From Gammaproteobacteria bacterium (GTDB lineage Bacteria; Pseudomonadota; Gammaproteobacteria; Steroidobacterales; Steroidobacteraceae), in contig JASHPX010000352.1 in NCBI GenBank assembly GCA_030037905.1, positions 1-45,722 on the forward strand: DNA of 45,722 bases, in the 5' to 3' direction. Each line of letters begins with the position of its first letter. Position 1 is the first letter of the stretch. Made by a program: the position numbers and the translations under genes. The notes beneath the pieces are model-generated. The model had not been told where the DNA came from, did no database searches, and saw only the letters and a list, made by a program, of their open reading frames with translations. Below are positions 1 to 45,722 of the stretch, piece after piece.

Positions 1-1
1 A

Positions 2-847
2 TCGCTGTCGGCCATGGCCGTGCCGGCGCTGGCTGCGCTGGCCGTTCTGGTGGGGCTGGTCATGGTGCTGCAAGTGCCACGCATTCGCGACGTGCGCATA
101 CCGCTGCCCGAGCTGCCCACGGATCTGGAGGGATTCACCATCGTGCAGATCAGCGACCTGCACGTGGGCAACACCCTGCGACGCGGCTACGTCGAGCGTG
201 TGGTACGCAAGGTCAATACGCTGGCACCGGACCTGGTGGCCATCACCGGGGATCTCGTCGACGGCAGCGTGGCCAGTCTCTCCTCCGAGGTAGCTCCGCT
301 TGCGCAGCTGCGCTCGCGTCACGGCATCTGGTTCGTGACCGGCAATCACGAATATTACTCGGGCGCCAATGCGTGGATCGCCGAGCTGCGGCGTCTCGGA
401 ATGCACGTGCTGCTCAATGAGCACGCCATCATCCGGCACGGTGCCGCAGCCCTGGTGCTCGCCGGCGTGACCGATACGCAGGCGGGGGCGTTCGACCCCC
501 GCCAGCGCAGCGATCCGCAGGCGGCGCTGCGCGGCGCCCCGCGCGAGGTGCGCCCGCGCATCCTGCTCGCGCATCGACCGCGCAGCGCGGCGGCGGCAGC
601 GGCCGCAGGCTATGACCTGCAGCTCTCCGGCCATACGCATGGCGGTCAGTTCTGGCCCTGGAATTGGGTGGTGCGCTACCGGGAGCCTCTCGCTTTGGGC
701 CTGGATCGCCTGCAGGGACTGTGGGTCTATACGAGCCGTGGGACCGGGTACTGGGGCCCCCCACAGCGTCTCGGGGTGCCCGCCGAGATCACGCGTCTGA
801 GCCTCACGCGAGAGGCCACCGGGACCGCTGCACGCCTGAGCGCGTGA
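2..847 (+). CDS. Metallophosphoesterase (YkuE-like), probably 5'-truncated by window edge
   Basis: ISDLHVG, GDLVDG, GNHEYY and SGHTHGGQ metallophosphoesterase motifs; frame is open to the window edge upstream of the ATG at 14. Confidence 0.85.
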   Translation, partial: SLSAMAVPALAALAVLVGLVMVLQVPRIRDVRIPLPELPTDLEGFTIVQISDLHVGNTLRRGYVERVVRKVNTLAPDLVAITGDLVDGSVASLSSEVAPLAQLRSRHGIWFVTGNHEYYSGANAWIAELRRLGMHVLLNEHAIIRHGAAALVLAGVTDTQAGAFDPRQRSDPQAALRGAPREVRPRILLAHRPRSAAAAAAAGYDLQLSGHTHGGQFWPWNWVVRYREPLALGLDRLQGLWVYTSRGTGYWGPPQRLGVPAEITRLSLTREATGTAARLSA

Positions 848-877
848 CCTACGTCGCGGTTGCGCCCGCACCGCCGC

Positions 878-911
878 TGCTACAGTGCCTCGCTTGCTAC
901 AGTGCCTCGCT
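878..911. repeat. Perfect 17-bp tandem duplication TGCTACAGTGCCTCGCT x2 upstream of lemA-like gene
   Basis: 878-894 and 895-911 are identical by eye. Confidence 0.9.
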
Positions 912-954
912 GTCGCAGGCGGGCAGGGGCCCGAGGCCCCACAGGGAGCGTCCC

Positions 955-1527
955 ATGACATGGGTACTGGTGCTGGCGATCCTGCTGGTACTGCTGATCT
1001 ACATGATCATGCAGTACAACGGCCTGGTGGCGCTGCGCGAGAGTGTCAAACAGGCCTGGGCCAATATCGATGTGCTGCTCCAGCAGCGTCATGACGAGCT
1101 GCCCAAGCTCGTGGAGACCTGCCGGCAATACATGCAGTACGAGCGTGATACGCTCGAGAAGGTGATGCTGGCGCGCGCGGCGGTCAGCGCGGCGCACGAG
1201 CGACGCGATATGCCGGCGCTCGGCACGGCGGAGAACCAGCTGCGAGCCACCCTCGGACAGTTGTACGCCGTCGCGGAGAACTATCCGCAGCTCAAAGCGG
1301 ACCAGAACTTCCAGCAACTGCAGACCCGCATTACCGGCCTGGAGAGCGCCATTGCCGACCGGCGCGAGTACTACAACTCACAGGTCCAGCTGAACAATAC
1401 CCGCATCGCTCAGTTTCCGGCGGTGCTGCTGGCTCACCAATTCGGCTTCCAGCCCGCGCAGCTGCTGAAGATCGATCAGCAGGAGCGTCAGGACGTAGAC
1501 GTCGGCGCGCTGTTCCGCGCCTCGTGA
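955..1527 (+). CDS. LemA family protein
   Basis: N-terminal TM then YNGLVALRESVKQAWANIDVLLQQRHDELPKLVETC, typical LemA; ATG at 955 inside the longer ORF 664..1527. Confidence 0.9.
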   Translation: MTWVLVLAILLVLLIYMIMQYNGLVALRESVKQAWANIDVLLQQRHDELPKLVETCRQYMQYERDTLEKVMLARAAVSAAHERRDMPALGTAENQLRATLGQLYAVAENYPQLKADQNFQQLQTRITGLESAIADRREYYNSQVQLNNTRIAQFPAVLLAHQFGFQPAQLLKIDQQERQDVDVGALFRAS

Positions 1528-1549
1528 GCTGAAGCTCTCCGCAGACCTC

Positions 1550-2446
1550 ATGCCACCCGGCTCCGCCCACGTCGCGTGGACGATCCACGGCCAGCCTGGC
1601 ACGCTGGTGCTGGCGCTCGTGGCCGCCTGCCTGGCCTGCTTCGTCTTCATGTATCGCGGGTGGGCGCGTGCACGCAGTCTGTCCAACACGGCGCGTGCGC
1701 GTGTACGCTCGGCGCCGCACGGATACATCGAGCTCTACGGGCGGACCTCATTCCCACCGCAAACCGCCGATCAGGCCAAGAGCGCGCCGCTGACCGGACG
1801 CGCCTGCGTGTGGTGGCGTTATCACGTCTACCGCCGCGCGGGGAAAGGCTGGGTCACTATCGATCACGGCGCGAGCGACCACTCCTTTCTCCTGCAGGAC
1901 GATACCGGCAGCTGTGTCGTGGATCCGCGGGGCGCGGAGGTCACTCCGAGCGCGCGTCAGGTGTGGTATGGCTCGGAGTCCTGGCCGAGCAGCCCCTACA
2001 GCACCGGTTTGGGAGCGCTGGGCAGCAACTACAAGTACATCGAGCAGCGCATCCACGAAGCCGACGACGTGTGCGCGCTCGGAGAGCTGGGAGCCACCGG
2101 CGGCCTGGCCGATGGCGGCGTCGACTCCGAGATCGCGGCGCTGCTGCATGATTGGAAGAGCGACCCGGCCGCGCTATTGAAGCGATTCGACCGTGACGGC
2201 GATGGACAACTCGATGCACAGGAGTGGGAGCAGGCGCGCGCCGCCGCGCGTGCCCAGGTGCTCGAGGGGCGCGCACAGACCCCGCTGGTGAAGCAGATGG
2301 CGCGACCGCGTGACGGCCGTCCCTACCTCCTCGCCGCCCGCACCCCCGAGCGCCTTGCGCGCCGCTACCGCCTGCAGGCCGCCGCCTGCCTGGGAGGTTT
2401 CTTCGTCACGTTGCTCTTGCTCGCGCACCTGTTCGGTGCGCACTGA
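1550..2446 (+). CDS. GIDE-domain-like membrane protein with an inserted EF-hand
   Basis: N- and C-terminal TM segments; GIDE-like region (WWRYHVYRRAGKGWVTIDHGASDHSFLLQDDTGSCVVDPRGAEV); canonical EF-hand DRDGDGQLDAQE. Confidence 0.7.
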   Translation: MPPGSAHVAWTIHGQPGTLVLALVAACLACFVFMYRGWARARSLSNTARARVRSAPHGYIELYGRTSFPPQTADQAKSAPLTGRACVWWRYHVYRRAGKGWVTIDHGASDHSFLLQDDTGSCVVDPRGAEVTPSARQVWYGSESWPSSPYSTGLGALGSNYKYIEQRIHEADDVCALGELGATGGLADGGVDSEIAALLHDWKSDPAALLKRFDRDGDGQLDAQEWEQARAAARAQVLEGRAQTPLVKQMARPRDGRPYLLAARTPERLARRYRLQAAACLGGFFVTLLLLAHLFGAH

Positions 2447-2479
2447 GCCAACCGTCGCGCCGCACCTTCCCGCGATTGC

Positions 2480-3655
2480 CTACGCCGCGTACAGGCGCAG
2501 CGGCAGCTTCGCGGGCCCGTGGCCGATCGTCGTGATCCAGGGCTCCTCTTCGCCCGCGACCTCGATGCGCTCGATACGGCGTACGAGCTCGGCCAGCAGC
2601 ACCGAGGCCTCGAGCTGCGCGAGCGCACGGCCGACGCAGGCGTGTGTGCCGTAACCGAAGCCCAGGTGCTTACGCACATCTCTCTCCACGTCGAACGCCA
2701 GCGGATTATCCCAGGCGCGCGGATCGCGATTGGCCGCAGCGAACAGCAACCCCGTGCGCTGGCCGGCAGGGATGGTGAAGCCCTCGATCCGCACCTCGCG
2801 CGTGGTGATGCGACCCGCCATGCGAGACGGAGAGTCCCAGCGCAGGCACTCGTCGAAGGAATTCCTCAGCAGCCGGGGGTTGTCGCGCACCCGCCGATAC
2901 TGGTCCGGATACTTGGCAAAGGCCCCGATCGTGGCCGCCAGGGTCACGAAGCTGGTATCCGAGCCGGCCGATAGCACGACCTGGACCAGCAGCTTCGCCT
3001 CCGCGAGGCTGATCTGGCCCTCGTCCGCAGCGGCAAAGATCTGCGCACCGACGCCATCGGGCGTCAGCCGCTCGCGCTCGCAGGCCCAGTTGAGCCACTC
3101 GACCGTCGGGCCCGCGTCCTTGATCGCCTCCTCGTACAGCTCATTCGGCGGCCCGAACGTCGCCCAGACCATGTGACCGAAACCGGTCATGTTCTCGCGT
3201 CCCTCGTCGGGCAGCCCGATCATGTCCGGCAGCACCTTGAAGACGAAGCGCTTGGTAATCTCGTCGACGACCTCGATGGTTTCGCCCGAGCGCGCCACGA
3301 CCTCGTCGAATACCGTGGCCGCTTCCCGCTCGAAGGTCGGACGGATTGCCTCGAGCGCTCGCGGCCCGAGCGTATTGGCGATGATGGGGCGCACGCGCGT
3401 GTGGCGCGGAGGATCGTCGGTGACCAGGATTTCCGGGCGCACAGAATTCGGGTCATGCCACGGCCGCGAGGCCGAGGAGAAGCTCTTCCAGTCGGTGAGG
3501 CCCGCGGCCACGTCGGCATAGCGCGTGACGATCACCGTGCCGTCCGCGAGGCGGGCCACCGGCGTCGCCTCGCGCAGCGCGTCGTCCGTCGCGCGCGCAT
3601 CGCGCACGCAGGCCTCGGAGAAGATGTCCACCTCGTACAGCGGAATGTCGGGCAT
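2480..3655 (-). CDS. Cytochrome P450 (CYP199-like)
   Basis: Heme-binding FGYGTHACVGRALA, I-helix AGSDTS, ExxR in FDECLRW; start MPDIPLYEV at 3655. Confidence 0.9.
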   Translation of the reverse strand: MPDIPLYEVDIFSEACVRDARATDDALREATPVARLADGTVIVTRYADVAAGLTDWKSFSSASRPWHDPNSVRPEILVTDDPPRHTRVRPIIANTLGPRALEAIRPTFEREAATVFDEVVARSGETIEVVDEITKRFVFKVLPDMIGLPDEGRENMTGFGHMVWATFGPPNELYEEAIKDAGPTVEWLNWACERERLTPDGVGAQIFAAADEGQISLAEAKLLVQVVLSAGSDTSFVTLAATIGAFAKYPDQYRRVRDNPRLLRNSFDECLRWDSPSRMAGRITTREVRIEGFTIPAGQRTGLLFAAANRDPRAWDNPLAFDVERDVRKHLGFGYGTHACVGRALAQLEASVLLAELVRRIERIEVAGEEEPWITTIGHGPAKLPLRLYAA

Positions 3656-3774
3656 CGTGCGTTCCCCCAAGTCGGCAGCGTAAGCCAGGCGAGCCGGAAC
3701 AGCCAGACGAGCCAGAATCAGGGATTTATCCTTGCTAAAATCCTGGATTCGTAAGCCCGTCCATCGTAGGCGGC

Positions 3775-4641
3775 ATGCCCCTGCTGCCGCTCGAGCAGGC
3801 GCGGCGCGAGATGGAGGAGATGCTGACACAGTTTCCGATCGTTTACCCGACACAGAACACACGCATGGAACTCGAGCTAAACGGCAAAGTGGTGCTCGTC
3901 ACCGGCGGCTCGAAGGGCATCGGCCTTGCCTGCGCGCGCGGTTTCCTGGCCGAGGGTGCGCGAGTCGCCATCGTCTCGCGAGGTCAGGCGAATATCGATC
4001 GTGCCCTGGCGAGCCTCGCGGGGGCGCTAGGCTTCGCGGCCGACCTCAGCGACGCCGACGCCGCGGTTCAGATGGTGGATCGAGTGCAGGGCGCTCTCGG
4101 GCCCATCGATGTTCTGGTCAACAGCGCGGGCGCGGCCAAGCGAACCGCGCCTGCGGATCTCGCCCCCGCCGCCTGGCATGCGGCCATGGATGCAAAATAT
4201 TTCTCCTACATTCACGTGATCGACCCCGTGGTCAAGCGCATGGCCGCTCGCCGCCGCGGCGTGATCGTCAGTGTCATCGGCAATGGGGGCAAGATCGCCT
4301 CACCACCGCACATCCCCGGCGGCTCCGCCAATGCCGCGCTGATGCTGGCCACCGCCGGGCTGGCGAGGGCCTATGCCGCCAGCGGCGTTCGGGTCCTGGC
4401 CGTCAACCCCGGCCTCACGAACACCGAGCGGTTGCAAGAGGGCATGAAGGTCACTGCGCGTCTGAGTGGGATCTCCGAGGCCGAGGCGCTGCAGACGAGC
4501 CTCGCAGCCATCCCGCTGGGCCGCCTGGCGGAGCCGGAGGAAATCGCCAACGCCGTAGTCTTTCTAGCCTCATCGAAGGCCAGCTACATCACCGGAATCA
4601 CCCTCAGCATGGACGGGGCTGCGGCGCCGGTCGTGGTCTAG
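3775..4641 (+). CDS. SDR family oxidoreductase
   Basis: TGGSKGIG cofactor motif, NSAGA; C-terminal SMDGAAAPVVV. Confidence 0.85.
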   Translation: MPLLPLEQARREMEEMLTQFPIVYPTQNTRMELELNGKVVLVTGGSKGIGLACARGFLAEGARVAIVSRGQANIDRALASLAGALGFAADLSDADAAVQMVDRVQGALGPIDVLVNSAGAAKRTAPADLAPAAWHAAMDAKYFSYIHVIDPVVKRMAARRRGVIVSVIGNGGKIASPPHIPGGSANAALMLATAGLARAYAASGVRVLAVNPGLTNTERLQEGMKVTARLSGISEAEALQTSLAAIPLGRLAEPEEIANAVVFLASSKASYITGITLSMDGAAAPVVV

Positions 4642-4778
4642 CATCCGTCGTGGTGTGGCAGCGAGCTCACGCTATCTGCGGCAGGACCCGCGATTCGGGG
4701 CGGCGCCCGCGCCATTGGAAAAGGCTTTCATGGCGGCGCAGACTTGCAGCTACGTGCACGCTGAGGGAGGAGTGGGCC

Positions 4779-5177
4779 ATGCGCTATCGGACTTGGGCTC
4801 TGATATGTCTGACAATGGCGCTGTCGGGCCTCTGCCAGGCAGCCGGTCCTTACGACTCTGCGGCGCGCACGCAGATCAAGCGCGTCGATCTGTCCGGCGC
4901 CCCGGGCATGGAGGTCATTACTTCCATTGTCGAGGTACACAAGGGCCAGACGATTCCCAAGCATCTGCATCATGGCATCGAGGCCGGATACGTGCTGCAG
5001 GGAACTCTGGTTCAGTACCCCGGCAAGCCGCCCACGATGATGAAGACCGGTACGCCGATCATGAATCTGCGCGACGTCGTGCACAGCGGATTCACTGTGG
5101 TGGGCGATCGACCGCTCAAGATCTTTACGGTACACATCGTCGATAAGGGCAAACCGCTGTATCAGTGGGTGAAGTGA
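4779..5177 (+). CDS. Secreted cupin-domain protein
   Basis: Signal peptide MRYRTWALICLTMALSGLCQA followed by cupin motif HLHHGIEAGYVLQG; start inside the longer ORF 3732..5177. Confidence 0.8.
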   Translation: MRYRTWALICLTMALSGLCQAAGPYDSAARTQIKRVDLSGAPGMEVITSIVEVHKGQTIPKHLHHGIEAGYVLQGTLVQYPGKPPTMMKTGTPIMNLRDVVHSGFTVVGDRPLKIFTVHIVDKGKPLYQWVK

Positions 5178-5253
5178 GACCGAGCCGAACGCAGGTCAGC
5201 GTCGCGCAGCAGTTTCTCCGGGCTTTCGCTACGTTCGCCGCGCAGGCGGGGGG

Positions 5254-5922
5254 GTGAAGATGCGTACCGATCTCGACTCGCTGGAGGCGCGCGTCATTGG
5301 AAGCCTCATCGAGAAACAGGTCACCACTCCCGATCAATATCCGCTGTCACTCAACGCTCTGGTGAACGCCTGCAATCAAAAGAGCAACCGCGATCCCGCG
5401 ATGAGTCTCGATGAGGCGACCGTCCAGCGCACGCTCGACGCGCTGTCGCGCAGGCATTTGATCCTCGAGCGCTCCGGCTTCGGTAGCCGCGTGCCCAAGT
5501 ACCAGCAGCTGTTCTGCAATACGGAGCACGGCAGCCTGAAGTTCTCGCCCCAGGAGCTCGCGGTCGTGTGCGAGCTGCTGCTGCGCGGCCCGCAGACCCC
5601 GGGCGAGCTGCGTTCACGTGCCAGCCGCATGGCACCCTTCAACGATGTCTCGGAGGTCGAAGCGGCGCTGCAGAATCTACTCGGGCGCGAGGGTGGACCG
5701 CTCGTCGCGCGACTGCCGCGGGAGAGTGGACGGCGCGAGTCACGCTACCTGCACCTCTTCAGCGGTGACGCGCCTCCGGAAGCAATCGCGCAGGACGTTG
5801 CAGTGGAATGCGAGGCTGCGGCCGGCGATCGCGAGACGCTCTCCAGCCGTGTGGCCAGGCTCGAAGAAGAGCTGCGTGGGCTTCGCTCCGAGTTCGAGGC
5901 ACTCAAGTCGCGAGGTGGGTGA
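5254..5922 (+). CDS. YceH family protein (DUF480)
   Basis: EARVIGSLIEKQVTTPDQYPLSLNALVNACNQKSNRDP is characteristic. Confidence 0.92.
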   Translation: MKMRTDLDSLEARVIGSLIEKQVTTPDQYPLSLNALVNACNQKSNRDPAMSLDEATVQRTLDALSRRHLILERSGFGSRVPKYQQLFCNTEHGSLKFSPQELAVVCELLLRGPQTPGELRSRASRMAPFNDVSEVEAALQNLLGREGGPLVARLPRESGRRESRYLHLFSGDAPPEAIAQDVAVECEAAAGDRETLSSRVARLEEELRGLRSEFEALKSRGG

Positions 5923-6005
5923 GCCGAACAGCCCGGAGCCGACATACCGGCTAGCGTGTAGACTTTGGCCCGAGTATCGAAGAATCCACATCGGGGGGCT
6001 ATGAA

Positions 6006-6929
6006 ATGACTTCGACGCTGAAAGTGACGGCAGCCGCACTGGTGCTGGCCATAGCGATAGCAGGCACCTGCCTTGCTCACGCGGCTACGCGCGGCAGCGA
6101 ATCCCCGCGGACCCCGGCCTGCGACCGCGCCTGCCTCAGCGGGCTCATGAGCGACTACCTGAATGCGCTCGTCGCGGCAGATGCCTCACGACTCAGAGTC
6201 AGCCAACCGATCCGCTTCACGGAGGACCAGCAGGAGCGCAAATTCGGTGTCGAGGGAATCTGGAGCCACCACGTTACCCTGACCGGGTACCGGTTCGATA
6301 TCATCGATGTGCGCGCGGGCGTTGCGGCGAGCCTGGTGAAGGTACGGATCGACGGCATGCCTGCATTGCTCGCCATGCGACTGCTCACGCGCGGCGGACG
6401 CATCTCGGGAGTGGAGAGCATCGTCGTACACTCACGCACCGAGGGCATGCTCTTCAACGTCAACGCCATTCAGACGCTCAGCCGAGCGATGGCGTTCACG
6501 CCGTCGCCCGCGCAGCGCAATTCGCGCAAGGACATGATTGCGATCGCTTCGCGCTACCCGCGGGGCCTGCAGATGGGCAGCTTCGTGAAGTCCGATGTGC
6601 CGTTCGCGCCGGACGCGTATCGCTTCGAAAACGGCATGCTGATGGCCGGCCCGCACTGCACGTTCCTGCCCGGATGCGAGCACATCAAGACGGAGCAGAT
6701 TCCGACGTTATCGAAGCTCGTATATCGGGTTGCCGCAGTGGATGAGCGGCAGGGGATCGTGTTGATCCGCATGGACTTCGGACCAGGCTCGGTCTTCCCC
6801 GCGCCCGGCCGCCCCAAAAATCTATCGCTGAGCGTCTTCGAGGCCTTCAAGGTCTATGGCGGGCAGATTCACGCCGTGGAAGCCTTCATGAAGACCAAGC
6901 CGCAAGACCAGCCGCTCGGCTGGAATTGA
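6006..6929 (+). CDS. Secreted hypothetical protein
   Basis: Signal peptide and long ORF with good codon usage; family not recognised with certainty. Confidence 0.7.
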   Translation: MTSTLKVTAAALVLAIAIAGTCLAHAATRGSESPRTPACDRACLSGLMSDYLNALVAADASRLRVSQPIRFTEDQQERKFGVEGIWSHHVTLTGYRFDIIDVRAGVAASLVKVRIDGMPALLAMRLLTRGGRISGVESIVVHSRTEGMLFNVNAIQTLSRAMAFTPSPAQRNSRKDMIAIASRYPRGLQMGSFVKSDVPFAPDAYRFENGMLMAGPHCTFLPGCEHIKTEQIPTLSKLVYRVAAVDERQGIVLIRMDFGPGSVFPAPGRPKNLSLSVFEAFKVYGGQIHAVEAFMKTKPQDQPLGWN

Positions 6930-6936
6930 TCTCATA

Positions 6937-6971
6937 GCAGGCCCTGCGGATCCCGAAGGGTGGGGGCCTGC
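6937..6971. terminator. Possible hairpin GCAGGCCC...GGGCCTGC between 6929 and the next gene
   Basis: 8-bp inverted repeat in a short intergenic gap. Confidence 0.4.
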
Positions 6972-6977
6972 GCCGCC

Positions 6978-7562
6978 ATGAATGAGAAGTTGCCGGCGAT
7001 CTGCGCATTCCTCGTCGACGCCGAGCGACTGAAGCTCGTGGAGCGCAAGGCTTACGTGAGCAATGTTTCGAGGCGTGAGAATTCTGCGGAGCACAGCTGG
7101 CACCTCGCGCTCGGACTGCTCGCGCTCGCCCGCGAGCTTGATCTCGAAATCAACCTGCCCAGGGCATTAGCCATGGCGATCATTCATGATCTCTGCGAGA
7201 TCGATGCCGGGGATACTCCCGCGTACGGTCCGGCGCGCGCCGACCAGCACGAGGCGGAACGCAAATGCATCGAGCGGCTCGCGGGCCATGGCATCGAGTT
7301 CGGAGCCGAGTTGCGCGAGCTCTGGCTCGAATACGAGGCTCAGGAAACGCGCGAGAGTCACTGGGTCAAAGTGCTCGACCGCGTCATGCCATTCGTCGTG
7401 AATCTGGCCTGCGAGGGTAGGAACTGGCTGGAGCAATCTGTCAGCCGATCGCAGGTATTGAGGGTCAGCGAGCCCGTGCGCCAGTACGCGCCGGACGTTT
7501 TCTCGTGGATGCTCGAGCGTGTGGACGAATGCGTGCAGAAGGGCTGGCTGAGAGACGGCTGA
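6978..7562 (+). CDS. HD domain hydrolase (YfbR/5'-deoxynucleotidase-like)
   Basis: RENSAEHSWHLAL, IHDLCEIDAGDT metal-binding motifs. Confidence 0.85.
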   Translation: MNEKLPAICAFLVDAERLKLVERKAYVSNVSRRENSAEHSWHLALGLLALARELDLEINLPRALAMAIIHDLCEIDAGDTPAYGPARADQHEAERKCIERLAGHGIEFGAELRELWLEYEAQETRESHWVKVLDRVMPFVVNLACEGRNWLEQSVSRSQVLRVSEPVRQYAPDVFSWMLERVDECVQKGWLRDG

Positions 7563-7674
7563 CTGTCCATTCCTGTCCATTCGTCGACAAAGCAAGTCCA
7601 CCGCCTGCAGGAGTGCAGAACTCAACCGATGCTATACTATCTATTAAGTGGATATTTAGCCTTTTACATTTGGT

Positions 7675-7983
7675 ATGAATCAGGTTAGCGAGAGCCGCAG
7701 GATGCTGATGGCCCTTGGCCGGCGTTTGCGCCGGTCGCGGCTCGAGCGTAACGACACCATGGCCGTCTTCGCGCAGCGGATCGGCGTGTCAGAGCAGACG
7801 GTGCGTGCGATGGAGCGCGGCCTGCCGACGGTGCAGATCGGCACCTGGCTCGAGGCATTGTGGGTGCTGAACGAATTGGAGCCACTGGATCATTTGCTCA
7901 AAAAAAGGGAGAGCCTCCTCGATCTCGCGCGCCGCGCGGACAGTGCGCGTCAACGCCAGCGCGCATCCAGGCGTGGGAAATGA
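7675..7983 (+). CDS. HTH regulator, HipB-like antitoxin (module 1)
   Basis: HTH region FAQRIGVSEQTVRAMERG; overlaps the HipA ORF by ATGA. Confidence 0.8.
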   Translation: MNQVSESRRMLMALGRRLRRSRLERNDTMAVFAQRIGVSEQTVRAMERGLPTVQIGTWLEALWVLNELEPLDHLLKKRESLLDLARRADSARQRQRASRRGK

Positions 7984-9206
7984 AACGTCTGTACGTCTGG
8001 GTGCGTCGCGCAGCCGGCACCGCTCACCTCGTCGGTGAGCTCGTCACGACCGAACCCACGGCGAGCGGTCGCTTCGAGTGCGAGTTCGAGTACGCGACGG
8101 AGTGGAGCGCGGATCCGCATGCCTTTCCTCTCGATCCGGTGTCCTTGCCATTGCAGCCGCCCGGGCGACGCTTCCAGGCCGAACAGTTTTATCCACCTCT
8201 TGCGGTGTTCGAGGACTGTCTTCCAGACGATTGGGGCAGGCGTCTGCTGTCGAAGGCGCTCAGTCTGGAGGGCCAAACGGCTTCGCCGCCGCAGATGCTA
8301 CAGGCCTTAGCGGGAGGAGGACCTGGCGCGCTGATGTTCACAGACGGATCATTGCCGCCAAGCCCGGCCGCTACGCCGCCCACGCAGTCCCTCTCCGGTC
8401 TGCTTTCTGCGGCTACGCGCTTCGAGGCTGGCACGCTGCCCCCGGGTGATGCGTTTCGTGAGCTGTTGGAAGGCAGCAGCCGCGCTGGTGGCGCGCGTCC
8501 GAAGGCGCTCATTCACGATAGCAAGGGCGAGTGGCTCGCCAAGTTCCCGAGCCGCAGCCGCGATGGCATATTCGACGTCGTAGGTCTCGAAGCGACTTGC
8601 CTGCAGCTCGCCAGGCGAGCAGGGCTCGTCGTTCCGGACATGCGCTTGCAATCCGTCGGCAGACGACGCGTGCTTCTGGTGCGCCGTTTCGACGTCACGG
8701 AGCAGGGCGGCCGCACCCACATGATCAGCATGCGCACGCTCTGCAGAGAACGTCCTGGCATTGACGTGACCAGCTACACCGATCTCGCCCGTATATTGAA
8801 GAAGTACTCGGCATCGCCAGCGGAAGATGTCGCCGCGCTGTTCCGGCACATGGCCTTCAATGCAGCGACCGGGAACGTAGACGATCATCTCAAAAACTTC
8901 TGGATGCTCAATACCTTGTCGGGATATCGCCTGGCTCCTGCCTTCGATCTCGTACCCGACATCGCCGAGCGACGCGAGCACACCCTTTCCTTTCAGTACG
9001 ACCACGGGTGTCCGACACGGGCGATACTCCTGGCGATCGCGCAGGACTGGCGCGTAGCGCAGGCGCAGGGCTGCGTGGACGACATCGTGCGGGCGGTCAG
9101 TCGGTTTCGCGCGACTGCACGCAAGCTCGCGGTCCGGAGCGGCAGGGGCCTGGATCTCATTTCGGCGGATGTGCGGCGGCGGGTTGAATTACTGAATGGT
9201 CCCTAG
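7980..9206 (+). CDS. HipA-like serine/threonine kinase toxin (module 1)
   Basis: FPLDPVSLPL, GGARPKALI, FNAATGNVDDHLKNFW, LAPAFDLVPD HipA motifs. Confidence 0.88.
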   Translation: MKRLYVWVRRAAGTAHLVGELVTTEPTASGRFECEFEYATEWSADPHAFPLDPVSLPLQPPGRRFQAEQFYPPLAVFEDCLPDDWGRRLLSKALSLEGQTASPPQMLQALAGGGPGALMFTDGSLPPSPAATPPTQSLSGLLSAATRFEAGTLPPGDAFRELLEGSSRAGGARPKALIHDSKGEWLAKFPSRSRDGIFDVVGLEATCLQLARRAGLVVPDMRLQSVGRRRVLLVRRFDVTEQGGRTHMISMRTLCRERPGIDVTSYTDLARILKKYSASPAEDVAALFRHMAFNAATGNVDDHLKNFWMLNTLSGYRLAPAFDLVPDIAERREHTLSFQYDHGCPTRAILLAIAQDWRVAQAQGCVDDIVRAVSRFRATARKLAVRSGRGLDLISADVRRRVELLNGP

Positions 9207-9231
9207 AGCGCCGCGCCGCTACCGTAGGGAC
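9199..9231. terminator. Inverted repeat GTCCCTA...TAGGGAC overlapping the hipA-1 stop
   Basis: 7-bp perfect arms flanking a GC-rich loop. Confidence 0.4.
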
Positions 9232-9539
9232 GCGCTCAGATGACGGGGTAGCGTGCACTGGTCGTACGGCTGGTTGTCAGGGAGATGTGCCTGCCTGCCA
9301 CCCGTAGCTCACTGACGGTGTAGGAGGTGGTCCGTAGACGGGGACCGGTCGGTTGAACACTCTGGGCGCTTCCTGCTACGGGAGCTACTGCAATGCCAAG
9401 AACCTGCATCCCACAGTATGAAGTCGGCGGACAGCCGTCCGAGGGGAAACCATGGAGCGCAGCAATTCCCTCTTGCTGCGCTGCCGGCGCACTGTTGCAT
9501 CCGCAGCCAGGTTGTCCGGTTGAGAGATAGCCGACCCTT

Positions 9540-9923
9540 TCAGCAAGACACGACGGCGATCCGCTTCCCGCTCCTGGACACCAGGCGTGCGATATCGTCC
9601 GGGTCGCTGGTGAGAATCCGGTCTCCGGAATGGGCGACCAGCGTGACCGTCGCATCGATGGGGTCATCCGTACCGGCCCCGGCGAGCAGCGCTCCCGCGT
9701 CGCGGCCCATCCGCTCGTCGACGGGACATACGTCTACTGCTCGCAGGAATCTGGCGAGGCGCGCCTGCTGGCCGCCCGAGCTTCGCCATACCTGGGCGAT
9801 CACAATGGCGCTCGTGCGCAGGTCGAGGCCGTGAATTTGCGCGATACGCAGCCGTGCGATCATGGATCGATCGTCCCTATCGACGGCGATGAGAGCACCG
9901 GCATCCAGGACGAGGGCGCTCAC
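9540..9923 (-). CDS. PIN-domain (VapC-like) toxin
   Basis: MSALVLDAGALIAVDRDD... DPIDATVTLVAHSGDRILTSDPDDIARL PIN acidic residues. Confidence 0.82.
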   Translation of the reverse strand: MSALVLDAGALIAVDRDDRSMIARLRIAQIHGLDLRTSAIVIAQVWRSSGGQQARLARFLRAVDVCPVDERMGRDAGALLAGAGTDDPIDATVTLVAHSGDRILTSDPDDIARLVSRSGKRIAVVSC

Positions 9924-10168
9924 CGATGAGACTTGCTCGCGGCACCGAATCCGAGCTCACGTTCTGCGCGGCTCAGTTCGGCCGCGCTCAGAGCGCCGTG
10001 TTTCCTTTCCCAGGCATCCAGGCATTCCCCCAGGGCCTCGGCCCGCAGTCTGGCCGCCGCCGCTCGGGCCAGCCATGAGGATAACCCCGTACCCGCCTTG
10101 CGGGCGGCGGCGCGCACCCGGTCTCCCAGGTCGGCTTCGAACGAAATGCTGATCTTGTCGACTTTCAC
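9920..10168 (-). CDS. Ribbon-helix-helix-type antitoxin
   Basis: MKVDKISISFEADLGDRVRAAARKAGTGLSSWLARAA; 4-bp ATGA overlap with the PIN gene. Confidence 0.75.
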   Translation of the reverse strand: MKVDKISISFEADLGDRVRAAARKAGTGLSSWLARAAAARLRAEALGECLDAWERKHGALSAAELSRAERELGFGAASKSHR

Positions 10169-10178
10169 AATGCCATCT

Positions 10179-10203
10179 TACCACGGTATGTCCTACCGCG
10201 GTA
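10179..10203. promoter_or_regulatory. Putative antitoxin operator: TACCACGGTA / TACCGCGGTA
   Basis: Two near-identical palindromic decamers whose starts are 15 bp apart, upstream of the antitoxin start. Confidence 0.55.
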
Positions 10204-10368
10204 GGAATACGTGTGCACGCACAGAACAGTCACCCTCTGATCGCCGCAGACGGCGAAGATAGATAATAGCCGCACCCTCGGCACTGCCATGAACAGCCTC
10301 GCGCTCCCAGCGACACCACAGGCGCTGTACCATGCTCCTCATCAGAGCTGTCTTTCCGGGAGGCTACA

Positions 10369-10692
10369 TTGATTTTCGAAGTGGCACAGATACGCATCAA
10401 GACAGGACAGGCGGCAGCATTCGAGGCGGCCTATCGCCAGGCGCAGCAACAGCTTGCCGCAGCAGAAGGCTACATCGCGCACGAATTGCGGCGCTGCCTG
10501 GAACAGCCCGATCAATATCTGCTATTAGTGCACTGGCGTCGTCTCGAGGATCATACGGTCGGCTTTCGCGGCTCACCGCACTTTCAGGAATGGCGGCGGC
10601 TCATTGGGCCATTCTTCGATGGACCGCCGAGCGTCGTGCATTATCAATCGCTGGATGAGCACGAGCTTGGGGCCGCAGATCGAGCGGGCTGA
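10369..10692 (+). CDS. Antibiotic biosynthesis monooxygenase-like (ABM) protein
   Basis: VAQIRIKTGQAAAFEAAYRQAQ...YIAHELRRCLEQPDQYLLLVHWRRLEDHTVGFRGSPHFQEWR; TTG start. Confidence 0.8.
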   Translation: MIFEVAQIRIKTGQAAAFEAAYRQAQQQLAAAEGYIAHELRRCLEQPDQYLLLVHWRRLEDHTVGFRGSPHFQEWRRLIGPFFDGPPSVVHYQSLDEHELGAADRAG

Positions 10693-11127
10693 TCAGGTAT
10701 TTGGGAACCCGATGCGCAATGAGCCGCTGGCTCGCGCCCAGCACGGGATCGCGGGCGAGCGCAGCGAGCGCGTCGAACCACTCGGGCATCCGCCGGATCA
10801 GCGGCCACCAGGGGTCTTCCGGGCTCGCGTGAACCTGCCGCGCCTCGATGTCGCGGGCGATCTCACCGCGGTAGCGCTCACGTTCCTCTCGCCGCATATC
10901 GCATCCAATGGGAATGACAGGTACCCGTGGATTGTTGCGCCTTGCGTGAGTGTTGCCGTGAGCTCGATCACCTCCGGGCCACCGACCCCGAGACGCGCAT
11001 CACGCGGTGCCGTCCAGGATTGCGCCGCAGTCGTCTGCCAGCGTGGCCTCGCGCCGCCCCGCGCGCTGCTGGCGCCGGCGCTCCGCCAGATTGACCCGGG
11101 CCCCTGCCGTGAATACAATTCGTTAGC

Positions 11128-11340
11128 ATGGGTCATACAATTACAGTACGTATTGAAAAGGCGCTCGCCCAGTGGCTCGAGGAGACTGCGCGTCGCACGG
11201 GACGCTCCCAGGGAGAGATCGTGCGCGAGCAGCTCCATCGTGCGCGCTCACAGAAGGGTGAGCGCCGGTTTCTACGACTGGCCGGTTGCATCGACGGCCC
11301 GCCCGATCTCTCCTCCCGAAAGGGTTTCTCACGGGGATGA
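11128..11340 (+). CDS. Ribbon-helix-helix antitoxin
   Basis: MGHTITVRIEKALAQWLEETARRTGRSQGEIVREQLHRA. Confidence 0.8.
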   Translation: MGHTITVRIEKALAQWLEETARRTGRSQGEIVREQLHRARSQKGERRFLRLAGCIDGPPDLSSRKGFSRG

Positions 11341-11744
11341 GGGGCATTGCCGATACGGGCTTGCTGGTTGGCTTTGCCAATCGGCGCGACCAACATCATC
11401 GCTGGGCCGTATCGATTGCCGAGCAAGTCGAGGAGCCGCTGCTGACATGCGAGGCTGTGCTTGCCGAGGCGGTATTTCACCTGGGCAGCGCATCAGTCGT
11501 GTTCGACATGCTCTCTGATGGTTTCGTCACGATTGCGTTCGACTGCGCGGCACATGTCCTGCAGCTGCAGGCATTGGCGAAGCGCTACTCGGATCGCAGC
11601 CCGGACCTGGCGGATCTGTGCCTGATCCGCATGAGCGAGCTGCATCCGAAGCTGCCGGTCATTACCGTCGACCGGGAGGACTTCCGCGTATATCGGCGCA
11701 ATAAGCGCGAGGTGATTCCGCTGATTTGTCCGACTCGGGAATGA
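11337..11744 (+). CDS. PIN-domain (VapC-like) toxin
   Basis: MRGIADTGLLVGFANRRDQHH...SPDLADLCLIRMSE...VITVDREDF; ATGA overlap with the antitoxin. Confidence 0.85.
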   Translation: MRGIADTGLLVGFANRRDQHHRWAVSIAEQVEEPLLTCEAVLAEAVFHLGSASVVFDMLSDGFVTIAFDCAAHVLQLQALAKRYSDRSPDLADLCLIRMSELHPKLPVITVDREDFRVYRRNKREVIPLICPTRE

Positions 11745-11807
11745 ACGTTAGCCGCCGAGAGCGCGCCGATTGCGCGGCGCTCGTCCTCGCTGCCGCACGT
11801 CGCCTCC

Positions 11808-12035
11808 ATGCCGTATTTGGGCATGGATTCGAAATGCCTCAACGCAAACACCCTAACGATTACCCCGGAGACCCTCGCCCTCATCGCCGGGATCGACGAA
11901 TTCAAGGGAGTGTGCACCAAGCTCGAGCGCGAAAGGCTCATCGTAGCGCAATTACCGGATCTGTCAGTGCGCATCCTGGATTTCGCGCGTAACCACAGAC
12001 GCGGGCCAGCGCAGGGATGCCGGGGCGCTCGCTAG
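11808..12035 (+). pseudogene. Possible remnant of a Fic-family protein N-terminus
   Basis: ITPETLALIAGIDEFKGVCTKL resembles the N-terminal ITPEILxLIAxIDEFKG region of Fic proteins; the Fic core motif is absent. Confidence 0.45.
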
Positions 12036-12077
12036 CTTGCGTCGGTCGTGAGGACCACCGGGCTGACTGAAGCAATC

Positions 12078-12530
12078 ATGAACATCGGTTTGATCTCCGA
12101 CACGCACGGGTTGCTGCGACCCGAGGCCCTGCAAGCACTCACGGGGGTGCAGCAGATCATTCACGCCGGTGACGTCGGCACCGTCCGGGTGCTCGAGCAA
12201 CTGCGTATCGTGGCACCGCTGCACGCGGTGCGCGGGAACAACGACCACGGCGAATGGGCGCAGGCTTTGCCGCCGCAGCTCGTCCTGCAGTTCGAGCGCG
12301 TGCGGATCTGTGTGATCCATGATCTGAAGGAACTGGAGCCAGACCCGGCAACGGCCAGCTTCCAGGTCGTCATCGCCGGTCACTCGCATGTGCCGAACGT
12401 TTCCGAACGAGGCGGTGTGCTATTCGTCAATCCCGGCAGCGCCGGCCCGCGGCGCTTCAAACTGCCGGTGACGCTGGGCTACCTGACGGTTCATGACGGC
12501 GTTGCACGCGCCCGGATACGCCAACTCTGA
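12078..12530 (+). CDS. YfcE-like metallophosphoesterase
   Basis: MNIGLISDTHG, HAGDVG, GNNDHG, GHSHVP, NPGSAGPRR. Confidence 0.9.
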   Translation: MNIGLISDTHGLLRPEALQALTGVQQIIHAGDVGTVRVLEQLRIVAPLHAVRGNNDHGEWAQALPPQLVLQFERVRICVIHDLKELEPDPATASFQVVIAGHSHVPNVSERGGVLFVNPGSAGPRRFKLPVTLGYLTVHDGVARARIRQL

Positions 12531-12586
12531 TCGACTGGCCCCTGACGGCAACTTGCTACAAGGTGCTACATATACTACGGTTGGCC

Positions 12587-12835
12587 ATGGATCGAATTAT
12601 CACTCAGCGGGAGCTGCGCAATCAGTCCGCGGCTGTCCTTCGAGAAGTGCAAGCCGGTCGGACCCTCATCGTCTCTCGTAACGGCACGCCCGTGGCAGAG
12701 CTCCGGCCCATTCGCCCGCGCCGATTCGTGCCCCGGGCCACCGTGGCTGAAGCAGCGTCTCGAGCACCTCGAGTCGATGCAGCCCGCTTCCGAGGGGATC
12801 TGGATGCCGTGATCGACCAGCGCATCGACGACTGA
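12587..12835 (+). CDS. Phd/YefM-type antitoxin
   Basis: MDRIITQRELRNQSAAVLREVQAGRTLIVSRNGTPVAELRP. Confidence 0.85.
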   Translation: MDRIITQRELRNQSAAVLREVQAGRTLIVSRNGTPVAELRPIRPRRFVPRATVAEAASRAPRVDAARFRGDLDAVIDQRIDD

Positions 12836-12851
12836 TCCCACACGCGGGCTC

Positions 12852-13229
12852 CTGGATACATCCGCGGTGACCGATCACGACCTGATCGATCCGGGATTGC
12901 TACCTGATCAGTCCGCCACCGCCGCCATGACCCTTGCCGAGCTCGCCGCGGGCCCGCACGCCACCGAAGACCCAGAGGAACGGGCTCGACGCCAGGATCG
13001 ACTGCAGTGGGCGACAGCAACGTGGGAACCGCTGCCATTTGATGCCGAAGCCGCCCGCATGTATGGCCGGATGTTCGCGGCAGCGCGTACTGCCGGGCAA
13101 AAGAGCCGCTCAAGGTTGGCGGACTTGCTCGTCGCGGCGACGGCCGCCGCAAACGGCCTGCCGGTCTACACGCGCAATCCTTCGGACTTTGAAGCGCTGA
13201 AGGGGATTATCAAAGTGGTGCCTCTCTGA
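12852..13229 (+). CDS. PIN-domain (VapC-like) toxin; start codon uncertain
   Basis: In-frame LDTSAV...LAELAAGPHATEDPEERARR...RLADLLVAATAAANGLPVYTRNPSDF; the first obvious start (GTG 12867) lies after the catalytic DTS. Confidence 0.75.
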   Translation: MDTSAVTDHDLIDPGLLPDQSATAAMTLAELAAGPHATEDPEERARRQDRLQWATATWEPLPFDAEAARMYGRMFAAARTAGQKSRSRLADLLVAATAAANGLPVYTRNPSDFEALKGIIKVVPL

Positions 13230-13421
13230 CGAGAGCTCACTCGTCACGCTCGAGCCATGCTCTTTCCACGGTCGCACGCCGTCCTGTGCTCAGACGTTAG
13301 CCTGGAGGACCTCGCGCGAAAGGAACCAGGCCCATACCTGGCTCGGCAGGCTTGGGTTCTCTCATGATGCCGCGTCGGTCGCAAGCCGGCTGCTCAACGC
13401 CATTGAAATTAGGCGCTCATA

Positions 13422-13470
13422 TATGCTATATAAAGCATTCAATCTATTATGAATAGCTTTATATAGCATA
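13422..13470. promoter_or_regulatory. 15-bp perfect inverted repeat TATGCTATATAAAGC...GCTTTATATAGCATA, putative HipB operator
   Basis: 13422-13436 and 13456-13470; the right arm ends on the A of the HTH gene ATG. Confidence 0.8.
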
Positions 13471-13814
13471 TGGCGCGCACAAGAACCCGGCTTCTGAGCT
13501 CTCCGCCTTACCCCGTTGAGACCGCTCTGCGTCGATTGGGGTCGAACCTGCGAACGGCACGGCTGGCACGTAACCTGACGCTCGACGAAGTCGCCGAGAA
13601 AATCGGAACCGGCAGGCGCGCCGTGGCAGACGCCGAGAGGGGGCGTCCGGGAACTGCGGCCGCAGTGTATCTGGCACTGCTTTGGACCTACGACCTGATG
13701 AGCCCCGTATTGCAGATCGCGGACCCCGCCGCCGATGCGGTGGGCCTCGCCTCGGTCGCACGCCGCGAGCGCGCCCGCACGAGCACCTCCGCGGGTCTCG
13801 ACAACGACTTCTAA
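13470..13814 (+). CDS. HTH regulator, HipB-like antitoxin (module 2)
   Basis: LRTARLARNLTLDEVAEKIGTGRRAVADAERGRPG. Confidence 0.8.
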   Translation: MARTRTRLLSSPPYPVETALRRLGSNLRTARLARNLTLDEVAEKIGTGRRAVADAERGRPGTAAAVYLALLWTYDLMSPVLQIADPAADAVGLASVARRERARTSTSAGLDNDF

Positions 13815-13820
13815 AAGCCC

Positions 13821-15074
13821 GTGCGTGAGTGCTTCGTTTACGTCGTGTTGCCCGGTGAGACCTCCTTCGTGCCGGCGGCCCGCTTCCAATGGCTGCCTGA
13901 TCAGGGAGGGCTGCCGCTCGGACGGCTGGTCTACGGCCGGCGCTACCTGGAGCGCCGCGATGCGGTGCCGCTTGACCCTTTCGAATTGCCGCTGACTCGG
14001 CGCATTTACGAGACACGCACGCTCGGAGGTGTCTTCGGTGCGCTACGGGATGCTGCTCCAGACCATTGGGGCAGGCGCGTGATCCAGCGCCACGTCAATG
14101 CCATTGACCTCCCGGAAATCGACTACCTGTTGCAGTCTCCAGATGATCGGGCCGGTGCACTCGGCTTCGAGCTCAATGCGCAGCCGCCGGCTCCAAAGCG
14201 TGTGTTCAACCAGACCGTCGACCTCGCGAAGCTGCAGACAATGGCCGATGCGATCCTCGCGGACGAGGAGCGCGCGCCGGGCGATCCTGTCGCGGCTCAG
14301 ATTGAAGAGCTGCTCCTCATGGTCACGTCGATGGGGGGCGCGCGTCCGAAGGTGGTCGTAGAGGCGGATGGTGCGCTGTGGATCGCAAAATTCAACTGCG
14401 CGAAGGACCGCTGGAACAACGCTCGCGTCGAGCATGCCATGCTTCGGCTCGCGGAGCGTTGCGGGCTTCGGGTGGCAACCTCGCGCATCGAGCCGGTTGG
14501 CGATCGCGACGTGCTGCTCGTGAGGCGCTTTGACCGCGATGCGAGCGATGCGGGCTATCGCCGCGCGCGTATGCTTTCGGGGCTGACATTACTGCGCGCC
14601 GGCGACTCGATCCATGATCGCGATCGATGGTCGTATCCGTCGCTTGCCGAAGAATTGCGCCGGCTGTCGGGGCGCCCCGCGGACGATGCGCAGGAGCTGT
14701 TCCGAAGGATGGCATTCAATGCGCTCATCTCAAACAGCGATGATCACCCGCGTAACCACGCATTCATTGCGTTCGGACAGGACTGGCAACTCTCGCCTGC
14801 GTATGACTTGACGCCGACCTCACCGCCTTCGGTCGAACGCCGCGACCTCGCGCTCGCCTGCGGCGATCAGGGTCGGCGCGCAAACGCCGAAAACCTTCTC
14901 TCTCAGAGTGGTCGGTTCCTGCTGTCCGGTGAGGCTGCCGTGAAGATGCTCGATGAGATGGAGGCGCAGGTTCGGGCCTGCTGGTACGAAGTCGCGCGGC
15001 GCGCAGGCGTCAGCGAGCGCGACTGCGAGCGGATCGCCGGGGCCTTCGCGTATCGCGGGTTCCGGTGCACCTGA
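13821..15074 (+). CDS. HipA-like kinase toxin (module 2)
   Basis: GVFGALRDAAPDHWGRR, GGARPKVVV, FNALISNSDDHPRNH, LSPAYDLTP; GTG start. Confidence 0.9.
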   Translation: MRECFVYVVLPGETSFVPAARFQWLPDQGGLPLGRLVYGRRYLERRDAVPLDPFELPLTRRIYETRTLGGVFGALRDAAPDHWGRRVIQRHVNAIDLPEIDYLLQSPDDRAGALGFELNAQPPAPKRVFNQTVDLAKLQTMADAILADEERAPGDPVAAQIEELLLMVTSMGGARPKVVVEADGALWIAKFNCAKDRWNNARVEHAMLRLAERCGLRVATSRIEPVGDRDVLLVRRFDRDASDAGYRRARMLSGLTLLRAGDSIHDRDRWSYPSLAEELRRLSGRPADDAQELFRRMAFNALISNSDDHPRNHAFIAFGQDWQLSPAYDLTPTSPPSVERRDLALACGDQGRRANAENLLSQSGRFLLSGEAAVKMLDEMEAQVRACWYEVARRAGVSERDCERIAGAFAYRGFRCT

Positions 15075-15134
15075 CGTCCGGCGTAACTTGGCCAATGCGT
15101 ACCTTGCGCACCCGACATGGCTGAAGCTCGCCCG

Positions 15135-16382
15135 TCATTCGGACAACAACCGGACGCTGTCCGGCAGGAGCCGTTGGTACTCATCAGGATCAGCAAGCTG
15201 CGGTAGGAAGTTCATCGCGCGGCCTCGCTCGAGCACGAACCACAGTCGAAGGTAGCGATGACGGAAGCGCACCCGTCCCGCACCGATCTCCTCGAGAATT
15301 GGCAGCTCCCCCGAGAGGAAGTGCTCGAGCGCCTTGCGCAGGCTCGAGGCTGAGCGAAATCGGGTGATGCGCACGAGATCTCTTTGACTCAAGGGCTGAT
15401 CCTGGTAAAGCGCCACAGCAAAGAGCGCGCGCTGCTGAAGCGCCGTGCTCTTATCAAGCAGAGCAAGCGCCAACGATTCGCTCGCGCCGATGATCTGCAG
15501 CAGTGCTCGCCCGACGGCACTTGCAGCCACCGGAGTATCCCGAGCCATGGACCAGGTCTCATGCGCAAGCTGCTGCACATCCGCGGAGCGTTCCCCGGCG
15601 ATGCCCAGGATCGCCTCGAGAGCGGCCGTCGAGGCGGGTTTGCCCGAGCGCTGGAACTCGCGTGCGAGGAACTCTCGAAAAGGTGTGACACCGATTGGCT
15701 GCACCTCGAGAAGGTGTGCTCCCTCGAAGAAGGGAGCCCCCTCCTGCAAGAAAAGCTTCGTGAAGGATGCCTTCGCGCTGCCCGCGAAGTAATACGCGAC
15801 ACGCGACTGGCGCTGAATCTGACTGCGCAGGACTCCAAGGACATGGCGGCAATCCTCGGGCGGGAGCTGATCGGTGATCTCCTGAAACTCATCGAAAAAG
15901 ACAGCAAGAGGTGCGCGCTCGGCAAGCTGACCGATGCGATCGAGGAGCCTTCGAAGCGTGTCGGTGCTCTGGGCTGTCGACATCTCAAGGTACGCCCCGC
16001 CGCGGCTCAGGAGCAGGCGAATATCCTTTAGATCAAGACCGATCTCCCGCAGCCAAGGAGTGATCTTACGGATGAGCATGCTCCTTTGACGTACGTACTC
16101 CTCGAGTGCTCCGACCATCACCGCACACAGCCCTTCGATGTTCTTCAGCCCGAGGAGATCGATGACCACGCAGGGGGCCTTGCGCGCCGCCAGCGTACGT
16201 ATGACGAGAGTGCTCTTGCCGAGGCGCCGATCGCCATAGAGCGCCACGCGCTCGCGTTTCTCGAAGGAACGCACGATCGCCCGCTCGAGATCGGGACGCG
16301 AGCAGGCTGCATCCTCCAGGCGCAGGATGCGGCCGTAGATGAATGGGTTCGTCGGGGTGTTCTTCTTCACGTGCGCTATCAA
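15135..16382 (-). CDS. AAA/STAND-type ATPase (archaeal ATPase family-like)
   Basis: Walker A GDRRLGKST, Walker B LAVFFDEFQE, C-terminal winged-helix-like RHRYLRLWFVLERGR. Confidence 0.8.
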   Translation of the reverse strand: MIAHVKKNTPTNPFIYGRILRLEDAACSRPDLERAIVRSFEKRERVALYGDRRLGKSTLVIRTLAARKAPCVVIDLLGLKNIEGLCAVMVGALEEYVRQRSMLIRKITPWLREIGLDLKDIRLLLSRGGAYLEMSTAQSTDTLRRLLDRIGQLAERAPLAVFFDEFQEITDQLPPEDCRHVLGVLRSQIQRQSRVAYYFAGSAKASFTKLFLQEGAPFFEGAHLLEVQPIGVTPFREFLAREFQRSGKPASTAALEAILGIAGERSADVQQLAHETWSMARDTPVAASAVGRALLQIIGASESLALALLDKSTALQQRALFAVALYQDQPLSQRDLVRITRFRSASSLRKALEHFLSGELPILEEIGAGRVRFRHRYLRLWFVLERGRAMNFLPQLADPDEYQRLLPDSVRLLSE

Positions 16383-16403
16383 GCGTATTTTTTACATCAC
16401 TTA

Positions 16404-16498
16404 GTGTACACCAATTAGCGCATTAAATACACCAATCGGTGCACCGCCTCTTTGTCGCTCGACAGCGATCTGTCGATAATGGCTATCCAGATAGCCAT
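16404..16498. promoter_or_regulatory. Cluster of palindromes and direct repeats in the divergent AAA ATPase / antitoxin promoter region
   Basis: GTGTACAC; TACACCAAT x2 21 bp apart; CGACAG-CGAT-CTGTCG; ATGGCTAT-CCAG-ATAGCCAT. Confidence 0.6.
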
Positions 16499-16515
16499 CT
16501 TGGGGTCGTAGCCCT

Positions 16516-16806
16516 ATGAAGCAGCAAGAGTATTCAGTAGCCGAAGCGCGCGACCGCCTCGCGGAGTTGATCCACGAGGCCGAACATGGGCGGCCGATTC
16601 GCATAACGCGTCGAGGTAAACGTGCGGCCGTGCTGGTGTCCGAAGAGGAGTTTCAGAGGTCCCGGGGGCGACAAAAGCAGGGGCCGGGAGATGCGATCCT
16701 GGGGTGGCGAAGGAAATACAGCGGCGTGGAACTGACGAACGCGCAGATCGACGGGTGGCGGGATCGAAGCATCGGCCGAGTTCCGGATTTCTCAGGCAAG
16801 GAGTAG
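16516..16806 (+). CDS. Phd/YefM-type antitoxin
   Basis: YSVAEARDRLAELIHEAEHGRPIRITRRGKRAAVLVSEEEFQ. Confidence 0.88.
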   Translation: MKQQEYSVAEARDRLAELIHEAEHGRPIRITRRGKRAAVLVSEEEFQRSRGRQKQGPGDAILGWRRKYSGVELTNAQIDGWRDRSIGRVPDFSGKE

Positions 16807-16812
16807 CGCGCG

Positions 16813-17082
16813 GTGATCTTCGTGGTAGACACCAACACGTTCTCAGAGCCGATGAAGCCGGAGCCTGACAAGAAGATGCTATCGCTGCTGACGAGTAGGC
16901 AGTTCGATTGGGGAACGAGCGCGACCGCGTGGGAGGAATTCACTCTGGGGATTCGCGTGCTGCCGGCGTCGGCGCGGCGAAATGAACTGGAGGCGTACCG
17001 CCGCGGCCCGCTGGTTCGCTTGAAGGGTTCTACGGGGATTTGGACTTCAGTAACTCTAGTAATTCATCTAGATTTAACATAA
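16813..17082 (+). pseudogene. 3'-truncated PIN-domain (VapC-like) toxin ending at the dif-like site
   Basis: MIFVVDTNTFSEPMKPEPDKKML...WEEFTLGIRVLPASARRNELEAYRRGP then loses similarity; distal PIN acidic residues missing. Confidence 0.75.
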
Positions 17083-17099
17083 TATACCTTATGCGAAGT
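17072..17099 (-). promoter_or_regulatory. dif: dif-like XerC/XerD recombination site
   Basis: Minus strand ACTTCGCATAA-GGTATA-TTATGTTAAAT vs E. coli dif GGTGCGCATAA-TGTATA-TTATGTTAAAT, 24/28 identical, XerD arm 11/11. Confidence 0.88.
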
Positions 17100-17255
17100 A
17101 GGCCGTAGGGCTCCTGAGGGGTTCTGAGGCGCCTCGCCCAGCTGCATACCATCCACGTCATTGGCTACGCGCACGGTTGCGATCCCGCTCGCTTCCGCCT
17201 ACGAGTAAACATCGAGGGAGAGCCCGGTGCGTAGCGAAAGTCAGGCCGAACTCTA

Positions 17256-17545
17256 TCAGGCCACCACTACGAACGGCCCGTACTGCGCCGGAACGCGCTC
17301 GTTCGTGAGCAGCGTCATCGGCTCGACGAAGACCTGTGCAACCAATATGCGATCAAAAGGATCCCTGTGCACCGGCGGCAGCGCGCCAACCTTCGCTGCG
17401 TGCAGGCCACTGATAGTCAGGAAGGTGAATCCCGTGGGTTCGATGGCTTCCAAGACCTCGTTCGGATCGGCCTTCAGACTCCCCAATGCCGATTTGATGC
17501 TGATCTCCCAGATTGAGGCGGCACTCGCATATGGAGAAGTCTGGC
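17256..17545 (-). pseudogene. 5'-truncated PIN-domain (VapC-like) toxin remnant
   Basis: Minus-strand reading SPYASAASIWEISIKSALGSLKADPNEVLEAIEPTGFTFLTISGLHAAKVGALPPVHRDPFDRILVAQVFVEPMTLLTNERVPAQYG; no N-terminal DTH segment. Confidence 0.7.
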
Positions 17546-17564
17546 ATCGGGGCTCGAGCGCCCT

Positions 17565-19283
17565 TCAGAAGATCGACGCAGGCGTTGCGATGACCGACAG
17601 TCCGTAGGTCGGATTCAGCACCACGTCCTGACCGTAGTTGGTAAGGTCGGACGGCTGCGTGTAGATGCCGCAGTCGTAGGTCATGGAGAACCAATTGTTG
17701 TCGGACATGCAATTGGGTAGATCATTGTCGTCCCATGCCCAGGCGAGCCAGCCAACCCCGCTGGCCTCTGCCGCGGTGATGATCTGCCCCGGCGTCACCA
17801 TGGTCGGACTCGGTCCGATATCGTTGCCGGGACCGAACTCTCCGATGATGTACGCGGCGCCCGTCTGCTGGCTCAGCGCGGCCAGACGTTGGGCCAGAAC
17901 AGCGTAGTTGCCATTGTAGTCGACCACCGTGCCGCCACCGGTGTATGCCGGCCAGCTGGTGCTGTCGACCTCCAGGGTTATCGTCCAGGCGCCCGGATAG
18001 CCACCGACGTTCACCGAGGACGGCTGCACGCCGTTGAGCTCGGTCATTCCCTGCACGCCGCTGATCTGGTAGGCGCTGATGCCGCTCCAGCTGTTGTTGG
18101 TGCCGTTGTAGCCGGGAGCGAATGGATGGGTCGCAGCGTCGCTTGCGAGGGTGATGACCGTCGGGTTTCCCTGCTGCACGCTCTGGATGGAGGCGGAGTA
18201 ATTGTTGGTGTTGCCGTACATGTGCAGGGCGAACATGACGTTCTTCTCCGGATCGCTGTCGAACACCGCCTGCGAGTATTGCGTGAGATCCTGGATGTCC
18301 TGGCCGCAGCCGCCCGAGTCGATCAGGATGGGACCCGTGTAGCCGGCGCCGCGCAGGGTGGCGATCGCGCTGGTATAGGATTGGCTCCATACGGCGCTGT
18401 CGGCCGGTCCCCATTCGTTGGCGACGTTCAAGATCAGATACGGATTCAGCTGCGTCCAGTACGAAGCCTGCGACACCCAGGTTTGCACCGCCGCCGAGAG
18501 TGCATCCGGATCGGTGCTGCAGGTAGCAGTCCAGTTGCCGACGATGGGCACGTTGTGATTGTCGATGCCCTGGGTCTGAATCTCGCTCACGTTATTGGCT
18601 GGGGGCTGAGTGAAATCGATGTCCCAGCGCACGGTGTTTGCCCCGCTCAGTGCAATGCCAGCCGCGGAGTCGGAATCCCAATGCAGGCGATTCACCCCGC
18701 GAATACGAAATAGATTGCCGTTCGAGTCGTATAAGCCGCCATTGAGCACGAAAAAGCCGTTGCCGGTGTTGTAGGAGGGTCGCGTGGCCGTGGCCGTAGT
18801 GCCCGTCGTGGTCGCGGTGCCCGTCGTGGTCGTAGTGCCCGTCGTGGTCGTAGTGCCCGTCGTCGTCGCGGTGCCCGTCAGGCTCGGGGTCACGGGCGGT
18901 GTGACCGTGATCGAGAAGGCAGGAAGCGATGCGGTTGCAGCGCCGCTCGTGGCACTGATGACGATGTCCCCATAGGTACCGACGTTCGAGGCGGCGGGGG
19001 TACCGCTCATCTCGCCCGTCGAAGTGCTGAACGTGGTCCAGCTGGGCTTGTTGCGCACGCGGAAGCTGACCGAAGCCCCCGTGGTCGTCTGCGCCTGCAC
19101 CTGCACTTCATAGGTGCTACCGGCAGCCACGCTCGTCGCCGGTGTACCCTGAATTGAGAGAGACTTGCTCTGCGAAAGACTCTGCGATGCGCCGCTGGTG
19201 GTCTGAGACGAGCCGCTGCAACCCGCCATCGCCAGCGCCAGCCCGACGACTGCCGCCTGGGCGCCCCAGGTGTTCTTTCGCAT
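17565..19283 (-). CDS. Glycoside hydrolase (cellulase/GH5-like) lipoprotein with Ig-like N-terminal region
   Basis: Lipobox LAMAGC; Thr/Gly-rich linker; NTGNGFFVLNGGLYDSNGNLFRIRGVNRLHWDSDS, NVANEWGP, IIGEFGPG. Confidence 0.82.
   Translation of the reverse strand: MRKNTWGAQAAVVGLALAMAGCSGSSQTTSGASQSLSQSKSLSIQGTPATSVAAGSTYEVQVQAQTTTGASVSFRVRNKPSWTTFSTSTGEMSGTPAASNVGTYGDIVISATSGAATASLPAFSITVTPPVTPSLTGTATTTGTTTTTGTTTTTGTATTTGTTATATRPSYNTGNGFFVLNGGLYDSNGNLFRIRGVNRLHWDSDSAAGIALSGANTVRWDIDFTQPPANNVSEIQTQGIDNHNVPIVGNWTATCSTDPDALSAAVQTWVSQASYWTQLNPYLILNVANEWGPADSAVWSQSYTSAIATLRGAGYTGPILIDSGGCGQDIQDLTQYSQAVFDSDPEKNVMFALHMYGNTNNYSASIQSVQQGNPTVITLASDAATHPFAPGYNGTNNSWSGISAYQISGVQGMTELNGVQPSSVNVGGYPGAWTITLEVDSTSWPAYTGGGTVVDYNGNYAVLAQRLAALSQQTGAAYIIGEFGPGNDIGPSPTMVTPGQIITAAEASGVGWLAWAWDDNDLPNCMSDNNWFSMTYDCGIYTQPSDLTNYGQDVVLNPTYGLSVIATPASIF
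18796..18885. repeat. 18-bp tandem repeat (about 5 units) encoding a TTTGT(A/T) linker
   Basis: gtagtgcccgtcgtggtc / gcggtgcccgtcgtggtc units at 18796, 18814, 18832, 18850, 18868. Confidence 0.9.
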
Positions 19284-19477
19284 TCGCGCCCCTCCCTTCG
19301 AGCAGAAAATGCCGCTTCAGGGAAGATGCTAGGCAATGTAGGATAATGCTCACAACCTGTCGGCGATCGCTTACAGGCGCCTGCGAGAAGCTGTCGCAGT
19401 TTGGAGTCCCGGCGTTGGAGTCTTACGGCTTCGAAGGCTTACGGCGTTCGGATTGTTATCGTGATCGAGGCCCAACC

Positions 19478-20779
19478 TCAAAAGATGGACGCCGCCTTTG
19501 CGTTGACGGCGAGTCCGTAGACCGGATTGAGAACTACGTCACGGCCGAAGCGCGTCAGATCCGCCGCTCTTCGATAGCGGCCACAATCGCGCGTCATGCT
19601 GAACCAGTGATCGTCCGCTCTGCAGCCCGGCAGGTCATTGTCATCCCAGGCCCACGCGAGCCACCCGATGCCGTTGCTTTCGGCGGCCGTGATGATCTCG
19701 CCCGGCGTGACTGACGTCGGGCTGGCGCCGACGTTGCCGCCGGGGCCGAACTCCCCGACGATGTAGACCGCGCCTACGCGGGTACTGAGGGCAGCCAGAC
19801 GCGCCATGCGCACCGCGTAGTTGCCGTTGTAATCGACCAGGGTCCCACCACCGGTGTAGGCCGGCCAGTGACTGCTGTCGATCAGCAGCGTCACCGTCCA
19901 GGCTCCCTGTACGCCTCCGACATTCACGCGCGCCGGCTGCACTCCGTTGAGCTGCGTCATGCCTCGCACGCCACTGATCCGGTACGCGCTGAGTCCCGAC
20001 CAGCTGTTGTCGTGGCCGTTGAAGGACGGTGAGAACGGGTGCTCCGGCGCATGACTGTCCAGAGTGATTACCGTGGGATCGCCTGTGTGAACCGTGCGTA
20101 TCGAGGCAGAATAGTCATTCGTATTCCCATAGAGGTGTACCGCGAACATGATATTTCGCTGTGGATCGCTGTCGAATACCGCCTGAGAGTACTTCGACAG
20201 GTCCTCCATATCCTGTCCGCAGCCGCCGGAGTCGATGAGAATCGGTGCAAGATAGCCGGCGGCCCGCAGGCGCTTCACTGCGCTGACGTACGCGTCCCGC
20301 CAGACGGCGCTGTCCACCGGACCCCACTCATTGGCGACGTTCAGAATGAAGCTGCGGTCCAGGCGGCGCCACTGCCGCGCCTGCGCAACCCAGGTCGACA
20401 CGATGGACTCGAGTTTCGCCGGGTCCTGACTGCAGGTGCCGCCCCAGTTGCCCACGATCGGCACCTCATGGCGCGCAATCGACTGAGCTTTAACCAGGCT
20501 CACATTCAGTGCCGCGCTGCGGCTGAAATCGATATCCCAGCGTACCGCGTTTGCATGGCTACGCGCGATGCCATCCGCGGACTGCGAATCCCAATGCAGG
20601 CGGTTGACGCCGCGGATACGAAATTCGTCGCCCTTGTAGTCGTAAAGCTTTCCGTTCAGGACGAAGAACCCGTTCCCCGTATTGACACGCGGTCGGGTGG
20701 CGCCGCGGCAGATCGCCGGCGCCATCATGACGATCAGCGCCGCCATCAGCGAGATCACGATCTTGCATACCCGATCCAC
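19478..20779 (-). CDS. Glycoside hydrolase (cellulase/GH5-like), tandem paralog of 17565-19283
   Basis: NTGNGFFVLNGKLYDYKGDEFRIRGVNRLHWDSQSADGIA closely parallels the neighbour; signal peptide but no Ig-like/linker region. Confidence 0.82.
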   Translation of the reverse strand: MDRVCKIVISLMAALIVMMAPAICRGATRPRVNTGNGFFVLNGKLYDYKGDEFRIRGVNRLHWDSQSADGIARSHANAVRWDIDFSRSAALNVSLVKAQSIARHEVPIVGNWGGTCSQDPAKLESIVSTWVAQARQWRRLDRSFILNVANEWGPVDSAVWRDAYVSAVKRLRAAGYLAPILIDSGGCGQDMEDLSKYSQAVFDSDPQRNIMFAVHLYGNTNDYSASIRTVHTGDPTVITLDSHAPEHPFSPSFNGHDNSWSGLSAYRISGVRGMTQLNGVQPARVNVGGVQGAWTVTLLIDSSHWPAYTGGGTLVDYNGNYAVRMARLAALSTRVGAVYIVGEFGPGGNVGASPTSVTPGEIITAAESNGIGWLAWAWDDNDLPGCRADDHWFSMTRDCGRYRRAADLTRFGRDVVLNPVYGLAVNAKAASIF

Positions 20780-20793
20780 GAGCGCCGCCGAGG

Positions 20794-23073
20794 CTACCGG
20801 GCCTGCAACTCAAAGAGCACCAAGGAGCGGGCTGTCACTTCGTATGTATCGTTCGCGCCGAGGACCGGCTGGTCTTCATTATCCGGTAGATTGGTATCGA
20901 GCAGCCGTTTCCAGCTGCCGGCCCCGGCGGCCGCCGGCAATGTGAAGCCGACCACGCCGTGGTGGGCATTCAGCACCAGCAGCATGGTCGCTTCCTTGCC
21001 GTGCTGTCGCAGCCCCGTAGGGCGCGATCTGCCGTCCATGAGCATGCCGAAACAATGCATGCCTTCATCGGCCCAATTCTCAGCCCGCATCTGCGCGCCG
21101 GAAGCGTTGATCCAGATCAGATCCTTGACCTTGAGCTCCTCGTCATACGCGCCGGTCAGGAAGCGATTGCGCCGCAGGATCGGATATCGATGGCGCAGGC
21201 CGGTGAGCTTCTGAAAAAATCTCACCAGCGACGCATGGCGTTCACCGAGGCTCCAGTCAACCCAGCTGATCTCGTTATCCTGGCAGTAGGCGTTGTTGTT
21301 ACCGCGCTGAGTACGAGCGAATTCGTCTCCCGCGAGCACCATGGGAGTGCCCTGCGACAGCAGCAGCGTCGCCAGGAAGTTGCGTGTCTGACGCTCGCGC
21401 AGGTGGATGACCTCCGGGTTGTCCGTCGGCCCCTCGGCGCCGCAATTCCACGAGCGATTGTCGTCACTGCCGTCCTTGCCGCCCTCGCCGTTGGCCTCGT
21501 TGTGCTTCTGGTCGTAGCTCACCAGATCATGCAGCGTGAACCCATCATGCGAGGTGATGAAATTGACACACGCCCATGGCCGCCTGCCGAGGCGATTGAA
21601 CAGGTCCCCGGAGGCGCATAGGCGCGGTGCCAACTCGGCCGCCGAAGCAGAACCCTTCCAGAAATCCCGCGTGCCGTCCCGATAGCGATCATTCCATTCG
21701 GCCCAGCCGGGTGGGAAAGCCCCCACCTGATAGCCGCCTGGACCACAATCCCATGGCTCGGCGATGAGCTTGACGCTGCGGAGCACCGGATCCTGATGGC
21801 ATGCCTTGAGAAAGCCGCTCTGATTGTCGAAGCCGTTGGGCTCGCGCGCGAGAATGGTCCCCAGATCGAAGCGGAATCCGTCGACGTGCAGCTCGTTGAC
21901 CCAGTAGCGCAGACTGTCGGTCACCATCTGAATGACGGCCGGGTGCGACACATTGAGCGTGTTGCCGGTCCCGGTGTCGTTGATGTAGTAGCGCTTCGCG
22001 TCGGGTCGCAACCGATAATAGGATGCATTGTCGATCCCTTTGAAAGACAGCGTCGGCCCGTGCTCGTTGCCCTCGGCCGTGTGGTTGTAGACCACGTCGA
22101 GGACGACCTCGAGCCCTGCAGCATGCAAACGCGCCACCATTTCCTTGAACTCGCGCAGGCACTGCTCGGGCTCGAACGCATAACGCGGGTCCGGCGCAAA
22201 GTAACCGATGCTGTCATAGCCCCAGTAGTTGCTCAGTTTCCTGTCGAGCAACTGGCTGTCATCGACGAAGGTATGAATCGGCAGCAGCTCTACCGTGCTC
22301 ACTCCCAGGGACTTGAGGTACTCGAGGACCTCAGGCGCGCCCAGTCCGACGTAGGTGCCGCGGTGCTTCTCCGGGACCCTCGGATGCAGCTTGGTGAAGC
22401 CTCGCACGTGGGTTTCGTAAATGATGGTGTCGTCCCAGGCAACGCCGTGGGAGCGCGGCTGACCCCGCCAGTCGAAGCTTGGATCGACGACCACGCATTT
22501 CGGCACGAAGGCCGCGCTATCCCTGTCGTCGAAGCTCAGATCGTCCCCGTCGGCACCGACGGTATAACCGAAACAGGCGTGATTCCACTGCAGCCTGCCG
22601 ATATGCGCGCGCGCATACGGGTCCAGCAACAGCTTGTTGGGATTGAAGCGGTGGCCGGCCGCCGGCTCATAGGGGCCGTGGACCCGCAGACCATAGACGT
22701 CCCCGGGGCGCACGTCCGGCAGATAACCGTGCCAGATCTCATCGGTATATTCGGGTAACGCCACGCGCTCGAGCTCGCGCGAGCCGTCGCGATCGAATAG
22801 ACAAATCTCCACCCGCGTGGCGTTGGCCGAGAAGACCGCGAAATTCGTACCCTTGCCATCCCAGATGGCCCCCTGTGCTGCAGGGCTACCTTCCCGGATG
22901 GCGCTACCCCTGTTCTCGGCCACTACCGCGTCCTCATCGCCCGTGAAGCCCCCCACGCTCGAAACAGGCACATTGCCGCGTGGCAGGCCGCAACAGGATA
23001 GGAAAACGGCACCGGGCAGGCGCGGAGAGCTCCGCCATTGTCCCGTTGGCGCGCGGAAGAATTGCAGCGCCAC
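20794..23073 (-). CDS. glgX: Glycogen debranching enzyme GlgX (true start likely internal)
   Basis: GAIWDGKGTNFAVFSANATRVEICLFD, GFRFDLGTILARE, NFITSHDGFTLHDLVSYDQKHNEANGEGGKDG. Confidence 0.92.
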   Translation of the reverse strand: MALQFFRAPTGQWRSSPRLPGAVFLSCCGLPRGNVPVSSVGGFTGDEDAVVAENRGSAIREGSPAAQGAIWDGKGTNFAVFSANATRVEICLFDRDGSRELERVALPEYTDEIWHGYLPDVRPGDVYGLRVHGPYEPAAGHRFNPNKLLLDPYARAHIGRLQWNHACFGYTVGADGDDLSFDDRDSAAFVPKCVVVDPSFDWRGQPRSHGVAWDDTIIYETHVRGFTKLHPRVPEKHRGTYVGLGAPEVLEYLKSLGVSTVELLPIHTFVDDSQLLDRKLSNYWGYDSIGYFAPDPRYAFEPEQCLREFKEMVARLHAAGLEVVLDVVYNHTAEGNEHGPTLSFKGIDNASYYRLRPDAKRYYINDTGTGNTLNVSHPAVIQMVTDSLRYWVNELHVDGFRFDLGTILAREPNGFDNQSGFLKACHQDPVLRSVKLIAEPWDCGPGGYQVGAFPPGWAEWNDRYRDGTRDFWKGSASAAELAPRLCASGDLFNRLGRRPWACVNFITSHDGFTLHDLVSYDQKHNEANGEGGKDGSDDNRSWNCGAEGPTDNPEVIHLRERQTRNFLATLLLSQGTPMVLAGDEFARTQRGNNNAYCQDNEISWVDWSLGERHASLVRFFQKLTGLRHRYPILRRNRFLTGAYDEELKVKDLIWINASGAQMRAENWADEGMHCFGMLMDGRSRPTGLRQHGKEATMLLVLNAHHGVVGFTLPAAAGAGSWKRLLDTNLPDNEDQPVLGANDTYEVTARSLVLFELQAR

Positions 23074-23099
23074 CGTCCTACATCCAGACCGGGGTCACC

Positions 23100-23198
23100 C
23101 AGGCGCGCCGTTTCAGGCGCGGGGCGCTGGCACCGGGCACCTCACGCGCGGGCGCCTCATGCGCGGGCCTCAGGCGCGGAACACCTCAGGCGAGCCTG
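23100..23198. repeat. Degenerate 13-16 bp tandem repeats (CAGGCGCGG-like) downstream of the FAD gene
   Basis: Unit starts near 23100, 23114, 23143, 23158, 23171, 23187. Confidence 0.6.
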
Positions 23199-24965
23199 TC
23201 ACACGGGCGTCTCGCGCGCCGCGAGCGTGCCCGCGATGAAGCCCTGGCAGGTGGCGCGCGCCAGGCCGTGCTGGCTGAACCCGCCGGCCGCCTCCCCGCA
23301 GGCGTAGAGGTGCGGTATGAGCGCACCGTGCATGTCCACGACCTGGGTCTTGCCGTTGATGCGCAGACCCGCGCGCGTATCGTGGATGACCGGCGTGGCC
23401 CAGGCGGCGTAGAACGGCGGCTTGGCGATTTTGTAGCGCGGGCTGGGCTTGTCGAAATCGGCATCCACGCCGGCATCGACAAAACCGTTGTAGCGCTGCA
23501 CCGTCTGCTCCAGGGTTTGCGGCTGCATCGGCAGACGCTGATATTGCATCCTGATGACCTGCGCCAGCTGCGCGAGTGAATTCGCCTCGAAGAAGAAACC
23601 CTGCTCGTAGTCGACGTAGGGTGCAGCGGGTGTCCAGTGCTCGCGCGCGACCGCATCCGCATCAAAAATCGCCCAGATCGGGCCGCCACCGTTGTGAGCG
23701 TCGCCGACGCCCTGGAGAGCCGCGTCGAGGAAAGCGCGTGGCTTGTAAGGCACCGCTTCCAGGTTACGCCAGCTCGCATAGGTGTAGGGCTTTACGGAGC
23801 CGTAGTCATTGGCCGAGAACTGCGGTGCTGTCTCATCGTAGAAGCGCTGGCCCAGCATGTTGACGAGGATGAGATCCTGCCAGTCCTTCACCTGCAACCC
23901 AACGGCGCGCGCCAGGTGAAACACCGGGCTGCCGGGCTCCCACCGCAGATTCACGTAGCCGTACTGCGCGCCCACCGCTCCGGCTTTGGTGATGTTCCAG
24001 CCGAATTCTCCGGTGTAGTTGAAGCCGCCCCAAAGCGAGGCGCCGATCGTCATGGCTGCCATCTCGCCGGAAGCATCCTGATCCGACCATGGCATGCCGG
24101 CGATGCCACAATATTCCTCGGTGAGCCGCGGATCGAACATGCGGCGGAAATTGACGTTGCCGCAGGACCCGCCGGTCGCAATGACGACCGCCTTGCGCGC
24201 GCGTATGTCGAGGCGCTGACCACGGTTGTCCACGGCGATGCCCAGCACCGGTCCCGAACGCGGCTCGCGGCGATAGATCGCCGTCATGCGGTGCTCGGTC
24301 AGGGTCTGCACCCCTGCCCGGTTCGCCGCCGCTTCGAGCGGGCGCATGAGACCATTGCCTGAAGACAGGGTCTTTCGGACGGCGGGATCGGCGGGGCCTC
24401 CGGTCTGTACCATCGGCCAATCCATCACGGCCGCGTGGTTCTCCCGCGGCACAGAATTGCCAACAGCCTCCCCGCCCCGCCCGTCGGGTGCCTTGTCGAC
24501 GAACACGACGCCATGCGCTTCGAGAAAATCGAACGTGGCCACGCTGTTGTCCGCGAACGCGCGAATGATTTCGCGGTCGTTGAAACGGTAGTCGGGAAAT
24601 CCATTGCTCTCGACCACCGACCAGTCGGTCAGATCGCGAAACACGAGATCCGGCGAATCCTCGATCCCATATTGCTTCTGGCGGCGAGTGCCGCCACCCA
24701 GCGGCACGTTGCCGCCGCTGCAGATGCCGTGCCCGCCCGTATGAGGTTGCGCTTCCACGAGGATGACCGAGTTGCCGGCCTCGCGGGCCACGATCGAGGC
24801 GGGAAACCCCGATGCCCCCGAGCCCACCACGACCACGTCCGCCGTGAGGTTCCAGCGCTTCGGTGGCTCCGCGGCTTGCGCACTCGCCGGCCCGCTGAGA
24901 ACCGGAGCCGCATTTGCCGCGAAGCTGCCCGCCGCGATGATCAGATGGCGCCGGCTGATTTCCAT
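23199..24965 (-). CDS. FAD-dependent oxidoreductase (fumarate reductase / ketosteroid dehydrogenase flavoprotein type)
   Basis: Twin-Arg-like MEISRRHLIIAAGSFAANA; ADVVVVGSGASGFPASIVA; VVIATGGSCGN. Confidence 0.88.
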   Translation of the reverse strand: MEISRRHLIIAAGSFAANAAPVLSGPASAQAAEPPKRWNLTADVVVVGSGASGFPASIVAREAGNSVILVEAQPHTGGHGICSGGNVPLGGGTRRQKQYGIEDSPDLVFRDLTDWSVVESNGFPDYRFNDREIIRAFADNSVATFDFLEAHGVVFVDKAPDGRGGEAVGNSVPRENHAAVMDWPMVQTGGPADPAVRKTLSSGNGLMRPLEAAANRAGVQTLTEHRMTAIYRREPRSGPVLGIAVDNRGQRLDIRARKAVVIATGGSCGNVNFRRMFDPRLTEEYCGIAGMPWSDQDASGEMAAMTIGASLWGGFNYTGEFGWNITKAGAVGAQYGYVNLRWEPGSPVFHLARAVGLQVKDWQDLILVNMLGQRFYDETAPQFSANDYGSVKPYTYASWRNLEAVPYKPRAFLDAALQGVGDAHNGGGPIWAIFDADAVAREHWTPAAPYVDYEQGFFFEANSLAQLAQVIRMQYQRLPMQPQTLEQTVQRYNGFVDAGVDADFDKPSPRYKIAKPPFYAAWATPVIHDTRAGLRINGKTQVVDMHGALIPHLYACGEAAGGFSQHGLARATCQGFIAGTLAARETPV

Positions 24966-25017
24966 AGCCTCCCTCCCCTGCCTGCGGTGCATGTCGCCGG
25001 GTCGCGCACCCCCGGCA

Positions 25018-25049
25018 CGACATCAGACCGTCGTGACATCAGGCCGTCA
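25018..25049. repeat. 16-bp tandem repeat YGACATCAGRCCGTCR x2 in a divergent promoter region
   Basis: 25018-25033 and 25034-25049 differ at about 3 positions. Confidence 0.75.
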
Positions 25050-25111
25050 CATTCTCTCAGTAGAACTCAGCTCACCCAATCCAGCAAGCCGTACGGGCCA
25101 CCTCGCCCGAG

Positions 25112-26736
25112 GTGTGCCCTCGCGCGGCCGGGAGCGTTCGCGTGGACACTTCGACTTCGACGCCCATCGGAGCCGCGGCTCGGGCCTCGGCCACCAAGTC
25201 CGTGCAGGAGTACATCGATGAGCTGCCCGTCTGGTCGGACGGAACGCGCCTGAGGGCGGCGCCCATGACGGGCATGCAGTGGCTCATCTGGTCGCTGGCT
25301 GCCGCCGGCAAGTTCTTCGAGGGCTTCGTGGTGTTCATGACGGGTGTGGCGCTGCCACTGGTAGTACGCGAGTTCCACATCGGCTCGGCCGAAAAGGGCA
25401 TCGTCAGCGCCGCAAGTCTCGCGGGCATCCTCTTCGGCGCGGTGCTGCTCGGCGGACTGTCCGATTACTTCGGGCGCAAACGCATGTTCGTCGCCGAAAT
25501 GGTCCTGTTCGTCGCCTTCCTTGCGCTATTGATTCTCTCTACCAGCTTCGCTGCGCTCGCGATCTGTCTATTCGGGCTTGGACTGGCGCTCGGCTGCGAT
25601 TACCCCACCGCGCACATGGTGATCTCCGAGAACATCCCGAGCGCCAACCGCGGGCGACTGGTGCTCGGCGCCTTCGGTTTCCAGGCTCTCGGCGCGCTCG
25701 GCGGTACCGGCGTGGGCAGCATCGTGCTGATTCTGCACCCAGCGCTGTCGGCCTGGCGCTGGATGTACGCGACCGCCATCGTGCCGGCGCTGGCCATCAC
25801 GGTTGCGCGCTTCTTCGTGGTCGAGAGTGCCAACTGGCTGGCGGTGCGCGGTGACCATGAGAGGGCTGAGCGCTCAGTGACGCGGCTGCTGCGCCGCGAA
25901 CCCCAATACCCCACCAACATCCGGCTCGAGCGCCAGGGTGGCCGCGCCGCAGCCGATGGTCGGTCTGGGCACGCCGGACACGCCGGGCACGCTGGGCACG
26001 CCAAGCAGTCATTCGGCGCGCTGTTCGATGCCCGCCATCGGCGTGCGACGATCTTTGCCTCCCTGCCGTGGTTCATCCAGGATCTGAGCACCTATGGCAT
26101 CGGCATCTTCACGCCGGTGATCCTCGCGGCAGCGATCGGCGGCGGCCCTGATCACATCCGCAGCCTGAGCGACCTCATTGCCAACGACATCCTGGCCTCC
26201 AAGGGCGCCGCCCTGATCGACCTGCTGCTGCTCGTAGGCATCGTGTTCGCCGTGGCGCTCGCCGACCGAGTTGGACGCATCCGGCTACAGATCTGGGGGT
26301 TCATCGGCTGCGCGGTGGGCCTGCTGCTCGCTTCCTTCTCGGCGGACGTGGGCGGTGAGTCGAAGATCGTGTTGATCTTCACCGGTTTCATGCTGTTCGA
26401 CTTCATGACCAACCTCGGTCCGAATGCACAGACCTACCTGCTCGCCGGCGAGGTCTTTCCCACCGAGGTGCGCGGCATAGGGGCCGGATTCGCCGCGGCC
26501 TTCGCCAAGATTGGCGCGGTCGCCACCGCATTCCTGTTTCCGATCCTGCTCGCCGACATCGGTACGCGCGCGCTGCTCTATGGGCTGGTCATCGCCTCCC
26601 TGCTGGGCGCCGTGGTCACCTGGCAGTACCGTATCGAGACCACCGGCGTAAACCTCGATCACATCGGCCGCGATGTCCGCGACGCGGCGCAGGCATCCGA
26701 TGGATCGCTCGGCGACCCGGCGCAGCGGGTGCCGGT

Positions 26737-26740
<4 letters not shown>
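25112..26740 (+). CDS. MFS transporter (exact start uncertain)
   Basis: GGLSDYFGRKRMFVAE MFS signature, multiple TM segments, IWGFIGCAVG. Confidence 0.88.
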
Positions 26741-28999
<2,259 letters not shown>

Positions 29000-29010
29000 T
29001 CATAGCCCCG

Positions 29011-29095
29011 CGTAGCCGGTCACGGCGCACGTAGCCGGTCACGACGAACGTAGCCGGTCAGAGCTCACGTAGCCAGTCAGCCGTGTAGCCAGTTA
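29011..29095. repeat. 19-bp tandem repeat CGTAGCCGGTCAnnnnnnn (4-5 copies) between convergent genes
   Basis: Units start at 29011, 29030, 29049, 29068; degenerate fifth near 29084. Confidence 0.9.
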
Positions 29096-29749
29096 AAGGC
29101 CGCGTATCAGGTGTTCCTGGATCAGCTTCTCGACCGCGCGCGTTTGTTCTGCGCTCAGATCCACGAACTCCATACCGTACTGGCACGCCGACCCATTTGT
29201 CGTGCCGCTATCGCTGGCGCGGGTGCTACGCACGATCACCCCCAGGCGAATCTCCGCCTCACCGGTTGATGCCGCCGGCAGTGCCAGGGTCAATGAGTCC
29301 TTGACCGTGGCAAATTCCGTTTTTGCGAGCACGCAGGTTCCCGAGGCACTGATATCCATCACGGTCGCGGGCTCGCGTGTCTCCCCCTCCTGCGTCTTCT
29401 TCAGCAGCGCGCCTTCGCACTGGATCGCGATCCGCGTCGTCTTGCGAACCACCACGGACTCGACTTCCTTCGGGTACGTCAGGTAGACGTGCGGGAACGG
29501 CGCCAGGGCCACTTTTATGATGCGTGTCTGAAATCCGAAAGCCACGCGGCCGGCGAAGCCGCGGCAGACGAAAGCCTCGGCTTCGGCGATGGGGAACGAT
29601 GGGTCCGCATTGCTCGGCAAGGTGACCAGTACCGCCTGATTGGCCAGATAGCCGATCAGCCTCGCATAGACGCGGGACTGATCCAGCCGCAAGAGCTGCA
29701 GCTGAATGACTTGGCCGAATTTGAGCGGTATGTCTTCGAGCGATGCCAT
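29093..29749 (-). CDS. PilZ-domain protein (YcgR-type c-di-GMP receptor)
   Basis: RKTTR (RxxxR) and DISASG (DxSxxG) PilZ motifs with N-terminal YcgR-like region. Confidence 0.85.
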   Translation of the reverse strand: MASLEDIPLKFGQVIQLQLLRLDQSRVYARLIGYLANQAVLVTLPSNADPSFPIAEAEAFVCRGFAGRVAFGFQTRIIKVALAPFPHVYLTYPKEVESVVVRKTTRIAIQCEGALLKKTQEGETREPATVMDISASGTCVLAKTEFATVKDSLTLALPAASTGEAEIRLGVIVRSTRASDSGTTNGSACQYGMEFVDLSAEQTRAVEKLIQEHLIRGL

Positions 29750-30186
29750 GGATTCGATCTCTCGGACGCCGGCCCTGGGGCCCGGTAGCTGATGAGGTCG
29801 CCCCTCATTCTATGAGCCTGGCAGTGCTGATTAACGTGACTCATGTCCGAAGAACTTCGCGGTAGCCGCCACGCATGTCCCCCGTGCAACGGATGGAGCC
29901 ACGACTGGAGCACAGTTCCCGCGGCGCGCGGGCCACGTCCCCCGCCCTGCACCCCTCGACCGGCGACGTGCCTTCGACCGCCGGCGCGTCGCCCAGCTCC
30001 GCCCTCCCTCGTCGTCGCGGCGTCCTTATTTAATAAAACAGTATGGTATTATTGTTTTACAGAAAACACGTGCTACCATGCCGGCCACGAGCATCTCGTC
30101 TTCACGACATCTACTGGAACCCCGGCACCCACACACGTCATGGAACTGGGACGCGAAGCGGACCTGGAACGTAAGGACTTCATCTG

Positions 30187-30423
30187 ATGCCCATCATCGT
30201 ACGACTGGACGTCATGCTCGCCAGGCGCAAGGTGCATTCCAACGTGCTGGCTGCCGCCATCGGAATCACCGAGTCGAACCTGTCACTGCTCAAGTCCGGC
30301 AAGGTACGCGGCGTGCGCTTCTCCACGCTCGAGGCCATTTGCCGGTTTCTCGACTGCCAGCCGGGCGACCTGCTCGAGTACGAGCCGGAAGCGAAGAAGC
30401 CGCGGCTGCGACGCAGCGCGTGA
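30187..30423 (+). CDS. XRE-family HTH regulator (YozG-like)
   Basis: LARRKVHSNVLAAAIGITESNLSLLKSGKVRGVRFSTLEAICRFLDCQPGDLLEY. Confidence 0.88.
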   Translation: MPIIVRLDVMLARRKVHSNVLAAAIGITESNLSLLKSGKVRGVRFSTLEAICRFLDCQPGDLLEYEPEAKKPRLRRSA

Positions 30424-30471
30424 GCAGGTAGCCCGTGTCCCGGAAAATGTCCCCACGCCCCACGACCCCGC

Positions 30472-30909
30472 TCAACCGAGCGCGAGCGGGTTACGAGTCG
30501 CGAGCGCTCCGAAACGGCTGAAATCCCGGTCAACGGTGAACAACTCCCGTACATTCGAGTAGATACAAAGCGCAGCGATCCGCGCATCGTGGATATGCGG
30601 ACCCGTGACCTTCGTCTTCGCCAGCAGCTGCGCCAGTGTCATCCAATACCCGTCTCCTTCCGCCAGTAGTACCACGCTCGGTGACTCCAGCCACGCCTGA
30701 ACTTGCTCGATGGCTCTGGTGAGAGGGCTCGGAGGCGCGTAGATGCGCTGGTGAGTCACGATCGCCAGAAATTCGTGAATGCATGGCCACGGCACAGCCC
30801 ACGTGCCCGCTCCTTCGGCCAACTCGCGCATACACTGCGCGGCGCGCTCGTGCCACGGGCTATCGCGACGATGGGCGTACACCAGGATATTCGTATCGAC
30901 CGCGATCAA
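30472..30909 (-). CDS. PIN-domain (VapC-like) toxin
   Basis: MIAVDTNILVYAHRRDSPWHERA...VTGPHIHDARIAALC...LFTVDRDFSRF. Confidence 0.9.
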   Translation of the reverse strand: MIAVDTNILVYAHRRDSPWHERAAQCMRELAEGAGTWAVPWPCIHEFLAIVTHQRIYAPPSPLTRAIEQVQAWLESPSVVLLAEGDGYWMTLAQLLAKTKVTGPHIHDARIAALCIYSNVRELFTVDRDFSRFGALATRNPLALG

Positions 30910-31151
30910 CCGCCGTGTCCCTCGTAACTCAACGCACGCAGTTGATCCCAGGACAGCCCGGCGGCCTCCGGTCGTAGCCCCTGTCCCGAAAACGAGGCGT
31001 CGCGCAACCTGAAGCGACGCACGACCTTGCGCTCGGCAAGCGCGAGCTTGAGCCCCCGTTCCACCAGCTCGCGGATCGTCAAGTTCTCCTTGCGTGCCAC
31101 GGCCTTCGCTTCTTTGAGGAGTGGGTCTGCTATATCGAGAGTGGTCTTCAT
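30906..31151 (-). CDS. VapB-like antitoxin
   Basis: MKTTLDIADPLLKEAKAVARKENLTIRELVERGL; ATGA overlap with the toxin. Confidence 0.88.
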   Translation of the reverse strand: MKTTLDIADPLLKEAKAVARKENLTIRELVERGLKLALAERKVVRRFRLRDASFSGQGLRPEAAGLSWDQLRALSYEGHGG

Positions 31152-31170
31152 ATGTGGAGCAATTCTAGTG

Positions 31171-31188
31171 GATATGGGTACCCATATC
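31171..31188. promoter_or_regulatory. Perfect 18-bp palindrome GATATGGGTACCCATATC, putative VapB operator
   Basis: 20 bp upstream of the antitoxin start. Confidence 0.8.
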
Positions 31189-31279
31189 AATCGTCGTCGG
31201 TCCTCGTGTCGTTCGTGCCTGTCTCGTTGGTCCTGCCCGGACGCCTCGCGATCACGCGGGCACGCGAACGAGGCCGGAC

Positions 31280-31354
31280 CCATGAGGGGGCATGGGGGCA
31301 TGTGGCGTGTTACATCTGACGTAACACGCCACATGCCCCCATGCCCCCTCGTGG
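31280..31354. terminator. Long palindrome (about 37-bp arms) with core TACATCTGACGTA
   Basis: 31280-31316 pairs with 31318-31354 with about 2 mismatches; just downstream of a serine hydrolase stop. Confidence 0.85.
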
Positions 31355-31363
31355 CAGAGGCCC

Positions 31364-32590
31364 TCAGTCGTCGATCGCCTGATAGACCAGCGTGCGAAAG
31401 TCCGCGTTGATCCCGGCGATGGTCGGCGCGAAGCTCAGGCGCTGCACCATGAGAATCGCCGTCAGATCCTCGCTCGGATCCGAGTACCAGGAGCTACCGT
31501 AGACCCCATCCCAGCCAAAGCCTCCCGGGCTCATCCACGGGCTGTCGCGGCGCGTAACCACCGCGAGGCCGAAGCCCCAGCCGCGGCTGTCCCAGAACCC
31601 CGGGAAGAACCCCGGGCTCAGCGCCTTCTGCTGCGCGGTCAGCTGATCGGTGATCATCGCCTGCACCGTCGGCCGTGCGAGGATGCGTCGCGTCCCGAAG
31701 CGCCCGTGCTCGAGCATCATGCGCGCGAAGGCCGCGTAATCGTCCATTGTAGAGACCAGGCCGCTGCCACCGCTCGCAAAGGGCGGCGGGCGACTCCACT
31801 GACTGTCGCGCGCATCGTCGAACAGCCGCGGCGGATGACCCGGCCCTCCGTCCTGGTAGCAGCTGGCGAAGCGCTCGAGCTTCGCGGCCGGGACCCAGAA
31901 ACCGGTGTCACGCATGCCGAGCGGCTCGAACAGCCGCTCGCGCAGCAAGTCCTCGAACGACTGTCCCGCCAGCCGCGCAATGAGCACGCCGAGCACCTCC
32001 GAGCCCATGTGATATACCCAGCGCTCGCCGGGCTGATACATCAGCGGCAGGCTCCCCAGGCGCCGCAGCCACTCGTCGGGAGTGTGCGGCGGCCAGGGCT
32101 TGCGACCCCAGAGCTGCAGCTGTGTGATCGCGCGCTGGATCGGGTAGCGGTCGGGTGGCTCCAGCAGCATGCCGAACCCCAGGCGCAGGGTCAGCAGATC
32201 GCGCAGCGTCAGGGCGCGCTCGGCGGGCACGGTATCCTCGAGCGCTGCGTCGATGCGCCGGAGCACGCGCCGCGCCGCGAGCTCCGGCAACCAGGGGTCG
32301 AGGGGCTCGTCGAGTCCGATCCTGCCCTCCTCCACCAGCATCATGGCAGCGGCGGCCGTGACCGGCTTGGTCATGGAGGCAATGCGAAACAGGGTATCGC
32401 GCTGTATCGGATCGCGCCGCTCGCGATCCTGCCAGCCGAGGGTCTCGACGTGCGTCGCGCCGCGCCGGTTGATGAGCGCGGCCACGCCGACCACCTCGCC
32501 GCGTTCCACGTAGCGCTCGAGTCCGGCGCGCAGCCGTGCAAGCCGCGCCTCGGACAACCCTGCCGCGCTCAGTGCAGTCTGCCCTGCCAT
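31364..32590 (-). CDS. Serine hydrolase (beta-lactamase class C family)
   Basis: RIASMTKPVTAAAAMMLVEEG; YHMGSEVLG; start MAGQTALSAAG. Confidence 0.9.
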   Translation of the reverse strand: MAGQTALSAAGLSEARLARLRAGLERYVERGEVVGVAALINRRGATHVETLGWQDRERRDPIQRDTLFRIASMTKPVTAAAAMMLVEEGRIGLDEPLDPWLPELAARRVLRRIDAALEDTVPAERALTLRDLLTLRLGFGMLLEPPDRYPIQRAITQLQLWGRKPWPPHTPDEWLRRLGSLPLMYQPGERWVYHMGSEVLGVLIARLAGQSFEDLLRERLFEPLGMRDTGFWVPAAKLERFASCYQDGGPGHPPRLFDDARDSQWSRPPPFASGGSGLVSTMDDYAAFARMMLEHGRFGTRRILARPTVQAMITDQLTAQQKALSPGFFPGFWDSRGWGFGLAVVTRRDSPWMSPGGFGWDGVYGSSWYSDPSEDLTAILMVQRLSFAPTIAGINADFRTLVYQAIDD

Positions 32591-34473
32591 CTCTGCCTCT
32601 CCTGCGCTGCCGCGGCCGCTGCCGCCTCCCTCGGTGGCGCCGCATCGGCCAGGAAGCCTCCGGACTGCCGCCGCCAAAGCTGTGCGTACAACCCTCCGGC
32701 CACGAGCAGCTGCGCGTGCGTGCCCATCTCGCAGATGCGCCCGCGGTTCAGGACGATGAGCCGATCCATGCGTGCGATCGTCGACAGCCGGTGCGCGATC
32801 GCGATCACCGTCCGGCCCTGCATGAGTGCGTCGAGCTGTCCCTGGATCGCCGCTTCGGCCTCCGAATCCAGCGCCGAGGTGGCCTCATCGAGCACCAGGA
32901 TCGGCGCGTTCTTCAGCACCACGCGTGCGATGGCGATGCGCTGGCGCTGTCCGCCGGAGAGCTTCACACCACGCTCACCGACATGCGCCTCATAGCCGCA
33001 GCGGCCGAGCCAGTCCTCCAGGCCCAGGATGAATTCATGCGCCTCGGCACGCCGCGCCGCCTCCTCGATCATGTCCTGGCTCGCATCGGGCCGGCCGTAA
33101 CGTATGTTGTCACGCACTGATCGGTGCAGCAGCGCCGTGTCCTGCGTGACCATCGCGATCTGCCGGCGCAGATTCTCCTGCAGGACCGTGGCGATATCCT
33201 GTCCATCGATGAGGATGCGCCCGCGCGCCGGCTCGTGGAAGCGCAGCAGCAGATTCACCAGCGTCGATTTGCCCGCGCCGGACGGCCCGACGATTCCAAC
33301 GCGCTCGCCTGGCGCGATGGCCAGATCGATGCCGTGCAATACCGGCACGCGCCGGTCGCGGCCATAGTCGAAGTGAATGTCCTCGAAGCGGATCGCTCCC
33401 TGCGGTACGGCCAGCGCCACTGCACCCGGCGCGTCGGGCATCTGCCGCGTGACCGCTATCGAGCGCATGCCATCCTGCACGACGCCGACGTTCTCGAAGA
33501 TGCTGGTGACGTTCGCGGCGACCCAGCCCGCCATGTTGGCGATCTGCCAGGCCATCGGCAGCGCGGTCGCGACCGCGCCCACGGCGATGTGACCTGCGCG
33601 ATACAGCAGCACTGCGACCGCGCCGGTGGCCACGACCAGCGCGGCGTTCAGCACCGCCAGCAGCATCGTGAAGCCGGTGGCCAGCCGCGTCTGATTGCGA
33701 AACGCGCCGGTATGCTGATCGACCGCCTCGCGCACGAATGCGTCCTCGTCCTGGGCGCGCGCGAACAGCTTCACGGTGAGGATGTTGGTGTAGCTGTCCA
33801 CGACTCGCCCGGTGAGCGCCGAGCGCGCCTCGGAGATCGCGCGCGAGCGCTCGCGCAGCCGCGGCACGAACGCGACCAGCAGCAGTGCGTACACGCCGAA
33901 CCAGCCGAGGATCGGCAGTGCCAGCTGCCAGCTCATCGCCGAGAGCAGCGCGACGCTGCTGCCCCCGTAGACGATGATGTACCAGACGGCGTTGGTGGCG
34001 GACACCATGCTCTCGCGTAGCGCCGGCCCCGTCTGCATCACACGGTTGGCGATGCGTCCCGCGAAATCATTCTGAAAGAAGGTCCAGCTCTGGCGCACCA
34101 CGTGCCAGTGGCTCTGCCAGCGGATCATGTTGGTGACGCCGGGATTGATGATCTGGTTGGTGACCAGGTACTGCGCAAACAGCGCCAGCGGCCGGCCGAC
34201 CAGGAACACCAATGCCATCGCCAGAAGCTGCGTACCCGCGGCCGCCAGCAACTGTGCCGGGCGATAGGCGGACACCAGCGTCACCACTCGCCCGATGAAC
34301 AGCGGAATGGTGACATCCAGCGCCGCGACCGCAAGTCCGGTGGCGAACAGCGCGACGATCAGTCCACGGATCTGGCGCAGGTAGTGTGCGTAGAACGCAC
34401 CGAGTCCGTGGCTCGGCGGCTCGGAAGGCGTGCGCGCGGTGGGCTCGAACAGCCCTTCGACCCACCTCAGCAT
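32569..34473 (-). CDS. ABC transporter, fused permease/ATPase
   Basis: Walker A GPSGAGKST, LSGGQRQRIAIARV, LVLDEATSALD. Confidence 0.93.
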   Translation of the reverse strand: MLRWVEGLFEPTARTPSEPPSHGLGAFYAHYLRQIRGLIVALFATGLAVAALDVTIPLFIGRVVTLVSAYRPAQLLAAAGTQLLAMALVFLVGRPLALFAQYLVTNQIINPGVTNMIRWQSHWHVVRQSWTFFQNDFAGRIANRVMQTGPALRESMVSATNAVWYIIVYGGSSVALLSAMSWQLALPILGWFGVYALLLVAFVPRLRERSRAISEARSALTGRVVDSYTNILTVKLFARAQDEDAFVREAVDQHTGAFRNQTRLATGFTMLLAVLNAALVVATGAVAVLLYRAGHIAVGAVATALPMAWQIANMAGWVAANVTSIFENVGVVQDGMRSIAVTRQMPDAPGAVALAVPQGAIRFEDIHFDYGRDRRVPVLHGIDLAIAPGERVGIVGPSGAGKSTLVNLLLRFHEPARGRILIDGQDIATVLQENLRRQIAMVTQDTALLHRSVRDNIRYGRPDASQDMIEEAARRAEAHEFILGLEDWLGRCGYEAHVGERGVKLSGGQRQRIAIARVVLKNAPILVLDEATSALDSEAEAAIQGQLDALMQGRTVIAIAHRLSTIARMDRLIVLNRGRICEMGTHAQLLVAGGLYAQLWRRQSGGFLADAAPPREAAAAAAAQERQRWQGRLH

Positions 34474-34597
34474 GCCGCGCAGGCGAGGATGCGGCTTCGG
34501 CCGCAGTGGCGATGGAAAATCAACGCAGTAAGCGCAATGGACGGCAACCGAGACCTGAGTGAATGCAGCTTAGCAGAAGGCAGGCGCAGCCGCGCGC

Positions 34598-34634
34598 CGT
34601 TATTCACCGGCGTTATTCACCGGCGTTATTTATG
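34598..34634. repeat. 13-bp tandem repeat CGTTATTCACCGG (2.7 copies) over the stop of the AI-2E family gene
   Basis: 34598-34610, 34611-34623, partial from 34624. Confidence 0.85.
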
Positions 34635-35804
34635 TTCGCGGCGCAGCGCGATCGAGGCGCTGACCTGCTTCGGGTGGTAGCGTGACAGATCGTTCGGACT
34701 CAAGAATTCCTGCAGCGGTCCTCCGCCTCGCCAGTGCCCCGCGACGACCTTGAGCGTCACGAGCGTGGGAATGGCGATGACGATGCCGGCGATGCCCCAG
34801 AACCAGCCGCCAAACCACAGGGCGAGGAACACGATGATGGGATTGAGCTCCAGGCGCCGCCCGACCACCAGCGGCTGCACGATCTGGCCCTCGATCGTCG
34901 CCAGTGCAACGTAGCAGCCGGCAACCGCGAGCACACGACCGATCGTGTCGAATGACACAAATGCCACGACGGTCAGCAGCAACAACGTCGTCGCCGACCC
35001 GACGTAGGGCACGAAATTGAAGAGCGCCGCGACCGCTCCCCATAGCAGCGGGTTGGGCATGCCCAGCAGCTTGGTGACCCCGGCGGTCGCGAGCCCCAGG
35101 CCGAGATTGATCAGCGCGATGCTGCCATAGTAGCGGCCGACCTCGTGTCGTACTGCCTCGATGACCTTGAGCATGCGCGCCGACTGCACGTCGCTCGCCA
35201 GCGCCCCGCCCATGCGCGCGAACATCGGCGGCCCGCCGGCCAGCAGGAATATGGTGACGATCACGACGGTCACGAACGCCACCAGAGCGGTGCGGGTGAC
35301 GCTGAGCAGCGTCAGGGCATCTGATCCGGACACCGGCGACACGGGTGCCGGCGCCGCAGCGGGCGCGGCGGGACGTGCCTCCCGGGGCGCTGCGCGCTCG
35401 TTGTTCGTGCGCGGCTGTGCGATCTGACCCGCCCGGTCGGTGAGCAGCTCGACACGCTGCACGAGACGCGACACCGGGCGCAGCTTGCGCTCGATCGTAT
35501 GCAGCGTTCCCGGGGCCGAAGCCCACCAAGCCTGGGCGGGCGTCCAGATCAGGTTGACCGAACCGCCCACCAGGCCCACGAATATCAGCAGGATGAGGAT
35601 GGCCGCCGCACCACGGGGTACCCCTCGACGGTGCAGTGCCTCGACGGGAGTGGTGAGCACCAGCCAGAACAGCACGGCCAGGGCCACGGGGATGAAGGCC
35701 GCGTGCCCGAAGTAAAGGACCGCACCCACGGCGATCCACGCGAGCACGCGCAGCGGCATATGACTGGCGCGGCGGCGCTGCACGCGGGCGCGCAGCTCGT
35801 CCAT
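34626..35804 (-). CDS. AI-2E family transporter
   Basis: PVALAVLFWLVLTTPVEALHRRGVPRGAAAILILL...GAVAALFNFVPYVGS...GAWFWG-like GGWFWGIAGIVIAIPTLVTLKVV. Confidence 0.9.
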   Translation of the reverse strand: MDELRARVQRRRASHMPLRVLAWIAVGAVLYFGHAAFIPVALAVLFWLVLTTPVEALHRRGVPRGAAAILILLIFVGLVGGSVNLIWTPAQAWWASAPGTLHTIERKLRPVSRLVQRVELLTDRAGQIAQPRTNNERAAPREARPAAPAAAPAPVSPVSGSDALTLLSVTRTALVAFVTVVIVTIFLLAGGPPMFARMGGALASDVQSARMLKVIEAVRHEVGRYYGSIALINLGLGLATAGVTKLLGMPNPLLWGAVAALFNFVPYVGSATTLLLLTVVAFVSFDTIGRVLAVAGCYVALATIEGQIVQPLVVGRRLELNPIIVFLALWFGGWFWGIAGIVIAIPTLVTLKVVAGHWRGGGPLQEFLSPNDLSRYHPKQVSASIALRREHK

Positions 35805-35890
35805 CACGCGCCCCTTCGCATCACGCGACCCATCCCATCACGCGCCCCGCTCCATCGCGCCGCTCACCATCGCGCGGCTCATCCATCACA
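35802..35890. repeat. About 17-bp degenerate tandem repeats CATCACGCGCCCC over the AI-2E gene start
   Basis: Units near 35802, 35819, 35836, 35853, 35868, 35884. Confidence 0.85.
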
Positions 35891-35971
35891 CCGCCCCAGG
35901 CACATCGTGGCACACTCGACCTGAACGGAGTGTAACGCCCCGGCATCAGCGCGCGCTGCCGGCGTGACGGA

Positions 35972-37177
35972 CTAATCCGACAGTGGCGGTCCCTCGTCCG
36001 GCGACGCCGAGCCGTTGTCCGGCGAGGCTGGCGGCGGGGCAGGCGGGCCGATGTCGGGCGCATGCAACGCGATGCCGAGCAGCTGGCGCGAGAGGATTTG
36101 CGGGGCCGGGCCGTTGAGATTGGCGAGCACGATCACCGCAAGCTGCGCCGCGGGTACGTAGCTGATGTCGCCGTTGAACCCGTAGATACTGCCACCATGT
36201 GAGTACAGCGCACCGATGCCCGGCAGTGTTCGCACCGCAAGGCCCAACGCATAGTTATTCATGAACGGCGTGGTCATCTGCCGCAGGGAATCCGCCGACA
36301 GCAGCTTGCCGCCGTACAGGGCCTGTTCCCAGCGCAGCAGATCGTGCGTGGTGGAGTACAGGCCACCGGCCGCGTACGGGACACTCATGTCGATGTATTG
36401 TGCATTGATCGGCGAGCCGTCCGGGCCAGGCGTATATCCCTCCGCGCGCTCCGGAATGATCGCGCTGTTGGAGTCATAGCCCGTGTCGCGCATGCCCAGT
36501 GGCTCGAAAATGTTCTCGCGTAGAAACTGCGCGTACGGCTCTCCACTGATCCTTTCGATCAGGTAGCCGAGCAGCGTGTAGCCGGAGTTGCTGTAGCGCC
36601 AGGCCGTACCGGGCTCGAACTGCAGTGGCTGGTCACGGAATCGCGCCACCAGCTGCTCGGGGGTGGCCGGCAGAGCCTTGGTGGCGTCGAAATCCGGCAA
36701 GTCCGAATAGTTTGGAATACCCGAAGTATGGGTCAGCAGATTGAAGATCGTGACATGGCTCCAGGCTGCGGGAGCGTCGGGCAGATACTTCGCGACCGGA
36801 TCGTTGACCCTGAGCTGCCCGCGTTGCTGCAGGAGCAGGATCGCGGCCGCCGTGAACTGCTTGGTAATCGAGCCGAGACGGTACTTGGTGGCGGGCGAGT
36901 CCGGCACCTTCAGCTCCAGATTTGCATCCCCGTAACCGCGGTCGAGCAACACCCGCCCTGCCTGCGCCACCAGCACCGAGCCCATGAAATGCCCCTGCTT
37001 CGCCAGAGTCTCGACGGCGCGCTGCATGCGCGCCACGTCGCCACGCGCGGCGCGGGCGCTCGGCACGACCGCGACGGCGGCCATCAGCAGCAGCGAGACG
37101 CACAGTACGCGGCGGCGCATGGACCGCATGGGCTGCATAGGCCGCATGGGGGGCTTCATGGGCAACGTTGGCGGCAT
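35972..37177 (-). CDS. Serine hydrolase (beta-lactamase/D-Ala-D-Ala carboxypeptidase-like)
   Basis: RLGSITKQFTAAAILLL, YSNSGYTLLGYLIE; signal peptide MRRRVLCVSLLLMAAVAVVPSARA. Confidence 0.9.
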   Translation of the reverse strand: MPPTLPMKPPMRPMQPMRSMRRRVLCVSLLLMAAVAVVPSARAARGDVARMQRAVETLAKQGHFMGSVLVAQAGRVLLDRGYGDANLELKVPDSPATKYRLGSITKQFTAAAILLLQQRGQLRVNDPVAKYLPDAPAAWSHVTIFNLLTHTSGIPNYSDLPDFDATKALPATPEQLVARFRDQPLQFEPGTAWRYSNSGYTLLGYLIERISGEPYAQFLRENIFEPLGMRDTGYDSNSAIIPERAEGYTPGPDGSPINAQYIDMSVPYAAGGLYSTTHDLLRWEQALYGGKLLSADSLRQMTTPFMNNYALGLAVRTLPGIGALYSHGGSIYGFNGDISYVPAAQLAVIVLANLNGPAPQILSRQLLGIALHAPDIGPPAPPPASPDNGSASPDEGPPLSD

Positions 37178-37309
37178 GGGCCGCAGACTCCTTCGCACCT
37201 GCGCGGGTAGATCTGCAACCCTGGCATTCTGCCACGCCGCCGTGGATGAATCTCGTCTCGAGCAAAAGGTGTAGCATCGTGCGCAGAACGTGCGCAGGGG
37301 GAAAGCACC

Positions 37310-37642
37310 ATGCAGTGGTATGACTACCTGATGTGTTTCGTCGGCGGAGCCTTCCTCGCGAACTTCGTGCCGCACTTCACCCGCGGCGTCAGCGGCAGCC
37401 GCTTTCCGACACCGTTCGCAAGTCCCCCAGGGCGCGGGCTGTCGCGCCCGCCGGTCAACGTGCTGTGGGGCATGGTGAATCTGGTCATCGGCTATGTGCT
37501 GCTGCGCTACGGACGATTCTCCGTGCTCAGCTGGCCGACGATGATTCCGGCGCTGGCGGGCGCACTCGTCATGGGTCTGCAGCTCGGCCAGGTGTTCTCG
37601 CGCGTGGATCGCCCGGTCGCGGCGGCCCCCTCACCCTCCTGA
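37310..37642 (+). CDS. Small hypothetical membrane protein
   Basis: Hydrophobic segments; ORF of 110 aa flanked by plausible spacing. Confidence 0.65.
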   Translation: MQWYDYLMCFVGGAFLANFVPHFTRGVSGSRFPTPFASPPGRGLSRPPVNVLWGMVNLVIGYVLLRYGRFSVLSWPTMIPALAGALVMGLQLGQVFSRVDRPVAAAPSPS

Positions 37643-37667
37643 CGTCAGCGCGATTGAAGTCGGCATC

Positions 37668-38387
37668 GTGAGCGACACGCAGTCCCAGTCGCAGGCGGCT
37701 GATCCCGGCAGCGAGCAGGCGCTCACCTGCCTGCGCTCGGTGCTGACCGCCGAGGAGAAACTCGAGGCCTGGGCGATTCAACTGCGTGTCTTCGCACTGC
37801 TGCGCCGGCGATTGATCGTGGGTGCGACCAGCGGCCGGCTGCTGGCCGTGTCCCGGCCCCTCATCGGAGGATTCGATCTGACCGATATCCGCTGGCAGGA
37901 CTTGCGCGAGGTGCACATCCACGTCGGCGTGCTGGCCGCGCGCCTGCAGGTGAGTGCCTTCAGCAGCCCGGACCTCGCTTCGGCTTCCACGCAGCTGCGT
38001 ACGCTGGTATTCGACGGGCTGCGCAAGGAGCAGGCGCAGGCGCTCTATCGCATCTGCCAGGCGAACGATCAGGCCTGGCGCGAGAAGCGCCGCATACGTG
38101 AGCTCGAGGAGCTGCGCGCGCGTGCCGGCGGCATTCAGCTCGGCATCCTGGGCGGCGGCGGCAACGTCACCGGCAGCGGCGCTGCTGGCATCATGCCGGG
38201 TGCCGGAGCCGGCGCGGCCAGCGGGGCCGCAAGCGCGGGCGCGCCAGGCAGCGGTGCTGCAAGCGGCCAGCCCGCCGGTGAGGACGCCACGACACGCCTG
38301 CGCAACGCGCGCTCCATGCTCGAGGCTGGCCTGATCTCGGACGCCGAGTACGAGGCCATCAAGGCGCGCATCATCAACAGCGTCTAG
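37668..38387 (+). CDS. PH-like plus C-terminal SHOCT-domain protein
   Basis: C-terminal TTRLRNARSMLEAGLISDAEYEAIKARIINSV (SHOCT); RRRLIVGATSGRLLAVSRPLIGGFDLTDIRWQDLREVHI (bPH-like); GTG start. Confidence 0.75.
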   Translation: MSDTQSQSQAADPGSEQALTCLRSVLTAEEKLEAWAIQLRVFALLRRRLIVGATSGRLLAVSRPLIGGFDLTDIRWQDLREVHIHVGVLAARLQVSAFSSPDLASASTQLRTLVFDGLRKEQAQALYRICQANDQAWREKRRIRELEELRARAGGIQLGILGGGGNVTGSGAAGIMPGAGAGAASGAASAGAPGSGAASGQPAGEDATTRLRNARSMLEAGLISDAEYEAIKARIINSV

Positions 38388-38549
38388 CCGCCCCGCCAGG
38401 CAGTAGCACAGCAGCGCTCGTCGAAGACAACCCGCGTGGATATGGTGACCCACTGGGCGAATACATCTGATGTATTCGCCCAGTGGGTCACCATATCTAC
38501 GCGGGATTCCTACGTCATGCGCTGCTGTGCTACTGCCTAGCGGGGCGGC
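38387..38549. terminator. 163-bp near-perfect palindrome with core TACATCTGATGTA between convergent genes
   Basis: 81-nt arms around a central T at 38468, no indels, about 9 mismatches. Confidence 0.9.
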
Positions 38550-39334
38550 ATGCGCAGCGCCCCGTCGAGCCGGATCGCCGCGGCGTTCAGGTAGCTGTTT
38601 CGGCAGATCTCCAGCACCAACGAAGCGAATTCCTCCGGGCGTCCAGTTCGCTGCGGGAACGGTACTGCGGCCGCCAGAGCCGCGCGCGCGGCCTGTGGTG
38701 CGCTCGCCAGCAGCGGTGTCTCGAACACGCCGGGCAGAATGGCATTGATGCGCACGCCCTCCGCCGCGAGGTCACGCGCCACCGGCACGCTCAGCGCCAC
38801 GATGCCTCCCTTGGAAGCGGCATAGGCGGCCTGACCGATCTGTCCCTCCTCGGCGGCCACCGAGGCGGTGTTGACGACGACGCCCCGCTCCCCACCGGCG
38901 TCGGGCGCATTGGTGAGCATGCCGGCCGCCGAGAGCGCGAGGCAACGGAACGTACCGACGAGGTTGACGCTCACGACGCGTTCGAACAGATCGATCGGGA
39001 AAGGCCTGACGGCCCCATCGATGGCCCCGGCTTCGTCGCGCCGGCGCGATGCGGTCCTCGCCCCCGCGAGGATGCCGGCACAGTTAACCAGGATGCGCTC
39101 CTGTGCGTGCGCTGCTCGTGCCGCCGCGAATCCCTGCTCGACGCTCGCCTGCGAGGTCACGTCCACGCGTACGAACAGCGCGTCGATCTCGGCGGCGAGC
39201 GCCTCACCGCGAGCGGCGTCGGTGTCGAACAGCGCCACGCGCACACCGGCCTCCCTGAGCAGGCGTGCCGTCGCTGCCCCGAGTCCCGAGGCACCACCGG
39301 TCACCACCGCCGCCACCGAGGCGTCGAGGCGCAT
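38537..39334 (-). CDS. SDR family oxidoreductase (3-hydroxyacyl-CoA dehydrogenase type-2-like)
   Basis: VTGGASGLGAATARLL, NCAGI, YAASKGGIVALSVPVARDLAAEGVRINAILPGVFETPLL. Confidence 0.9.
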   Translation of the reverse strand: MRLDASVAAVVTGGASGLGAATARLLREAGVRVALFDTDAARGEALAAEIDALFVRVDVTSQASVEQGFAAARAAHAQERILVNCAGILAGARTASRRRDEAGAIDGAVRPFPIDLFERVVSVNLVGTFRCLALSAAGMLTNAPDAGGERGVVVNTASVAAEEGQIGQAAYAASKGGIVALSVPVARDLAAEGVRINAILPGVFETPLLASAPQAARAALAAAVPFPQRTGRPEEFASLVLEICRNSYLNAAAIRLDGALRMPPR

Positions 39335-39377
39335 GCAAATTCTTCGATGGAACTCGCGGGCCTGGGACCCGGCAGCT

Positions 39378-41114
39378 CTAGGCCGCGTCCCCAGCGCGAC
39401 GCAGCAGCGGCCCGCGATTTTCGGCCGCCACACCCGCCGCGGTCGCCGGGGACGCTGCCGGCAGAGCATTCAGCAACGCAGCGAGCTTCTGCGCATCCAA
39501 TGGCTTGACCCAGTGCGAGTCGAAGCCGGCCTCCTGCGAGCGACGGCGGTCGGCGTCCTGTCCCCAACCGGTCACTGCCACGAGCGTGATGGTGTGACCC
39601 CAGTCCTCGGTACGGATGCGGCGGGCGACCTCGTAGCCATCCAGTCCCGGCATGCCGATGTCGAGCATTGCCAGATCGGGGCGCGTCCGGGTTGCCATCG
39701 CCAGCGCCTCCAGGCCGTCCGCGGCCTGGTAGACCTCGTGGCCGTCCAGCTGCAGCAGCTGCGCGAGGCTCTCGAGCGCATCGCGGTTGTCGTCGGCGAT
39801 CAGGATGCGCCGCAGTGCACCCTCCTTCGTGACAGCCAGAGCGGGCTTGACGGGCGCCGTGGCCGCATCGCTCGGCATCCGCGGGAAACGCACCGTGAAC
39901 TCACTGCCTTTGCCGACGCCGTCGCTGTGTGCCTCGACGTGTCCGCCGTGCAGCTCCACCAGGCGCTTGACCAGCGCCAGCCCGATCCCCAGGCCAGCCT
40001 GATTGCCCGGCTCGCCACCCGAGGCTTGCGCAAACAGGTTGAAGACCGTCGGGATCAGCTCCGGATCGATACCGATGCCGTTGTCGCGGATGCGGATCTC
40101 CACGTCCTCGCCGCAGCGACCGGCCGTGAGCTCGATGCGCCCGCCGGCGTGCGTGTACTTGACGGCGTTACTGAGCATGTTGCCGACGATCTGGATCAGT
40201 CGCGTCGGATCCCCATCGATGAACAGTGGCTCCTCGGCGACATTCAGCGCCAGCTCGTGCCCCTGACGCGACAGCATCGGCTGCACGGTCTCGAGCGCCC
40301 GTGTCACCACCGTGGAGAGTGGCACCGGCTCGCGCGCCAGATTGATCTTGCCGCGCGTGATGCGCGCCACATCCAGCAGATCATCGATCAGGCGCGTGAG
40401 GTGGCCGAGCTGCCGCTCGATCATGTCGCGCGCCCAGCCGAGCTGGGTCGCGGGCAGCTGCGGCTTGCGCATCAACTGCACCGCGTTGTGAATCGAGGCG
40501 AGCGGATTGCGCAGCTCGTGCGCCAGCATCGCCAGGAACTCGTCCTTGTTGCGGTTGGCCTCTCGTAGCTGCGCGTTCAGCTCCTCCAGTTCGCGGGTCT
40601 TCTCGGCCTGCAGCGTCGAATGCGCCTCGGCCAGCCTTGCGTTGGCCTCCGTGAGGTGTTGGTTGAGCCGCTGCAGCTCGCTCCGCTGGCAGTACAGCTC
40701 CACCAGCACGGCCACCTTGGTCCGCAGGATCGCCGGCACCACCGGTATCGACACGTAGTCCACGGCCCCGAGTGTGTATCCGCGCAGGCGGTCCATCTCG
40801 TTGATATGCACGCCGGTGATGAAGATGATGGGCGTCTTCTCGAAGCGCGGGTGCTCGTGGATCATGCTTGCGACTTCGAAGCCGTCCATTCCCGGCATGT
40901 TCACGTCGAGCAGCACCACGGCGAAGTCGTGGGCCATGAGCCGCTCGAGCGCCTCCCTACCGGAGCGCGCGCTGATGAGGTTGTGCCCGAGCTCGCTCAG
41001 GATCGACTCGTAGGACAGCAGCCGCGCCGGCTGATCGTCCACGAGCAGGATGTTGACCTTTTCGGTGGGTCCGTGCGGCGGCGCCGTCGCCTGGACGGCG
41101 GATTCAGAGCTCAT
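39378..41114 (-). CDS. Hybrid regulator: REC - histidine kinase - REC
   Basis: VNILLVDDQPARL, FLAMLAHELRNPLASIHNAV H-box, C-terminal RRILIADDNRDALESL. Confidence 0.93.
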   Translation of the reverse strand: MSSESAVQATAPPHGPTEKVNILLVDDQPARLLSYESILSELGHNLISARSGREALERLMAHDFAVVLLDVNMPGMDGFEVASMIHEHPRFEKTPIIFITGVHINEMDRLRGYTLGAVDYVSIPVVPAILRTKVAVLVELYCQRSELQRLNQHLTEANARLAEAHSTLQAEKTRELEELNAQLREANRNKDEFLAMLAHELRNPLASIHNAVQLMRKPQLPATQLGWARDMIERQLGHLTRLIDDLLDVARITRGKINLAREPVPLSTVVTRALETVQPMLSRQGHELALNVAEEPLFIDGDPTRLIQIVGNMLSNAVKYTHAGGRIELTAGRCGEDVEIRIRDNGIGIDPELIPTVFNLFAQASGGEPGNQAGLGIGLALVKRLVELHGGHVEAHSDGVGKGSEFTVRFPRMPSDAATAPVKPALAVTKEGALRRILIADDNRDALESLAQLLQLDGHEVYQAADGLEALAMATRTRPDLAMLDIGMPGLDGYEVARRIRTEDWGHTITLVAVTGWGQDADRRRSQEAGFDSHWVKPLDAQKLAALLNALPAASPATAAGVAAENRGPLLRRAGDAA

Positions 41115-41140
41115 CGTGTCGTCCTCGCCGTGCCTTCAGC

Positions 41141-45722
<4,582 letters not shown>

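Follow-up and report, generated by a model that had tools for sequence, protein, structure and literature searches.

How can palindromes that lie kilobases apart have a common centre and each keep a long, paired stem of its own? The question is raised by the window analysed here, a stretch of 45,722 nt (contig JASHPX010000352.1, GenBank assembly GCA_030037905.1) from a gammaproteobacterium of the Steroidobacteraceae, which carries two such palindromes, one at 31280 and one at 38.4 kb. The reading that we favour, with a probability of about 0.6, is that they belong to a mobile REP-like intergenic palindrome whose arms are kept alike by template switching and whose gain often drags along an inverted copy of a gene end. 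The window's genome is a 4.5-Mb assembly of 403 contigs, 93.5% complete, and all genomes compared with it are metagenome assemblies.

Two palindromes with a common centre

The strongest two inverted repeats found in the window were the 31280 element (I2) and the 38.4-kb element (I1), and their coordinates and neighbouring genes are listed in the table. The long palindrome of the original prediction is real: its 37-nt arms (31280-31316 and 31318-31354) are 95% complementary around a single T (T31317), with a mismatch close to the apex and another close to the base. As predicted, both centres read GGCG-NN(N)-TACATC-T-GAYGTA-NN(N)-CGCC, and both palindromes lie past stop codons, 10 nt away in the case of the 31280 element and between two convergent genes, with stops at 38387(+) and 38537(-), in the case of the 38.4-kb element. 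RNA folding z-scores of the window palindromes are about -11 to -12, and the hairpins are very stable on both strands.

Features of the two palindromes and of the genes beside them (window positions)
Feature	Position	Strand	Basis or remark
vapBC-like pair	30472..31151	-	PIN-domain protein 30472-30909 and small antitoxin-like ORF to about 31151
31280 element, long palindrome	31280..31354	.	inverted repeat I2; held-out covariance model R2
Apex of 31280 element, TACATCTGACGTA	31311..31323	+	same apex in other family members
Beta-lactamase-family (PF00144) gene	31364..32677	-	stop 10 nt from 31280 element
Gene convergent on 38.4-kb element, SHOCT-like C-terminus just under Pfam cut-off	37668..38387	+	
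Outer inverted duplication of 38.4-kb element, left copy	38387..38415	.	97% identity over 29 nt to 38521-38549
Left non-palindromic block of 38.4-kb element, between inner stem and outer inverted duplication	38416..38430	.	partner block 38506-38520
Inner palindrome of 38.4-kb element	38431..38505	.	inverted-repeat search; R2 92.5 bits
Apex of 38.4-kb element, TACATCTGATGTA	38462..38474	+	motif search
Outer inverted duplication of 38.4-kb element, right copy	38521..38549	.	takes in last codons and stop of SDR-family gene (-)
Short-chain dehydrogenase (SDR) gene convergent on 38.4-kb element	38537..39469	-	PF00106, E=2e-39

The 38.4-kb element is a canonical family member (CCCGCGTRGATATGG...GGCGAATACATC-T-GATGTATTCGCC...). 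It spans 38387-38549 with arms of 81 nt (38387-38467 and 38469-38549) that are 89% complementary overall, and arm identity falls to 0.46 at 38-50 nt from the centre. Its left outer copy begins on the final stop-codon base of the left gene and is a mirror copy of the right-hand gene's end.

The 31280 copy is best classed from its sequence as a divergent family member. A covariance model built without it (R2) recovers 31278-31356 with 62.6 bits (E=2e-12). This score is partly generic to long hairpins, because a different-looking long hairpin in a congener (G010) reached 49.5 bits with the first covariance model (R1), and the rest is carried by the exact apex and GGCG/CGCC. The copy has GGCGTGT where the family has GGCGAA, a variant paralleled at L087:2540, L090:2522 and L090:3030 (GGCGTGTACGTC). 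It shows neither a flanking inverted duplication nor a recognisable boundary repeat, and the GTAG motif is absent from it. Of the neighbouring vapBC-like pair, the PIN protein matches PF01850 (E=2e-13), the small ORF gave no match in a Pfam search, and a promoter scan placed a promoter-like site at 31190-31162, between the pair and the palindrome. The vapBC-like segment and the 31280 element are both absent at the orthologous place in a sister genome (L133:11174-11350).

Size, range and anatomy of the family

The proposal of a family depended on the core not being scattered at chance frequency without inverted flanks, and it held, because the 4.5-Mb genome contains the core TACATCTGAYGTA 10 times and a reversed control pattern 0 times, and each of the 10 occurrences lies at the centre of a palindrome whose arms are about 30-80 nt long. 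A common inner arm, CGAATACATC, is present 54 times (control 0). The R1 model, built from the 10 core-bearing elements, gave at least 150 strand-hits at at least 76 places in the same genome, so that the family comprises about 76 elements there. Ten non-palindromic CGAATACATC matches considered as solo half-elements have no arm next to the motif and are apparently chance occurrences. Palindromes of a second set, built on the arm core GGCATCGAGCACGCCAGAAGAGATTC / GGCATCGATCACGCCAGAGGAGATTC, stand at L057:2937 and L093:4857 and are apparently a further subfamily of this genome.

Among 14 congeners, the sister genome G006 (a gammaproteobacterial MAG that includes contig JASHSK010000280) carries about 12 elements and G010 a single doubtful match, and the others have none. 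Outside the genus, the search of 296 genomes gave no convincing element in about 290 genomes of the order, with one weak match (E=8e-5). As judged by these sequence searches, the family is lineage-restricted. A scan for GCGAATACNTCNGANGTATTCGC across genome contigs gave 0 matches in a set outside which the window's own genome may lie. The original prediction had recognised no named family. An Rfam search returned nothing at gathering score (only sub-threshold hairpin-like miRNA matches), and in the literature work on the mechanism and on REPs was found and no description of this palindrome family. Another congener carries a long hairpin of different sequence (GGGTATCCAACCCATCTGACGATGTTCGTC; L131:143, G010 C106).

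Forty-four elements align end to end, with the consensus ACCCGTGTAGATGTGGGGACCCTTCnGGCGAATACGTC-T-GACGTATTCGCCnGAAGGGTCCCCACATCTACGCGGGT. The typical unit is about 115 bp. Its terminal repeat, around CGGCAGCGCnCGaCGTAG, is imperfect; a short block without palindromy separates it from an inner stem of 36 bp, which ends in an apex of 1-6 nt. Within the inner stem, GTAGAT towards the base and GGCGAATAC towards the apex are constant and shared by the arms of most elements, and about 15 bp between them, at positions of about 13-27 from the centre, are variable. The original claim that only the core is shared and the stems are wholly different thus applies to this private block and to the divergent 31280 copy, and was too strong for the remainder of the arms. 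GTAG or GCAG sits about 27-31 nt from the centre, within the stem and not at an unpaired end. Single arms do not fold (116 arms, mean folding z +0.13 relative to shuffles).

The block at about 38-50 nt is non-palindromic and oriented: one ACGTAGGGA (A) side and one GGCGTAGCCA (B) side are found in 9 of the 11 elements that could be classified on both sides. The outer edge is marked on both sides by the imperfect, degenerate CGGCAGCGCnCGaCGTAG consensus, and all 10 exact matches to the boundary motif CAGCGCNYGRCGTAG are at elements. This motif was considered as the end of an unknown IS and rejected, as its exact matches all lie in elements and its one-mismatch matches are near the control count.

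In 47 aligned elements, arm mismatch is 1.2% at 5-13 nt from the centre, 3.5% at 14-25, 7% at 26-32 and 23% at 33-37, and beyond 38 nt it is about 55-60%, near that of unrelated sequence. The climb outward from the apex is significant (Spearman 0.67, p=3e-5) and persists when normalised for site variability (0.58, p=0.002). Different elements differ by 50% at positions 14-25 compared with 1-7% between the arms of one element, so that the predicted pairing of stems that differ between copies is confirmed. Mismatches within arms are mostly transitions (68:18), as they should be if they are recent mutations still to be corrected, and differences between elements are not (5999:7112). The apex itself had been proposed as a conserved functional or seed sequence, and it is not an invariant seed: apex positions 1-4 are often unpaired, arm mismatch reaches 34% and 53% at positions 1 and 3, the poorest pairing within the inner stem, and apices differ by species, the window's genome having CRTCTGAYG and the sister often TACGGGGTGACGTA or TACATCTCCCCGTA. 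The idea that the apex provides a CTG primase start was dropped because the sister-species apices lack CTG.

Gene ends, inverted flanks and the sister species

Gene pairs that hold an element are convergent in 34 of 54 cases compared with 33 of 224 pairs without one (odds ratio 9.8, p=5e-12), and divergent in 2 of 54 compared with 39 of 224 (p=0.009); one simple gene caller was applied to element and control pairs alike, and single assignments may be wrong because it is crude. Element centres are mostly about 30-100 nt from stops. Hairpins may be tolerated at gene 3' ends, where they would probably affect the 3' ends of transcripts arriving from both directions, and to this extent we infer an RNA function, if any.

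The flanks of the elements are themselves inverted copies of each other in many cases. A flanking inverted duplication (local score of at least 28) is present at 46% of elements compared with 2.7% of mismatched flank pairs, and exact inverted words of at least 12 nt at 36% compared with 0.3%. Direct words of at least 7 nt surround 24% of elements (null 15%), and direct target duplications are not in excess. In 29 duplication-bearing elements, identity is 94% in the inner stem, 52% in the 38-50 block (null 48%) and 90% in the outer duplication, which extends over 15-95 nt. Coding sequence is part of some outer duplications, as with the last codons of the SDR gene in the 38.4-kb element. One continuous inverted duplication would not leave a non-palindromic block inside nested palindromy, and this nested anatomy would fit an asymmetric unit being inserted, with snap-back copying from its edge as the next step. 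The original prediction had the arm being copied locally, for example by template switching, which is the explanation that fits best; the locally copied part, however, lies mainly outside the element, as the inverted copy of the flanking gene end.

Most of the sister-genome elements examined stand at orthologous positions, and there the two arms have changed together. In eight alignable pairs between the window's genome and G006, the inner 23 nt hold 45 two-sided, fully compensated changes compared with 17 one-sided ones, and one pair (L126/L067) has a run of five adjacent compensated changes. Covariation among elements amounts to 307 two-sided cells, compared with 87 after shuffling and no more than 46 in slid controls. 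Of the eight orthologous pairs, three to five are clearly closer than paralogues and the rest are indistinguishable from them; replacement of an element by another copy is therefore possible at some sites, since three of the eight pairs are no closer than paralogues. At one locus (L059:2498), the orthologous G006 stretch (L130, about 2500-2600) has a different long palindrome (GGGAGACCGGGGCGGTTATTTCTCCCGATAACCGCCCCCGGTCTCCC), so that one palindrome may give way to an unrelated one at a given gene end.

Presence and absence of elements also differ between species. The clearest case is L051:5799 compared with the sister contig L120, where the empty G006 site reads ...ATGTGGTGACGGCTAC followed directly by GGCTCCAGGTAGGCGTAGCCGTT.... 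In the filled site, the inverted end of the right gene comes directly past the left stop and is followed by the element. The empty counterpart already has an 8-bp inverted repeat, ACGGCTAC/GTAGCCGT, exactly where the copy ends. Elsewhere, L067:5750 and L067:10112 are absent from G011 and L067:3157 is absent from G006. From the sequences, each such difference could be a gain here or a loss in the sister, in either direction. Neither window element was found in the orthologous G006 stretch, which does not provide a clean empty site because the neighbouring genes are rearranged there.

Related repeats, rival explanations and a proposed copying model

Known repeat systems resemble the family in part. 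REPs are dispersed intergenic palindromes found downstream of genes, in convergent or unidirectional gaps (PMC3733652), and the REP/REPIN elements of the RAYT-associated GTAG superfamily are like the present ones in their dispersal, their gene-downstream location and perhaps the GTAG tetramer in the arm. REPs are, however, hairpins of 20-40 bp whose GTAG is terminal and whose stems mostly have 6-9 bp and at most 13, whereas here the stem forms between arms, single arms are unfolded and no Y1 transposase was found: the Y1/RAYT (REP) domain PF01797 had 0 matches in the 93.5%-complete genome, with positive controls detected. CGTC-tagged REPs, for which no dedicated transposase is known, are small palindromes dispersed near gene 3' ends, mostly in inverted dimers, and one such family (Halothiobacillus) lies inside larger palindromes (PMC3733652). 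They have an 8-9 bp stem that starts with A-T pairs beside CGTC, and a 4-5 nt loop; in our family the 36-bp stem between the arms has CGTC at its apex, and the within-arm hairpin is absent. Bacterial MITEs are similar in being about 100 bp, non-coding and foldable, and perhaps in their imperfect terminal inverted repeats, but they differ from the family, which has inverted flank copies instead of an excess of direct target duplications and for which a search with the boundary motif gave no related insertion sequence. As it failed the REP tests of a hairpin per unit and a transposase, the MITE test of direct duplication and the terminator test of a T-tract, the family is filed as a new variant of intergenic palindromic repeat.

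The mutational mechanism that probably shapes the family is already known. Template switching creates and repairs stems and gives multi-base compensated changes (PMC8794818), and quasipalindrome correction of this kind in E. coli, yeast and rRNA genes resembles what is seen here in its multi-base compensated changes and in perfect stems arising in one event (PMC8794818). The arms of the family share their changes in multi-base blocks in the same manner (45 against 17, runs of up to five). Quasipalindrome correction is known as scattered events, whereas in the palindrome family it would recur on dispersed copies and extend into flanking gene ends. Long perfect inverted repeats are also maintained in the mitochondrial genomes of Nematomorpha, as coding palindromes (PMC6649704); these lie within animal mitochondrial coding genes and are not reported as a dispersed, sequence-sharing repeat family.

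Compensated changes could also come from selection on paired RNA or a cruciform plus ordinary mutation. The elements might then be hairpins under selection as RNA or DNA, serving as bidirectional 3'-end protectors or as Rho or RNase III sites, an explanation that accounts for their stability on both strands, their position just past stop codons, the strong preference for convergent genes and the avoidance of divergent gaps. We consider it unlikely, as in stem columns 17-36 two-sided differences exceed one-sided (G-U type) ones by more than 20:1, compensated changes come in blocks of up to five adjacent ones, and structural selection alone leaves the inverted copies of coding gene ends beyond the stem unexplained. 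Canonical intrinsic terminators sharing a loop by chance would likewise stand directly after stop codons, but the stem is far too long (36 bp), arm sequence is common across elements, no T-tract follows the stem (at most 5 T per 8-nt window, usually 2-3) and a terminator scan around 31280 gave 0 matches, which makes this reading very improbable.

Movement by a transposase, as in an ordinary MITE or a REPIN-like element, with arms alike only because each copy is young, seems less probable again than selected hairpins. Dispersed copies, the oriented unit (9/11), presence or absence between sister species and one near-identical copy pair (L011/L049) are what such an element would give. The genome has no IS200/REP-type transposase domain, target duplications are not in excess, and old orthologous copies are seen to keep identical arms. 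The copies are not young relative to one another, because stems differ from the nearest copy by a median of 17% compared with 4% between the arms within a copy. Inverted chimeras are a known artefact and the assembly is fragmented, yet a fold-back origin in library or assembly is scarcely credible: past the elements the contigs continue with unrelated genes, the stems of about 76 loci are different, and at the same loci the independently assembled sister genome has elements with diverged yet paired stems.

Template switching best explains the concerted arms, the polarity from the apex, the private stems and the copying into the flanks, with switching as the agent and the order of the gain steps being what we infer. 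For maintenance, the palindrome would fold when single-stranded and the polymerase would switch template to the opposite arm, so that a mutation in one arm would be either erased or passed to the other. The arms would thus evolve in concert and each locus would drift to a private stem, with the effect greatest near the apex and weakening outward. For gain, a 3' end from a gene terminus may copy an element and then snap back at the boundary repeat, and inverted copying of the gene end would continue until a short inverted repeat permits rejoining; end points of this kind are seen. The snap-back step is suggested by the anatomy and by one clean filled and empty pair (L051:5799). It is conceivable, if doubtful, that this is bacterial mobile DNA in no need of a transposase: replication template switching alone would spread and renew the palindrome, copying both its stem and the end of a host gene, so that hairpin shape and not sequence would be inherited.

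Read as the product of template switching, the family is a natural record of DNA copied back on itself, and shows an arm-copying process able to overwrite neighbouring gene ends. It bears on how long stems retain perfect pairing and on how REP-like repeats that lack a transposase spread. With dozens of independent loci, diverged sister orthologues and empty sites, arm-to-arm copying becomes measurable from sequence in its rate, its polarity and its tract length.

Two other repeats were observed in the window. At 13421-13471, this GC-rich genome has an AT-rich inverted repeat (ATATGCTATATAAAGC; 16 nt, perfect) with a spacer of 19 nt. At 44300-45722, a tandem array with a 276-bp unit (5.2 copies, 85% matches) runs off the window end, and it recurs in contig L133 of the sister genome.
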